In this document: in pieces, positions 1 through 64,000 of the stretch
How positions within the stretch are numbered: position 1 is the first letter of the stretch
Layout: every line of letters starts with the position of its first letter
Assembly: GCF_001984825.2 (NCBI RefSeq)
Contig: NZ_CP043318.1
Location: 4,154,001 to 4,218,000, forward strand
Length of the DNA stretch: 64,000 nucleotides
Direction: 5' to 3'
From: Enterobacter chengduensis
Lineage (GTDB): Bacteria; Pseudomonadota; Gammaproteobacteria; Enterobacterales; Enterobacteriaceae
Notes under the pieces: model-generated
Database searches by the model: none
What the model saw: the letters and a program-made list of their open reading frames with translations, nothing else
What the model was told of the DNA's origin: nothing
Made by a program: the position numbers and the translations under genes

Positions 1-40
1 TAATGATTTCAACGAAACGAACATGAGGAGAAGCAACAAG

Positions 41-619
41 ATGAAAGGAATTAGCCAGGCGCTCAAGAGTGCAGACGAAGTAAAGGCAGTGGCGGCAGAG
101 CTACAACGCAATGCCAGAAGCAACCTGTTCTATTGCTTGTGGGTGTTTATGTATGAATCGGGCTTGCGTATCTCTGACGTGCTCAAGCTCAAGTATGAGG
201 ATGTAGAGGGACAGTCTCACCTCAAGGTGAAGCAGGAGAAAACCGGAAACGTGGTGAGGCCAAAGGTGACAGCCGCGATGCTCTCTGTCGTGGCACAACG
301 CAAGGCAGAGCAAGCGAAGATGCCTGTAGCTACAGATTACATTTTCAGTGCTGCCACATTACGTAGTAGAGGAAACCCCGTTACACGTAACACGGTGTTT
401 GCGGAGTTTGGAAAGATGGGACGTAGAGCAGGATTCTCAAACGTGGGATGCCATACACCACGTAAAAGCCGTGGGCGCGTGATGTTCGATGCAGGGGTGG
501 CTATAGAGACAATCGCCCATTTCCTGGGACAGACAGATCCACGGTCAACGATGTATTACATCGGGTATGGTCAGGATGTGCAGGACGATTTAACAGAGGA
601 GTTTTCTTTAGAATGGTGA
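41..619 (+). CDS. Small tyrosine recombinase (element A)
   Basis: A tyrosine-type site-specific recombinase of about 192 residues, made of little more than the catalytic domain, a size like FimB/FimE. The active-site set is visible: Arg in SGLRISD, the His-x-x-Arg box as HTPRKSR, the GQ/GH-type box as FLGQTDPRS and the nucleophile Tyr in MYYIGYG. There is no separate N-terminal arm-binding domain, so it more likely inverts or resolves DNA than integrates an island. An ATG at 23 is also possible; I prefer 41 because GAGGAG at 25-30 lies before it. It heads a run of same-strand small genes ending at the hairpin at 1182. It belongs to the element whose right end is at 2871. Confidence 0.8.
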   Translation: MKGISQALKSADEVKAVAAELQRNARSNLFYCLWVFMYESGLRISDVLKLKYEDVEGQSHLKVKQEKTGNVVRPKVTAAMLSVVAQRKAEQAKMPVATDYIFSAATLRSRGNPVTRNTVFAEFGKMGRRAGFSNVGCHTPRKSRGRVMFDAGVAIETIAHFLGQTDPRSTMYYIGYGQDVQDDLTEEFSLEW

Positions 620-624
620 TCAAC

Positions 625-822
625 ATGAAACGCTTACTGGTGCTGACGCTGGCGCTATTGCCAGCCCTCGCCCACGCAGGGCGCATCACCCTGATTCTTA
701 GTGATGAACAGGAGACAGACAACGCGAAGATCTGCGTTTACAGCAACGCCAATTATACGGAGACAGTGACGATCAGGCCGTCCGAACAGTGCAAATACAC
801 CAGGACATTCGAGGAGGAATGA
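625..822 (+). CDS. Small exported protein, CxY/C family, copy 1
   Basis: A 65-residue precursor with a clear signal peptide (MKRLLVLTLALLPALAHA) and a mature part of about 47 residues that contains two cysteines, in ICVYSNANY and EQCKYTRTF. After export these could form one disulfide. The same pattern (C-x-Y-x-N, then Q-C-x-Y-x-x-T-F) occurs in the gene at 10485-10691 and in the decayed copy near 14693, so this is a small family carried by the elements. It starts just after the recombinase (ATG at 625 rather than 613, because the signal peptide begins there). Its stop overlaps the ATG at 819. Function unknown. Confidence 0.65.
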   Translation: MKRLLVLTLALLPALAHAGRITLILSDEQETDNAKICVYSNANYTETVTIRPSEQCKYTRTFEEE

Positions 823-986
823 CGATTGAAGCAGGAAGAAGAAGAGCCGATCACCAGCTTTCTATGGTGTGGGGCGTTTGTGAAGGTGTACAGGCAAACG
901 GTGAAATTTGCAGGAACGACGATACAACGGCATTTACTGCCATCAGCGCTAAGACAGGCTGTAAATCAGGAAGTGGCAAGGGCTGA
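819..986 (+). CDS. Hypothetical small protein, coupled to upstream gene
   Basis: A 55-residue reading frame whose ATG overlaps the TGA of the preceding gene (ATGA), with GAGGAGG just before it, a layout typical of translational coupling. The product has three cysteines (GVCEGVQ, EICRND, TGCKSG) and no signal peptide or membrane segment. I do not recognise it. A second frame (826-1101, TTG start) overlaps it and looks less like a protein. Confidence 0.35.
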   Translation: MTIEAGRRRADHQLSMVWGVCEGVQANGEICRNDDTTAFTAISAKTGCKSGSGKG

Positions 987-1042
987 AATCCGCCAAGACA
1001 GCAGCCCCCGCCTAATTCAACAACCCCAACGGAGAGTTAGAG

Positions 1043-1177
1043 ATGCCGAATCAGCACATTATGGCGTTAGCGCTCGCGCTGTGCAACGTAAGCAACGGTA
1101 GAACCGTCCGAATCCCTGCCATGACAGGAAGCCAGCTTCATTTGCTTATGATGTGGCTACGGGCTTTACAGGAATGA
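1043..1177 (+). CDS. Hypothetical 44-residue protein
   Basis: A short frame starting MPNQHIMALALALCNVSNG and ending WLRALQE, preceded by GGAGAG about eight bases before the ATG and followed after four bases by a strong terminator. Position as last gene before the terminator and the good ribosome site argue that it is real. It is mostly helical in appearance and has no recognisable domain. Confidence 0.4.
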   Translation: MPNQHIMALALALCNVSNGRTVRIPAMTGSQLHLLMMWLRALQE

Positions 1178-1181
1178 TACG

Positions 1182-1208
1182 AGGGGGCGTGATGCCCCCT
1201 TTGTATTT
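1182..1208 (+). terminator. Rho-independent terminator of the element A operon
   Basis: AGGGGGC (1182-1188) pairs with GCCCCCT (1194-1200) across a five-base loop and is followed by TTGTATTT. It closes the run of small genes from 41 to 1177 and may also serve the converging gene at 1240. Confidence 0.75.
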
Positions 1209-1239
1209 ATGGTATTAGGTGCGTTCGTTGCGTAAGGCC

Positions 1240-1737
1240 TTAAAGATTAGAAGTATCGCTTGCCACCCTACTGTTTGGAATGTAACGAACAACTGTTTGG
1301 GCCATGATCCCAGAAATGACCATCTTACTTAACTCAACCGTAGTGTCAGGAAGTTTCCAGGTTACTTTATCTGAACCTGAAAACTCAGGTTTCCCATACT
1401 TCTGAGTTAACAATTGACTCAATGTGCCAAATTGACTTGCAGCGATACCTTCATTTTTTTTCTCATTACTGGCTACATTCGTTTGTACAAGACGATCTGC
1501 GCTATTAAAAAGGAATGTGACAGTATAAAGACCGCTACCGATCGATACATTATCAATCCGCACTTTCCCAAAATTATCCTTATACTTCTCTGGTGAGATC
1601 AAATGTGCGCCATTGCCCTGAGCCGCAACAACTTCTGACGGATTCATGTCCCATTTAGTATTTCCATAACCAATACCCTTAGCGAATGAGAGCAGAGGTA
1701 AAGTTAGAATCACGAAAGCCATTAGTAATTTTTTCAT
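1240..1737 (-). CDS. Exported hypothetical protein
   Basis: A 165-residue precursor with a classic signal peptide (MKKLLMAFVILTLPLLSFA) followed by a mature domain starting GIGYGNTKWDMNPSEVV. The mature part alternates short strands and charged turns and has no cysteines or membrane segment, so a soluble periplasmic protein is likely. It lies 23 bases after the gene at 1761-2327 on the same strand and is probably cotranscribed with it. I do not recognise the family. Confidence 0.7.
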   Translation of the reverse strand: MKKLLMAFVILTLPLLSFAKGIGYGNTKWDMNPSEVVAAQGNGAHLISPEKYKDNFGKVRIDNVSIGSGLYTVTFLFNSADRLVQTNVASNEKKNEGIAASQFGTLSQLLTQKYGKPEFSGSDKVTWKLPDTTVELSKMVISGIMAQTVVRYIPNSRVASDTSNL

Positions 1738-1760
1738 TCCATCCCCACGAATTGAGTTTA

Positions 1761-2327
1761 TTAATTGTGAACCAGTTTACAATTATCCCATTGCTCAGTG
1801 CTTCTTGCGATGCGGTCACTAATTGCAAAGTTCATCAGCGACGAATCATAGGCATACACTTTGCTTTTATCATCTGCCATCATCAACTTACCGTTAGTTT
1901 TCAGCTTTGGTGAGAGCAGGTATGTACCGTTTAAACGGTTAGCTTTGAAGCTATCGACATACAACGTTACCTCTGCACTACCCAGCACACGTAAAGCACC
2001 TATTCTACCATTCTGTACTGCTGCAATAGCGTACTGACAGAGATAGGTTTTCGCAGTTGAAGCTGTGTTTTTTCCCTCAACCTTCGCTGATGGGGAATGT
2101 GAAGAGGAGTTAGGGATTGAACTATGAAGAGAAGATGATGGGTAAGAGTAAGAATAATTTTTATACGCAGAAGAGGTGCTTGATCCAATCCTGCACGTTT
2201 TTCCAACCGCAATGCACGAATTACCGCATGGTATACCTTTCTTGCAGTTCTTCGCGTATGTAGAGAACGACAACCCAGCTAATAGAAATGTACCAATGGT
2301 TATCCTAACCAACGAAGACCAGCCCAT
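1761..2327 (-). CDS. Exported Cys-rich/Ser-rich hypothetical protein
   Basis: A 188-residue precursor: signal peptide to about residue 25 (ending STYA), then a compact cysteine motif NCKKGIPCGNSCIAVGKTC (four cysteines, about residues 27-45), then a Ser/Tyr-rich linker to about residue 85, then a C-terminal domain with two more cysteines (TYLCQYA, DNCKLVH). The motif CGNSCI-GKTC recurs in small exported proteins of phages and islands. First gene of a two-gene minus-strand unit with 1240-1737, possibly a cell-envelope module. Function unknown. Confidence 0.7.
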   Translation of the reverse strand: MGWSSLVRITIGTFLLAGLSFSTYAKNCKKGIPCGNSCIAVGKTCRIGSSTSSAYKNYSYSYPSSSLHSSIPNSSSHSPSAKVEGKNTASTAKTYLCQYAIAAVQNGRIGALRVLGSAEVTLYVDSFKANRLNGTYLLSPKLKTNGKLMMADDKSKVYAYDSSLMNFAISDRIARSTEQWDNCKLVHN

Positions 2328-2384
2328 AAACCACCCTTCTTTTAAGATTTTCCCTACATAGTACCATACTTAAATTAAGGGAAT

Positions 2385-2871
2385 AGCAGCCAATAAGCCC
2401 GTTGGTGGTAAGACAACGCGCGGAGCCGTTAGGCGACTTCATCAGGGTATGTCAGACAGTGAAGTTTATCAGGATGACCATGTACCCGAAGGAGCGAGGC
2501 CGAACCGCTGGCAGAGCCTGCATTTCGTGTGCAGGTACGAACACCACCATAAACCTGTTTATCCCCTGCAACGTCATCACGACGTGTGGCATGTGGGAGC
2601 ATCGGCAAAAATGCGCTTCACTGTAAGGTTATGAGAATCAATGCCCGGATCAGGCTTTGCCTTCACGTTGTGCTATCGCGGTGTGAGGTTGGAACTGCCG
2701 CCGCCGAATAGTTATACTCTCATTTCCATAGTAACTATCCGTGACAACTAACAGTGTACCTTGTGTTGGTAAATCGTCGTTCAAAGGTAGAACGAACACG
2801 ACAACTTATGTTAAGTAAGTTGTTGAAAGCAAAACGAGTTTTATCGAAGTTTTGCCACAAGGGGAGAGATC
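2385..2871. repeat. Right end of element A, homologous to right end of element B
   Basis: About 490 bases without a convincing gene. They align along most of their length with 16545-16989: shared blocks include GGCGACTTCATCAG, TTATCAGGAT, ACCATAAACCTG, CTATCGCGGTGTGAGG and CCACAAGGGGAGAGATCT, the last running straight into the att copy. A hairpin near 2516-2540 keeps its pairing in the other copy although the bases change. Reading frames here are not conserved in the second copy, so I treat this as a non-coding element end, perhaps holding recombinase arm sites or a structured RNA. Confidence 0.7.
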
Positions 2872-2895
2872 TGGAGCGGGCGAAGGGAATCGAAC
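2872..2895 (-). other. Attachment site, left copy (element A/B junction)
   Basis: The 24 bases are identical to 26806-26829, the 3' end of tRNA-Gly(CCC), in the same orientation. Identity stops after the shared GAATCGAAC. Such duplications are left when an element integrates by recombination at a tRNA 3' end. The neighbouring integrase starts 92 bases to the right. Confidence 0.85.
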
Positions 2896-2987
2896 AAAAA
2901 TCCATTCCACTTCTGTAACCTACTAACAGATAACGATATTGCGATCAGCATAGGTAACTGATTACGTGATAATAGAGGATCATTATC

Positions 2988-4193
2988 GTGTCAATCAAGG
3001 GCCAGGCTTACCTATACAAACGAAAAGACGGAATCTGGATGTTTCAGATCTTCGTCCCGAAGTACCTCAGATTTTTATATCCGTGCCGGATGTGGCGCAA
3101 AACCACCTCAACCCGCGATCTCAATGAGGCTCGACGGTTCAGAAACTACCTCTTATTAGAATGGGAAGAGCTTAAGCGGAAGTACAATCCGAGCAACCCC
3201 GATCAGTGGTTGCAGCAGTCAATAGCCGCCTTGCATACCGAAGAGAAGAAGAACAAGAGCCGCCCTCAACCTGTAACGCGATCCTGTTCGATTCCCACTC
3301 TGTGCCTATTACGGGACGAATACGCCGAAAGCTATAAAAACCGCCGCTCTTATTCAACGTTAAGCAAATCAGCGCGAGCCGTTGAACTATTCCTTGAAAG
3401 TGCCAAACAACCGGACATTGCCTTAGAAAGGATAGGCCGCCGCCTGGTGACTGAGTTCCTCGATACACAAAAGGAGAAAGGAGCCGCCGATCAATCTCGT
3501 CAAAACTGGCTAACGTGTTTAGGGAGCCTCTACGAGTTTGCAAAGCGCCGCTACGATGGCATACCAGACCGCAACCCTTTTCACGGTCATAACCTCGAAG
3601 CACGCCGCACGATAGAGAGTTATCAGCCGTTTGAACCTGACCAGATGCAAAAGTTACTTGATGCAGCAGAGCCGGAGATCAGGAACATCATAATCATGGG
3701 GCTGTTTTCAGGATGCCGCCTTGATGAACTGGCAAGCCTAAAGAAGTCAGAGATCAAAACGGTGGAATGTGTACGCTGTTTCTACATTTCGAAATCAAAG
3801 ACTAAGGCGGGGGTACGGTACGTCCCTATTCATTCCCGGCTATCTGCGATTGTCGATGAATACCTGAACCACAGTTACGGCGAATACCTGTTCCCACAAG
3901 CTAACAAGATTAACAGGAAGGATGGTAAGAAAGGGCCGTACTACTCTCAAAACTTCACCAGGTTGCGTGACAAGGTTTTGCCTACCGCTACAGATCGTCA
4001 ATGCTTCCACAGCTTGCGCGGGATGTTCATCACATGCTTAGACCGTGCCGGGGTGCAGGAAACAAGAATAGGCAGTATCACCGGACACACTGAACAGAAA
4101 GCGAAAACCGAAGCATTCCGTACCTATTCACAGGGGGCGAGCATGGAAGAGTTAGCAGGGTATGTCGAATTGGTGGACTACCCTGAAATCTAA
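2988..4193 (+). CDS. Tyrosine integrase of element B
   Basis: A 401-residue phage-type integrase. The N-terminal part (about 1-60, YLYKRKDGIWMFQIFVPKYLR) is the short beta domain seen at the start of a family of island integrases; a SAM-like core-binding domain follows (about 95-200), then the catalytic domain with Arg in SGCRLDE, His-x-x-Arg in HSLRGMF, GH in GHTEQK and Tyr in FRTYSQ. It points away from the att copy at 2872-2895, as expected for an integrase at an element end. ATAGGTAACT occurs beside both ends of element B (about 2960 and 16925), a candidate arm site. It should integrate the element into tRNA-Gly. Confidence 0.88.
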   Translation: MSIKGQAYLYKRKDGIWMFQIFVPKYLRFLYPCRMWRKTTSTRDLNEARRFRNYLLLEWEELKRKYNPSNPDQWLQQSIAALHTEEKKNKSRPQPVTRSCSIPTLCLLRDEYAESYKNRRSYSTLSKSARAVELFLESAKQPDIALERIGRRLVTEFLDTQKEKGAADQSRQNWLTCLGSLYEFAKRRYDGIPDRNPFHGHNLEARRTIESYQPFEPDQMQKLLDAAEPEIRNIIIMGLFSGCRLDELASLKKSEIKTVECVRCFYISKSKTKAGVRYVPIHSRLSAIVDEYLNHSYGEYLFPQANKINRKDGKKGPYYSQNFTRLRDKVLPTATDRQCFHSLRGMFITCLDRAGVQETRIGSITGHTEQKAKTEAFRTYSQGASMEELAGYVELVDYPEI

Positions 4194-4329
4194 TTATAGT
4201 AACGTTTCAACAAGACCATTATCCTTCCCAGAGTTAGTTAATGAATGTGTATTATTCATTACAACTTTTCATAAAAAAGTTATCATTATTGTATGTTAAA
4301 GAAGTTTTGCAAAATGGATTAAAATCAAC

Positions 4330-5526
4330 ATGATAATTAAACCCAAGATTCGTGGTTTCATCTGCACAACTACACATCCGGTTGGTTGCCAGGTCAACGT
4401 AAACAAACAAATCGAGTACGTCCGCAAAAACGGAAAACTCACTGATGGTCCTGCACGTGTGCTGGTGATCGGTGCCTCAACTGGTTATGGGCTTGCATCC
4501 AGAATTTCTGCAGCATTTGGCGGTGGTGCTTCCACTATCGGTATCTTCTTTGAAAAACCGGGTACGGATACCAAGCCTGGCTCTGCGGGCTGGTATAATT
4601 CTGCGGCTTTTGATGAAGCAGCGAAACGTGAAGGTCTTTACTCGAAAAGCATCAACGGCGACGCGTTCTCCGATGAGTGCCGCGACGAAGTTATCAGCCT
4701 CATCAAAGAAGATCTGGGTCAGATTGATTTAGTGGTTTATTCGCTTGCATCTCCGGTAAGAAAGATGCCAAAAACAGGCGAAATTGTTCGCTCTGCGCTG
4801 AAGCCAATCGGTGAGGTTTATACCTCTAAAGCCATTGATACCAACAAAGATCAGATCATTACTGCCAGTATCGAACCGGCAACCGAAGAAGAAGTGCGTA
4901 ACACTGTTACCGTGATGGGTGGCGAGGACTGGGAACTGTGGATTGATGCGCTTAATAACGCTGGCGTTCTGGCTGATGGTGTGAAGACCGTTGCTTACTC
5001 CTACATCGGCACGGATTTGACCTGGCCTATTTACTGGCACGGTGCGCTCGGTAAGGCGAAGGAAGACCTGGATCGGGCGGCAAACGCGTTACGCAACAAG
5101 CTGGCTCCTCTCAACGGTGCTGCAAACGTCGCGGTGTTAAAGTCTGTTGTCACCCAAGCGTCTTCAGCTATTCCAGTCATGCCGCTTTATATTTCTATCG
5201 TGTTCAAGCTCATGAAAGATCGTGGGATCCACGAAGGCTGCATCGAGCAAATTAATCGTCTGATGACTACCAGCCTATATGGGGGTAGTGCCAAACTTGA
5301 TGACGAGCAGCGAATCCGCATGGACGATCTGGAACTTCGGGAAGACGTTCAGCAAGCATGTCGAGATCTGTGGCCGACGATCACCAATGAAAATCTGGAG
5401 CAGCTAACAGACTACATTGCTTATAAAGAAGAGTTCCTGAAGTTGTTTGGTTTCGGATTTGAAGAGGTTAACTACGAAGCCGATACCGATACAAACATAG
5501 ATTTTGATGTGAAAACATTAATCTAA
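4330..5526 (+). CDS. fabV: Trans-2-enoyl-ACP/CoA reductase FabV
   Basis: FabV reduces the enoyl-ACP double bond with NADH in the last step of each fatty-acid elongation round; this class is known to be little affected by triclosan. The 398-residue length is normal. Visible marks: start [20 protein letters not shown], the nucleotide-binding loop [15 protein letters not shown] (about 46-60), the extended Rossmann body and the Y-x8-K active site as [22 protein letters not shown] (Tyr then Lys). Enteric bacteria normally use FabI, so this copy is an extra, transferred gene. It follows the integrase by 136 bases, has its own terminator and lies inside element B. Confidence 0.93.
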
Positions 5527-5528
5527 GA

Positions 5529-5555
5529 AAAGGGGGCGCAAGCCCCTTATTTCTT
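5529..5555 (+). terminator. Terminator of fabV
   Basis: AAGGGG and CCCCTT arms around GCGCAAG directly after the fabV stop, followed by ATTTCTT. Confidence 0.6.
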
Positions 5556-5618
5556 AAACTCTGTATATAATGTGTTGGTTTTCAGCGTTATCAAATCGGA
5601 GTTACTAAAAAATAATAC

Positions 5619-6086
5619 TCATCTTGCTGTACGATTCTTAACAACGACTTCTTTAAGGATACGATTATTTATTTTCTCTTTCCACAACCTTTGTTTTTCA
5701 CTAAGATTTCTTTTCTTCATCGTATCAACAAGGAAATCATACTCTTTATCGTATAAATACCCTTTATCATTTGCATACTCAATCAATGCCAAGTTTGGAT
5801 TGGCATGAATATTTTTCTTAATCCTTTTCAACCCTTCAAACAAAGTTCCAGTTGAAATATTCAAAAACCTATTTATACAAACGTTACCGACATACGTGGT
5901 ATTGCCATTTTTTTTATTTTCAATATAGCAATGCTCTTTGATATCTTGACCACAGGGACAGAAATCCATTTCTTCAGAAACTTCTATCGAATGTAGACTC
6001 CACTCTGTTTTGGCAACTTCGAAGTTTTTTGAAACAGATAACGACAAAATATGTTCTTTTAGCCTTTCAAAGTTATGGTTTTCCAT
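5619..6086 (-). CDS. Hypothetical protein with Cys-rich (zinc-ribbon-like) motif
   Basis: A 155-residue AT-rich gene. Residues about 43-70 hold MDFCPCGQDIKEHCYI followed by GNVCINRF, four regularly placed cysteines with nearby His that could bind one zinc ion; the rest is Lys/Asn-rich and helical. Proteins with this CPCG...C-I start occur in phages and islands, with unknown role. ATG at 6086 chosen because GGAG lies eight bases ahead; a TTG at 6089 is possible. The base composition is lower in GC than fabV next to it, which suggests separate acquisition. Confidence 0.65.
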   Translation of the reverse strand: MENHNFERLKEHILSLSVSKNFEVAKTEWSLHSIEVSEEMDFCPCGQDIKEHCYIENKKNGNTTYVGNVCINRFLNISTGTLFEGLKRIKKNIHANPNLALIEYANDKGYLYDKEYDFLVDTMKKRNLSEKQRLWKEKINNRILKEVVVKNRTAR

Positions 6087-6106
6087 CAAAAGATCTCCAG
6101 AAATAG

Positions 6107-6134
6107 AAAAAGCGCTACTAATGAGCGCTTTGAG
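6107..6134 (-). terminator. Terminator downstream of 6141-6269
   Basis: Read on the minus strand: AAAGCGCT, loop CATTAGT, AGCGCTTTTT. It closes the 42-residue gene just before the start of the gene at 6086. Confidence 0.6.
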
Positions 6135-6140
6135 ATGTTT

Positions 6141-6269
6141 TTACTTTTTCCCTTTTTTAGGGGGGATTTTTACAGTTTCCGTAACAGTTGTCCCTGGACG
6201 TTTCTTAGCCTCTTCCGGCTTTACAAACTGACCAGTACCCGCATCACGAACTACCTTTTGTTTAGGCAT
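6141..6269 (-). CDS. Small basic protein, 42 residues
   Basis: A short frame starting MPKQKVVRDAGTGQFVKPEE and ending in a Lys-rich tail PPKKGKK, with GATGAGG before the ATG and a terminator after the stop. Small basic proteins with the pattern R-D-A-x-T-G-x-F-V are common in enteric genomes and islands; their role is not known. Conserved start pattern and good signals make it likely real. Confidence 0.6.
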   Translation of the reverse strand: MPKQKVVRDAGTGQFVKPEEAKKRPGTTVTETVKIPPKKGKK

Positions 6270-6485
6270 GAAAACACCTCATCTTAAATGAAGGATAGAA
6301 CTACTTAACCTTTTTAATAGTAGGTAATAAGCGAAGCGGCGTCAAAGAAAAAACAAAACATCTACACAACATTAAAAAACATCATACAACATATAGCAAA
6401 AAAAGTAATATCTACCGTCATCCCCCAGTTGATGACCGTCCCCCCACTCAGTCACAGCCCTCAAATATTTTCGGCAGTGACGAGG

Positions 6486-6504
6486 CGGTCTTTATAATAG
6501 ACCG
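6486..6504 (+). promoter_or_regulatory. Palindrome over a -10 box
   Basis: CGGTCT (6486-6491) and AGACCG (6499-6504) flank TTATAAT, so a perfect -10 hexamer TATAAT (6493-6498) sits in the centre of a dyad. This is the likely promoter/operator of the GNAT-NIPSNAP pair that starts at 6570. Which regulator binds is unknown. Confidence 0.45.
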
Positions 6505-6569
6505 TGAAGATTGCATAGATGCGATTGTTAATGCTAAACAAAAGATCATTCATGGCACTGAGGCTGAAT

Positions 6570-6983
6570 ATGGAATCACGATACACTCTGGTTGATGCAG
6601 TGCCACCCGCAGAGGACTTTTGCCGCTTGCGCATCATATCCGGTTTAACCCCCCGCCCTCTTGAGGCCGCAAAACAAGCCCTCCCAAGAAGCTGTCATGG
6701 CGTATATATTGAATATTCTGATCTTATTGTCGACATGGGGCGGATTGTCGGAGATGGAGCGCTCAACTTCGAAATCGTAGATGTTGCAGTCGATCCAGAA
6801 CATCAAGGTAAAGGGCTGGGCCGGAAAGTCATGGAGGCATTAATGTCCTGGCTCGGGCAACAAGCACCAGTTGGAGCATACATTACCTTGATCGCAGATG
6901 TTCCAGAGCTATATGAAAAATTCGGTTTTAAAACCGTCCGTCCTGAAAGCGAAGGGATGGCGCTCATTTGGGGATCGCATTAA
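6570..6983 (+). CDS. GNAT-family N-acetyltransferase
   Basis: A 137-residue Gcn5-related acetyltransferase, the usual single-domain size. The acetyl-CoA binding motif A is plain: VDVAVDPEHQGKGLGRKVM (Q-x-x-G-x-G/A), followed by the C-terminal LYEKFGFKTV turn. The substrate cannot be told. The frame opens at 6519, but ATG 6570 has GAGG at proper spacing and fits the family start. Its TAA shares one base with the ATG of the next gene, so the two are cotranslated. Confidence 0.82.
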   Translation: MESRYTLVDAVPPAEDFCRLRIISGLTPRPLEAAKQALPRSCHGVYIEYSDLIVDMGRIVGDGALNFEIVDVAVDPEHQGKGLGRKVMEALMSWLGQQAPVGAYITLIADVPELYEKFGFKTVRPESEGMALIWGSH

Positions 6984-7336
6984 TGGAACGAATCATCGAA
7001 ATATTGCAATACACATTACGCAAAGGCACCGGAGTCACTTTTCACAATATCATGCGGGAAATCAGCATTCCCCTACACCAGCGCCACGGGATCGAGGTTA
7101 TTTCGTTCGGACACTCCATGCATAACCCGGATTGCTACTATTTGATACGCGCTTTTGATAGCCATGAGAACATGGTTGTTGTCCTTGATGCTTTTTATGC
7201 AAGCACTGACTGGCGCAGCGGCCCACGCGAAGACATCATCAGCTGTATAGAAAGCAGCCAAAAAACAGTGGTAAGCATGCCGTCTGGAAGTATGGAAGAG
7301 TTAGATAGGTATGTGGCGATGGTAAATGCCCAGTAA
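6983..7336 (+). CDS. NIPSNAP-like alpha/beta-barrel protein
   Basis: A 117-residue protein starting MERIIEILQYTLRKGTG and continuing with IEVISFGHSMHNPDCYYLIRAF, the pattern of the NIPSNAP family, a dimeric ferredoxin-like (ABM/DABB) fold. Bacterial members are usually of unknown function. It starts on the last base of the acetyltransferase stop (TAATG), so the two proteins are made in step and may work on the same small molecule. Confidence 0.72.
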   Translation: MERIIEILQYTLRKGTGVTFHNIMREISIPLHQRHGIEVISFGHSMHNPDCYYLIRAFDSHENMVVVLDAFYASTDWRSGPREDIISCIESSQKTVVSMPSGSMEELDRYVAMVNAQ

Positions 7337-7511
7337 ATTCGCTTCTGCTGCCGGACAAACTTTAAAACTCATCAAAACTACACCTTCACCGCTTACACAA
7401 CATGATACTTTCCGCCATACCAGCGAAAAAGAATGGAGACAGTTGCAGCTAAGGCACGCGATAATCCGCGCTCAAGCGAAAAAACTAAACAGCGTGCAGC
7501 AACGGTGTTAG
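7326..7511 (+). CDS. Hypothetical small basic protein
   Basis: A 61-residue frame overlapping the end of the NIPSNAP gene by 11 bases and followed by a terminator after 27 bases. Rich in Lys, Gln and Arg (ASAAGQTLKLIKTTPSPL at the start, RHAIIRAQAKKLNSVQQRC at the end). No recognised domain. Position in the operon is the main support. Confidence 0.35.
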   Translation: MPSKFASAAGQTLKLIKTTPSPLTQHDTFRHTSEKEWRQLQLRHAIIRAQAKKLNSVQQRC

Positions 7512-7537
7512 CTCAATCTACAAACTAAAAAAACGAG

Positions 7538-7562
7538 AAAAGGGGCATTAGCCCCTTTGCTG
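7538..7562. terminator. Bidirectional terminator
   Basis: AAAGGGGC, loop ATTA, GCCCCTTT (7539-7558). A run of T follows on both strands, so it can end both the plus-strand 6570-7511 unit and the converging minus-strand replication-like unit. Confidence 0.7.
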
Positions 7563-7576
7563 TATCAATCACCACA

Positions 7577-7687
7577 TCAAACATCCCGAGATTCAGTTTT
7601 GCGTTCTGTTTTTCTACGTTTTTCAAAGGTGCGGATTGCATCCCAGATAAACAGGAACAGCAGATACCAGTAAAGCGCGATAATCAT
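7577..7687 (-). CDS. Small single-helix membrane protein, 36 residues
   Basis: The frame starts MIIALYWYLLFLFIWDAIR, one hydrophobic helix, then a basic tail EKRRKTERK. Its ATG overlaps the stop of the helicase gene (ATGA), so it is the last member of a tightly coupled four-gene unit. Role unknown; perhaps membrane anchoring of the partner protein. Confidence 0.45.
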   Translation of the reverse strand: MIIALYWYLLFLFIWDAIRTFEKRRKTERKTESRDV

Positions 7688-9144
7688 ACGTAAGCGCCCT
7701 GGTTCCAGTAGGTTGCGACTGTCCTCACAGACACCGCCATCACTTCAGCAGCCTTTTTCTGAGTTAGCCCTTGCGCCTTGTATTCCAGCACCTTCAAGCG
7801 TGTTTCTTCCTGCTTGCCAGCTTTCTTGATCCCAAGGCATTCGATGGTTGAGCCAGGGAAGTAATGGGTTTTGAGGTATTCCGCTGCCGCCATGTCGGGA
7901 ACGACAAAGACGAGAGGGTGATCGGTATCAGTGTTGCGAATGGATGTTCGGCTAAGAAACTGGTAGCACCGTTCAAGATACATTGCCTGGCGCTTCTTCT
8001 TCATCACCGTTTCAAAATCCCAACCGATACGTTTGCAATAGTCAGCCCATCTCTTACGATCTTTATCGCCCAGATTTGCACATCCGAGGAACACAGCACT
8101 GTGAACATCCTGGTAGCTGTTCATTCCGTAGCTGGACATCGAAACAGCTTCACCTCCCATGCGATCACCGAGCTCAGCGAGTCCAATAGTTTGGAAGTCA
8201 CAGATGGGTTTATCGTTGTTAGTTGCGAAGATAAAATCCTTCCCAACAATCTGATTTATCTCTTTCAGATGACTGTTAAAAACATTAGCCAGCTCTGACT
8301 GCCCCGCTCTTTTGACATCTTCTGAGAGGACAACCACAATCTTGATAGGCACGTTCTTATGCTTGCGTCTCTCGGGTTCTGGCTGAAGGTGTTCCCCGGC
8401 TTCCTGTACTGCGATTTGAGCAACGTTCTCAGCCATCCATACAAACCCACTGCGATCTACACCAGCGCCAAGCACAGTGAAGCTCTTCGCCCACGTTGCG
8501 GCCTTCAGTATCGGGTTATAAGTGTATGCAAAGAAGCTGTATGAAGAATCACACTCGGTATGCATCACACCACCACCGTCGAGCGCCACGTAAAGCACTT
8601 TCTTCAGGCTGTCGCTGTTAGCGTGCTTCTCATGGTAATACTGGTACAGCTTGTCGTAGTGCTCATCACGCAAATAGAGCAACCCGTTTCGCTCTTCCAG
8701 CCATGCCAGGAATGGGAAGTTTTCTGCCGTTCTGTCCGCATGTCGGATCTTCGCTTCAGCCCCAAACCAACCATCAGGGATCTCGTCAATCATCACGTTG
8801 TGTTCTGCCAGTAGAGAGCGCATCTCAGGATTGAACGTAGCGAGGTGGCAGTAGTTGGTGAAACATTCGTGGGTGGTTATCACCACATTCGTTTGGAAGC
8901 TGTTCGCCAGAGTACTTTTCAGGTTGAGAGTCGCACCTTCAACGCAAATGTGATGATTTGGGATTCTCAAACGATTTAGTTCTTGCTTGAACTGCTCGGC
9001 TAAAGCGTGGGTTGGTACTACGATTAAGAACTTTTCTGGGACAGCTTCTCGATTGAAGTCGTAAATGTGTTCTTTCAAACGGTGGCTCTTTCCTGAGCCG
9101 CAAATCGCATTAACGAAGTTTACTACTGGTTTCTTTTCGGTCAT
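7684..9144 (-). CDS. Helicase-like ATPase with C-terminal HTH, candidate replication protein
   Basis: A 486-residue protein. Walker A is AICGSGKSH (about 13-21); IVVPTHALAEQFK is motif Ia-like and VMIDEIPDG is a DEx-type Walker B of superfamily-2 ATPases. The last 40 residues hold a helix-turn-helix (GLTQKKAAEVMAVSVRTVATYW). ATPase plus sequence-specific DNA binding fits an origin-recognising replication protein of a plasmid or satellite; a regulator is the alternative. It overlaps its neighbours on both sides and lies downstream of an RHH gene and of a long AT-rich non-coding region that could hold the origin. Confidence 0.6.
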   Translation of the reverse strand: MTEKKPVVNFVNAICGSGKSHRLKEHIYDFNREAVPEKFLIVVPTHALAEQFKQELNRLRIPNHHICVEGATLNLKSTLANSFQTNVVITTHECFTNYCHLATFNPEMRSLLAEHNVMIDEIPDGWFGAEAKIRHADRTAENFPFLAWLEERNGLLYLRDEHYDKLYQYYHEKHANSDSLKKVLYVALDGGGVMHTECDSSYSFFAYTYNPILKAATWAKSFTVLGAGVDRSGFVWMAENVAQIAVQEAGEHLQPEPERRKHKNVPIKIVVVLSEDVKRAGQSELANVFNSHLKEINQIVGKDFIFATNNDKPICDFQTIGLAELGDRMGGEAVSMSSYGMNSYQDVHSAVFLGCANLGDKDRKRWADYCKRIGWDFETVMKKKRQAMYLERCYQFLSRTSIRNTDTDHPLVFVVPDMAAAEYLKTHYFPGSTIECLGIKKAGKQEETRLKVLEYKAQGLTQKKAAEVMAVSVRTVATYWNQGAYV

Positions 9145-9268
9145 TCGGTTCCTCTCGGTTTAGGACTGCTGTTATTAACTCACTCACCAGCGCGGCGGCT
9201 GATTTGTCTTCACGGTTGGCACGTTCAATCAGCGCCTTGTGGATGTCATCAGTGAATCGGATATTCAT
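9110..9268 (-). CDS. Ribbon-helix-helix regulator
   Basis: A 52-residue protein starting MNIRFTDDIHKALIERAN and continuing DKSAAALVSELITAVL, the strand-helix-helix pattern of Arc/CopG/MetJ-type DNA-binding dimers. It overlaps the start of the helicase gene by 35 bases and its ATG overlaps the stop of the gene upstream. This order (small RHH protein before a replication gene) is that of plasmid copy-control systems, so self-regulation of the operon is likely. Confidence 0.65.
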   Translation of the reverse strand: MNIRFTDDIHKALIERANREDKSAAALVSELITAVLNREEPNDRKETSSKLR

Positions 9269-9501
9269 TTTGTTTTTTCCTTTCGGTATTCATCAAATCG
9301 AGCGAGTGCATCAGCAAACAGTTTTTCACGTTCCGCGTATTTGCGTTTTCTGGCTACGTTCATAGATGCATATATCACTTCACGAGTGACTTCGCCATTG
9401 ACCAGTTCATTAAAAACCTGGTCACTACTAAAATATTTCAAAGCAATGTTCCTCCTGCTTAGCAACTCATCGGGAATGAGTATTGTGTATATTCCAGACA
9501 T
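9265..9501 (-). CDS. Hypothetical first gene of the replication-like operon
   Basis: A 78-residue protein starting MSGIYTILIPDELLSRR and ending in a charged helix (ARKRKYAEREKLFADALARF). The frame opens further up, but the ATG at 9501 has a G-rich ribosome site (GTGGGGG) and gives a sensible product. Its TGA overlaps the ATG of the RHH gene. No recognised domain; the charged C-terminal helix could be a partner or DNA contact. Confidence 0.5.
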   Translation of the reverse strand: MSGIYTILIPDELLSRRNIALKYFSSDQVFNELVNGEVTREVIYASMNVARKRKYAEREKLFADALARFDEYRKEKTK

Positions 9502-10484
9502 GACAAAACCCCCACACCGTTTACCCGGAGGAGGCATGAAGATAAAGTCATTAGAGTGGGCATTTGTTAGAGAAGTGAAGATATCCCTCACTTAATACCA
9601 CCTTACCATGAAACGAACGTTTTGTCAAGTTATTTATTAACTTTCAACAAGATACTATCAAGGATCGTATGGTCACGTTGCTCTCCCACATACATCATGG
9701 ATGTCCGGTAGCTTCACTGACTCGGATACCATCTTATCTATATTATTAACAATGAAATTTCCGGCTTAATATGCAAGTAAGCCGCTCTTATGGCTACGCC
9801 ATTTGCACAAGTAACCTGATACAGAGGATGCAGAAAAGTCTAAAGGTACTTTAGAGTTATTTGCATCTTCGGTAAAAATGGAGGCTTACAATGAAACACT
9901 GAAAGTGTGTAATGGTGCATAAACTCATTTTCACAAGAGTAACTTGCACAATGGATTCATGGACGAGGTGTACGAGTACATAACACAGGAAATAATCAAT
10001 ATTTACTATTTAAATAGTAGTTAATGGTTTTTTAGGTATTAATGTTCGTTATGTGAGTACTGCGAGCATAGCAGATTTTCTTTACAGGAAAATAGCTTCT
10101 GAGTAATAACATCAGGTACAAAGGTTACTTTCCTGTAATCGATATCTTCCATGCTCCGCATTACATGCTACTCATGCAGCATACCTTTCATGGTCGCAGT
10201 GCTCCGCATGAAACAACACTCCAGAAAGCCGGAAAACTCCTCATGACTAACAGGATGTAAATAACCGATAAACAACCACATTTGATAGATGTAACCTATC
10301 ATAATTCCTCCCTTATTATTCATTTTCTAACGCCTTTACGAAACTTTTATCCTTCCATCAACTTTCAACAAAGCCTTATTCTATGCGGCTTACAGCTAAA
10401 TCAATGACGAATCATTAAGTGCTAATACTAAGCAACCGTTCTTTCTTGCGATGTTAAAATAACCAGCGATTTTTATACCCACTT
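9502..10484. other. Long non-coding AT-rich region, candidate origin/control region
   Basis: Nearly 1 kb without a convincing gene. It holds a perfect 16-base palindrome TACTATTTAAATAGTA at 10004-10019, degenerate repeats of the type CACAAGTAAC (9771, 9805, 9931), a stem-loop CTAAA/TTTAG at 9840, paired GCTCCGCAT units (about 10152 and 10200) and two copies of ACTTTCAACAA near its ends (about 9641 and 10365). A three-codon frame (ATGAAACACTGA) at 9891 follows a GGAGG. Position before the helicase/RHH operon suggests an origin of replication; this is inference. Confidence 0.4.
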
Positions 10485-10691
10485 TTACTCTGAACTACTG
10501 GTATTGAAAGTCTTTGCATACGGGCACTGCCCTTTAGTGACGTAGGTGAAAACATACTGGCTGTTCTCATAGGTGCAAAGCGTCTTACCATTCTCCGTTT
10601 TTTCCTGCTGCGGATCTGTCATTGTGATTTGTCCTGCCATCACCAACTGTGAAATCAGTAGTCCCGATATCACCAATATTGATTTCTTCAT
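10485..10691 (-). CDS. Small exported protein, CxY/C family, copy 2
   Basis: A 68-residue precursor with signal peptide (MKKSILVISGLLISQLVMAG) and a mature part with two cysteines in LCTYENSQY and GQCPYAKTF. The arrangement matches the protein at 625-822 (GRITLILSDEQETDNAKICVYSN there, GQITMTDPQQEKTENGKTLC here), so they are related. ATG 10691 is chosen because GAGG lies just before it and it begins the signal sequence. Function unknown; one disulfide is likely in the periplasm. Confidence 0.65.
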   Translation of the reverse strand: MKKSILVISGLLISQLVMAGQITMTDPQQEKTENGKTLCTYENSQYVFTYVTKGQCPYAKTFNTSSSE

Positions 10692-10771
10692 AAGCCTCAC
10701 TCCAGTTGACTGTTATCGCCGAATGTCACAGTGCTCAGTATTTGTACAATAGCATTGTATCACCCACATCG

Positions 10772-10812
10772 ATCGATTTTACTGATCTATAAGATCGATT
10801 TAATTAATGAAA
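10772..10812. promoter_or_regulatory. Dyad of GATCGAT units before the exported-protein gene
   Basis: Repeats of ATCGAT lie in opposite orientation (ATCGATCGATTTTA and TATAAGATCGATTTA). The region lies between two divergently arranged exported-protein genes (10691 minus, 10877 plus) and could be a shared operator. Confidence 0.35.
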
Positions 10813-10876
10813 GTGGTAAGATAAGGTAATGCGCTAACAGCGCCTTGTCACCAAATCAAACAAGAAAAGGAAGACC

Positions 10877-11227
10877 ATGAAAAGATTGATTCTCACGTCA
10901 CTGATCGTTCTCCCCTTCGCCTCAAGTGCAACCACATTCACCTGTAAGGCGATCCAGGAAGGGCAGATCGATTCTGGTAGCCAAAAATCTTCAGTCGAAA
11001 CTCGCCTTGATGTGCAGGACAAAAGTATGAAGGTGAACATGGGTGGTAAAACCTGGCGACTCGGTTTCTTGGGTGAGAAAAGTATTGCGAAGATGTACGC
11101 CACGCCAGACGGAGGGATTGCCGTCACATACATCGACAATGGGAGTGAGCCTATTTTCGTTATGCGCCCCACAAACAATGATGGACAGACTGCTGTCTAC
11201 ACGCTCAGCCTGTGCTCTGAGATGTAA
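10877..11227 (+). CDS. Exported hypothetical protein
   Basis: A 116-residue precursor: signal peptide MKRLILTSLIVLPFASSA, then a mature beta-rich domain with one cysteine near each end (TFTCKAIQ and LSLCSEM), likely bridged. The ribosome site AAAAGGAAG precedes the ATG and a hairpin terminator follows. It is the third kind of small exported protein in element B. No family recognised. Confidence 0.7.
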   Translation: MKRLILTSLIVLPFASSATTFTCKAIQEGQIDSGSQKSSVETRLDVQDKSMKVNMGGKTWRLGFLGEKSIAKMYATPDGGIAVTYIDNGSEPIFVMRPTNNDGQTAVYTLSLCSEM

Positions 11228-11230
11228 ACA

Positions 11231-11252
11231 AAGGCGTGAGTAATCACGCCCT
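11231..11252 (+). terminator. Hairpin after 10877-11227
   Basis: GGCGTGA (11233-11239) and TCACGCC (11244-11250) around GTAA, just after the stop. The T-run is weak. Confidence 0.5.
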
Positions 11253-11359
11253 ATATATTTGCTCGACCCCAACAATCAAACCGCAACGAGCATTTGAGCC
11301 TATCACCAGCTTCGCGATTATCATTTCCACTTACATTTGCTCTCAGTCCCGAGTCCTAA

Positions 11360-11500
11360 ACCTCTATTATCCAGTCTCAAAACAATCTCCTTATAAGACT
11401 ACACCGACACAACGGCAAAATGCGGCTTCGCCTTGTCTCAAAAGGTTGATCTTTTATTTTGGGACAGCTATTATTTTGATACTATCTTTTGAGACTTAGA
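11360..11500. promoter_or_regulatory. Candidate res site of the serine recombinase
   Basis: The motif GTCTCAAAA occurs at about 11372 and 11435 and inverted (CTTTTGAGAC) at about 11485, directly before the recombinase gene. Resolvases act at several inverted binding sites beside their own gene, and the same sites repress it. No other use of the motif is evident nearby. Confidence 0.45.
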
Positions 11501-11507
11501 GAACATC

Positions 11508-12065
11508 ATGACAACTGTGATCGGATATGTGCGAGTTTCCACCAGCGACCAGAACGTTGAAAACCAGAAGCAGCAGATAACCGAAGCTGGATATAGTGTT
11601 AATCGCTGGTTCAGTGATAAAGCCGTGAGTGGTGCAGTAAAGGCATCAGATCGTCCAGGGTTTGGTGAACTACTCAGCTATGTGCGAGAAGGCGATACGC
11701 TGATTGTGATTGCCATAGACCGCTTGGGACGTAATACCATTGATGTACTGTCGACAGTTGAAATGTTGCAAGCGAAGGGCGTGAAGGTTGTCAGCTTGCG
11801 AGAAGGGTTCGACCTGTCAACACCAGTGGGTAAAGCAATGCTTACCATGATGGCAGGACTTGCCAGCCTGGAGAAAGACCTGATAGCAGAGCGCAGAACG
11901 GCAGGTATCAAGCGTGCTCAATCGGAAGGCAAACATTGTGGCAGACCGATTAAAGCAACCGCTGAACAGGTGAGAGAGCTATTAGATCAAGGTTGCTCTC
12001 CAGCAATGGTTCAAGATAGGCTGGCTATCAGCAAAGCCACCTTCTACCGACTAAAGACCTACTGA
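11508..12065 (+). CDS. Serine recombinase (resolvase/invertase), element B
   Basis: A 185-residue small serine recombinase. The catalytic Ser11 lies in GYVRVSTSDQ; the Arg pair is in IAIDRLGRNTIDV; the E-helix follows (about 100-135) and a C-terminal helix-turn-helix is seen in GCSPAMVQDRLAISKATFYRLK. Such enzymes resolve dimers of plasmids or cointegrates or invert segments. Repeats upstream (11360-11500) could be its binding site. Dimer resolution would fit an element that also replicates. Confidence 0.88.
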   Translation: MTTVIGYVRVSTSDQNVENQKQQITEAGYSVNRWFSDKAVSGAVKASDRPGFGELLSYVREGDTLIVIAIDRLGRNTIDVLSTVEMLQAKGVKVVSLREGFDLSTPVGKAMLTMMAGLASLEKDLIAERRTAGIKRAQSEGKHCGRPIKATAEQVRELLDQGCSPAMVQDRLAISKATFYRLKTY

Positions 12066-12221
12066 CCCATCTTACTGATATTTGAGGAATCTCCCAGTTA
12101 CAAGCGGGAGCCTTCGATCAGGTTGTTAAGCGGCTTCAGCAAGCGTGATAGACTATATGCATTAAGAGATATATACGCGCATTAAACGCTTACTTGATCA
12201 CGTACGTGCGTTGAAATGAAT

Positions 12222-12243
12222 ATAAAGGGGCAGTTTGCCCCCT
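12222..12243 (-). terminator. Terminator of the toxin/immunity unit
   Basis: GGGGC and GCCCC arms around AGTTT lie at the stop of the minus-strand lipoprotein gene. On the minus strand the hairpin is followed by TTTATATTC. Confidence 0.5.
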
Positions 12244-12598
12244 ATTCTTTAGGGTATGAAAGTTCAGCGGTGACTAAATGTGATTCTGACTTATCAGATT
12301 GGACGTCATACGCGAAGCTATACCGCTCCCCAGACGTAAACTTAAATCCAAATACAGGAAGACACTCCCCCTTCGGCACATAAACAGGCTTGTCATCGAA
12401 AATCTTGTGAAGAGAGTCGCTATTATCGCTTTTGATTTGAATAGCAGTGATCCGTTCCTGCGGCTCCAGTGGTGACAACACACAAACTTGATTATCTTTG
12501 ATCAATGCCGTTGTAGATTCACGATCTACCATTCGATCACCTGGCCCAGGGCATCCCGTTAAGAGGAATACAACACCCAGCAACATTTTGTTTTTCAT
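12242..12598 (-). CDS. Immunity-type periplasmic lipoprotein
   Basis: A 118-residue lipoprotein: signal with lipobox LLTGC at about residues 12-16, then a small beta domain with VCVLSPLEPQERI and a conserved-looking GECLPVFGFKFTSGERYSF. It resembles the family annotated in enteric bacteria as putative type VI secretion immunity periplasmic lipoproteins. The start is ATG 12598, not the longer open frame, since the signal peptide begins there. It lies two bases after the stop of the metallopeptidase gene, the usual toxin-then-immunity order, and should neutralise that enzyme in the periplasm. Confidence 0.72.
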   Translation of the reverse strand: MKNKMLLGVVFLLTGCPGPGDRMVDRESTTALIKDNQVCVLSPLEPQERITAIQIKSDNSDSLHKIFDDKPVYVPKGECLPVFGFKFTSGERYSFAYDVQSDKSESHLVTAELSYPKE

Positions 12599-12600
12599 GT

Positions 12601-13143
12601 TTAACGCCCCTTCCCTGTTACGATTTTCTGGTAAAGCGAAGGGACATCCTGCAACAAATCTACGCCCCTGTACATCCCCATGCGCCCTGGTCTCTGATAG
12701 TAAGACCACTTACTGATCCCATAAACCAGCAGTAACCAGTAATCAGCTAAAATAGAGGCTTGCTGTTCAAGAGAATAATCAGTGAGCTTTTCTTTATCCA
12801 GCCTGTAGGTATATTCAGCAGCCCAGCTAAAAGCTCCCCGCATTCTCACCCATTGCCCGTGTTGGTGTTGCCAGACATGCCCCAGCTCATGGATGAAAAC
12901 ATATTTATCTTCGATGAAAACCGAGTTTGCGGAAAAATCTTCCCTGTACATCGACTTTCTGTACCATAACTCCCCGTTTGGAGTCATCGCGTAGTTCTGT
13001 TTTTGTAGTCCGAATGGTAAATAGCTGTCGCAATGAATCCAGACACGGCTATACACTATCGAATCACCGAACACCCTACGAGCCATTGCTATCTCGCCTA
13101 AAGTCATCCGGCGTAATGTTCCTTCTTCTGCCTGTGCGCTCAT
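12601..13143 (-). CDS. Zinc-metallopeptidase toxin (VgrG-associated effector type)
   Basis: A 180-residue protein with the zinc-peptidase motif HELGHVWQ at residues 85-89 and after. The flanking patterns (MTLGEIAMARRVFGDSI at about 13-29, YAMTPNGELWYR, FSWAAEYTYRL, QQASILADYW) are those of the metallopeptidase domain found alone or fused to VgrG-type spike proteins in type VI secretion clusters. There is no signal peptide, so it would need a secretion route. No type VI genes lie in the window; the host may supply them. Paired with the immunity lipoprotein downstream. Confidence 0.72.
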   Translation of the reverse strand: MSAQAEEGTLRRMTLGEIAMARRVFGDSIVYSRVWIHCDSYLPFGLQKQNYAMTPNGELWYRKSMYREDFSANSVFIEDKYVFIHELGHVWQHQHGQWVRMRGAFSWAAEYTYRLDKEKLTDYSLEQQASILADYWLLLVYGISKWSYYQRPGRMGMYRGVDLLQDVPSLYQKIVTGKGR

Positions 13144-13246
13144 AAACCGTCCTCCTTGTATGATTTATCTAAATCGTAAAATCATAAGTCGAAATAGTCT
13201 ATACACGAACATTAGCCATTCATCAAATACAGTGATGGTGCAAGCG

Positions 13247-13393
13247 TTACTCCCCATTGGTACTATCCCCGTCCTCTTGTAGCATGGACTCAATAAACTC
13301 TCGTTGCTCATGCGTCAGTGCAAGTTCTTCCAGCAAGCGCTCTAACTCTTCCTCAGGTGATTCATCTTGAATCTGTCTGTTCCCGATAGCCAT
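13247..13393 (-). CDS. Small acidic protein, 48 residues
   Basis: A strongly acidic frame: MAIGNRQIQDESPEEELERL then THEQREFIESMLQEDGD. Two amphipathic helices are likely. GGTGAG precedes the ATG. Could be a DNA mimic or small antitoxin-like protein, but no family is recognised. Confidence 0.4.
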   Translation of the reverse strand: MAIGNRQIQDESPEEELERLLEELALTHEQREFIESMLQEDGDSTNGE

Positions 13394-13438
13394 GCTCACC
13401 CTTGAGTTATTAGGATTAATCGCAGAGTATTCAGGGTG

Positions 13439-13520
13439 CAGAAAATGCGCAACTAACAGATTTTGGACAATAAAGCCTTATTGCCCATTGATGGTATGAC
13501 AATGGGTGGTGCAACAGCAT
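13439..13520. repeat. Copy of dispersed ACAATA...AAAGCC repeat
   Basis: TGCGCAACTAACAGATTTTGGACAATA-type sequence resembles 16530-16590 (TGTGCAACT, CTGATTTTGGACAATA). Related pieces lie at 14437-14500 and 2385. It may be a remnant of the element-end repeat. Confidence 0.4.
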
Positions 13521-13531
13521 CAGCGTTTTGC

Positions 13532-14083
13532 CTACTGGCAATGTGTGTCAAACCACTCACGTACCTCATCAGTAGTAGCGCTCTCTTTGTGTTTGGCTAC
13601 TGCCCACACAGAAAAGTTATTCAGGTACTTTTCGTAAAAGCCACCAACTGGATATTCAATCCCCTTTTTAATGAAAGTTTTAACAAATATTTTTTCTGCA
13701 ATTTCCTTTTGGGAGTTCGTGAAATCTACCGAGTAGCGGGGCGCGTTAGCAATGAAATGGCAATAAATCCCGCTTAGTACATCTGTATCATTTAACAATG
13801 GGGGAGTCTGACAAGCCCAAATATCTTGAATGGAGGATGAAGTACCAGCATTCGTCTTATATAGAGTTGCTTCCTTCCCCTTGCTTTTGCAAAAGTCCCC
13901 AATCAGTGACATTACAATATCCGCGTTACTTACGTCTCTGTAACGAGCGGTTACAAGCCATCCTAAGCTCTGATCATAACTCTCCGAATAAGTAGGCACA
14001 TCTAAGTGCTCTTGCCGCTGAGAACCCCCGCTACAACCGACGCAAATGGCACAGAAAAAAAGTGATAATCCTTTAATACACAT
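13532..14083 (-). CDS. Hypothetical lipoprotein
   Basis: A 183-residue precursor with a short signal and lipobox at CVGCSGG (Cys at about residue 17). The mature domain has four or five more cysteines (GDFCKSK, IWACQTP, GIYCHFI, DTHCQ), which fits an oxidised periplasmic or outer-membrane protein. No family recognised. It is another of the envelope-directed genes of element B. Confidence 0.65.
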   Translation of the reverse strand: MCIKGLSLFFCAICVGCSGGSQRQEHLDVPTYSESYDQSLGWLVTARYRDVSNADIVMSLIGDFCKSKGKEATLYKTNAGTSSSIQDIWACQTPPLLNDTDVLSGIYCHFIANAPRYSVDFTNSQKEIAEKIFVKTFIKKGIEYPVGGFYEKYLNNFSVWAVAKHKESATTDEVREWFDTHCQ

Positions 14084-14196
14084 GATCCACCGTCAACAGT
14101 TTGTTATTAAACATATTTAACCTCAGAGCAACTTGAGTGTTTTGTTTTTTCTCTTAACATTCCAAATCAGGCTAATGAGGGGTAAGCCATTATGGA

Positions 14197-14400
14197 TTAA
14201 GGTTCAGATACAACTGAAATAATAGAGAATCCAGCAATCTCCGTCCCCCCTCTGCCAGAGTGAAATCTGGCGGAATCCCTTCTGACTGCGTCCTGGACTT
14301 CATCTTGTGTTGGCTCGTGGTCAGAGCGAAGTAACACCGTCTCCGCTCTGGTTTCTTTCCCGTCTCTGTGTTCGTATGTGATTTTATACGTGATGCTCAT
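14197..14400 (-). CDS. Hypothetical 67-residue protein
   Basis: Starts MSITYKITYEHRDGKETRAE and continues with a charged helix (TQDEVQDAVRRDSARFHSG). GGAGG lies six bases before ATG 14400; an ATG one codon earlier is too close to it. Soluble alpha/beta look, no signal peptide. Family unknown. Confidence 0.5.
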   Translation of the reverse strand: MSITYKITYEHRDGKETRAETVLLRSDHEPTQDEVQDAVRRDSARFHSGRGGTEIAGFSIISVVSEP

Positions 14401-14692
14401 CATCTTCCTCCGCCTTATTGGATGTACTTTAGTTTAGACAATACCATCCACAAAGCCCCGTTAATGATACAAGTAACAAGCTGAGCATAAGCGAGGTACT
14501 TGTAGTACCTGCATATTACAAGTACATGGGTACGGATGATCGCAGTGATTGCCACTCTGCACCTGTTTATGTTATGTAGCTCATAACGCTACACACCGGA
14601 CTTATAGACATATGATCAATAAAATGGATTTATAAGAAGTCACACATAAAAACAGGGTATTACTGATAACACTGGCGCTCATGACCCAACAA

Positions 14693-14852
14693 ACTCACGT
14701 AGAACTTATCACGCTAATCTTGATAGACTAACAGGAGACTGACAATACTAAGGCGTGTATTTACAGCAATACAATCTATGACGATCAGTCCGTTTGAACA
14801 ATGCAAATGTATTAAGACGTCTGTAGAGTATTCAGAACACTTTGATTATTAA
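14693..14852 (+). pseudogene. Decayed copy of the CxY/C exported-protein family
   Basis: The bases align with 666-822: ATCACGCTAATCTTGATAG against ATCACCCTGATTCTTAGTG, then AACAGGAGACTGACAA, TGTATTTACAGCAATAC, TCAGTCCGTTTGAACAATGC and AAATGTATTAAGACG. In-frame stops and a short deletion break the frame, and no signal peptide remains. A third, dead family member in the window. Confidence 0.65.
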
Positions 14853-14856
14853 ATCA

Positions 14857-15633
14857 TCATTTCTGTTCATTCGCGGCAGTAAGTAAATCAATAAAAATCT
14901 CGGAGAAGAGAGCGTCTTTAAAAATATCAATCTTAAAGATCTTCTGATGACTACCAGAAGTTAACTGTGATTTTAATCTCATTCTAATGACATCATGATA
15001 ATCTTTAGAAGCAGAGAAAACATAGAATATAGCAAATCCCTCCACAACGAAATACCATAGTACACTGTCAGCCTCATCACTTTTTATAAAAGCAAAGTTA
15101 CTAAGAATAGATTTAATAACGTGATCAGGAATATTATTCGTTGTATCGATCAATCTAAATACACAAATACGGATGAAGTTATCCACCTTCAAATGACTAA
15201 GTTTATTTATTCTCACCTGTTTATTTTTAATGCAATGCCTCATCAAGTCATCCAACTCAGGAACTCCATTAACAGTTGAATAATGCACACTTTTAGAGAT
15301 AGAGGCTCTCCATAGTATACTTAGTAAGAAAAGATAAAATCGCTTATAATCGAAAGAGTTGATGATAATATGGTCAGAGTTTTTACGTATATTATGATGA
15401 TTTCTCAACAATCTTGTTCCATACGATTCGTACTCATGGCTGATAAACTGCTCACATTCGAAGCATAGAAGTGGCTCTTTAGGATCAACATTTTCTCGTT
15501 TTGGTTTACTACCTTTTTGAAATATAATCAACTGCGAATCATTCTTCTTCAATCGTTTGAAATAGCTTCTTGGTATGCTATGAGATTCCAGTAGTTCTTT
15601 CTCTTCGAGACATAACTTACAGATACTTTTCAT
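14857..15633 (-). CDS. HNH-like zinc protein, possible defence gene
   Basis: A 258-residue AT-rich gene. The N-terminal 90 residues hold CKLCLEEKELLESHSIPRSYF and LLCFECEQFISHEYE, two C-x-x-C pairs around S-H-S-I-P, the layout of HNH-type zinc domains of the kind CxxC...SHxIP...CxxCE. The remaining 170 residues are helical with hydrophobic stretches (YLFLLSILWRAS, VLWYFVVEGFAIFYV). Such proteins occur in genomic islands, some with suspected antiphage roles. Its low GC differs from its neighbours. Confidence 0.6.
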   Translation of the reverse strand: MKSICKLCLEEKELLESHSIPRSYFKRLKKNDSQLIIFQKGSKPKRENVDPKEPLLCFECEQFISHEYESYGTRLLRNHHNIRKNSDHIIINSFDYKRFYLFLLSILWRASISKSVHYSTVNGVPELDDLMRHCIKNKQVRINKLSHLKVDNFIRICVFRLIDTTNNIPDHVIKSILSNFAFIKSDEADSVLWYFVVEGFAIFYVFSASKDYHDVIRMRLKSQLTSGSHQKIFKIDIFKDALFSEIFIDLLTAANEQK

Positions 15634-15753
15634 AAGTTTCCCATAATATAAAAATGTCGATATTTACATTCCCTGCTTAGCAAGATATTAAATAAGGTCT
15701 CATAGAATCCCCAAGATACTTACCCTATTCATACTATCACAAGCATGTTCAGT

Positions 15754-16479
15754 TTATTTGTTAACTGGTACTAACTCCAAAACGCCATAATGCGCCTGTC
15801 TGTGACAGTTCGGGCACAATGCAATCGCATTTTCAACGGAATCCTCCCCACCATTCGAAAGCCACTCAATGTGATGAACCTCAAGAAATGGTGTGCCGTC
15901 TACTTTGAGAAAAGGAGCGTCACTCTTACAGCTTTGACACTTGCCATTAGCCCTTGAAAGAACTTCGGCTACCACATAGGGGCTTCGCTTATAAACTCGT
16001 GTTGTAACCTCGATTAGCTCAGGAGTTTTATTCTCAGCGTCTAAAATCTCTTTGCGTTCTGACGGGGGCAGTTCTGACGCATCATCAACAGCCTTTTCAA
16101 ACTCAGATTTCACCTTACGGTAACACCATTTACCTTGCTGATCCTGATACAACTCCCAAATACCATGAATAGAGGGTTGATAGATTTCAAAGATCTTCCC
16201 TCGCTTGAACAATCGGTCATACTCATGATGCCGATGGGTTACATCATCAGTTCGCCTGGCTGTTTTGTTGAAACTCCAGTAGCTACGATTGCAGTTGACT
16301 GAGTTGACAATGAGATTCAAGTGGGTGTCGTCTTTATAATGTGGAAATCGCTCTTTCAGATAAGCATCCACTTGCTTCGCCGTTGCCGCCCCTCCGAACT
16401 GTTCCTCAATCACTTGGACAGTAGTGATTCTTATCGGTTGGTCGCCATACTTGTATGTTCGATTTGCTTTTGAAGACAT
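15754..16479 (-). CDS. HNH endonuclease
   Basis: A 241-residue protein. The C-terminal domain is a canonical HNH nuclease: CQSCKSDAPF, then FLEVHHIEWLSNGGEDS, then ALCPNCHRQAHYG (two CxxC zinc pairs, HH, N, H). The N-terminal 150 residues (AAATAKQVDAYLKERFPHYK, then a tryptophan-rich stretch GIWELYQDQQGKW) look like a DNA- or modification-sensing domain, as in McrA-like type IV restriction enzymes. No methylase is nearby, which fits modification-dependent cutting. Start at 16479; the ATG at 16482 is one codon up. Last gene of element B. Confidence 0.82.
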   Translation of the reverse strand: MSSKANRTYKYGDQPIRITTVQVIEEQFGGAATAKQVDAYLKERFPHYKDDTHLNLIVNSVNCNRSYWSFNKTARRTDDVTHRHHEYDRLFKRGKIFEIYQPSIHGIWELYQDQQGKWCYRKVKSEFEKAVDDASELPPSERKEILDAENKTPELIEVTTRVYKRSPYVVAEVLSRANGKCQSCKSDAPFLKVDGTPFLEVHHIEWLSNGGEDSVENAIALCPNCHRQAHYGVLELVPVNK

Positions 16480-16544
16480 CAAAAAACCTCTTGCAATCTA
16501 AGATTTATCTTAGATTAACTATCGAGCATAACTTGTGCAACTCT

Positions 16545-16989
16545 CTGATTTTGGACAATAGAAGCCATAAAGCCCCGTTGGTGATACAGCAACAAGCGTA
16601 GCGACTTCATCAGACTGTCAGAGGGATCACACCTTATCAGGATAACCGTGTACCTTTGCGGGAGCGTGGCTGAAGCGCTGATAGAGCCTACATGTCGTTT
16701 GTAGGTACGTTATCACCATAAACCTGCTTACGTGGCTCATAGGGCGCGTGTGTTCAATCTGTCGATGACATAACGATGCCTGGATGGGCTTTTTCTTCAC
16801 GTTTTCTATCGCGGTGTGAGGATGCAACTGCCGCCAACGCTGAGTTATACTGTCATCTCACCATGTAACTTAGCGTGACAGTTACCAAGGGCGGATCACA
16901 ATGGTAGAACCAATAGGCGACTAAAATAGGTAACTATTTAAGTTGCTGATAGAGAAGGCTTTTAAGGCTTCTCCACAAGGGGAGAGATC
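16545..16989. repeat. Right end of element B, homologous to right end of element A
   Basis: About 445 bases related to 2385-2871 with scattered substitutions and small indels, ending in the same CCACAAGGGGAGAGATCT before att. The hairpin at about 16688-16706 (CCTACAT/TTGTAGG) corresponds to CCTGCAT/GTGCAGG in the other copy: pairing kept, bases changed. ATAGGTAACT at 16925 recurs beside the integrase end at 2960. No convincing gene. Confidence 0.7.
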
Positions 16990-17007
16990 TGGAGCGGGCG
17001 AAGGGAA
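16990..17007 (-). other. Attachment site, middle copy (element B/C junction)
   Basis: TGGAGCGGGCGAAGGGAA matches the tRNA-Gly 3' end (26806-26823), then diverges. An inverted copy of the same core, CCCGCTCCA, with flanking AAAGATCTC, lies at 17014-17030, so 16984-17030 forms an imperfect palindrome. Confidence 0.78.
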
Positions 17008-17066
17008 ATCACCCCCGCTCCAAAGATCTCGTAATCCCATGGATTTATTAACAAAAACTCGACGCA

Positions 17067-17089
17067 TTGTAGGAGGGTTTTGTAGGAGG
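17067..17089 (+). promoter_or_regulatory. Candidate integrase arm sites, element C left end
   Basis: TTGTAGGAGG occurs at 17067-17076 and 17080-17089, and once more at 26733-26742 near the other end, each about 75-90 bases from its att copy and in the same orientation. This suggests that both att copies are used by the integrase at 24776-26716. Confidence 0.45.
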
Positions 17090-17390
17090 AACTACAACAT
17101 TCCTACGCAACTGCACGAGAGTTAAGTAAACGCCACTGCGTTCGGATTTTGAATCCAGTTAAACCCCGACAGACCTTGTTCAGAATAACCATTTAACTCA
17201 ATGTTATTTATATGAATTAAGCCATTCAGCGTCAAAGTGAAACGCCACCGTAACGCCTACGTAATGCACCCGCATTTTGCTGTTTTATTCACTCTTATAG
17301 AAACAAAGGGCTGATGAAACGTAAGACTATCAGCATCTAATGAATACTGTTCATCCATACAGCATGAAAATTCATAAACTTACACTTGAG

Positions 17391-17855
17391 CTACTTTCTC
17401 AGTTTGTCCCACCGAACCGCAGATACGATACCCCAGTTGCCGCTAGGATTAGGCCTACGCCATTTTGCTGTCTCCATGCTACGAAGATACTCAAGAGCTT
17501 CAGAAAACGTGCCAAAACGCTTCTGAGCCGCTTTATCACCTACACCAAACGAACCATCGCGGGTGCTTGCCAGTCCGGGATGAAAACACGAGCCATCAGC
17601 TGCATAGGGGACCAGTAATTCCGGGTCACTATCTTCAGATGAATCAGACACCAACAGTTGCCACGGCTCAACACTCAGAGCGTTAGCCAGCACCTCAATT
17701 GCATCCAAAGACGCATTAGAACCGCCGCGTTCAATGCGGCTCATATAGCTACGAGCAAACCCACACCGATCGGCAAAGGCTTCCTGGCTCATTCCGGTGG
17801 CAATGCGCAACTCTTTTACTCGTTGTCCAAACAGTTTTCTCAGGGTCATTTTCAT
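17391..17855 (-). CDS. XRE-family transcriptional regulator
   Basis: A 154-residue regulator. The lambda-repressor-type helix-turn-helix spans residues about 8-62 (GQRVKELRIATGMSQEAFADR, then YMSRIERGGSNASLDAIEVL). The C-terminal half (FHPGLASTRDGSFGVGDKAA, then FSEALEYLRSM) is a domain seen in regulators of mobile elements; effector unknown. It is transcribed away from the exported-protein gene at 17972 and may control it and the element. Confidence 0.82.
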   Translation of the reverse strand: MKMTLRKLFGQRVKELRIATGMSQEAFADRCGFARSYMSRIERGGSNASLDAIEVLANALSVEPWQLLVSDSSEDSDPELLVPYAADGSCFHPGLASTRDGSFGVGDKAAQKRFGTFSEALEYLRSMETAKWRRPNPSGNWGIVSAVRWDKLRK

Positions 17856-17971
17856 GCCCTGAATTTGCGCAGATGTCCACTAAAGAGCCACGCTCCAATA
17901 GTGACATTTCGAATCAATAGTCTATGATGCGATAACTGACACCGCTGGGGTGGATTCTGAGGGATAACAAC

Positions 17972-18724
17972 ATGTCAAAAACACGGCTTAGTAAGCCCGG
18001 ATTTTCAGCCAAGTCTGTGCTGACCATTATGTTAATCGCTGCGTCATCTGCATCTTATGCAGCAGAAAGCATCGATCAACTGGCGACGCGCATCGGTATG
18101 GATCACTTCCGGGAAGCGATCAAAAAGGGTGATCGCAGCCCCTTCAAAACGCTGCCGGCAAAAGGCTATAAAAACGGACTTACCGGGTTGCTCATCAAAA
18201 CTAACACCTACATTAACCCCGAATACAGCTTTGCTGATTGCGATACGGACACCGTTATTATCTCGGTGCAAGAACACAAAACACTCCCTGGTTGCCGCAT
18301 ATCTCTAAAGCTAGCGACTAAAGATGCTGACGGTAGCTATCACGATAATGGCATTCGCATCGAATATGGTATTGCCACCGGCTCCAAAAAGTTTATCGCC
18401 AACAATTCAGCGTGGGCGCAACATGCCATCAGCGGTGATAAAGTGCTGGAAGGCGCTCTCCACCCGGATAAAACGAATAACCATAAAGATCAAATGTGCA
18501 TGGGTATGGCACAATTCACCTCAAACGTAACCGAAGGCCGAAACAGTGGAATGACGAAAGAAGAATATTATCAACGACTTGATAATATGAACGGTAAGTC
18601 AGATGTCACACCTCAAATGATCACGCTATACAAGAGCTTTGTTGACTACGTGTATGATCATCCAAGACAAGATGCTAAAGTTTCGGCGGCATTTATTTAC
18701 GCTAACTGCCTGAATACCTTCTAG
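17972..18724 (+). CDS. Exported hypothetical protein
   Basis: A 250-residue precursor with a longer signal region (basic start, hydrophobic SVLTIMLIAASSASYAAES, cleavage near residue 30). The mature part has four cysteines (FADCDTD, LPGCRIS, DQMCMGM, YANCLNTF), so disulfides are likely. Residues NAWAQHAIS-type helices and the final KVSAAFIYANC give a mostly helical look. Not recognised. GAGGGATAAC precedes the ATG. It stands between the XRE gene and the two-gene RexAB-like module. Confidence 0.6.
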   Translation: MSKTRLSKPGFSAKSVLTIMLIAASSASYAAESIDQLATRIGMDHFREAIKKGDRSPFKTLPAKGYKNGLTGLLIKTNTYINPEYSFADCDTDTVIISVQEHKTLPGCRISLKLATKDADGSYHDNGIRIEYGIATGSKKFIANNSAWAQHAISGDKVLEGALHPDKTNNHKDQMCMGMAQFTSNVTEGRNSGMTKEEYYQRLDNMNGKSDVTPQMITLYKSFVDYVYDHPRQDAKVSAAFIYANCLNTF

Positions 18725-18959
18725 TTATGCTCTGAATTTAGAAATTAGCCTAAGAGCATACTTTGGAACTAATCTCTCTTGTTAATTCACTCTTGCACGG
18801 CAATAAAGAGGGCGAGACACATTTAGAACTAGCAAAGAAATACTACTACTTTGCACAACTTCGTTACGATCTTGCCCTATGTGTGTCTCCATAATTTTTT
18901 CTTCATCTTTCAATATTTTCGTGAAATACTTCGAAAAACCACATTTGAGAGATGACTGT

Positions 18960-20075
18960 ATGAGCGTTGGCATTGTCACATTTCACAAGCATACCCAGCT
19001 TGGTTTTTACCGTTATGGTCATGATGATTATTGTGAACCACTTGAAATGGATGCCCTTCTCTCATCTCTCCATGTGTGGTTTCAAGATAGAGTGTCACTT
19101 GAAGACACGCTTCTTTGGGATGACGAAACTCCAGGCTACTCTCATCGTAAAAAGGTTTATCTGAAATCAATCGAAAAAGATGAGGAGACTGGCGAGTATA
19201 TTCTTGTCCTTTGGAGAGCGGTGGGAAGTGGGGATGGTGTTTACGGCATTAAAGCTGATGCGCGGCTTGATGACAACACTTTATATGATGCTAATAATGC
19301 AGCAGATGGAGCGCGAGTCATTTGGGGTGAAGCCTCCTATTACTGGTTTATCCCATCTAAAAACTTGTTTGCGTCTATCCGATTCTCTAACTCAATCGCA
19401 GATACTAACCTGATGAATTTATTTTTCAGGGATTTTGTCTGGTTACACGCAGACATAAGAGAAAAACGACGAGAAGTTAGAGAGGGAAAAACAGGAGCTT
19501 ACACAACCGTATCGTTTCCTGCACAGCAAGCCGGTGAAACTGGAAATCTGTGGTTTCGTATCAGTTCAAAACAATATACAAAACTCACAACACGAGCTGA
19601 TCTTGGAGCTATCGCCCGTGACATAACGCATTTTGTAAAGCGTGAGGTGATTGCCGCAAGAGAAGTCGATCAAGCCGACTGGACAAGATTTTTCGGAAGG
19701 CTTCCATTCGTCTCTGCTGAAATTACAAAAGATACCCGTAAAGTAGAGATAAATATTGAAGCGAAACCTACGGCAGAAGAATTGCAGCAAATTTTCGAGC
19801 AATATGCCGAGGATTATAATGGCGGTTTAGACGGCTGGCGTAACCTTGGGTTTAGAAAAGAAGGTGTTGGTGGTATTTGTTGGTTAAATAGCTTCGTTGT
19901 AAAAAATGTTCTGCCAATAGATGATACAACTGGTGGCGGCGTGGACGATACAGGCCATTATACGGCTCAGCGGCTGTTTACTGCTCTACAATTCAAACGC
20001 GATGGTTTGCTTGCTCCATTCGGCGTTGGCGTGGCTGAAGCTGCTGCCCCCCAAGCAGTTCGGGAATTACCATGA
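18960..20075 (+). CDS. RexA-like cytosolic protein of a candidate abortive-infection pair
   Basis: A 371-residue soluble protein starting MSVGIVTFHKHTQLGFYRYG. The outline follows lambda RexA: a short N-terminal beta domain, a stretch SYYWFIPSKNLFASIRFSN (compare the FLFVEGDTIGFAR part of RexA), then a C-terminal domain with RKVEINIEAKPTAEELQQIF. It is longer than RexA (279 residues). Its stop overlaps the start of a four-helix membrane protein (ATGA), just as RexA precedes the membrane protein RexB. I infer a phage-sensing factor working with the membrane partner. The family call is from pattern and context, not a search. The frame opens at 18879, but ATG 18960 fits the domain start. Confidence 0.5.
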   Translation: MSVGIVTFHKHTQLGFYRYGHDDYCEPLEMDALLSSLHVWFQDRVSLEDTLLWDDETPGYSHRKKVYLKSIEKDEETGEYILVLWRAVGSGDGVYGIKADARLDDNTLYDANNAADGARVIWGEASYYWFIPSKNLFASIRFSNSIADTNLMNLFFRDFVWLHADIREKRREVREGKTGAYTTVSFPAQQAGETGNLWFRISSKQYTKLTTRADLGAIARDITHFVKREVIAAREVDQADWTRFFGRLPFVSAEITKDTRKVEINIEAKPTAEELQQIFEQYAEDYNGGLDGWRNLGFRKEGVGGICWLNSFVVKNVLPIDDTTGGGVDDTGHYTAQRLFTALQFKRDGLLAPFGVGVAEAAAPQAVRELP

Positions 20076-20599
20076 AGAATTACACAATTATAGCCTGGCA
20101 TCTACCTTTAGCTGTGGCAGTAACTTATATTAGTTACTGCTTTAGGCTAGATATTACCTTTAAAGATGTTGAACCTATAATCTCAATTTTGCAAAACACA
20201 TCAGCAATGATTTTTACAATCATGGGTATCTGGATTGCCTATGTTTATCCAAATGCTGTTTTAAAAATTGTTCAACCCTCAAAAGTGACCACAATTTTCT
20301 CAGAAGATGACCTAAAAAGAGTAAAACTTCTAGTCGGGGTGGTAATTTCCTCAGCATTCATTCTGTTATTATTATTAACTGGGGTTACGTTAAAAACATT
20401 CCTGACAAAAACTGATATTTTTTCACGATACTGGCAAGTATTTACAGGTATTGGCTTATGGTGTTTACTGTCTTTGATTTATGCGCAATTGTTTTGTATT
20501 TATGCGGTAATTGCATCAAGTGTAAATTTCATTATCGACTTAAAAAACTTAAATACAAAGAAACGGTTATCGGAAAAGCTTGATGGAAAACAGAAATAG
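20072..20599 (+). CDS. RexB-like four-helix membrane protein
   Basis: A 175-residue inner-membrane protein with hydrophobic segments at about residues 9-25, 43-62, 84-107 and 121-152, and a Lys-rich tail. Lambda RexB (144 residues) also has four segments and forms an ion channel that depolarises the infected cell when RexA signals. Gene order, four-base overlap and topology all match that arrangement. It could also be a toxin of an unrelated membrane-disrupting system. A strong terminator follows, so the pair is a closed unit. Confidence 0.5.
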   Translation: MKNYTIIAWHLPLAVAVTYISYCFRLDITFKDVEPIISILQNTSAMIFTIMGIWIAYVYPNAVLKIVQPSKVTTIFSEDDLKRVKLLVGVVISSAFILLLLLTGVTLKTFLTKTDIFSRYWQVFTGIGLWCLLSLIYAQLFCIYAVIASSVNFIIDLKNLNTKKRLSEKLDGKQK

Positions 20600-20613
20600 C
20601 ATACACCTCAATA

Positions 20614-20645
20614 ATAAAAGCGCATTTATAATGCGCTTTTGTTTA
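20614..20645 (+). terminator. Terminator of the RexAB-like pair
   Basis: AAAAGCGCAT, loop TTATA, ATGCGCTTTT (20617-20640), then GTTTACTTT. Confidence 0.75.
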
Positions 20646-20804
20646 CTTTAATAATTTCAATTATTAGTGAGTCATATCCTGCTCTGTCACTGATATTAAC
20701 GTAATGTTTTCGACATCAACTTGGCAGACAGCAGATTTTAGATAAGATATATTCTTAAGCTGACCATGCCGTATCAATTCAAATATAGAATAGACCTTCC
20801 GAAA

Positions 20805-21365
20805 TTAATCTAAGATCGCTGCTATCGTCGCTCTGGAAACGCCATATTCACGCGCTAACGCGCTGACACTGGTTCCGCTATTCTTTTTCACTACAATCAC
20901 TCTACGGGCTTCTGGTGCGATTTTAGAAGGTCTACCCAATTTCTTGCCTTCGGCTTTTGCTCGCGACAAACCCGCCTGAGTGCGTTCAATCAGTAGATCA
21001 CGCTCCATCTCCGCAACCGCTGCCAACATCGACAACAGAAGCTTACCGGCAGCAGAAGTGAGGTCAGTTGTTCCAAGCTGGTGGACGATCACTTTGATGC
21101 CGCGATCAGATAACAATCGGACTGTCTGGAGCACGTCGATAGCATCACGCCCCAAACGGTCGAGTTTTGCCACTACCAGCGTTTCACCGGTTCGAATTTT
21201 GCCAAGCATTTCAGCAAACGCCTTACGCTGAATTGCCTGAACTTTCCCGCTAACAATATCAGCAAACCAAAAGTCAAACGTCCAACCAGCTTGCTCAAGC
21301 TCCAACCTCTGGTTCTCCGTATCTTGCTGAGCGGTAGAAACACGCCCGTAGCCGAAAATCGCCAT
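20805..21365 (-). CDS. Serine recombinase (resolvase), element C
   Basis: A 186-residue small serine recombinase. Ser10 in GYGRVSTAQQ is the nucleophile; VVAKLDRLGRDAIDV holds the arginines; the C-terminal helix-turn-helix is GTSVSALAREYGVSRATIAAIL. It resembles Tn3-type resolvases more than the element B enzyme does. ATG 21365 is preferred over the GTG at 21374 because GAGGTG precedes it and the protein start fits the family. Probably resolves multimers of the excised element. Confidence 0.87.
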   Translation of the reverse strand: MAIFGYGRVSTAQQDTENQRLELEQAGWTFDFWFADIVSGKVQAIQRKAFAEMLGKIRTGETLVVAKLDRLGRDAIDVLQTVRLLSDRGIKVIVHQLGTTDLTSAAGKLLLSMLAAVAEMERDLLIERTQAGLSRAKAEGKKLGRPSKIAPEARRVIVVKKNSGTSVSALAREYGVSRATIAAILD

Positions 21366-21555
21366 TCTCAACACCTCTCAATACCTGTCAAAAAACGGTG
21401 TCAACAATAGGACGCCTGCCAACAATTGCCAAGGCTAATTTTTCAGCATCCCGGAAGATGCTTGCGAAGAGGTGCCGGAAAACGGTCGTTTGTTGGCGCT
21501 TAAAACGGATAAAGAAATGTTAAGCTGAAACCATCACTTCATAAGGACAACTGGA

Positions 21556-22023
21556 ATGATTAAAGACGCGATTTTTTCACCGTGCGGCCAGTATCGCTAC
21601 TCGTTATCACGAGTCTGGGACGAATCAAAACCATATGCCCTTTTCATCGGGCTAAACCCTTCATATGCCGATGCTGAGAACGATGATCGCACCTTGAGCC
21701 GCTGCATATCGTTTGCCAAAAACTGGGGCTACGGCGGGGTATACATGGCCAACCTGTTCGCGTTCGTTCATACCCAGCGACATGAAATGATGAAAGCACC
21801 TGATCCCATTGGTATAGATAACGATAGCCATCTGATAAGGCTTATTGCCGGTGCCGGTCTGGTAGTGGCGGCATGGGGCAACGAAGGCAGACATCTCAAG
21901 CGCTCAACAGTAGTCCGACAGTTGCTACCAGAAACCACAATGTGCTTTGTCTTAAACGCCACAGGTGAACCCAAACACCCTCTGTATATGAAAAATGACA
22001 GTGTTCTCATACCCTTAAGTTAG
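21556..22023 (+). CDS. DUF1643 family protein
   Basis: A 155-residue protein of the DUF1643 family: FSPCGQYRYSLSRVW at the start, ALFIGLNPSYADAENDDRTLSRC, then WGYGGVYMANLFAF and VVAAWGNEG. The family is widespread on phages, plasmids and islands; its biochemical role is not known. AAGGACAACTGG precedes the ATG and a hairpin follows the stop. Stand-alone gene between the resolvase and the replication gene. Confidence 0.82.
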   Translation: MIKDAIFSPCGQYRYSLSRVWDESKPYALFIGLNPSYADAENDDRTLSRCISFAKNWGYGGVYMANLFAFVHTQRHEMMKAPDPIGIDNDSHLIRLIAGAGLVVAAWGNEGRHLKRSTVVRQLLPETTMCFVLNATGEPKHPLYMKNDSVLIPLS

Positions 22024-22031
22024 CAACGACT

Positions 22032-22056
22032 ACTGCGTTCAGAATATGAACGCAGT
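22032..22056 (+). terminator. Hairpin after the DUF1643 gene
   Basis: ACTGCGTTC (22032-22040) and GAACGCAGT (22048-22056) around AGAATAT. Only a weak T-run follows. Confidence 0.5.
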
Positions 22057-22178
22057 ATATTGATAAGTAAGGTTTTTATCGTAAAACCGTTGTGCTACCG
22101 TGCTAGAGATGTTCTCAAATCTGCTCAGTTCGAACGACCCTGATGCCGGTTTGAAGTTCCCTTCAATAAGGTTGCACT

Positions 22179-23192
22179 ATGAAGAGTCGAAAATACGTAG
22201 CTGCTGAAGCAGACCGCAAATCCTTTAAGGTTTCAGCCGGGATCGATTGGCTGGACTTAAAGATCAGCTTCTCCAGACTGACCCAGCATCGCTACGTTCA
22301 GGATGAATTACTTAAAATCACCGGATTAAAACTCTGGGTTAAACCCTGCGGTCTACGTATCTCAAAGTTGTCATCATGCGCCCCCCGTCCCGACAACAAC
22401 GTTAAAGCGTGGGTAAAACCTACGATAAGCAGCACTAACGATACTTTTCGGATTTGTTTCCGTGATCTACTGGCAAACCATGGCGGGAAGCTGGAAGCTG
22501 CACTCAAGCAATTGCAAGACCGTTTCCCATTTGCGTGTGAGCCACAAATCGTGGGAGTCGAAGTTTTCTGCGATTTCTGGCATAAACAACGGTCAGTATC
22601 AGCGACACGAGCAATGACCTATCGGCTTCAGACAAGCCTGTTTAGTAACGGAACCCGACCAAGGCAATTCAATCCCGCTTCGTGGAAAAATGTCTACCTT
22701 TTCCCCGGAACACGTATCACTCCATATCGAAACTTCAGGACAGGTAACAAGTGGGACAACATCTCGTGGCAGGTCTACCACAAACGCACTGACAACGATC
22801 AGAAACTACCTGTAGAAGAGCAACGCGCTCGTGTTGAAGTCACGTTAAAAGGTGCTGCACTCACTCACTACTCTCTTCACCATCTTAGCGACATGCAGCG
22901 TTTTCGATTTGAAACCCTCGCTCACCTGTTCAAATTTCGCAAACCAATTGAGCCTGAAATGATGGCTGACGGTGATTTGTTCCGGTTAACCGCTATCAAC
23001 GCAGTTCGTAAGGTGAACGACGCAACAGCCGAGCGCGGGTTGCATTCTTTCAATAACATCGGACGTAGGGATAAACGTAGCTGGATGATGGTTAACGTTG
23101 ACAAGCGCCTGCGGAAAGAAAGCTCGCATCTGGCGGTTGTTAGCGATCTGCAAAACGCCGTTAAGGGTGCTTTACGGCGCCTCCACGTTTAA
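22179..23192 (+). CDS. Replication-initiator-like protein (rolling-circle type)
   Basis: A 337-residue protein. The pattern SAGIDWLDLKISF near the start, ISWQVYHKRTDND in the middle and QRARVEVTLKGAAL further on recalls the replication proteins of filamentous phages and related rolling-circle plasmids, where R-x-E-x-x-L/F-K strands form the nicking domain. The catalytic tyrosine cannot be named with certainty. With the resolvase upstream and the integrase downstream it would give element C the ability to replicate after excision. Assignment is moderate; a phage morphogenesis or hypothetical protein is the alternative. Confidence 0.5.
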   Translation: MKSRKYVAAEADRKSFKVSAGIDWLDLKISFSRLTQHRYVQDELLKITGLKLWVKPCGLRISKLSSCAPRPDNNVKAWVKPTISSTNDTFRICFRDLLANHGGKLEAALKQLQDRFPFACEPQIVGVEVFCDFWHKQRSVSATRAMTYRLQTSLFSNGTRPRQFNPASWKNVYLFPGTRITPYRNFRTGNKWDNISWQVYHKRTDNDQKLPVEEQRARVEVTLKGAALTHYSLHHLSDMQRFRFETLAHLFKFRKPIEPEMMADGDLFRLTAINAVRKVNDATAERGLHSFNNIGRRDKRSWMMVNVDKRLRKESSHLAVVSDLQNAVKGALRRLHV

Positions 23193-23599
23193 GCCGCCCC
23201 CCTTTCGTTATTCCAAAAAAAAGTGACAATCAGCAGGAAAGAAGACGCATTCCTGCTGGTCTGGATACAGCTCTCTTAATAACTGTATATATAACAAGAC
23301 AACTATCAGCTTACATACCTCCGCTAACGGTGTTTGTCGGTGGCTGTTCCTTTCAATAAAACATGAACTAAACGTTGTTAATCTTCAACGTGTTCGCGGT
23401 GAAAAGCAGCCGGATAAGTTGGGCGCGAAAAAGTGGAGGTCTTAGGTTTGCCAGCCCTCCTCTCAGGCATTGCGTCCAAAAACTTCGGTGGTGGCAAAAT
23501 CATCCTTATACTTGCAGATAAACATTGTTGAAAAATTCTCTCCCGCATAGTTCAATTAACCAATTAGGATTTTTCTGATCTCCTTTCTCAAGGAAGCTT
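23193..23599. other. Non-coding stretch with hairpin, possible nick/origin region
   Basis: About 400 bases without a gene. A hairpin CAGCAGGAA / TTCCTGCTG lies at about 23230-23258 right after the replication-like gene and may end its transcript or be a single-strand origin. CGCTAACGGTG and GCGGTG-type words recur. Nothing else is recognisable. Confidence 0.4.
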
Positions 23600-23881
23600 A
23601 TGCCCGTATCCAATCATTACCAAGCCCAACCGGATTGTTATGTGCGCTTTGATTGGGGTGGGATTTCCCTAGAAGGCGAGTTTTTCAGCTATGAGGAGTA
23701 TGGTCGAGATATCGATCCAAAATGGGGATACAACCTCAATGCAGAGTTTCTTAAATGGGTAACACCTTTCTACACGCCGTTGCGTTACGAGCGGAAATGG
23801 TTAACCAAGCATCGTAAAGGGTTATTACGCTTTGGCGCGCTCGTTGCTGTCGCTGTTTTTGCCTATATCCACTACGGCTGA
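23600..23881 (+). CDS. Small membrane protein
   Basis: A 93-residue protein: soluble acidic/aromatic N-terminal part (YVRFDWGGISLEGEFFSYEE), then a basic stretch (RYERKWLTKHRKG) and one C-terminal membrane helix (FGALVAVAVFAYIHYG). A C-terminal anchor with the bulk in the cytoplasm is likely. AAGGAAG precedes the ATG. Family not recognised; it precedes the lipoprotein gene by about 100 bases. Confidence 0.55.
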   Translation: MPVSNHYQAQPDCYVRFDWGGISLEGEFFSYEEYGRDIDPKWGYNLNAEFLKWVTPFYTPLRYERKWLTKHRKGLLRFGALVAVAVFAYIHYG

Positions 23882-23983
23882 TAATAGAAAAGCGAGACCT
23901 GTCCTGCGGTTTTGAGAAACCAACTTCATTCCGCACCATATTTACATACTGCACTTAATAAAAATGCGACAAGGACAAATCGA

Positions 23984-24535
23984 ATGAAAAAAGTAATGAT
24001 GAAAACTGTTTTAGCCAGTTTGGTTGTATCCAGTATTACTGTGTTGACAGGTTGTGTAACCTCACCAGATATGGAAGCAGCTAAACAACCGCTGGGTAGT
24101 ATAGTCAGTGTTGTTAACGTTCCCGGGGTTAAAAAGGATGCACTTTACAGCAGCTCCAAAATTTGGGTTGCAAAGGCCTTCACTGATTCTAACAGCGTAA
24201 TCCAATATGCCGATAAAGAAGAAGGTTCGATTGTTGGCAAGGGGAATGTTAAATACCCATGTGACGGTTTTAATGATTGTTTGGCTAATGAAGATGTTCG
24301 ATATAAATTCACTATGAAAATCGACACAAAAGATGAAAAAGCTCGCATCACCTTTGATGATATCCACATTTATCGTCCGGCCCACGTAACAAGCGGGATT
24401 GCGTTCCCTGCCATAGATTCGCCAAATATGACCGTTGGTGGACAAGCAAAAGCTAAAAAAGCGTTGAATGATATTGTGGAACAATACAAACGTGAGATCG
24501 TGACTGAAAGTAGCTCTGCTGCAAAAGACTGGTAA
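23984..24535 (+). CDS. DUF4468-type lipoprotein
   Basis: A 183-residue lipoprotein: signal and lipobox SSITVLTGC (Cys at about residue 25), followed by a domain with VPGVKKDALYSSSKIWVAKAF, IVGKGNVKYPC and YKFTMKIDTKDEKARITFDDI. This matches the DUF4468 (TBP-like fold) proteins found in many envelope contexts. Two extra cysteines (YPCDGFNDC) may pair. ATG 23984 has AAGGAC before it and starts the signal; the open frame extends to 23912. A perfect terminator follows. Confidence 0.75.
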   Translation: MKKVMMKTVLASLVVSSITVLTGCVTSPDMEAAKQPLGSIVSVVNVPGVKKDALYSSSKIWVAKAFTDSNSVIQYADKEEGSIVGKGNVKYPCDGFNDCLANEDVRYKFTMKIDTKDEKARITFDDIHIYRPAHVTSGIAFPAIDSPNMTVGGQAKAKKALNDIVEQYKREIVTESSSAAKDW

Positions 24536-24543
24536 CGGCCATC

Positions 24544-24580
24544 AGCTCAAAAACTTGCCGGAGAAGTTTTTGAGCTTTCT
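24544..24580 (+). terminator. Terminator of the lipoprotein gene
   Basis: AGCTCAAAAACTT (24544-24556) pairs exactly with AAGTTTTTGAGCT (24564-24576), then TTCT. Confidence 0.75.
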
Positions 24581-24734
24581 ATAGCCGGGATTATGTGTGG
24601 TTGCATAATATAGTCATGACAGGTTATCACGCGGCATTTTGATTCCATTCGAATGCAACCTATTTTACTTGGCTACGCTAGCAACTCTATGAGAGCGCCG
24701 CGAATTCTGCACCATGATTTCCACACCTCTTAAT

Positions 24735-24767
24735 AAAAAACGCGCCACAGAGCTTCCTGTGGCGTGA
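24735..24767 (-). terminator. Terminator of the element C integrase
   Basis: Read on the minus strand: GCCACAG, GAAGCT, CTGTGGC, then GCGTTTTTT. It lies just after the integrase stop. Confidence 0.75.
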
Positions 24768-24775
24768 GCGAGAGA

Positions 24776-26716
24776 TTACGGCTTGTGCTTGCGAACCCCG
24801 TCTTTCATCGCCTTCAGTCCCACCTCAACATTAAACGGAGCTATCTCAGGCAAATTGTGTTTAAGCCCGGAAATTGCGTGGAATTGCTCCTCAACAGCTC
24901 TGTCTTTACGATAGGTTGTCATGGCAGTAGTGCTTCCTCGAACATGTCCGACAAGTTGGGCGATCATCCGTTCACTTAACTCCAGTCGGTCGAGGCTATT
25001 CACATAGTTATGGCGGAATGAGTGAAAAACCTTCTTCCCATTACGGTCTAATCCAAGCTTCTTGCCAAAATAAAGTTCATTGAACCATTTTGACGCATAA
25101 CCACGATAACCTTTAATTTTATTGAAGGTTAACTCTGGAAAAACACGTTCCTGTCCATCAGCTTTCAAAGCTTTAACGTATTCAAGAAAGCCAAGCTCAA
25201 TCAGCCTTGGATGAATGGGAACCTGTCTCAACGCATTGAGCGTTTTCAGCGATTTATCCGCTTCAGCTTCAGTGTCCATAACTTTATCCGGTGAATCTAA
25301 ATTGAAGTCCAGATACGCAACACCATTTTCACTCATACGGATATCAGAAAGATAAAGTTGGCATAACTCATTCATTCGCCCACCGCTATATAACGCTAAT
25401 AGGGGTAACCAATAGCGATAAGGTCGAAAGTCAATATGGCGCCCGAATTTGTTCGGCACACCCTCGCCAGTTTTAAACCAGTATGCAGAGAATATGAGTT
25501 CCAGTTCATCATCTTCGAACTGATAACGGTCATCCTGAGATCTTGCAGTTTTCTTACGCTTTGCCAGAACATTTTCCACTGGATTGGCAATTAAATAATT
25601 TTCTTTACAGGCCCACTTTAACATTGAACCTAATGAGGCCATATGACGCCCAATCGCATCTTTCGTCATGAGCGACTCACCGGCATCAAGTGCTTTTTCG
25701 ATGAGTTGATCCAAATCTTCGGCAGCGTATCGGCGTTGCATTAAATACAAGTTACTGGGCATTCTTTGCATTCTGGAAACGTATTTTTTTACGACATTAC
25801 GATCTAACTCAACAAGTGTTAAGTCTCCCATAACGTCGATAAAATGAGATATTCGCGACCGGATTTTTTCCTCACTGGCAAGTTTGAGATCCCCTGAGTT
25901 CTTATACGCAATGAACTCCTCCAACACTTCTGAAACCGTTTTTGACGCGTGTAGTGGATTGCAAAACGGGTTAGAGATGATCAAAGGAGGGGGCGGTGGT
26001 GGTGGCACAACAGCCGGAACAGGAGGTAATTCAGGCTCAGATTTCGCAAACGCTTTATCCCACATGCTACGCAGCTTTTCAGCCTGCACATTGTTGATAA
26101 ATAAAGAACTTGAATCTATCGTAACTCCGGGCAAGTCCAGTAGCCAAAGAGCAAGGGGATTACCGTTGGTAGCCCTGAATGCAGTTATTTCCGTTGATAG
26201 CCCTTTAACCAATTTATTGAGGGCATGTAGCGGCATGTAAATCTGCATATAGCCGTTAACCATAGCCTCAGTGCCGTAATGAGCAACGTCGTTTAAAACA
26301 AAGCCATGCGTATCAGGGTCACGATCAATGGCAGTAAAATCATCAATCAGAAAACCCCGCTGGCTATCTACAAAAGCATACAGCGGAATATTGTCTGCCA
26401 AAAGATGCGGAACAACCGTTTCAAGCACCACATCAAATGATTCGCAAAACAGAGCCAAGCTGATTTTGCCAGCCCCCGCCAACAACGGGGCGTTTCCCCG
26501 AATTTTCTCTTTATCCACTTGCTTAAACTCTTCCAGAGACGCATACCACTTCTCCAACAAACGCGTGGCGATTGCCTTAGCATTTGCGAGGTGGGTTGTG
26601 CGGGTAGATGCATGTATTTCACGCTGCCCTATCAGGGCACGATACCGAACCGGAACGGTTATCCTCAGAACATAGATCCCGCTAGGACGTCGATAGAGAT
26701 TACCACGTTGCGCCAT
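24776..26716 (-). CDS. Tyrosine integrase of element C
   Basis: A 646-residue integrase, longer than most. N-terminal beta domain (residues about 1-60, LYRRPSGIYVLRITVPVRYR), a long middle region with a proline run (VPPPPPPPLI near residue 245), a core-binding domain (about 260-380) and the catalytic domain with Arg in SGGRMNELCQL, HSFRHNYVNSL, GHVRGSTT and Tyr in MTTYRKD. Its start is 90 bases from the tRNA-Gly 3' end and it reads away from it, the standard position for the integrase that uses this tRNA. TTGTAGGAGG repeats at both ends of element C are candidate arm sites. Confidence 0.9.
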   Translation of the reverse strand: MAQRGNLYRRPSGIYVLRITVPVRYRALIGQREIHASTRTTHLANAKAIATRLLEKWYASLEEFKQVDKEKIRGNAPLLAGAGKISLALFCESFDVVLETVVPHLLADNIPLYAFVDSQRGFLIDDFTAIDRDPDTHGFVLNDVAHYGTEAMVNGYMQIYMPLHALNKLVKGLSTEITAFRATNGNPLALWLLDLPGVTIDSSSLFINNVQAEKLRSMWDKAFAKSEPELPPVPAVVPPPPPPPLIISNPFCNPLHASKTVSEVLEEFIAYKNSGDLKLASEEKIRSRISHFIDVMGDLTLVELDRNVVKKYVSRMQRMPSNLYLMQRRYAAEDLDQLIEKALDAGESLMTKDAIGRHMASLGSMLKWACKENYLIANPVENVLAKRKKTARSQDDRYQFEDDELELIFSAYWFKTGEGVPNKFGRHIDFRPYRYWLPLLALYSGGRMNELCQLYLSDIRMSENGVAYLDFNLDSPDKVMDTEAEADKSLKTLNALRQVPIHPRLIELGFLEYVKALKADGQERVFPELTFNKIKGYRGYASKWFNELYFGKKLGLDRNGKKVFHSFRHNYVNSLDRLELSERMIAQLVGHVRGSTTAMTTYRKDRAVEEQFHAISGLKHNLPEIAPFNVEVGLKAMKDGVRKHKP

Positions 26717-26805
26717 CGGCTGTATGAACTCCTTGTAGGAGGATCACGAGCGCCGTCACGTATGAATCAGAAAAAAGCTGAGGAATGAATACGTTAGGGA
26801 GTTTT

Positions 26806-26829
26806 TGGAGCGGGCGAAGGGAATCGAAC
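26806..26829 (-). other. Attachment site within tRNA-Gly
   Basis: The 3' part of the tRNA gene, identical over 24 bases to 2872-2895 and over 18 to 16990-17007. Integration kept the tRNA intact. Confidence 0.85.
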
Positions 26830-26879
26830 CCTCGTATAGAGCTTGGGAAGCTCTCGTTCTACCATTGAACTACGCCCGC
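26806..26879 (-). tRNA. glyU: tRNA-Gly (anticodon CCC)
   Basis: A 74-base cloverleaf on the minus strand: acceptor GCGGGCG/CGCCCGC, D arm GTTCAATGGTAGAAC, anticodon loop TTCCCAA (CCC, reads GGG), T arm with GGTTCGATTCC, encoded CCA. It lies beside actS, as glyU does in E. coli. It is the integration target of the element array. Confidence 0.97.
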
Positions 26880-26880
26880 T

Positions 26881-26914
26881 TTGAGGTGCGTAAGGCATTA
26901 TAGACCTTACACAC
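26881..26914. terminator. Hairpin between glyU and actS
   Basis: AGGTGCGTAAGG and CCTTACACACCT form a long stem around CATTATAGA. It can end actS transcription on the minus strand. Confidence 0.5.
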
Positions 26915-26959
26915 CTTCATACAAGCCTCTTCACAACTAACCGGCGATTAAATAATCAC

Positions 26960-27703
26960 TTAGCACTTCGGTTTGCTGCCGGGCGCAGGAAGATAGCGCT
27001 GCGGATCGATGGCCGTCGCCTTATAGCGGATCTGGAAATGCAGCTTCACTGAATCCGTACCGGTGCTGCCCATGGTGGCAATCTTCTGCCCGGCTTTGAC
27101 GTTCTGCCCGTTGTTGACCAGCATCGTGTCGTTGTGCGCATAGGCCGTGATGTAGTCTTCGCCATGCTTAATCATGATCAGGTTACCGTAGCCGCGCAGC
27201 TGGTTACCGACGTAAACCACCTTCCCTGCCCCGGAGGCATAAACCGGCGTCCCGCGCGCAGCAGCGATATCAATCCCCTTGTTGCCACCTTCAGAGAGTG
27301 AATAAGGGGCGACCACTTTACCGCTGGCAGGCCAAATCCAGCAGCGCTGTCCAACCGGCGGCCATGACGATTGCGGTACCTGGTACGACGGCGTCACTTT
27401 GGCGGTTTTGCCTTTCGAAGAGGATTTTTTACCCGAGGACGCTCCGCCGCTCACCTTCAGCTGCTGGTCCACCTCGATGGTGTAGGGTGGAGAGAGATTA
27501 TTCAGCCGCGCCAGATCCTTCACGCTGGTCCCCGTTGCGCGCGAAATCCGGTACAGGGTGTCCCCGCGTTTGACGGTGTAGACCGAACCGGAATAGCTTC
27601 CCGTATCCGTCGATTTGCTCCCTGAACAGCCCGCCAGGAATAGCGTCAACGTCAGGAAAAAAACAGCGGTAAGGGGTTTTCTCGTCAGGCTTCCTGCAAA
27701 CAA
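26960..27703 (-). CDS. actS: ActS (YgeR), LysM/LytM lipoprotein activator of amidase
   Basis: A 247-residue lipoprotein (lipobox FLAGCSG) with a LysM domain at about 42-87 (YTVKRGDTLYRISRATGTS) and a LytM/M23-like domain at about 130-240. The zinc-site His of active M23 peptidases is absent (NKGIDIAAARG instead of H-x-G-x-D), while LHFQIR remains, so it is non-catalytic. In E. coli ActS activates the peptidoglycan amidase AmiC under stress. Context (between glyU and idi) matches. Confidence 0.93.
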   Translation of the reverse strand: MFAGSLTRKPLTAVFFLTLTLFLAGCSGSKSTDTGSYSGSVYTVKRGDTLYRISRATGTSVKDLARLNNLSPPYTIEVDQQLKVSGGASSGKKSSSKGKTAKVTPSYQVPQSSWPPVGQRCWIWPASGKVVAPYSLSEGGNKGIDIAAARGTPVYASGAGKVVYVGNQLRGYGNLIMIKHGEDYITAYAHNDTMLVNNGQNVKAGQKIATMGSTGTDSVKLHFQIRYKATAIDPQRYLPAPGSKPKC

Positions 27704-27866
27704 AACAGATCCTCGGTCAGCGTGAATGGCGCACTATGATAACAGCCAAAACGAACAGGGGTCATGCCCTTTTCCGCTCTACGAGCCAAACCGTTCGTAT
27801 AAGAATGCAGTATAATACTTCGGCTGATGGTGCTGAACCACTCGGCGTTTTGGCACTGGAGCATCA

Positions 27867-28409
27867 ATGAGTATTCAAGAACACGTTATTTTGGTAAACG
27901 ACCAGGGAATGGTGATTGGCACTCAGGAAAAATACGCCGCGCACACGTTACATACCCCGCTGCACCTGGCTTTCTCTTCCTGGCTTTTTAACGCCAAAGG
28001 CGAGTGTCTGGTCACCCGACGCGCATTAAGCAAAAAAGCCTGGCCGGGCGTCTGGACGAACTCCGTCTGCGGGCACCCGCAGTCCGGTGAAAAGACGGAA
28101 GAGGCCATTATCCGCCGCTGCCGCTTTGAAGTGGGCGCGGAACTGACGGATATCACCGCCGTCGCCCCTGAGTTTCGCTATCGGGAAACCGACCCGTCCG
28201 GGATCGTGGAAAACGAAATTTGCCCGGTATTCGCCGCTCGGATAACCAATAACGTGACGATAAATGAAGATGAAGTGATGGACTATCAGTGGGTTGAGCT
28301 GGACGCGCTATTCCGCGCGCTGGACGCGACGCCGTGGGCCTTTAGCCCGTGGATGGTCATGGAAGCGATGACCGCTCGCGAAACGCTCAGAGCCTTCGCC
28401 GCGCAATAA
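27867..28409 (+). CDS. idi: Isopentenyl-diphosphate delta-isomerase
   Basis: Interconverts IPP and DMAPP, the C5 units for ubiquinone, undecaprenyl phosphate and tRNA modification. Type 1 (Nudix-like) enzyme of 180 residues, normal size. Metal-binding His residues in [12 protein letters not shown], catalytic Cys in [12 protein letters not shown] and Glu in [12 protein letters not shown] are present. Converges with lysS on a shared terminator, as in E. coli. Confidence 0.96.
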
Positions 28410-28434
28410 AAAAGCCCCTTTCGGGGCTTTTTTG
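28406..28434. terminator. Shared idi/lysS terminator
   Basis: AAAAAAGCCCC, TTTC, GGGGCTTTTTT: a bidirectional hairpin between the convergent genes. Confidence 0.9.
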
Positions 28435-28446
28435 CATCTTAACGCC

Positions 28447-29964
28447 TTATTTCACCGGGCGCATTGCCGGGAACAGGATCACGTCGCGGATGGTGTGGCT
28501 GTTGGTGAACAGCATCACCATACGGTCGATACCAATCCCCAGACCCGCCGTTGGCGGCAGGCCGTGCTCCAGCGCGGTCACGTAGTCTTCGTCGAAGAAC
28601 ATCGCTTCGTCGTCGCCTGCCGCCTTCGCGTCAACCTGATCCTGGAAGCGCTGGGCCTGGTCTTCCGCATCGTTCAGCTCGCTAAATCCGTTGCCGATTT
28701 CGCGGCCGCCGATGAAGAATTCGAAGCGGTCGGTGATCTCCGGGTTCTGGTCATTACGACGCGCCAGCGGAGAGACTTCAGCCGGGTATTCGGTGATGAA
28801 GGTCGGCTGAATCAGGTGCGCTTCGGCCACTTCTTCGAAGATCTCGGTCACGATACGGCCCAGACCCCAGCTCTTCTCAACCTTGATACCGATGCTTTCC
28901 GCGATCGCTTTCGCAGAGTCGAAGTTATCCAGCTCCGCCATATTGGTTTCCGGACGGTACTTCTTGATCGCTTCGCGCATGGTCAGTTTTTCGAACGGCT
29001 TGCCGAAGTCGAAGACTTCTTCACCGTAAGGGACCTGCGTGGTGCCCAGAATATCCTGCGCCAGGGTACGGAACAGGGATTCGGTCAGCTCGATCAGATC
29101 TTTGTAATCCGCATACGCCATATAGAGTTCCATCATGGTGAACTCTGGGTTATGGCGAACGGAGATACCTTCGTTACGGAAGTTACGGTTGATCTCGAAC
29201 ACGCGATCGAAGCCACCGACCACCAGACGCTTCAGGTACAGTTCCGGCGCGATACGCAGGTACATGTCCAGGTCCAGGGCGTTGTGATGGGTGATGAACG
29301 GACGCGCAGACGCGCCGCCAGGGATCACCTGCATCATTGGGGTTTCCACTTCCATAAAGTCGCGGTTCACCATGAACTGGCGGATACCGGCCATGATCTG
29401 GGAGCGAATTTTGAAGGTCTTGCGGGATTCATCGTTAGAGATGAGATCCAGGTAGCGCTGACGATAGCGCGCTTCCTGATCCTGCAGGCCGTGGAATTTG
29501 TCCGGCAGCGGGCGCAGGGCTTTGGTCAGCAGACGCAGCTCGGTGCAGTGGATGGACAATTCACCGGTTTTGGTTTTGAACAGCTTACCTTTTGCGCCCA
29601 GGATATCGCCCAGATCCCACTTCTTGAACTGCTCGTTGTAGATACCTTCCGGCAGATCGTCACGGGAAACGTACAGCTGAATACGGCCGCCAACGTCCTG
29701 CAGGGTCACGAAGGAGGCTTTACCCATGATACGACGGGTCATCATGCGGCCCGCAACGGCCACTTCAACGTTCAGCGCTTCCAGCTCTTCGTTCTCTTTC
29801 GCGTCGAAGTCAGCGTGCAGTTGGTCTGAGGTGTGGTCACGACGAAAATCGTTCGGGAACGGTACGCCCTGCTCGCGCAGCGCTGCCAGCTTCTCGCGGC
29901 GGGTTTTCAGTTCGTTGTTAAGATCGACTACCGCGTCAGCGCCCTGTGCTTGTTGTTCAGACAT
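28447..29964 (-). CDS. lysS: Lysyl-tRNA synthetase, class II
   Basis: Charges tRNA-Lys. 505 residues, as in E. coli. N-terminal OB-fold anticodon domain (about 65-150), class II motif 2 as [15 protein letters not shown] and motif 3 as [13 protein letters not shown] near the end. Ten bases after prfB, cotranscribed with it. Confidence 0.97.
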
Positions 29965-29973
29965 GTTGGTTCC

Positions 29974-31072
29974 TCATAACCCTGCTTTCAAACTTGCTTC
30001 GATAAATTGGTCCAGGCTGCCGTCCAGCACCGCCTGCGTGTTGCGGGTTTCAACCCCGGTACGCAGGTCTTTGATGCGGGAGTCATCAAGGACGTAAGAA
30101 CGGATCTGGCTGCCCCAACCGATGTCGGACTTGTTGTCTTCCATCGCCTGTTTCTCAGCATTTTTCTTCTGCATCTCCAGCTCATAAAGCTTCGCTTTCA
30201 TCTGCTTCATGGCCTGGTCTTTGTTCTTATGCTGGGAACGGTCGTTCTGGCACTGTGTTACCAGCCCGGTTGGAATGTGGGTAATACGCACCGCAGATTC
30301 CGTACGGTTAACGTGCTGACCACCCGCGCCGGATGCGCGATAAACGTCAATACGCAGGTCCGCCGGGTTAATTTCGATATCGATATCTTCATCAACTTCC
30401 GGATAGACAAACGCGGAGCTGAAGGAGGTATGACGACGACCGCCGGAGTCGAACGGGCTCTTACGCACCAGGCGGTGAACGCCGGTCTCGGTACGCAGCC
30501 AGCCGTAGGCGTAGTCACCGATGATCTTGATGGTGACGGATTTCAGACCCGCGACTTCACCTTCAGACTCTTCGATAATTTCGGTTTTGAAGCCGCGCGC
30601 TTCGGCCCAACGCAGGTACATACGCGTCAGCATGCTGGCCCAGTCCTGCGCTTCGGTACCGCCAGAACCCGCCTGAATATCAAGATAGCAGTCAGCGCTG
30701 TCGTATTCGCCGGAGAACATACGACGGAATTCCAGCTGCGCCAGCTTCTCTTCCAGCACGTCGAGTTCTGCCACGGCTTCGTTAAAGGTCTCTTCGTCGT
30801 CGGCTTCGACGGCCAGCTCCAGCAAACCGGAAACATCTTCCAGCCCCTGGGCCATTTGATCCAGCGTATCTACGATAGCTTCGAGAGAGGAACGCTCTTT
30901 ACCCAGCGCCTGTGCGCGTTCAGGTTCGTTCCAGACGTCCGGCTGTTCCAGCTCGGCGTTTACTTCTTCAAGACGCTCTTTCTTGGCATCGTAGTCAAAG
31001 ATACCCCCTAAGAACGTCGGAGCGCTCCGTGAGGTCCTGAATACGGTTTTTTACCGGATTAATTTCAAACAT
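29974..31072 (-). CDS. prfB: Peptide chain release factor 2 (programmed +1 frameshift)
   Basis: RF2 ends translation at UGA and UAA. The reading frame is split: codons 1-25 start at ATG 31072 ([13 protein letters not shown]...) and reach an in-frame TGA at 30995-30997; the main frame continues from about 30994 to 29974. The shift signal AGGGGGTATCTTTGAC lies at 30994-31009, with the internal Shine-Dalgarno-like AGGGGG and slippery CTTTGAC. Low RF2 makes the ribosome shift instead of stop, so the factor regulates itself. Anticodon-like SPF (RKSPFDSGG) and the GGQ loop (GAGGQHVNR) are present. Confidence 0.97.
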
Positions 31073-31162
31073 GGTCTGTTTTCTTTTATGGACTTGTCAA
31101 AATGCGGTGATAAGAGCGGGATTGTACCGAATCCACGCCCTTTTTTATAGAGATTACTGCCG

Positions 31163-32896
31163 CTAAATTGGCCAGATATTGTCGATGATGATCTGAAGGG
31201 TGCGGTTACCGCGAAACTCGTTGATGTCCAGTTTGTACGCCAGCTCGACCTCGCGCACGCCGTTGTCCGGCCATACCGTCGTGTCCACGTTGAAGGCAAT
31301 GCCGTCCAGCAGCGGGCCGCCGCCCACGGGCTCTACCATCACCTTAAGATGACGTTCGCCGACGATACGCTGCTGCAGCAGGCGGAAACGCCCGTCGAAC
31401 AGCGGTTCCGGGAACATCTGCCCCCAGGGGCCCGCATCACGCAGCATTTGCGCGACGTCCATGGTCATTTCCGCCGCCGACAATGGCCCGTCGGACACCA
31501 CTTCCCCCTGCAGCAGGGCCGGGTCAATCCAGTCGGTGACCAGCTCGCCAAACAGACGCTGGAACTCGTCGAATTTCGCCTCTTCCAGAGACAGGCCCGC
31601 CGCCATCGCATGGCCGCCGAACTTGATCATCAGCCCGGGATACAGCGTATCGAGACGCTCAAGCGCATCGCGCATGTGCAGACCCTGAATCGAACGGCCA
31701 GAGCCTTTCAGCGTGCCGTCGCCCGCGGGGGCGAACGCGATCACCGGACGGTGGAAGCGCTCTTTAATGCGCGACGCCAGAATGCCGACCACGCCCTGAT
31801 GCCACTCGGGGTGGTACATCGCCAGCCCGCCCGGCAGCGTGTCGCCGCTGCGCTCAAGTTTTTCGCACAGGGTTAGCGCTTCGGCCTGCATCCCCTGCTC
31901 AATCTCTTTACGGGTCTGGTTCAGCGCGTCCAGCTCGTTGGCCAGCACGCGCGCTTCACCGATGTTGTCGCACAGCAGCAGCGCCACGCCGACCGACATA
32001 TCGTCCAGCCTTCCCGCCGCGTTCAGGCGCGGCCCGAGGGCGAAGCCCAAATCGCTTGCCGCCAGCTTGAGCGGGTCGCGGTTGGCAATTTCAAGCAGCG
32101 CCTTGATCCCCGGACGGCACTTGCCTGCCCGAATGCGGCTTAAGCCCTGCCAGGTCAAAATGCGGTTATTGGTGTCGAGCGCCACCACGTCTGCGACGGT
32201 GCCCAGCGCCACCAGGTCGAGATATTCGGCCAGGTTCGGTACGGCAATACCGCGGGATTCGAACCAGCCCTTATCGCGAAGCAGGGTACGCAGCGCCAGC
32301 ATCAGATAAAACGCCACGCCTACGCCCGCGAGGGATTTCGAGGGAAAATCGCAGTCGCGCAGGTTGGGGTTAATAATCGCTTCGGCGTCAGGCAGCGTTT
32401 CACCGGGCAGGTGGTGATCGGTAACCAGCACCGGGATCCCCAGCGCGTGGGCGCGATCGACGCCCGAATGGGAAGAGATCCCGTTGTCGACGGTCATGAT
32501 CATCTGTGCCCCGCGGGCGTGGGCCTGATCGACCACTTCCGGGCTGAGGCCGTAGCCGTCTTCGAAACGGTTCGGCACCAGATACGTGACGTTATTGCAG
32601 CCCAGCGCGCGCAGGCTGAGCACGCTCAGCGCGGTGCTGGTTGCGCCGTCGGCGTCGAAATCCCCTACCACCACGATCCGCGTTCCCTCACGAAGCGCGT
32701 TGTAGAGCATCTCAGTGGCTTTTTCGATGCCGCTCAGCTGCTGCCAGGGCAGCATCCCTTTCACGCTGCGCTCAAGGTCTTCAGCGCGACGCACGCCGCG
32801 GCTGGCGTAGAGTCGCTTCAGCAGTGCCGGGAGATCGTCTGGCAAATCAACCGGTTCAACCGCCTCGCGGCGGCGTAATTTTATCGGGGCTTTCAC
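31163..32896 (-). CDS. recJ: Single-stranded-DNA exonuclease RecJ
   Basis: 5'-3' single-strand exonuclease of the RecFOR and mismatch repair pathways. 577 residues, normal. DHH-family motifs: VGDFDADGATSTAL, MTVDNGISS, VTDHHLPG; the DHHA1 part has GGHAMAAGLSL. Directly follows dsbC by five bases. Confidence 0.97.
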   Translation of the reverse strand: MKAPIKLRRREAVEPVDLPDDLPALLKRLYASRGVRRAEDLERSVKGMLPWQQLSGIEKATEMLYNALREGTRIVVVGDFDADGATSTALSVLSLRALGCNNVTYLVPNRFEDGYGLSPEVVDQAHARGAQMIMTVDNGISSHSGVDRAHALGIPVLVTDHHLPGETLPDAEAIINPNLRDCDFPSKSLAGVGVAFYLMLALRTLLRDKGWFESRGIAVPNLAEYLDLVALGTVADVVALDTNNRILTWQGLSRIRAGKCRPGIKALLEIANRDPLKLAASDLGFALGPRLNAAGRLDDMSVGVALLLCDNIGEARVLANELDALNQTRKEIEQGMQAEALTLCEKLERSGDTLPGGLAMYHPEWHQGVVGILASRIKERFHRPVIAFAPAGDGTLKGSGRSIQGLHMRDALERLDTLYPGLMIKFGGHAMAAGLSLEEAKFDEFQRLFGELVTDWIDPALLQGEVVSDGPLSAAEMTMDVAQMLRDAGPWGQMFPEPLFDGRFRLLQQRIVGERHLKVMVEPVGGGPLLDGIAFNVDTTVWPDNGVREVELAYKLDINEFRGNRTLQIIIDNIWPI

Positions 32897-32901
32897 GCGG
32901 A

Positions 32902-33615
32902 TTATTTACCACCAAACTGTTTCTGGTGCGCGTCGAGGAACTCTTTCATCTCTTTCGGTCCCTGATAGCCCGGAACGACATAGCCGTTGCTCAGGACAAT
33001 CGCAGGCGTACCGCTCACGCCAAACTGCACGCCCAGCGCGTAGTGGTTAGCGATATCAATGTCGCAGGAGGCTGGCTTAACGCCTTTGCCGTTCATCGCG
33101 TCGTCAAACGCTTTGTTGCGGTCTTTCGCACACCAGATCGCCTTCATGTCCTGCTCTGGCTGGCTCTGCACGCCCGCGCGCGGGAAGGCCAGGTAACGCA
33201 CGGTAATGCCCAGCGCGTTGTAGTCTTTCATCTCTTCATGCAGCTTGTGGCAGTAGCCGCAGGTGATGTCGGTGAAGACGGTAATCACGTGTTTTTCCTG
33301 CGCCGCTTTATAGACGATCATCTCTTTTTCGAGCGCGTTCAGGTTTTTCATCAGCAGCTGGTTGGTCACGTTGACCGGCTGCGCGCCGCTCACGTCGTAC
33401 ATCGGCCCCTGAATAATGTGCTTGCCGTCTTCGGTGACGTACAGCACGCCGCTGTTGGTTAGCACCGTTTTCATGCCGGCAACCGGTGCAGGCTGAATAT
33501 CGCTGCCGGTAACGCCAAGCTTAGCCAGCGACTGTTTGATGGCGGCGTCGTCCGCATGGGCGAAACCGGTAAAGGAGGCTGCCAGCAGGGTGAACAGCGC
33601 AAAAGTCTTTTTCAT
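32902..33615 (-). CDS. dsbC: Disulfide isomerase DsbC
   Basis: Periplasmic thiol:disulfide isomerase that corrects wrong disulfides. Signal peptide MKKTFALFTLLAASFTGFAHA; thioredoxin-like domain with active site CGYC in FTDITCGYCHKLH. 237 residues from ATG 33615, which starts the signal peptide; the open frame runs further into xerD. May also help fold the cysteine-containing exported proteins of the nearby elements (inference). Confidence 0.96.
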   Translation of the reverse strand: MKKTFALFTLLAASFTGFAHADDAAIKQSLAKLGVTGSDIQPAPVAGMKTVLTNSGVLYVTEDGKHIIQGPMYDVSGAQPVNVTNQLLMKNLNALEKEMIVYKAAQEKHVITVFTDITCGYCHKLHEEMKDYNALGITVRYLAFPRAGVQSQPEQDMKAIWCAKDRNKAFDDAMNGKGVKPASCDIDIANHYALGVQFGVSGTPAIVLSNGYVVPGYQGPKEMKEFLDAHQKQFGGK

Positions 33616-33643
33616 AGTTGATCCTGTTACAATTCGTCGGCAC

Positions 33644-34540
33644 TCACGCGCGAGGGTGGTGCTGTTGGTGTAGCTGCCGCAGGCGTTCCGTCGCGACATG
33701 GGTGTAAATTTGCGTCGTGGAAAGATCGCTGTGCCCCAGCAGCATCTGTACCACGCGTAAATCAGCGCCGTGGTTTAACAGATGCGTCGCGAAGGCGTGA
33801 CGCAATACGTGCGGCGAAAGCTTTTCACTGTCGATACCCGCCAGTGTGGCGTAATGCTTGATGCGATGCCAGAACGTTTGCCGCGTCATCTGCTGAGCGC
33901 GCTGGCTCGGAAACAGGACGTCAATAGACACCCCGTTGAGCAACCACGGGCGACCGTGTTCCAGATACGTTTCCAGCCAGTAAACCGCCTCTTCACCCAG
34001 CGGCACCAGCCTTTCTTTATTCCCTTTACCGATGACGCGCACCACGCCCTGACGCAGGCTGATGTCGCTCATCGTCAGGCCAACCAGTTCCGAAACGCGC
34101 AAGCCGGTAGCATACAATAGCTCAAGCATGGCTTTATCGCGTAACTCCAGCGGCAGGTCAACTGCCGGTGACTGTAATAATCTCTCAACTTGTGCTTCGC
34201 TGAGATCTTTCGGCAGCCGCTGCGGGAGCTTAGGGGATGCCAGCAGCGCGCTGGGATCGTCTTCGCGGATCTTCTCACGGTAAAGGTGCTGGAACAGCCG
34301 GCGCATGGCGCTGAGCAAGCGTGCAGAACTGGTGGCTTTGTAGCCCCCCGCGATACGTTCCCCAAGCAGCGCCTGCAGGTCGTCATGCTGTGCACTCGCA
34401 AGGGATAACCCCCGGTGTGCCAGCCACTCCACCAGCATGGTGAGATCGCGACGATAGGCGCTGAGGGTATTCTCGGCCAGATTTTTCTCCAGCCACAGCG
34501 CGTCGAGAAACTGTTCGATCAGTGCGAGATCCTTTTCCAC
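33644..34540 (-). CDS. xerD: Site-specific recombinase XerD
   Basis: With XerC it resolves chromosome dimers at dif under FtsK control. 298 residues. Core-binding domain about 1-105; catalytic residues Arg in ATGLRVSELVG, HVLRHAFATHL, LLGHSDLSTTQIYTH. Head of the xerD-dsbC-recJ-prfB-lysS cluster. Confidence 0.97.
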   Translation of the reverse strand: MEKDLALIEQFLDALWLEKNLAENTLSAYRRDLTMLVEWLAHRGLSLASAQHDDLQALLGERIAGGYKATSSARLLSAMRRLFQHLYREKIREDDPSALLASPKLPQRLPKDLSEAQVERLLQSPAVDLPLELRDKAMLELLYATGLRVSELVGLTMSDISLRQGVVRVIGKGNKERLVPLGEEAVYWLETYLEHGRPWLLNGVSIDVLFPSQRAQQMTRQTFWHRIKHYATLAGIDSEKLSPHVLRHAFATHLLNHGADLRVVQMLLGHSDLSTTQIYTHVATERLRQLHQQHHPRA

Positions 34541-34641
34541 ATCAGCCCCTTTGATTCTGCAGTCAGGCCATTATGCCTGATTGCGACCGGTTTCTGGTAC
34601 ACTACGCGCAAAGTCAACGCAAGAATTGAGATAGTTACGCG

Positions 34642-35163
34642 ATGAATATTGGTCTGTTCTATGGTTCCAGCACCTGCTACACCGAAATGGCGGCAGAGAA
34701 AATTCGCGACATCATTGGTCCGGAACTGGTGACGTTGCATAACCTGAAAGATGACGCGCTTACGCTGATGGAGCAGTATGACGTGCTGATCCTCGGCATC
34801 CCGACCTGGGATTTCGGTGAGATACAAGAGGACTGGGAGGCTATCTGGGACCAGCTTGATGCGCTCAACCTCGACGGCAAAATCATTGCCATGTACGGCA
34901 TGGGGGATCAGCTGGGTTACGGGGAATGGTTCCTGGACGCGCTCGGCATGCTGCACGACAAGCTGGCGCCAAAAGGAGTGTCGTTTATCGGCTACTGGCC
35001 AACCGAAGGTTACGAGTTCACCAGTAAAAAACCGATTATTGCCGACGGCGAGCTGTTTGTTGGGCTCGCACTGGATGAAACCAACCAGTACGATCTCAGC
35101 GATGAACGCCTGCAAAGCTGGTGCGAGCAGATTCTGGGCGAAATGGCTGAAAAGTTTAGCTAA
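34642..35163 (+). CDS. fldB: Flavodoxin 2
   Basis: FMN electron carrier. 173 residues; phosphate-binding loop [15 protein letters not shown] at the start and the long-chain insertion. Divergent from xerD, as in E. coli. Confidence 0.95.
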
Positions 35164-35169
35164 CGCACA

Positions 35170-35580
35170 TTACCCCTGCGTCGTCTGTTGCAACAGCATC
35201 CGGCGCAGGTCTCGCCATTCGGCAGCGTCCATACTGTCAGCCGCCAGCCACAGGTGCTGGCAACGCCCGCCCTCTACGTTGCGTAACCGTAGCATCATGC
35301 CGTAGTTGAGCATCCAGGGCATACCGAGAATATCCCACTCTTTTCCCTGCCAGCGCAGGCGGGAATCCATCAGTAACTTAATTTCTCCCTGACGAGCATT
35401 AATGCGACGCTGGCTGCGCACGCTGTCAAAAACGACAAACGACAGTAACAGCAGCCACAGCGGCGTATAGCTCAGCGGCCACGGCATCAGTAACACAAAG
35501 GCCGCAACCAGGCCGTGGAGCAATAAAGACATCCACTGCGAGCGCCACGAGACGCGAAGATCAGATTGCCACAGGACCAC
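35170..35580 (-). CDS. cptA: CptA/YgfX inner-membrane protein
   Basis: 136 residues with two adjacent membrane helices (about 15-55: [21 protein letters not shown] and following). Named both as toxin CptA of a proposed toxin-antitoxin pair and as YgfX. Overlaps sdhE by 20 bases. Confidence 0.88.
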
Positions 35581-35827
35581 GTTCCCGATTCCGTGTTTGA
35601 ATTAATTGCACCATCCGTTGCAACTCGGTGTCGGCGGGTTTGCCGTGGTTCATCAGCCAGTTGAACAAATCCGGATCGTCAGACTCAAGCAGGCGAACAA
35701 ACAGACGCTTATCGTCATCGCTTAAGGTGTCGTACTCATATTCGAAGAAAGGCATGATGGAGATATCAAGTTCACGCATGCCGCGGCGGCACGCCCAGTG
35801 AATACGGGCCTTGTTGTTAATATCCAT
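35561..35827 (-). CDS. sdhE: FAD assembly factor SdhE
   Basis: Promotes covalent flavinylation of succinate dehydrogenase and fumarate reductase. 88 residues with the signature RGMRELD. Formerly also called CptB/YgfY. Upstream partner of cptA. Confidence 0.94.
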
Positions 35828-36119
35828 GTTCAGTTTCCTGCATTACGTTTGGCACAGTCGGTACCCCGTTCAATGTTCTATTTCTCTACGGGAACTCCAG
35901 CTAGTGTAACGTGTTTTTGACCGTTTCATTACCGGAATATTGCGTTCGCCGAGCTGGCTTCCAGAATAATCCCTATAAAGACAGCGGATTACATTATTTT
36001 GCGTAGGGCTACGCATAACCGGTTTATGGCACAAATGGTCTGCTGAAAGCGCTTGCATTGCCTGCAGGCTCTTTTACCATTAGGCATTATCAAAGCGTTA
36101 AGCAATTCAGGATATCATT

Positions 36120-37100
36120 ATGGCCTTTACACCATTTTCTCCTCGCCAGCCCGCCGCCTCTGCGCGTCTGCCGCTGACGCTTATTTCTCTTGATGACTGG
36201 GCGCTGGCAACGCTCACCGGTGCCGACGCCGAAAAATATCTGCAGGGCCAGGTAACTGCCGACGTCAGCCAGATGACCGAACATCAGCACCTGCTGGCCG
36301 CCCACTGCGACCCCAAAGGCAAAATGTGGAGCAACCTGCGTCTGTTCCGCCGTCAGGACGGTTTTGCCTTTATCGAGCGCCGCAGCCTGCAGGAGGCCCA
36401 GCTCAAAGAGCTGAAAAAGTACGCGGTCTTTTCCAAAGTGACCATCGTCCCTGACGACCAACATGTCCTGCTGGGTGTGGCCGGTTTCCAGGCGCGTGCC
36501 GCGCTGAAAAATCTCTTCAGCGAGCTGCCGGATGCCGAAAAGCAGGTGGTCAGCGAAGGCGCAACCTCCATCCTGTGGTTTGAGCACCCGGCGGAGCGTT
36601 TTCTGCTAGTCACGGATGCCGACACCGCCGAACGCGTGACCGAGGCGCTGCGCGGCGAAGCGCAGTTCAACAACAGCCAGCAGTGGCTGGCGCTGAATAT
36701 CGAAGCGGGTCTGCCGATCATTGACGCCGCCAACAGCGCGCAGTTTATTCCTCAGGCAACCAACCTGCAGGCGCTGGGGGGCATCAGCTTTAAAAAAGGC
36801 TGCTACACCGGCCAGGAGATGGTCGCACGTGCGAAATTCCGCGGGGCAAACAAACGCGCGCTATGGACACTCGCGGGCCATGCCAGCCGCGTACCTGAAG
36901 CAGGGGAAGATTTAGAGCTGAAGATGGGTGAAAACTGGCGCCGTACCGGCACCGTATTAGCCGCCGTACAGCTGGATGATGGCCGTCTGCTGGTGCAGGC
37001 GGTGATGAACAACGACATGGAAGCCGACAGCGTGTTCCGCGTGCGTGACGATGCGAACACGTTGAGTATTGAGCCGCTGCCGTATTCGTTAGAAGAGTAA
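36120..37100 (+). CDS. ygfZ: Folate-binding tRNA-modification/Fe-S repair protein YgfZ
   Basis: 326 residues, GcvT-like fold, with the family signature KGCYTGQE ([16 protein letters not shown], about 224-238). Supports MiaB-type and other Fe-S enzymes. Divergent from sdhE across about 290 bases that hold its promoter and no other gene. Confidence 0.94.
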
Positions 37101-37111
37101 TCGTCTACAGG

Positions 37112-37148
37112 TGTCCTCCCTCTCCCTGTGGGAGAGGGACGGGGTGAG
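37112..37148. repeat. REP-type repeat half, left of IS110 copy 1
   Basis: CCCTCTCCCTGTGGGAGAGGG hairpin followed by ACGGGGTGAG; the rest of the unit (GGGCAACCGCCCGCAC) continues at 38318 after the insertion. Confidence 0.75.
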
Positions 37149-37177
37149 CAGCTGTGTTTAAAGTCAACAGCTGACGA

Positions 37178-38317
<1,140 letters not shown>

Positions 38318-38343
38318 GGGCAACCGCCCGCACGGTGTAAAAG

Positions 38344-39003
38344 CTACACCTGCCCCACATACAAATAAATCGCCAGAAAGTGGCACACGCTGCCGCCCAG
38401 CACAAAGCCGTGCCAGATGGCATGGTTATAGGGGATACGCTTGCAAACGTAGAAAATCACGCCGAGCGAATACACCACGCCGCCTAAGGCCAGAAGCGTC
38501 ACGCCCCCTACCGACAGTTTGATGGCCAGTTGATACACTACAATCAGCGACAGCCAGCCCATGGTCAGATAGGTGACCAACGACAGCACCTTAAACCGGT
38601 GCGCGATGGTGAGCTTAAACAGGATCCCCAGCAGCGCCAGGCTCCATATCACAATCATCAGGCCGCGCGACAGCGGTGAGTTGAGCCCCACCAGCAGAAA
38701 CGGCGTGTAGGTGCCTGCAATAAGAAGATAGATAGCACAGTGGTCAAATTTCTTGAGCCACATCTTGGCCCGCTGATTCGGAATGGCGTGATACAGCGTC
38801 GAGGCCAGGAACAGCAGGATCATACTCCCGCCATACAGGCTGTAGCTGGTAATCGCCATCGCGCTGGCATTGGCGTCCACCGCCTGAACCAGCAATAACA
38901 CTAAACCGACAATCCCAAACACCAGGCCAATGCCGTGGCTGATGCTGTTGGCTACTTCCTCAGCCAGCGAATATCCCTGTGCGATTAATGGTCTGCTCAC
39001 CAT
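38344..39003 (-). CDS. trhA: Hemolysin III family membrane protein (TrhA/YqfA)
   Basis: 219 residues, seven membrane segments, PAQR/hemolysin III family ([20 protein letters not shown] at the start; [19 protein letters not shown] at the end with the metal-site His residues). Linked to membrane energy/lipid homeostasis. Same place as yqfA in E. coli. Confidence 0.92.
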
Positions 39004-39262
39004 ACAAAACTCCGGGAAAACAAAAGATGATTATTCATCGCAAAGCTATGCTAACTGAGAATGATTCCAGTGAACACCTGTTAGCTAAAATAATTTCACT
39101 TGAGGATTTATACCTAAAAATCATAGATATAAATAAATTTTTCACCTAACAATTGTTCACATAAAAATTTAATCATTATGAATCAAGGGCATAAAAATGG
39201 ATCCTGCCCTCTGGCTGCATGTTATGATGTGACGATGAGGTCAGAATGAGAGTTATGCCATT

Positions 39263-40000
39263 GTGAGTATGTTCAGCCACGCGGCCATTGCCAGTCTCAA
39301 TAATCTGGAAATGATGGTCTACAACTACGTCATCAAAAACCGCGACAAAGTGATGTACATGACCATCCGCGAACTGGCGGATGCGGCGGGCGTCTCGACC
39401 ACCACTATCCTGCGCTTTTGCCGCAAACTCAACTGTGAAGGCTACTCGGAGTTTCGCGTGCGCTTTAAGCTCTATTTAGAGCAGAATGAGCCCCAGCAGG
39501 TTAATTTCGGTGCCAGTGAAATTATCAGCTTCTTTAAAAGCGTTAACAATGAAGAGTTCGATACATTATTAGATCAGGCGGTGGATATTATATTATCTTC
39601 CGAGCGAATAATATTTGTCGGTGCAGGAACCTCAGGATCGCTGGCAAAATACGGCGCGCGTTTCTTCTCGAATATCGGGAAATTCAGTAACCATATTGAT
39701 GATCCTTATTTCCCGGTTACCAATGATATGGCAAAAAATGCGCTGGCGATCGTGCTTTCCGTCTCGGGCGAGACCGAGGAGATCCTGCGCTTTGCCAGCC
39801 AGTTCAGCCTGCATCACTGCAAGGTGCTCTCCATTACCAGCCACGAGCACTCGCGCCTGGCAAAACTGGCGGACTTTAACCTTTCCTGGCATGTGCCCCA
39901 GACGCGTATTGCAGGCGTCTACGACATTACCACGCAAATTCCCGTCATTTATATTCTGGAGTCTCTCGGACGTAAACTGGCGAAGAAACTCACAGAATAA
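39263..40000 (+). CDS. RpiR-family regulator upstream of bglA
   Basis: 245 residues. N-terminal RpiR-type HTH (about 1-75: MTIRELADAAGVSTTTILRFCRKLNCEGYSEF), C-terminal SIS sugar-phosphate domain (about 95-235: IIFVGAGTSGSLAKYGARFF, AIVLSVSGETEEIL). Start GTG 39263 or ATG 39269. It stands 116 bases before bglA on the same strand, so it likely senses a phospho-sugar released by BglA and controls it. E. coli K-12 lacks it at this spot as far as I recall. Confidence 0.85.
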   Translation: MSMFSHAAIASLNNLEMMVYNYVIKNRDKVMYMTIRELADAAGVSTTTILRFCRKLNCEGYSEFRVRFKLYLEQNEPQQVNFGASEIISFFKSVNNEEFDTLLDQAVDIILSSERIIFVGAGTSGSLAKYGARFFSNIGKFSNHIDDPYFPVTNDMAKNALAIVLSVSGETEEILRFASQFSLHHCKVLSITSHEHSRLAKLADFNLSWHVPQTRIAGVYDITTQIPVIYILESLGRKLAKKLTE

Positions 40001-40023
40001 AACACCCTGTTTTTTTGATGTAA

Positions 40024-41550
<1,527 letters not shown>

Positions 41551-41553
41551 TTT

Positions 41554-41632
41554 TTGCCCGGTGGCGCTGCGCTTACCGGGCCTACACGAACAGTAGGCCG
41601 GGTAAGGCGAAGCCGCCACCCGGCTTTTTATT
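41554..41632. repeat. REP/BIME pair
   Basis: GCCCGGTGGCGCTGCGCTTACCGGGC and an opposite unit GGCCGGGTAAGG...GCCACCCGGC, between convergent bglA and ygfF. May end both transcripts. Confidence 0.8.
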
Positions 41633-42371
41633 TCCCGCCCGCCAGCTCTATAAAACTGCCCGTGACGTACGACGCCTTCTCGCTCAGCAGCCAGACAATC
41701 GCCTGCGCCACCTCTTCCGGCTGGCCGCCGCGCTGCATCGGCAGCAATGACTTAACGCGATCCACTCGCCCCGGCTCTCCGCCAGACGCATGAATATCGG
41801 TATAGATCAGCCCCGGACGTACGCAGTTGACGCGAATGCCCTGCGCCGCCACCTCCAGCGATAGCCCGGTTGTCAGCGAATCCACCGCGCCTTTAGAGGC
41901 CGCGTAGTCGACATATTCACCCGGCGCCCCCAGACGAGATGCGGCGGACGAGACATTCACTATCGCCCCACCCTTCCCGCCATGTTTGAAGGACATGCGC
42001 TTTACCGCTTCCCGGCAGCAGAGGAAGTAGCCCGTGACGTTGGTGGCGAGCACGCGGTTGATGCGCTCGGCGGAGAGATTCTCGATAGTGGATTGCTCAA
42101 ACAGAATCCCCGCATTATTGACCAGCGCGGCAAGCGGCTCGCCTTCGCGATCGATGCTGTCGAACATCGCCACCACCTGTGCTTCATCGCTGATGTCGGC
42201 GCGTACGGCAAAGGCGTTGCCGCCCGCCTCGACAATCTGCTTGATAACGTCCGTCGCGGCCTTGATATTATGGTGAAAGTTCACCGCCACGGTGTAGCCT
42301 TCGCGTCCCAGCTGCAGCGCGGTGGCTTTGCCAATGCCGCGGCTGGCGCCGGTGACCAGTGCTATTGCCAT
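41628..42371 (-). CDS. ygfF: SDR-family oxidoreductase YgfF
   Basis: 247 residues, short-chain dehydrogenase: NAD(P) loop TGASRGIGKA, NNAG motif, Ser and YxxxK as VSSAASR and YVDYAASKG. Substrate unknown; sits between bglA and gcvP as in E. coli. Confidence 0.93.
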   Translation of the reverse strand: MAIALVTGASRGIGKATALQLGREGYTVAVNFHHNIKAATDVIKQIVEAGGNAFAVRADISDEAQVVAMFDSIDREGEPLAALVNNAGILFEQSTIENLSAERINRVLATNVTGYFLCCREAVKRMSFKHGGKGGAIVNVSSAASRLGAPGEYVDYAASKGAVDSLTTGLSLEVAAQGIRVNCVRPGLIYTDIHASGGEPGRVDRVKSLLPMQRGGQPEEVAQAIVWLLSEKASYVTGSFIELAGGK

Positions 42372-42383
42372 CTTCGTCTCCCA

Positions 42384-42426
42384 ATAAAAAAGCCGGGTGG
42401 CGGCTTCGCCTTACCCGGCCTACGTT
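42384..42426. repeat. REP unit between gcvP and ygfF
   Basis: AAAAAAGCCGGGTGGCGGCT / CCTTACCCGGCCTA hairpin; serves as gcvP terminator. Confidence 0.75.
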
Positions 42427-42441
42427 ACTATATCAGCAATA

Positions 42442-45315
<2,874 letters not shown>

Positions 45316-45349
45316 GAGCGATGGTTCCTGAAACGTGCTGTGAATTGAG

Positions 45350-45436
45350 ATTCCCTCTCCCTTTGGGAGAGGGTTAGGGTGAGGGGAAAATGGGCACCCT
45401 CACCCCGGCCCTCTCCCAAAGGGAGAGGGAGAAAAA
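45350..45436. repeat. Inverted REP-type repeats between gcvH and gcvP
   Basis: CCCTCTCCCTTTGGGAGAGGG and its inverted partner CCCTCTCCCAAAGGGAGAGGG, with GGGTGAGGGG and CACCCTCACCCC between. Uninterrupted version of the repeat type hit by the IS110 copies. Transcribed within the gcv operon, so it may set the gcvH:gcvP ratio. Confidence 0.8.
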
Positions 45437-45439
45437 CGG

Positions 45440-45829
45440 TTATTCGTCTTCCAGTAATGCTTCGTACGCGGTCGCATCCAGCAGCGCGGCAACCTGAGAT
45501 TCGTCGCTGGCTTTGATCTTGAAGATCCAGCCGCCTTCATAAGGCTCGCTGTTCACCAGCTCCGGCGAATCGCTCAGCGCGTCGTTAACGGCAACAATTT
45601 CACCGCTTACCGGGGCGTAGATATCGGATGCTGCTTTAACGGACTCCGCCACGGCGCAGTCGTCGCCCGCGCTCACGGTTGCGCCCACTTCCGGCAGGTC
45701 AACAAACACCATGTCGCCCAGCAGCTCTTGCGCGTGCTCGGTGATCCCTACGGTGTAAGTGCCGTCCGCCTCTTTGCGCAGCCACTCGTGTTCTTTGCTG
45801 TATTTCAGTTCTGCTGGCACATTGCTCAT
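45440..45829 (-). CDS. gcvH: Glycine cleavage H protein
   Basis: Lipoyl carrier of the system. 129 residues; lipoylated Lys in [17 protein letters not shown] (about 65). Between gcvT and gcvP. Confidence 0.97.
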
Positions 45830-45852
45830 TGAAGTTCTCCTGATAAAAATGA

Positions 45853-46947
45853 TTAGGCGACCGGCTTACCGGCGCGAACAAAAATCGGTTTGGTTACGTT
45901 GACCGGCATTTCACGGTTGCGGATTTGCACCACCGCCGTCTCGCCAATGCCCGCCGGCACGCGTGCCAGTGCAATACTGTAGCCCAGCGTCGGGGAGAAG
46001 GTTCCGCTGGTGATCACGCCTTCGCGCGGATTGCCGTCGGTATCGGTAAAGCGCACCGGCAGCTCGCCGCGCAGAACGCCTTTTTCCTTCATCACCAGGC
46101 CAACCAGCTGTTCAGTGCCCTTCTCGCGCTGCATCTCCAGCGCTTCACGGCCAATAAAGTCACGATCGGCCGGTTCCCACGCGATGGTCCAGCCCATATT
46201 GGCGGCCAGCGGAGAGACGCCTTCGTCCATCTCCTGACCGTAAAGGTTCATCCCCGCTTCCAGGCGCAGCGTATCGCGCGCGCCCAGACCCGCAGGCTTC
46301 ACGCCCGCTTCCACCAGCGCGCGCCAGAAATCAGCGGCCTTCTCGTTTGGCATCGCAATTTCGTAGCCCGCTTCACCGGTATAGCCGGTGGTGGCGATAA
46401 ACAGATCGCCCGCCTGCACGCCAAAGAAGGGCTTCATCCCTTCGGTGGCTTTACGCTGCTCGTCGCTGAACAGAGACGCGGCTTTCGCCTGCGCGTTCGG
46501 CCCCTGCACGGCAATCAGCGACAGATCGTCACGGACGGTGATGTCGATGGCATAAGATTCGGCGTGTTGGGTGATCCAGGAGAGGTCTTTTTCGCGGGTG
46601 GCGGAGTTAACGACGAGGCGGAAGAAATCTTCAGTGAAGTAGTAGACGATAAGGTCATCAATCACGCCGCCCGAGGCATTGAGCATGCCGGTATAGAGCG
46701 CTTTACCCGGCGTCTTCAGTTTGGCGACGTCGTTTGCCAGCAGATAACGCAAAAACTCCCGGGTGCGGCTGCCGCGCAGATCGACAATCGTCATGTGGGA
46801 CACGTCGAACATACCGGCGTCGGTGCGCACCGCGTGGTGCTCATCAATCTGCGAGCCGTAGTGCAGCGGCATCATCCAGCCGTGGAAGTCCACCATGCGG
46901 GCACCGCATAACACGTGCTGTTCGTACAAAGGAGTCTGTTGAGCCAT
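45853..46947 (-). CDS. gcvT: Aminomethyltransferase, T protein
   Basis: Transfers the C1 unit from aminomethyl-GcvH to tetrahydrofolate, releasing ammonia. 364 residues; [12 protein letters not shown] and the [10 protein letters not shown] folate-site region are present. First gene of gcvTHP. Confidence 0.96.
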
Positions 46948-47298
46948 CTTGTCCTCGTTGAAAAATTCACCGTGAAACCCGGTATCGGCCTCGTTCCCGA
47001 ATGCCGACGCAAACGTTCTCTTTTACCTGAACTTACCACCGAAACCGGCGGTTAACCATAAGGTAAAACGGGTCATCACATTAGCTTATGACCAAAAAAC
47101 GCTAAAAAGCCTACAGAGTTATTCACTGGAAAAATGCGATTAACCCCGCACAAAATTAACAATGATCTAACAGGATTTAGCACATGGTGATATTTCGTGC
47201 GGAAAATCGGGCCGAATTTCCGTAACGAGAAATACACGACATTAGATTATCTAATGCGAAAAATGACGTGAAATTAGATTATTTCAAACGAGGAAATT
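46948..47298 (-). promoter_or_regulatory. gcv control region with GcvA-type CTAAT boxes
   Basis: About 350 AT-rich bases without a gene between gcvT and ubiI. ATTAG/CTAAT words, the known core of GcvA sites in E. coli, occur at 47080, 47241, 47251 and 47273; those at 47240-47256 form a palindrome CATTAGA/TCTAATG. Lrp is also expected to act here (knowledge of the E. coli operon). No glycine riboswitch fold is seen. Confidence 0.65.
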
Positions 47299-47322
47299 TC
47301 CCCGGCGCAGAGGCCGGGAAAA
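47297..47322 (-). terminator. Hairpin after ubiI
   Basis: CCCGGC and GCCGGG arms around CTCTGC (minus strand), then GGAAATTTCC. Probable end of pepP-ubiH-ubiI. Confidence 0.5.
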
Positions 47323-47344
47323 GAAAGTGTGACAGGGGTCTAAA

Positions 47345-48547
47345 TTAGCGTAGCCAGTCCGGCAGGTCGTTAAGACCCATCGCCTGACGGAGGAGTTGAG
47401 GTTTGACGCCAGGAAGCGTATCGGCAAGCTTAAGGCCGATATCGCGCAGCAATTTTTTCGCCGGATTTGCCCCGGCAAACAGCTCGCGGAAGCCCTGCAT
47501 GCCTGCGAGCATCATCGCCGCGCTGTGCTTGCGGCTGCGCTCGTAGCGACGCAGATACAAATGCTGCCCAATATCTTTACCTTCGCGATGCAGACGACGC
47601 AGCTCTTCTACCAGCTCCGCCGCGTCCATAAAGCCGAGGTTCACGCCCTGTCCGGCCAGCGGATGAATGGTATGGGCCGCGTCGCCCACCAGCGCCAGAC
47701 GGTGCGCCGCAAACTGACGCGCGTAGCGGCCGGTTAACGGGAACACCTGACGCTCGCTCTCAAGCGTGCACAGGCCAAGGCGGTTATCAAACGCCACGCA
47801 CAGCGCCTGGTTAAAGGCCTCCGGCGTCGCCTCCTGCATCTGCTGCGCTTTTTCCGGCACCAGGGACCAGACAATCGAGCACAGGTGCGGATCGGCAAGC
47901 GGCAGGAACGCCAGAATGCCGTCGTTGTGGAAAATCTGCCGCGCCACGCCACCGTGTGGCTCTTCGGTGCGGATCGTCGCGACCAGCGCGTGATGGCGAT
48001 AGTCCCAGAAGGTCAGCGGGATATCGGCTTTATTTCGCAGCCAGGAGTTAGCGCCGTCAGCACCGACCACCAGACGCGCGGTAAGCATGTCGCCGCTCTG
48101 CAGGGTGATAAACGCCTCGTTTTCGCCCCACGCTACCTGCTGGATCTGCGCGGGCGCAACCAGCGTCACGTCGCTGCACTGCCGTGCTTTCTGCCACAGC
48201 GCGTGGTGGATCACCGCGTTTTCAACGATGTGACCCAGATGGCTATAGCCCATGCTTTCATCATCAAAAGCAATATGACCAAAGCTGTCTTTGTCCCACA
48301 CTTCCATGCCGTGATAGCAGCTGGCGCGCTGGGCCACAATGTCCACCCAGACGCCAAGGTGCGTCAGCAATTTCTCGCTGGCGGCATTGATCGCCGAGAC
48401 GCGAAGTTCCGGCGGGACATCGGGCGCAACGGGCTGCGGCTGCTTTTGCTCAAGCACCGCCACGCGCAGGCCGCTGCCCTGTAAACCACAGGCTAGCGCC
48501 AGTCCGACCATACCGCCGCCAACGATAGCGACATCAACATTTTGCAC
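47345..48547 (-). CDS. ubiI: 2-polyprenylphenol hydroxylase UbiI
   Basis: FAD monooxygenase for the C5 hydroxylation in aerobic ubiquinone synthesis. 400 residues; Rossmann GGGMVGLALACGL near the start and GDAAHTIHPLAGQGVNLG. Follows ubiH by 12 bases. Confidence 0.95.
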   Translation of the reverse strand: MQNVDVAIVGGGMVGLALACGLQGSGLRVAVLEQKQPQPVAPDVPPELRVSAINAASEKLLTHLGVWVDIVAQRASCYHGMEVWDKDSFGHIAFDDESMGYSHLGHIVENAVIHHALWQKARQCSDVTLVAPAQIQQVAWGENEAFITLQSGDMLTARLVVGADGANSWLRNKADIPLTFWDYRHHALVATIRTEEPHGGVARQIFHNDGILAFLPLADPHLCSIVWSLVPEKAQQMQEATPEAFNQALCVAFDNRLGLCTLESERQVFPLTGRYARQFAAHRLALVGDAAHTIHPLAGQGVNLGFMDAAELVEELRRLHREGKDIGQHLYLRRYERSRKHSAAMMLAGMQGFRELFAGANPAKKLLRDIGLKLADTLPGVKPQLLRQAMGLNDLPDWLR

Positions 48548-48559
48548 GGTGATAACTCC

Positions 48560-49738
48560 TTAACGCGCGACCCAACCAAGAGTCCGCTGCGCCAGCACGT
48601 CACGTGCCGGAATGAATAATTCCATCGCCATCAGCCCGAGGTTGCGGCCCGCAACCAGCGGCGCCCAGCGGTTGGCAAAAAGATGGACTAAGCCGTCGGT
48701 GACGCCAATCGTCGCCTCTTTATCCGCCTGACGGCGCTTCTGATAATGGCTGAGTACCGTATATGCGCCACAGTCTTTCTGTTCGATCCACGCTTGCGAA
48801 AGGGTTTCGGCCAGGCTCATCACATCTCGCATACCCAGATTAAAACCCTGACCCGCGATGGGGTGAAGCGTTTGCGCGGCGTTGCCGACAAGCGCCACGC
48901 GGTGCGAAACAGACTGTGATGCGGTAGTTAACGAAAGCGGGTATACCGCACGTTTTCCCGCATGGGTAATGCGACCCAGCCGCCAGCCAAACGCTTTCTG
49001 CAGCTCGCTGCAAAAACGTTCGTCGGACCAGACCTTAACCTCTTCCGCCTTTTCCTGCGGATGGCACCAGACCAGCGAGCAGCGCCCGTCCGACATCGGC
49101 AGCATCGCCAGCGGGCCGTGCTGCGTGAAGCGCTCAAACGCCCGGCCGTTGTGTTCTGCGGCGGTAGAGACGTTGGCAATGACCGCAGCCTGTCCGTAAG
49201 GCTGCTGCTGCCACTCCACGCCGCACTGGGTTGCGAGCGCCGAACGCGACCCGTCCGCCGCCACAAGAAGCTGGCCGTCGAGAACGGTGCCATTATCCAG
49301 CGTCACGCTGACCGCTTCTTCACTGCGGGTAAAGCTCGCAACGCGTGCCGGACAATGCAGCGTCACGCCTGGCGCGTCCTGCAACAGGCGGAACAGGCGC
49401 AGGCCAACATCATGGAGTTCAACAACCTGACCCAGGGCGTCTATTCGGTAATCTTGCGCGTCCAGCGTGACGAACCCGGCATGACCGCGATCGCTGACGT
49501 GAACGGTTTTAATGGCCGTGGCGCAATCGGCTATCGCCTGCCAGATCCCAATGCGCGACAGCTGCTGACAGGTTCCCTGCGCCAGGGCAATGGCGCGAGA
49601 ATCAAACCCGGGGTGATTCTTCGTTTGCGGTGCAACCGCCTCAACGAGATGCACCGGAAGCTGACCCTTCGTCAAATGCGAGATCGCCAGCGCCAGCGTG
49701 GCGCCGGTCATGCCGCCGCCAACGATAATCACGCTCAT
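48560..49738 (-). CDS. ubiH: 2-octaprenyl-6-methoxyphenol hydroxylase UbiH
   Basis: FAD monooxygenase for C1 hydroxylation of the ubiquinone ring. 392 residues; IIVGGGMTGATLALAI and VGNAAQTLHPIAGQGFNLG. Start overlaps the pepP stop by four bases. Confidence 0.96.
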   Translation of the reverse strand: MSVIIVGGGMTGATLALAISHLTKGQLPVHLVEAVAPQTKNHPGFDSRAIALAQGTCQQLSRIGIWQAIADCATAIKTVHVSDRGHAGFVTLDAQDYRIDALGQVVELHDVGLRLFRLLQDAPGVTLHCPARVASFTRSEEAVSVTLDNGTVLDGQLLVAADGSRSALATQCGVEWQQQPYGQAAVIANVSTAAEHNGRAFERFTQHGPLAMLPMSDGRCSLVWCHPQEKAEEVKVWSDERFCSELQKAFGWRLGRITHAGKRAVYPLSLTTASQSVSHRVALVGNAAQTLHPIAGQGFNLGMRDVMSLAETLSQAWIEQKDCGAYTVLSHYQKRRQADKEATIGVTDGLVHLFANRWAPLVAGRNLGLMAMELFIPARDVLAQRTLGWVAR

Positions 49739-51054
49739 ACGCGCGCCGCTGCCATCAGCGCCTCAATATCGTCAGCGTTTTTCACCACGCTCGCGGTCAG
49801 GTTTTCGTTACCGGTTTCGGTGATGACGATATCGTCTTCAATACGAATGCCAATCCCGCGGTACGCTTCGGGCACGTCGGCATCCGGGGCGATATACAGA
49901 CCCGGCTCCACGGTTAACACCATGCCCGGCTCCAGCACGCGCGAACGGTCGGTGCCGTACGCGCCCACGTCATGCACATCCAGCCCCAGCCAGTGGCTCA
50001 GGCCGTGCATAAAGTACGGACGATGCGCATTTTCGGCGATCAGGGTGTCCACGTCGCCTTTCAGGATTCCGATCCTGACCAGGCCGGTAATCATGATGCG
50101 CACCACTTCGCCGGTCACCTCCTGAATGGACGTGCCCGGGCGATACAGCCCGAGCGCCGTCTCCAGGGATTCGAGAACAATGTCGTAAATCGCGCGCTGC
50201 GCGGGGGAAAACGTGCCGTTCACCGGGAAGGTACGGGTGATGTCCCCCGCGTAGCCCTGATATTCGCAGCCGGCGTCAATGAGCACCAGATCGCCGTCGC
50301 GCAGCGCGCTTTCGTTTTCGGTGTAGTGCAGAATGCAGCCGTTTTCACCGCCGCCCACAATGGTGTTATAGGAGGGATACCGCGCGCCGTGGCGGTTAAA
50401 TTCGTGGTGAATTTCGCCTTCCAGCTGGTATTCGAACATCCCGGGGCGGCACTTTTCCATGGCGCGCGTGTGCGCCAGGGCGCTGATTTCACCCGCGCGG
50501 CGCATCACGTTCAGCTCTTCTTCAGACTTGAACAGGCGCATCTCATGCACCACCGGACGCCAGTCCGTCAGCGTGGCCGGCGCGGACAGGTTTTGCCGCG
50601 AGCCTTTGCGCAGCTTGTCCAGCGCGGTGAAGACAATCTCATCCGCGTAGGCATATTCGCCCTGCGCGTGATAGAGCACGTCGAGGCCGTTAAGCAGCTG
50701 ATAGAGCTGCTGGTTGATTTCGCTAAACGCCAGCGCGCGGTCGACGCCCAGCTTTTCCGGTGCGGCCTCTTGCCCTAAGCGGCGGCCAAACCAGATTTCG
50801 GCGGTTAAATCGCGTACGCGGTTGAACATCACGCTGTGGTTGTGGGTGTCATTGCTTTTAATCAGCACCAGGACCGCTTCCGGCTCGTTAAAGCCGGTGA
50901 AGTACCAGAAATCGCTGCTCTGGCGATAGGGATATTCGCTGTCGGCGCTGCGCGTCACTTCGGGCGCTGCAAAAATCAGCGCGGCGCTCCCCGGCTGCAT
51001 TTTCGCCAGCAGCGCCTGACGGCGGCGCGAATACTCTTGTTGCGAGATAACCAT
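49735..51054 (-). CDS. pepP: Xaa-Pro aminopeptidase P
   Basis: Removes N-terminal residues before proline. M24B metallopeptidase, 439 residues. Metal ligands in LIDAGCEYQGYAGDITRTF (two Asp), HGLSHWLGLDVHDVG (His), TVEPGLYI and IRIEDDIVI (Glu). Confidence 0.96.
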   Translation of the reverse strand: MVISQQEYSRRRQALLAKMQPGSAALIFAAPEVTRSADSEYPYRQSSDFWYFTGFNEPEAVLVLIKSNDTHNHSVMFNRVRDLTAEIWFGRRLGQEAAPEKLGVDRALAFSEINQQLYQLLNGLDVLYHAQGEYAYADEIVFTALDKLRKGSRQNLSAPATLTDWRPVVHEMRLFKSEEELNVMRRAGEISALAHTRAMEKCRPGMFEYQLEGEIHHEFNRHGARYPSYNTIVGGGENGCILHYTENESALRDGDLVLIDAGCEYQGYAGDITRTFPVNGTFSPAQRAIYDIVLESLETALGLYRPGTSIQEVTGEVVRIMITGLVRIGILKGDVDTLIAENAHRPYFMHGLSHWLGLDVHDVGAYGTDRSRVLEPGMVLTVEPGLYIAPDADVPEAYRGIGIRIEDDIVITETGNENLTASVVKNADDIEALMAAARV

Positions 51055-51079
51055 GACACCCTCCTGTGCGTTATTTTTC

Positions 51080-51658
51080 TTAATGTAAGGTTGGCTTGCG
51101 GACTTCCGGCGCGGTCGGCTGCGAGCGCGTAAAGTTGTCGTGGCACAGCAGCGCCGCTACGCGCACGTACTCGATAATCTCTTCAAGCGACATTTCCAGC
51201 TCTTCCTGGTCTTCGTCTTCATCGTAGCCAAGCTGGGCGATATTACGCAGATCGTCGATCGCCTCACCCGCTTCACCGGTCACTTTATCCAGTTTAGGCT
51301 GCGTCACGCCCAGACCCAGCAGATAGTGGTTTACCCAGCCCGCCAGCGCATCGGCGCGATCGAACACGCTGACGTCGTCGCCTTCAGGCAGATAAAGCTG
51401 AAAAAGAAAGCCATCGTCTTCCAGCGAATCGCTGGTTGCGGCGTGCATTTTACGCAGCGCTTCCGCCAGCTCGTGACCAAACGCCAGCCCTTCATTCGTG
51501 AGGTCGTGGATCAGCGGCTGCCATGAGCTGTCGCTGTTTCCGCCGCACAGGATGCCACTGATCAGACCGTGCATTTCGGCAGGGGTAAGTCCTACTCCCT
51601 GCTGGTTAAGTAACTGGTTTAAATCCTTGTAACCAGGCATTTCGTTCTGTATAGACAT
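51080..51658 (-). CDS. ygfB: UPF0149 family protein YgfB
   Basis: 192 residues; acidic, with the family-typical [19 protein letters not shown] and [19 protein letters not shown]. Head of the pepP-ubi cluster. ATG 51658 ([10 protein letters not shown]) as in E. coli, two codons inside the open frame. Confidence 0.93.
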
Positions 51659-51760
51659 GAGCATTCGTCGTCAAAGGGGGGAAGTTTCATGATATGCTAC
51701 CACTTTGGACCCTGGTGATACCAGAAAAGGGCTTGTATCTTCATATCAGGGTAGCTATAG

Positions 51761-52156
<396 letters not shown>

Positions 52157-52197
52157 CACTTCTCAGTTGACTATGGTAGAGTAACTGTGAAGACAAA

Positions 52198-52381
52198 ATT
52201 TCTCTGAGATGTTCGCAAGCGGGCCAGTCCCCTGAGCCGATATTTCATACCACAAGAATGTGGCGCTCCATGGTTGGTGAGCATGCTCGGTCCGTCCGAG
52301 AAGCCTTAAAACTATGACGACACATTCACCTTGAACCAAGGGTTCAAGGGTTACAGCCTGCGGCGGCATCTCGGAGATTCC
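52198..52381 (+). ncRNA. ssrS: 6S RNA
   Basis: 184 bases nearly identical to E. coli 6S RNA: starts ATTTCTCTGAGATGTTCGC, closes with GCATCTCGGAGATTCC pairing to the start. It mimics an open promoter and binds sigma-70 RNA polymerase in stationary phase. Lies between zapA and fau and is cotranscribed with fau. Confidence 0.97.
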
Positions 52382-52405
52382 CTCTCTTTTCTTCTACCAG
52401 CTACC

Positions 52406-53002
52406 ATGACTCAATTCCCTGAAGTTTCAGCTTCACGCCAGGACATCCGTCAGCTTATTCGTCAACGCCGCCGTGCGTTAACCCCCGCTCAGCAAGCGCA
52501 TTTTGCCCAGCAGGCCGCCGCCCGCATGATGGCGTACCCGCCAGTCGTGATGGCGCATACGGTTGCCCTGTTTCTGTCGTTTGATGGCGAACTGGATACC
52601 CAGCCGCTGATAGAGCAGCTCTGGCGCGCCGGGAAGAAGGTTTATCTGCCGGTGCTGCACCCGTTTAGCGCAGGGAATCTGCTGTTTTTACACTACCACC
52701 CGCACAGCGAGCTGGTGGTGAATCGTCTGAAAATCACCGAGCCGAAGCTCGACGTGCGCGACGTGCTGCCGCTGTCAAAGCTGGACGTGCTGATTACGCC
52801 GCTGGTGGCGTTTGATGAACAGGGCCAGCGCCTCGGTATGGGCGGCGGTTTCTATGACAGGACGCTGCAAAACTGGCAGCGGTACGGATTGCAGCCGGTG
52901 GGTTACGCGCATGATTGCCAGGGCGTGGAGGCGTTGCCGGTGGAGAAATGGGATGTGCCGTTACCGGCGGTAGTGACGCCATCGACGTTGTGGGAGTGGT
53001 GA
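52406..53002 (+). CDS. fau: 5-formyltetrahydrofolate cyclo-ligase
   Basis: Recycles 5-formyl-THF to 5,10-methenyl-THF. 198 residues; signature GMGGGFYDRTL near the end. ATG 52406 (MTQFPEVSAS) begins 25 bases after 6S RNA. Functionally tied to the gcv folate chemistry nearby. Confidence 0.94.
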   Translation: MTQFPEVSASRQDIRQLIRQRRRALTPAQQAHFAQQAAARMMAYPPVVMAHTVALFLSFDGELDTQPLIEQLWRAGKKVYLPVLHPFSAGNLLFLHYHPHSELVVNRLKITEPKLDVRDVLPLSKLDVLITPLVAFDEQGQRLGMGGGFYDRTLQNWQRYGLQPVGYAHDCQGVEALPVEKWDVPLPAVVTPSTLWEW

Positions 53003-53025
53003 AACAGGCGTGCAGCCTGATGCCC

Positions 53026-54165
<1,140 letters not shown>

Positions 54166-54194
54166 TCGTCAGCTGTTGACTTTAAACACAGCTG

Positions 54195-54226
54195 CTCACC
54201 CCAGCCCTCTCCCACAGGGAGAGGGT
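54195..54226. repeat. REP-type repeat half, right of IS110 copy 2
   Basis: CTCACCCCAGCCCTCTCCC ACAGGGAGAGGG: the hairpin half of the split repeat. Confidence 0.7.
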
Positions 54227-54235
54227 GAAAACATA

Positions 54236-54264
54236 AAAAACGGTAACGATAGTTACCGTTTTGC
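54236..54264 (-). terminator. Terminator of serA
   Basis: Minus strand: AAAACGGTAAC, TATC, GTTACCGTTTTTT. Confidence 0.85.
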
Positions 54265-54279
54265 ATTTACCTCGCACCA

Positions 54280-55512
54280 TCAGTACAGCAGACGCGCGCG
54301 AATCGTCCCCGGAATGGCCTTCATGCTCAGCAGCGCTTTCTCGGCAACATCGTCATCCGCTTCGATATCAATAACCACATAGCCCATCTGCGAGTTGGTC
54401 TGCAGATACTGCGCGGCAATGTTGACGCCCTGCTCGGCAAAGATCTGGTTGATCGCGGTCAGCACGCCCGGACGGTTTTCGTGAATGTGCAGCAGACGAC
54501 GGCCACCGTGCAGCGGCAGAGACACTTCCGGGAAGTTCACGGCAGAGAGCGTAGAGCCGTTGTCGGAATATTTGCTCAGCTTACCCGCCACTTCCAGACC
54601 GATATTTTCCTGCGCTTCCTGGGTAGAACCGCCGATGTGCGGCGTCAGGATCACGTTGTCGAATTCGCACAGCGGAGAGGTAAACGGATCGCTGTTGGTG
54701 GCAGGCTCCGTCGGGAAGACGTCGATGGCCGCGCCCGCCAGATGCTTACGCTTTAGCGCATCCGCCAGGGCAGGAATATCGACAACCGTACCGCGCGCGG
54801 CGTTAATCAGCAGTGAACCCGGCTTCATCAGCGCCAGCTCTTCCGCGCCCATCATGTTTTTGGTGGAGGCATTTTCCGGCACGTGCAGGCTCACCACGTC
54901 GCTCATGTTCAGCAGGTCAGACAGGTGTTGAACCTGGGTGGCGTTGCCCAGCGGCAGCTTGCTTTCGATATCGTAAAAATAGACATGCATACCGAGAGAT
55001 TCCGCCAGAATCCCCAGCTGGGTACCGATGTGGCCATAGCCGATGATACCCAGTTTTTTTCCACGGGCTTCGTAGGAGCCCGCCGCCAGCTTGTTCCACA
55101 CGCCGCGGTGCGCCTTGGCGTTCGCCTCCGGAATGCCTCGCAGGAGCAGCAGCAGTTCGCCAATCACCAACTCCGCCACGGAACGGGTGTTGGAGAACGG
55201 GGCGTTGAAGACAGGAATACCGCGTTTCGCGGCCGCATTCAGGTCAACCTGGTTGGTACCGATGCAGAAGCAGCCGATAGCCACCAGCTTTTCCGCCGCG
55301 GCAATAACGTCTTCAGTCAGGTGTGTGCGGGATCGCAGGCCAATGAAGTGGGCATCACGGATGGACGCTTTCAGCTCTTCGGTATCGAGCGCGCCTTTGT
55401 GAAATTCGATGTTGGTGTAGCCTGCCGCACGAAGGCTATCGATTGCTTTTTGATGCACGCCCTCGACCAGCAGGAATTTAATCTTGTCTTTCTCCAGTGA
55501 TACCTTTGCCAT
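54280..55512 (-). CDS. serA: D-3-phosphoglycerate dehydrogenase
   Basis: First step of serine synthesis, feedback-inhibited by serine. 410 residues: NAD site LGIIGYGHIGTQLG (about 155-170), catalytic Arg in NAARGTVVD, His in LTPHIGGSTQEA, C-terminal ACT domain (about 337-410). Start region lies opposite about 230 bases to rpiA that hold its promoter. Confidence 0.97.
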   Translation of the reverse strand: MAKVSLEKDKIKFLLVEGVHQKAIDSLRAAGYTNIEFHKGALDTEELKASIRDAHFIGLRSRTHLTEDVIAAAEKLVAIGCFCIGTNQVDLNAAAKRGIPVFNAPFSNTRSVAELVIGELLLLLRGIPEANAKAHRGVWNKLAAGSYEARGKKLGIIGYGHIGTQLGILAESLGMHVYFYDIESKLPLGNATQVQHLSDLLNMSDVVSLHVPENASTKNMMGAEELALMKPGSLLINAARGTVVDIPALADALKRKHLAGAAIDVFPTEPATNSDPFTSPLCEFDNVILTPHIGGSTQEAQENIGLEVAGKLSKYSDNGSTLSAVNFPEVSLPLHGGRRLLHIHENRPGVLTAINQIFAEQGVNIAAQYLQTNSQMGYVVIDIEADDDVAEKALLSMKAIPGTIRARLLY

Positions 55513-55743
55513 TTACCCGACCCTGTTTTTGTCTGAACTGATGTTGTGCTGGATATGAATCCGCTGTAGCCAACATATCAAAAAAAACTATTGCAGCAAT
55601 ATGAACGTTTGCGTCGGCTCTCTGAAGAAAAGTCATACAGAGCAAAATGTCAGAGGAAAATGCTATGGAAATTTACAAACGTGGCAGGATCGTCAAAATA
55701 GGTGTAAAAACGTGACACAAGTCACCGAATTTAGCTTTTCAAA

Positions 55744-55776
55744 AATTTTTTAGCGGGGGGAGGCGTCCCCCCGTCA
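55744..55776 (-). terminator. Terminator of rpiA
   Basis: Minus strand: GGGGGGAC, GCC, TCCCCCC, then GCTAAAAAATTTTT. Confidence 0.75.
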
Positions 55777-55778
55777 GA

Positions 55779-56438
55779 TCATTTTAGGATGGTTTTCACG
55801 CCGTCAGCGGTGCCAATGAGCGCCACATCCGCGCCTCGGTTGGCGAATAGCCCTACGGTCACTACGCCTGGGATAGCGTTGATGGCATTTTCCAGCGCAA
55901 CTGCGTCGAGAATTTCCAGACCGTGTACGTCGAGGATCACGTTACCGTTGTCGGTGACGACGCCCTGACGATATTCCGGGCGCCCCCCCAGCTTCACCAG
56001 CTGACGGGCAACCGCGCTGCGGGCCATCGGGATCACTTCGACCGGCAGCGGGAAATTCCCCAGAATGTCGACCTGCTTGGAAGCGTCCGCGATGCAGATG
56101 AACTTGTCCGCAACCGAGGCGATAATTTTTTCGCGCGTCAGCGCCGCGCCGCCGCCTTTGATCATCTGCATGTGGCCGTTGATTTCATCCGCGCCATCAA
56201 CGTAAATCCCCAGACGATCCACTTCGTTGAGATCGAAAACGGTAATGCCGAGGCTTTTCAGCTTTTCCGTGGACGCATCAGAGCTCGAAACCGCGCCCTC
56301 GATCTGCCCCTTCATCGTGCCCAGCGCATCGATAAAGTGTGCCGCGGTTGATCCCGTACCGACACCGACAATGGTACCCGGCTGTACGTACTGGAGAGCG
56401 GCCCATCCTACTGCTTTTTTCAGTTCATCCTGCGTCAT
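55779..56438 (-). CDS. rpiA: Ribose-5-phosphate isomerase A
   Basis: Interconverts ribose-5-P and ribulose-5-P. 219 residues; [23 protein letters not shown] and [11 protein letters not shown] are the substrate-site signatures. Between serA and argP. Confidence 0.97.
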
Positions 56439-56565
56439 GATCGTTTTGCCTGTGGTGTGAAAACTCAGGGCGCATTATAGAACACGTCGAATGGAATTCG
56501 TCTGCCACGAAGGGAAAATTGTGTCATAGTGCAGAATAAGCAAAATTTAGGAGCCATCCAGAGCA

Positions 56566-57459
56566 ATGAAACGTCCGGACTACAGAACACTACAGGCACT
56601 TGATGCAGTTATTCGTGAACGCGGTTTTGAGCGCGCGGCGCAAAAGCTTTGCATCACCCAGTCCGCCGTATCACAGCGTATCAAACAGCTTGAAAATATG
56701 TTCGGCCAGCCGCTGCTGGTACGTACCGTGCCGCCACGCCCAACTGAGCAAGGACAAAAGCTCCTCGCCCTGCTGCGCCAGGTTGAACTGCTGGAAGACG
56801 AGTGGCTGGGTGACGAGCAAACGGGCTCTACGCCGCTGCTGCTCTCTCTGGCGGTCAACGCCGACAGTCTGGCAACCTGGCTGCTGCCGGCCCTGGCGCC
56901 GGTTTTGGCCGATTCCCCTATCCGCCTGAATTTACAGGTTGAAGATGAAACCCGCACCCAGGAGCGCCTGCGTCGCGGCGAAGTGGTTGGGGCGGTCAGT
57001 ATCCAGCCCCAGGCGCTGCCGAGCTGCCTTGTCGATCAGCTGGGTGCTCTGGACTACCTGTTTGTGGGTTCAAAAGCCTTTGCCGAGCGCTACTTCCCGA
57101 ACGGCGTCACCCGCGCGGCGCTGCTGAAGGCCCCTGCCGTGGCGTTCGACCATCTGGACGATATGCACCAGGCGTTCCTGCAGCAAAACTTCGATCTGCC
57201 GCCGGGCAGCGTGCCGTGCCATATCGTCAACTCGTCTGAAGCCTTCGTGCAGCTTGCGCGCCAGGGCACCACCTGCTGCATGATCCCGCATCTGCAGATT
57301 GAAAAAGAGTTGAAAAGCGGTGAGCTGATTGACCTGACGCCGGGGCTGTATCAGCGCCGGATGCTCTACTGGCACCGTTTTGCGCCGGAAAGCCGCATGA
57401 TGCGCAACGTCACCGACGCGCTGCTGGCGTACGGGCACAAGGTGTTGAGACAGGATTAA
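56566..57459 (+). CDS. argP: LysR-type regulator ArgP (IciA)
   Basis: Activates argO (58327-58962 in this window) with arginine and is blocked by lysine; also called IciA. 297 residues: HTH at about 3-60 ([20 protein letters not shown]), effector domain after 90. Confidence 0.96.
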
Positions 57460-57462
57460 AAA

Positions 57463-57504
57463 GAAAAAGCCGGGTGGCGGCTACGCCTTACCCGGCTTAT
57501 AGGT
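57463..57504. repeat. REP unit between argP and yggE
   Basis: AAAAAGCCGGGTGGCGGCT / CCTTACCCGGCTTATAG hairpin between convergent genes, likely a shared terminator. Confidence 0.75.
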
Positions 57505-58235
57505 TACTGAGCCGGTTTCGGCTGTGCAGCAACGGGCTCGAGCTGGAAGACCACATCCACCTGATCGTCGAACTGAATGGTTGGCTGCTCGTAAGTTTCC
57601 TGCGCGGACACCGGGGCGGCATCAGCCTTCATCATCCGCACCATCGGGCTTGGCTGGTAGTTAGAGACGTGGTAACGCACGCTGTAAACCGGGCCGAGCT
57701 TGCTCTTGAAGCCGGACGCCAGCTGTTCAGCCTGATGAATAGCGTCGTCAATCGCCGCTTTACGCGCTTCGTCTTTGTATTTCTCCGGTTGCGCAACGCC
57801 CAGCGACACGGAGCGGATCTCGTTCAGGCCCGCCTTCAGCGCGCCGTCCAGCAGCGAGTTAAGCTTATCCAGCTGACGCACGGTCACTTCAACCGTACGC
57901 ACGGCGCGGTAGCCTTTCAGGATGCTTTTGCCGTTCTGGTAGTCGTAATCCGGTTGAGTACGCAGATTCGCAGAGCTGATATCTTTTTTACCGACACCGT
58001 TCTGCTCGAGGAATGAGAGGTATTGCGCAACGCGATCGTCAGCCTGCTTTTTGGCCGTCGCCGCATCTTTCGCAGCCACATTCACTTCAATTGCCAGGGT
58101 TGCAACATCGGGTACCGCGTCCACGCTTGCGGTGCCTGACGTGACGATGTGCGGGCCGTCCGGCAGTTCATTTGCCTGCGCCGACACCGCACCTAAACTC
58201 ACTAATGCCGCCAGGGCCATCACCTTAAACTTCAC
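57504..58235 (-). CDS. yggE: SIMPL-domain periplasmic protein YggE
   Basis: 243 residues, signal peptide ending AQA, DUF541/SIMPL domain. Linked to oxidative-stress tolerance in E. coli. Start is GTG 58235 with GGAGGAATAACA before it; the longer open frame has no signal at its front. Confidence 0.92.
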   Translation of the reverse strand: MKFKVMALAALVSLGAVSAQANELPDGPHIVTSGTASVDAVPDVATLAIEVNVAAKDAATAKKQADDRVAQYLSFLEQNGVGKKDISSANLRTQPDYDYQNGKSILKGYRAVRTVEVTVRQLDKLNSLLDGALKAGLNEIRSVSLGVAQPEKYKDEARKAAIDDAIHQAEQLASGFKSKLGPVYSVRYHVSNYQPSPMVRMMKADAAPVSAQETYEQPTIQFDDQVDVVFQLEPVAAQPKPAQ

Positions 58236-58326
58236 TGTTATTCCTCCATGTTGCGAAGAGAGCCCATTAACAGGGCGCATGCCAGCAAGCTTAGCGGGTC
58301 TTGTTCAGATGTCCATAAGACAAGGA

Positions 58327-58962
58327 TTAGTTGAACAATTCCTGAACGTGGTGAATCCCCTCTTTTGCCAGCTGGAAAGCGATAAACCACATCACCAGAC
58401 CGACCAGCGTATTAATGATGCGCTGGGCTTTGGCGGTACGCAGGCGAGGTGCCAGCCACGCCGCCAGAATGGCGAGACCGAAGAACCACAGGAAAGAGGC
58501 GCTGACCGTGCCAAGCGCAAACCAGCGTTTTGGCTCAACGTCCAGCTGTCCGCCGAGGCTGCCCAGCACCACGAAGGTGTCGAGATAGACATGGGGGTTT
58601 AGCCAAGTCACCGCCAGCATGGTGACGATAATCTTCCAGCGGCCCTGCTTCATCACCTCCGCACTTGCCAGCTCGAGGTTGCTGCTCATCGCCGTTTTCA
58701 GGGCGCCGAATCCGTACCAGAGCAGAAACGCCACGCCGCCCCAGGTCACCAGCGCCAGCAGCCACGGAGACTGCATCAGCAGCGCGCTGCCGCCAAAAAT
58801 CCCGGCGCAGATCAGCAGTAAATCGCTTACCGCGCACAAGAGGGCAATCATCAGATGATACTGGCGGCGGATGCCCTGATTCATCACGAACGCATTTTGC
58901 GGGCCGAGCGGAAGGATCATGGCCGCACCTAAGGCAAGCCCTTGAAAATAATAAGTTAGCAT
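58327..58962 (-). CDS. argO: Arginine exporter ArgO
   Basis: LysE-family exporter of arginine and canavanine. 211 residues, about six membrane segments; family signature [14 protein letters not shown] near the start. Target of ArgP encoded 0.9 kb away. Confidence 0.95.
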
Positions 58963-59039
58963 GACGATTTTCTCGCAGAGTTGTTCTGGATGCAGACTAT
59001 ACTGCGCGAATCACATTAGAGGAAATGGATAATATTAAT

Positions 59040-59100
59040 TGGGTATTAGCGGGGCTTATAGGCGTAAAGCCCGGTAGCGCTGGCGCTTACCGGGCCTAAG
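59040..59100. repeat. REP unit between argO and mscS
   Basis: AAGCCCGGTAGCGCTGGCG / CTTACCGGGCCTAAG hairpin. Confidence 0.7.
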
Positions 59101-59107
59101 GGTGACC

Positions 59108-59962
59108 TTATTCTGCTTCTTTGACTTTTTTAACGTTTACGTCCATCTGCGGATACGGGAAGCTGATGCCGTTGGCGTCGAAGTCGCGCTTAATGCGCTC
59201 CAGCACGTCCCAGTATACGGTCTGCAGATCGCTGCTTTTGCTCCAGATACGCACCACAAAGTTAATCGAGGACGCGCCCAGTTCGTTCAGGCGAACCGTC
59301 TGCTCTTTGTCTTTCAGAATGCGATCGTCTGACGCAATAATGTTGGTAATCAGCGACTTCACCTGATCGATGTCCGAGTCGTACGCCACGCTGATAATCA
59401 GCTCGTTACGACGCACCGGCTCACGGGAGAAGTTGATGATGTTGCCTGCGATAATTTTCCCGTTCGGCACGACCACGATGCGGCCATCGACGGTGCGCAT
59501 GGTCGTTGAGAAAATTTGCACCTGCAGCACGGTTCCGGCAATGCCGCCAAGGTCAACGTACTCGCCGGAGCGGAACGGACGGAAGGTCACCAACAGAACG
59601 CCTGCCGCCAGGTTTGAAAGCGAGCCCTGCAGCGCCAGACCAATAGCCAGACCGGCGGCACCGAGAACGGCGATGACGGAGGCGGTTTGCACCCCAACAC
59701 GGCCCAGCGCGGCAATCAGCGTAAAGGCGATAATGCCGTAACGCACCAGTGCGGAGAGGAAGTCAGCCACCGTGGCGTCGATGTGACGGGCCAGCATTAC
59801 GCGATTAACCGCGTTCGATACGATACGCGCCACGATCATCCCGACGATGATGATGGCAATTGCCGCGACGATGTTCACGGCATAGCTCAGCAGCAGGGCC
59901 TGGTTGCGCACCAGCCAGTTACCGGCATTATTGATGCTGTCTACAACATCGAGTTGTTCCAT
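59108..59962 (-). CDS. mscS: Small-conductance mechanosensitive channel
   Basis: Releases osmolytes on hypo-osmotic shock. 284 residues: three N-terminal helices, pore helix [21 protein letters not shown] (about 98-120), cytoplasmic beta and alpha/beta vestibule. Confidence 0.96.
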
Positions 59963-60100
59963 TTATTCGTCCTTTTGTTAAACCAAAACACAAAATCCAT
60001 CCCCCATGGAGACAGGCAGGTCTGTAAAGGGTAAACAAAAAGCACCGGTTTTGCCAAACAGATCACAAAAGCAGGTCTGGCAGGGTATTGAAAAAGCATA

Positions 60101-60128
60101 AAAAAAGGCCCGCATTTGCGGGCCTTCT
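60101..60128 (-). terminator. Terminator of fbaA
   Basis: Minus strand: AAGGCCCGC, AAAT, GCGGGCCTTTTTTT. Confidence 0.9.
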
Positions 60129-60148
60129 GATGCTGTTAGCAGCTCAAA

Positions 60149-61228
60149 TTACAGAACGTCGATCGCGTTCAGTTCTTTGAAAGCCTGCTCCAGACGGGTC
60201 ACCATGGACGTCTGCGCTGCGCGCAGCCATACGCGTGGATCGTAGTATTTCTTGTTCGGCTGGTCTTCGCCTTTCGGGTTACCCAGCTGGCCCTGCAGGT
60301 AAGCTTCGTTCGCTTTGTAGTACTGCAGGATACCGTCCCAGGTTGCCCACTGGGTGTCGGTATCGATGTTCATTTTCACAACGCCGTAGCTTACGGAGTC
60401 TTTGATTTCCTGAGCAGAAGAACCGGAACCGCCGTGGAAGACGAAGTTCAGGCTGTTGTGCGGCAGGTTGTGTTTCTTGGAAACGTATTCCTGAGAATCA
60501 CGCAGAATGGTTGGGGTCAGAACCACGTTACCTGGTTTGTAAACGCCGTGTACGTTACCGAAGGACGCTGCGATGGTGAAGCGTGGGCTGATTTTGCTCA
60601 GCTCGGTGTAAGCGTAATCAACGTCTTCTGGCTGGGTGTACAGTGCAGAAGCGTCCATGTGGCTGTTGTCCACGCCGTCTTCTTCACCGCCGGTGCAACC
60701 CAGTTCGATTTCCAGGGTCATGTCCATTTTGGCCATGCGCGCCAGGTACTTAGAGCAGATTTCGATGTTTTCGTGCAGTGACTCTTCAGACAGGTCGATC
60801 ATGTGAGAAGAGAACAGTGGCTTACCGGTTGCCGCGAAGTGTTTTTCACCCGCGTCCAGCAGACCGTCGATCCACGGCAGCAGCTTCTTCGCGCAGTGGT
60901 CAGTGTGCAGGATAACTGGAACACCGTAGTGTTCAGCCATCTGGTGAACGTGGTGCGCACCAGAGATAGCGCCCAGGATTGCAGCACCCTGAGGAATGTC
61001 AGTTTTCACGCCTTTACCTGCGATGAACGCAGCACCGCCGTTAGAGAACTGAACGATAACCGGTGCTTTAACTTTTGCAGCGGTTTCCAGTACGGCGTTG
61101 ATGGAGTCGGTACCCACGCAGTTAACTGCTGGCAGAGCGAAGTTGTTTTCTTTAGCTACCTGGAACACTTTCTGTACGTCATCACCAGTGATAACGCCAG
61201 GTTTTACGAAATCAAAAATTTTAGACAT
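60149..61228 (-). CDS. fbaA: Fructose-bisphosphate aldolase class II
   Basis: Zinc aldolase of glycolysis. 359 residues; zinc and catalytic residues in VILHTDHCAKK (HxDH), ELGCTGGEEDG and HGGSGSS. Last gene of epd-pgk-fbaA; GC-poor third positions of a highly expressed gene. Confidence 0.97.
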   Translation of the reverse strand: MSKIFDFVKPGVITGDDVQKVFQVAKENNFALPAVNCVGTDSINAVLETAAKVKAPVIVQFSNGGAAFIAGKGVKTDIPQGAAILGAISGAHHVHQMAEHYGVPVILHTDHCAKKLLPWIDGLLDAGEKHFAATGKPLFSSHMIDLSEESLHENIEICSKYLARMAKMDMTLEIELGCTGGEEDGVDNSHMDASALYTQPEDVDYAYTELSKISPRFTIAASFGNVHGVYKPGNVVLTPTILRDSQEYVSKKHNLPHNSLNFVFHGGSGSSAQEIKDSVSYGVVKMNIDTDTQWATWDGILQYYKANEAYLQGQLGNPKGEDQPNKKYYDPRVWLRAAQTSMVTRLEQAFKELNAIDVL

Positions 61229-61320
61229 GTTGCTTAGTCCTGTATCTTCGGCCGTTAGAAAAGGTGCGAGCTCTTATAAGCGCGCTGAAAATTGGGCAGG
61301 TTTCCCTGCCCTTGAATGGC

Positions 61321-62484
61321 TTACTTCTTAGCGCGCTCTTCGAGCATTGCTACTGCTGGCAGTACTTTGCCTTCCACGAATTCGAGGAATGCGCCGCCAC
61401 CAGTGGAGATGTAGGAGATCTTGTCAGCGATACCGAACAGGTCGATTGCTGCCAGGGTGTCACCACCGCCTGCGATAGAGAACGCTTCGCTGTCTGCGAT
61501 TGCGTTAGCCACGATTTCAGTCCCTTTGCGGAAGTTCGGGAATTCGAACACGCCAACAGGACCGTTCCACAGGATAGTTTTTGCGTTTTTGAGGATCTCA
61601 GCCAGTTTCTGTGCAGAAACGTCGCCCAGGTCCAGAATCTGCTCTTCGTCTTTGATGTCGTTTACAGATTTCAGGGTCGCGGTTGCGGTTTCGGAGAACT
61701 CGGTCGCGACGCGCACGTCAGTTGGAACCGGGATATCACAGGTACCCAGCAGGCGTTTGGCTTCGTCAACCAGGTCTGCTTCGTACAGGGATTTACCGAC
61801 GTTGTGGCCCTGAGCGGCAACGAAGGTGTTCGCGATACCACCGCCAACGATCAGCTGGTCAGCGATTTTAGACAGAGAATCCAGAACGGTCAGTTTGGTA
61901 GAAACTTTAGAACCACCAACGATAGCGACCATTGGACGAGCAGGTTCTTTCAGTGCTTTACCCAGCGCTTCCAGTTCGTCAGCCAGCAGAGGACCGGCAC
62001 ACGCAACGTCTGCGAATTTACCGATACCGTGGGTAGACGCCTGTGCACGGTGAGCCGTACCGAATGCATCCATCACGAATACGTCACACAGTGCAGCGTA
62101 TTTTTTGGACAGGGTTTCGTCGTCTTTCTTTTCGCCTTTGTTGAAGCGAACGTTTTCCAGAACAACCAGCTCACCCGCTGCAACGTCAACGCCGTCCAGG
62201 TAATCTTTCACCAGGCGAACCGGGTTGGACAGTTTGTCTTTCAGGTAATTAACCACTGGCAGCAGAGAGAACTCTTCGTTGTACTCGCCTTCAGTTGGAC
62301 GACCCAGGTGGGAGGTGACCATCACTTTAGCGCCCTGCTTCAGAGCCAGTTCGATGGTTGGCAGAGATGCACGGATACGCGCGTCGCTGGTCACTTTGCC
62401 ATCTTTAACCGGTACGTTCAGATCGGCACGGATGAAAACGCGTTTACCAGCCAGATCCAGATCGGTCATCTTAATTACAGACAT
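61321..62484 (-). CDS. pgk: Phosphoglycerate kinase
   Basis: 387 residues; [13 protein letters not shown] at the start, [10 protein letters not shown], and the nucleotide site [10 protein letters not shown] near the end. Between epd and fbaA. Confidence 0.97.
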
Positions 62485-62533
62485 GGTGAATCCTCTCGTT
62501 GATTCTTAAAGTTTTGCAGACGCACGATGCGTC

Positions 62534-63553
62534 TTACCTGAAACCTTGAGCGGCCATTGCTAACGTGGTGTCGAGCATTCGGTTAGCAAAGCCCCATTCG
62601 TTATCACACCAGACCAGCGTCTTGATAAGGTGTGCGCCACTGACCCTGGTTTGCGTGCCATCGACGATGGCGCTGTGCGGGTCGTGGTTAAAATCTACTG
62701 AGACCAACGGTAATTCCGTATAGTCAACTATACCATGAAATGCTCCCTGTGCCGCTTTTTGCAGCAACAGGTTGACTTCACAGGCTTTTACCGGTTTTTT
62801 CACCGTCACGCTAAGGTCGATGGCGGTAACGTTAATCGTCGGGACACGCACGGCAATCGCTTCAAAACGGTCATTAAACTGCGGGAAAATTCGTGTAATG
62901 CCTGCCGCCAGTTTTGTATCCACCGGAATGATTGACTGGCTCGCTGCGCGCGTGCGTCGTAAATCCGGATGATAGGCGTCGATAACCTGCTGATCGTGCA
63001 TGGCGGAATGAATCGTGGTCACGGTGCCGGACTCAATGCCATACGCATCGTCTAACAGTTTGATGACCGGAATAATGCAGTTGGTGGTACAGGAGGCGTT
63101 GGAGACAATGCGGTGTTCGGCCTGCAGCTCATGCTGGTTGACGCCAAACACGACGGTCGCGTCGAGATCGTTACTGCCGGGATGAGAAAACAGGACTTTT
63201 TTCGCGCCTGCAGCCAGATGCGCTTCGCCGTGTTCGCGGCTGCCGTACACGCCGGTACAGTCAAGCACCACATCCACCCCCAGTTCACGCCAGGGTAGCG
63301 CGGCAATACTGCGCTCATGCAGTACGCGGATGGCATCGTCACCGACAAACAGCTGATCCCTTTCCTGCCGCACGTCCCAGGCAAAGCGCCCGTGGCTGGT
63401 GTCATATTTCAACAAATGCGCCATGCCCGCAGCATCCGCCAGTTCATTGATTGCCACCACGGTTATTTCCGCCCGACGTCCGGATTCATACAAAGCACGA
63501 ACCACGTTACGCCCGATGCGACCGAAGCCATTAATCGCTACGCGTACGGTCAT
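62534..63553 (-). CDS. epd: Erythrose-4-phosphate dehydrogenase
   Basis: Makes 4-phosphoerythronate for pyridoxal phosphate synthesis. GAPDH family, 339 residues: NAD loop [15 protein letters not shown], catalytic Cys in [13 protein letters not shown] 63553 (MTVRVAING) with GGAGATCT before it. Head of the epd-pgk-fbaA operon. Confidence 0.96.
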
Positions 63554-63676
63554 AGATCTCCTGCAAAGCAATCCCTGAGTTTGAGGTGGCTGAAAGAGTA
63601 ATCCAGCTACGCCTGAAGGGGAATCCTTGCTGTCACAAACTGCGATTGATTGGTCAATTGTCGAACATTTAATCGA

Positions 63677-63690
63677 CTGAAACGCTTCAG
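63677..63690. promoter_or_regulatory. Cra (FruR) operator before epd
   Basis: CTGAAACGCTTCAG is close to the Cra consensus TGAAACGTTTCA, about 125 bases before epd. Cra controls this operon in E. coli. Confidence 0.7.
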
Positions 63691-63748
63691 CAAGAATAAG
63701 CGAATCGGGGAATAAAAGGAATGTCTGTCCAGATGAATAAGCGAGCTA

Positions 63749-63764
63749 TATGACTTGCGTCACA
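63749..63764. promoter_or_regulatory. CRP-like site before epd
   Basis: TATGA-CTTGCG-TCACA resembles TGTGA-N6-TCACA, with one good half-site. The E. coli epd promoter is CRP-dependent. Confidence 0.45.
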
Positions 63765-63784
63765 TTTTCGGTGGAATAGTGTCT

Positions 63785-63870
63785 ACAAAAAAGCCGGGTG
63801 GCGCGCTAGCGCTTACCCGGCCTACTTTCGTGCCATTTGTAGGCCCGATAAGCGTAAGCGCCACCGGGCA
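63785..63870. repeat. REP/BIME pair between tktA and epd
   Basis: AAAAGCCGGGTGGCGCGCTAGC / CTTACCCGGCCTAC and an inverted unit TAGGCCCGATAAGCG / GCCACCGGGC. Confidence 0.8.
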
Positions 63871-63879
63871 AAACGGCAA

Positions 63880-64000
63880 TTACAGCAGTTCTTTCGCTTT
63901 CGCGACAACGTTCTCAACGGTGAAGCCGAACTCTTCGAACAGCTGCTCTGCCGGAGCAGACTCACCGAAGGTGGTCATGCCGACGATAGCGCCGTTCAGG
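63880..64000 (-). CDS. tktA: Transketolase A, C-terminal end (cut by window)
   Basis: The minus strand reads ...[20 protein letters not shown], then [14 protein letters not shown] and stop, which is the end of E. coli TktA. Only about 40 residues are in view. tktA lies next to epd in E. coli. Confidence 0.93.

Follow-up and report, generated by a model that had tools for sequence, protein, structure and literature searches.

The window analyzed here, a 64,000-nucleotide stretch of Enterobacter chengduensis DNA, carries two adjacent genes, designated A and B, whose coordinates are collected with those of their surroundings in Table 1. A preliminary description of this DNA had depicted a soluble 371-residue protein and a four-helix membrane protein whose genes overlap by four bases, are closed by a strong terminator, and sit on a mobile element between an exported-protein gene and a resolvase gene; all of these structural features were recovered in our analysis. 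Hydrophobic segments number zero in A, which is a net acidic protein (charge of -11), and four in B. The longest open reading frame of A extends from 18879 to 20075 on the forward strand and leaves an in-frame upstream ATG at 18879 open, but because aligned homologs begin at or near 18960 we placed the start of A at the ATG at that position. AlphaFold predicts nearly the whole of B to be helical (pLDDT of 83.9), and the distribution of lysine and arginine residues over its loops (1/2/4/3/7 from the N to the C terminus) favors a topology in which both termini would be cytoplasmic; the second helix is strongly conserved, with an invariant W and YP. The stop-start overlap, which likely couples translation of the two genes, was found with the same length of four bases in 4 of 21 loci (L003, L006, L034, and L037) and in 3 of another 5 (L047, L048, and L050). 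Downstream of B, a 14-bp hairpin has a predicted fold energy of -15.5 kcal/mol (z score of -5.2) that was equaled in none of 200 shuffled sequences, and a simple consensus terminator scan missed this structure.

Table 1. Positions of the A-B pair, its local cassette, and the island boundaries in the window
Feature	Position	Strand	Size or basis
Left attachment core, tRNA-Gly 3' end repeat	2872..2895	-	24-base exact repeat
XRE-type helix-turn-helix regulator, local cassette, outside the conserved pair	17391..17855	-	PF13560, E = 1.5e-13; homolog in 6/33 A loci
Exported-looking protein, local cassette, outside the conserved pair	17972..18724	+	Signal-like start by eye; homolog in 5/33 A loci, all E. 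coli islands
Gene A, proposed sensor, PDC-M18A, RexA/RdgC-type predicted fold	18960..20075	+	371 aa, soluble
ATGA stop-start overlap, likely translational coupling	20072..20075	+	4 bases common to the A stop and the B start
Gene B, proposed membrane effector, PDC-M18B	20072..20599	+	175 aa, four predicted transmembrane helices
Hairpin followed by U-rich tail, probable intrinsic terminator	20613..20643	+	Fold energy compared with shuffles
Serine resolvase/recombinase, local cassette	20805..21374	-	PF00239, E = 2e-36; homolog in 5/33 A loci
Tyrosine integrase of the island, adjoining tRNA-Gly	24776..26716	-	PF00589, E = 3.1e-7
Right attachment core within tRNA-Gly (ccc), at its 3' end	26806..26829	-	tRNA and 24-base exact repeat

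The 3' end of the tRNA-Gly gene is repeated at the two attachment cores, and an island of ~24 kb therefore appears to lie between them. A second integrase-like gene at the far end of the island (2988 to 4193) resembles the annotated integrases of two E. coli loci (L038 and L039), and with integrase-type genes at both ends the island may be composite. Past the tRNA-Gly gene, the flank has 90% identity to two Enterobacter hormaechei-labeled records of a plasmid collection, and in these records that region contains actS, lysS, prfB, recJ, and dsbC. Within the local cassette, the exported-looking protein matched no family in Pfam, PADLOC, or NCBIfam; the XRE-type regulator, whose gene adjoins that of the exported protein on the opposite strand, is nearest to PADLOC restriction control-protein models (E = 3.8e-18).

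Both genes of the pair correspond to models in PADLOC-DB 2.0.0: A matches the PDC-M18A model PDLC04494 (E = 3.7e-32), as do all 24 diverse rows of the A family, and B matches the PDC-M18B model PDLC04500 (E = 1.5e-20). By these profile matches the pair is a member of the PADLOC candidate PDC-M18, where PDC stands for phage defense candidate. The listing comprises the same two genes, with no difference from the window pair, and carries no description, and the name PDC-M18 was absent from the 5.39 million papers covered by our text search. PHROGs holds two function-unknown families for the pair (B matches PHROG 37654 with an E value of 1e-23), and neither protein has a Pfam or NCBIfam family above cutoff. 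Since two other PADLOC candidates reportedly showed no defense when tested (PMC12409345), we treat the PDC-M18 listing as a prediction.

Clusters resembling A number 82, the window's own included, with identities down to 41%, and those resembling B number 102. Both genes are under purifying selection: comparison with a copy from E. coli (L038) gives dN/dS values of 0.05 for A and 0.09 for B, and comparison with a further relative (L006), for which dS approaches saturation (1.0 for A and 1.9 for B), gives 0.07 and 0.09, respectively. For a third relative (L007), saturation left no ratio to report. A homolog of B lies immediately 3' of A in all 33 A-bearing loci; 5 of these loci were retrieved with the pair's own DNA, and the other 28, all of which have B, were retrieved with A alone and are thus independent of B. 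The 33 loci include near copies (L010 with L011 and L030 with L055) and exclude nine loci from a further set of 14, which lie on contigs already represented, and a Pseudomonas aeruginosa plasmid (L035) whose match figures equal those of L030. We considered the helix-turn-helix regulator, the exported protein, and the resolvase as parts of the system and ruled them out, as homologs occur in just 6, 5, and 5 of the 33 loci, respectively. Given the constant presence of B beside A and the rarity of the other three, the functional unit is A plus B.

The named hosts encountered for relatives of A and B are Gammaproteobacteria, a range drawn from the cluster and locus searches rather than from whole-genome tallies. 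In such tallies, the PDLC04494 profile matched one of 369 class genomes (E = 5.8e-4, within an 882-aa frame) and none of 14 control genomes, and a profile of alignment A8 matched none of the 369, a sample that contains no known carrier genome. Among E. coli genomes the pair is present in 8 of 5,426, always on the chromosome. Five of these eight placements were inspected; all five have the cassette of helix-turn-helix gene, exported-protein gene, A, B, and recombinase gene, on an island that ends at tRNA-Gly by actS and has varying neighbors. One natural variant of the pair occurs at 99.9% DNA identity in two sequenced E. coli genomes. The same tRNA-Gly island in E. coli SY3626 (L039, 17672 to 31362) also holds an AAA ATPase, DUF3944 and NIPSNAP proteins, and two more integrases, as if this site were a cargo hotspot.

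By annotation, carriers of the pair include a transposing phage, a P2/186-like phage, an integrative island, and plasmids. The pair stands behind a repressor in two of three annotated phages: in Vibrio phage 10N.222.45.E8_PE002 (L029), A and B come directly after a CI repressor gene and are followed by Septu and by a gene for type IV restriction, and in Pseudomonas phage Ps59 (L030), two genes separate the repressor from A and B. In the third, Providencia phage PSTCR3 (L028), the pair is located between the antiterminator Q and the lysis genes. Among 22 loci whose upstream open reading frames were inspected, PSTCR3 included, a repressor-like gene was recognized by eye in two (L012 and L056), and integrases or genes without an assigned identity precede the pair in others. 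The window pair is island-borne and does not lie beside an immunity repressor.

In a structure search, the crystal structure of RexA was the closest match to the fold predicted for A. The best 17 entries consist of RexA, RdgC, and CENP-N/Chl4/Iml3-type kinetochore proteins, the same group that the paper on the RexA structure names as structural kin of that protein. A is assigned a predicted RexA/RdgC-type fold. The other members of this fold group have roles in recombination or at the kinetochore, and we know of no comparable membrane partner for RdgC, CENP-N/Chl4, or Iml3.

Sequence comparisons gave a different outcome. A does not match the RexA models PF15969 and PDLC02339, nor does B match the RexB models PF15968 and PDLC02340, in agreement with the earlier statement that the proteins are not close copies of the lambda pair, and by these tests the pair falls outside the sequence families of lambda RexA and RexB. 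When A-family alignments of 20 and 24 rows were compared by hhalign with RexA (4 rows, and 33 rows comprising lambda RexA and 32 of 53 search matches), the E values were 0.59, 0.25, and 0.47, and B compared with a thin RexB alignment of 3 rows gave an E value of 0.22. Profiles of A searched against PDB sequences did not retrieve RexA, whereas a RexA profile does retrieve 8twq. Nor was a link found to the Rex-type proteins of actinophages, with E values of 0.48 for the A family against CarolAnn gp44 alone and 0.29 against a CarolAnn/Sbash/Sejanus profile. In a control, however, lambda RexA itself failed against CarolAnn gp44, Sbash gp30, and Sejanus gp46 (E = 0.51, with a thin profile of 3 rows); because tested Rex proteins also fail against RexA, the failure of A does not exclude kinship, although the 3-row control is itself weak, and Rex-type systems already span families that comparisons of this kind leave unlinked. 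Neither of the two CarolAnn proteins had a PADLOC or Pfam match at E values up to 10, and none of 237 proteins compared had four or more of the seven RexB positions published for the PP_5644/PP_5643 system. Kiwa consists of KwaA and KwaB, the latter with the domain DUF4868. No Kiwa model was among the PADLOC matches of A and no DUF4868 among its Pfam matches (E up to 1 in each case); both libraries include such models.

In plan, the pair resembles lambda RexA/RexB: a soluble gene comes first, and the gene for a four-helix membrane protein follows it on the same strand within a single operon. The preliminary description had likened order, coupling, and topology to the lambda system. Lambda rexAB lies behind cI, as some temperate-phage relatives of PDC-M18 lie behind a repressor; the window pair differs in its position on an island, and A is ~90 residues longer than RexA. 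The systems CarolAnn gp44/gp43 and Sbash gp30/gp31, for which phage defense has been shown (PMC6426606 and PMC6426596), are nearly the size of A and B (370 and 178 aa in CarolAnn), overlap in their genes, and have four membrane helices. Sbash has no adjacent repressor, and that position therefore does not define the Rex type. In Pseudomonas putida RexABpp (PP_5643/PP_5644), PP_5643 was linked to lambda RexA by an HHpred sequence search (PMC12894663), whereas the weaker method applied to A gave no link of this kind; over-produced RexA of this system was toxic only together with RexB, with membrane damage and no measured depolarization reported (PMC12894663).

We consider it probable that the pair belongs to the Rex type of abortive infection, as a branch separate in sequence; A would sense a phage product and activate B, which would compromise the membrane and halt growth. 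The observed two-gene unit and its conservation, the predicted topology of B and fold of A, and the repressor-adjacent place of some relatives form the basis of this reading, and DNA binding, dimerization, the trigger, activation of B by A, membrane damage, and phage protection are added by analogy with tested Rex systems, in which growth stops and the soluble component either binds DNA or has phage proteins as its trigger (PMC12894663, PMC6426596, PMC6426606, and PMC11077077). In such a scheme, A would have the RexA/RdgC fold and would probably act as a dimeric DNA clamp; it would recognize a product of infection, for example DNA from replication or recombination, or a protein of the phage. 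The net acidic character of A argues against a simple DNA clamp, which makes a phage-protein trigger, as described for CarolAnn and Sbash (PMC6426596 and PMC6426606), a real option. A would then activate B, a putative four-helix oligomer of the inner membrane, and the membrane would be compromised so that growth halts ahead of phage maturation, with or without death of the cell.

That A and B occur together so strictly suits a toxin with its keeper no less than a sensor with its effector, and the same two-gene anatomy is found in mycobacteriophage Butters gp30/gp31, where the roles are described as reversed (PMC12894663). A cytosolic A would in that case be the anti-phage effector or toxin, held inactive by membrane-bound B until infection releases it; we judge this improbable, as the second helix of B is conserved beyond the apparent need of a mere anchor and the membrane protein acts as effector in four of the five systems described (lambda, RexABpp, CarolAnn, and Sbash; PMC12894663). 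It is unlikely, though somewhat less so, that A matches the RexA fold by coincidence, through an alpha/beta arrangement that is common, and that the pair is a two-gene membrane defense or superinfection exclusion unrelated to Rex. A further alternative is housekeeping for the mobile element, for example by an RdgC-like recombination modulator and a membrane partner helping the element, but the carriers are quite different from one another by annotation, the sporadic occurrence in E. coli is cargo-like, and a four-helix membrane protein is needless for an element's own recombination gene, and we hold this to be very improbable.

The Rex-type reading of the window pair partly bears out the preliminary description, which had suggested an undescribed branch of the Rex type or a distinct two-gene membrane-depolarizing defense, and a profile or structure search as a check: the separate branch and the RexA-like predicted fold agree with it, the profiles gave no link, and the pair was already listed, without description, as PDC-M18. 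What is new is the connection of PDC-M18 to the Rex fold and gene plan, for which no precedent was found in the literature searched; the PADLOC listing of the pair as a candidate was already known. We lean slightly toward the broader view that PDC-M18 is one more branch of Rex by sequence, widespread and carried by islands, plasmids, and temperate phages. If so, RexAB would be a common defense plan, of which five examples have so far been described (PMC12894663), and an RdgC/CENP-N-type DNA clamp would gate a four-helix membrane effector, with the branches alike in fold and gene plan but without sequence similarity detected in our comparisons. The signal to which RexA responds and the action of RexB are an old puzzle of phage genetics, and tying PDC-M18 to the Rex fold would provide many natural variants for dissecting trigger and effector. 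The results also suggest that members of the Rex type may escape sequence searches, such that fold and gene order are needed to find them.

Several other island genes drew our attention. An HNH protein (15754 to 16482, reverse strand) matches PADLOC models of methyl-directed type IV restriction (E = 2.5e-23) and has a relative (50% identity over 118 aa) in the Vibrio phage that carries the A-B pair and Septu. A 486-aa protein (7684 to 9144, reverse strand) has weak helicase matches (HamB-like, E = 9.3e-5), and the gene at 4330 to 5526 (forward strand) may encode a FabV-type enoyl-ACP reductase, judged from a resemblance by eye. A 337-aa protein (22179 to 23192, forward strand), which had no above-cutoff Pfam match, is present at 93 to 99% identity by the cassette in two E. 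coli islands (L039 and L061).
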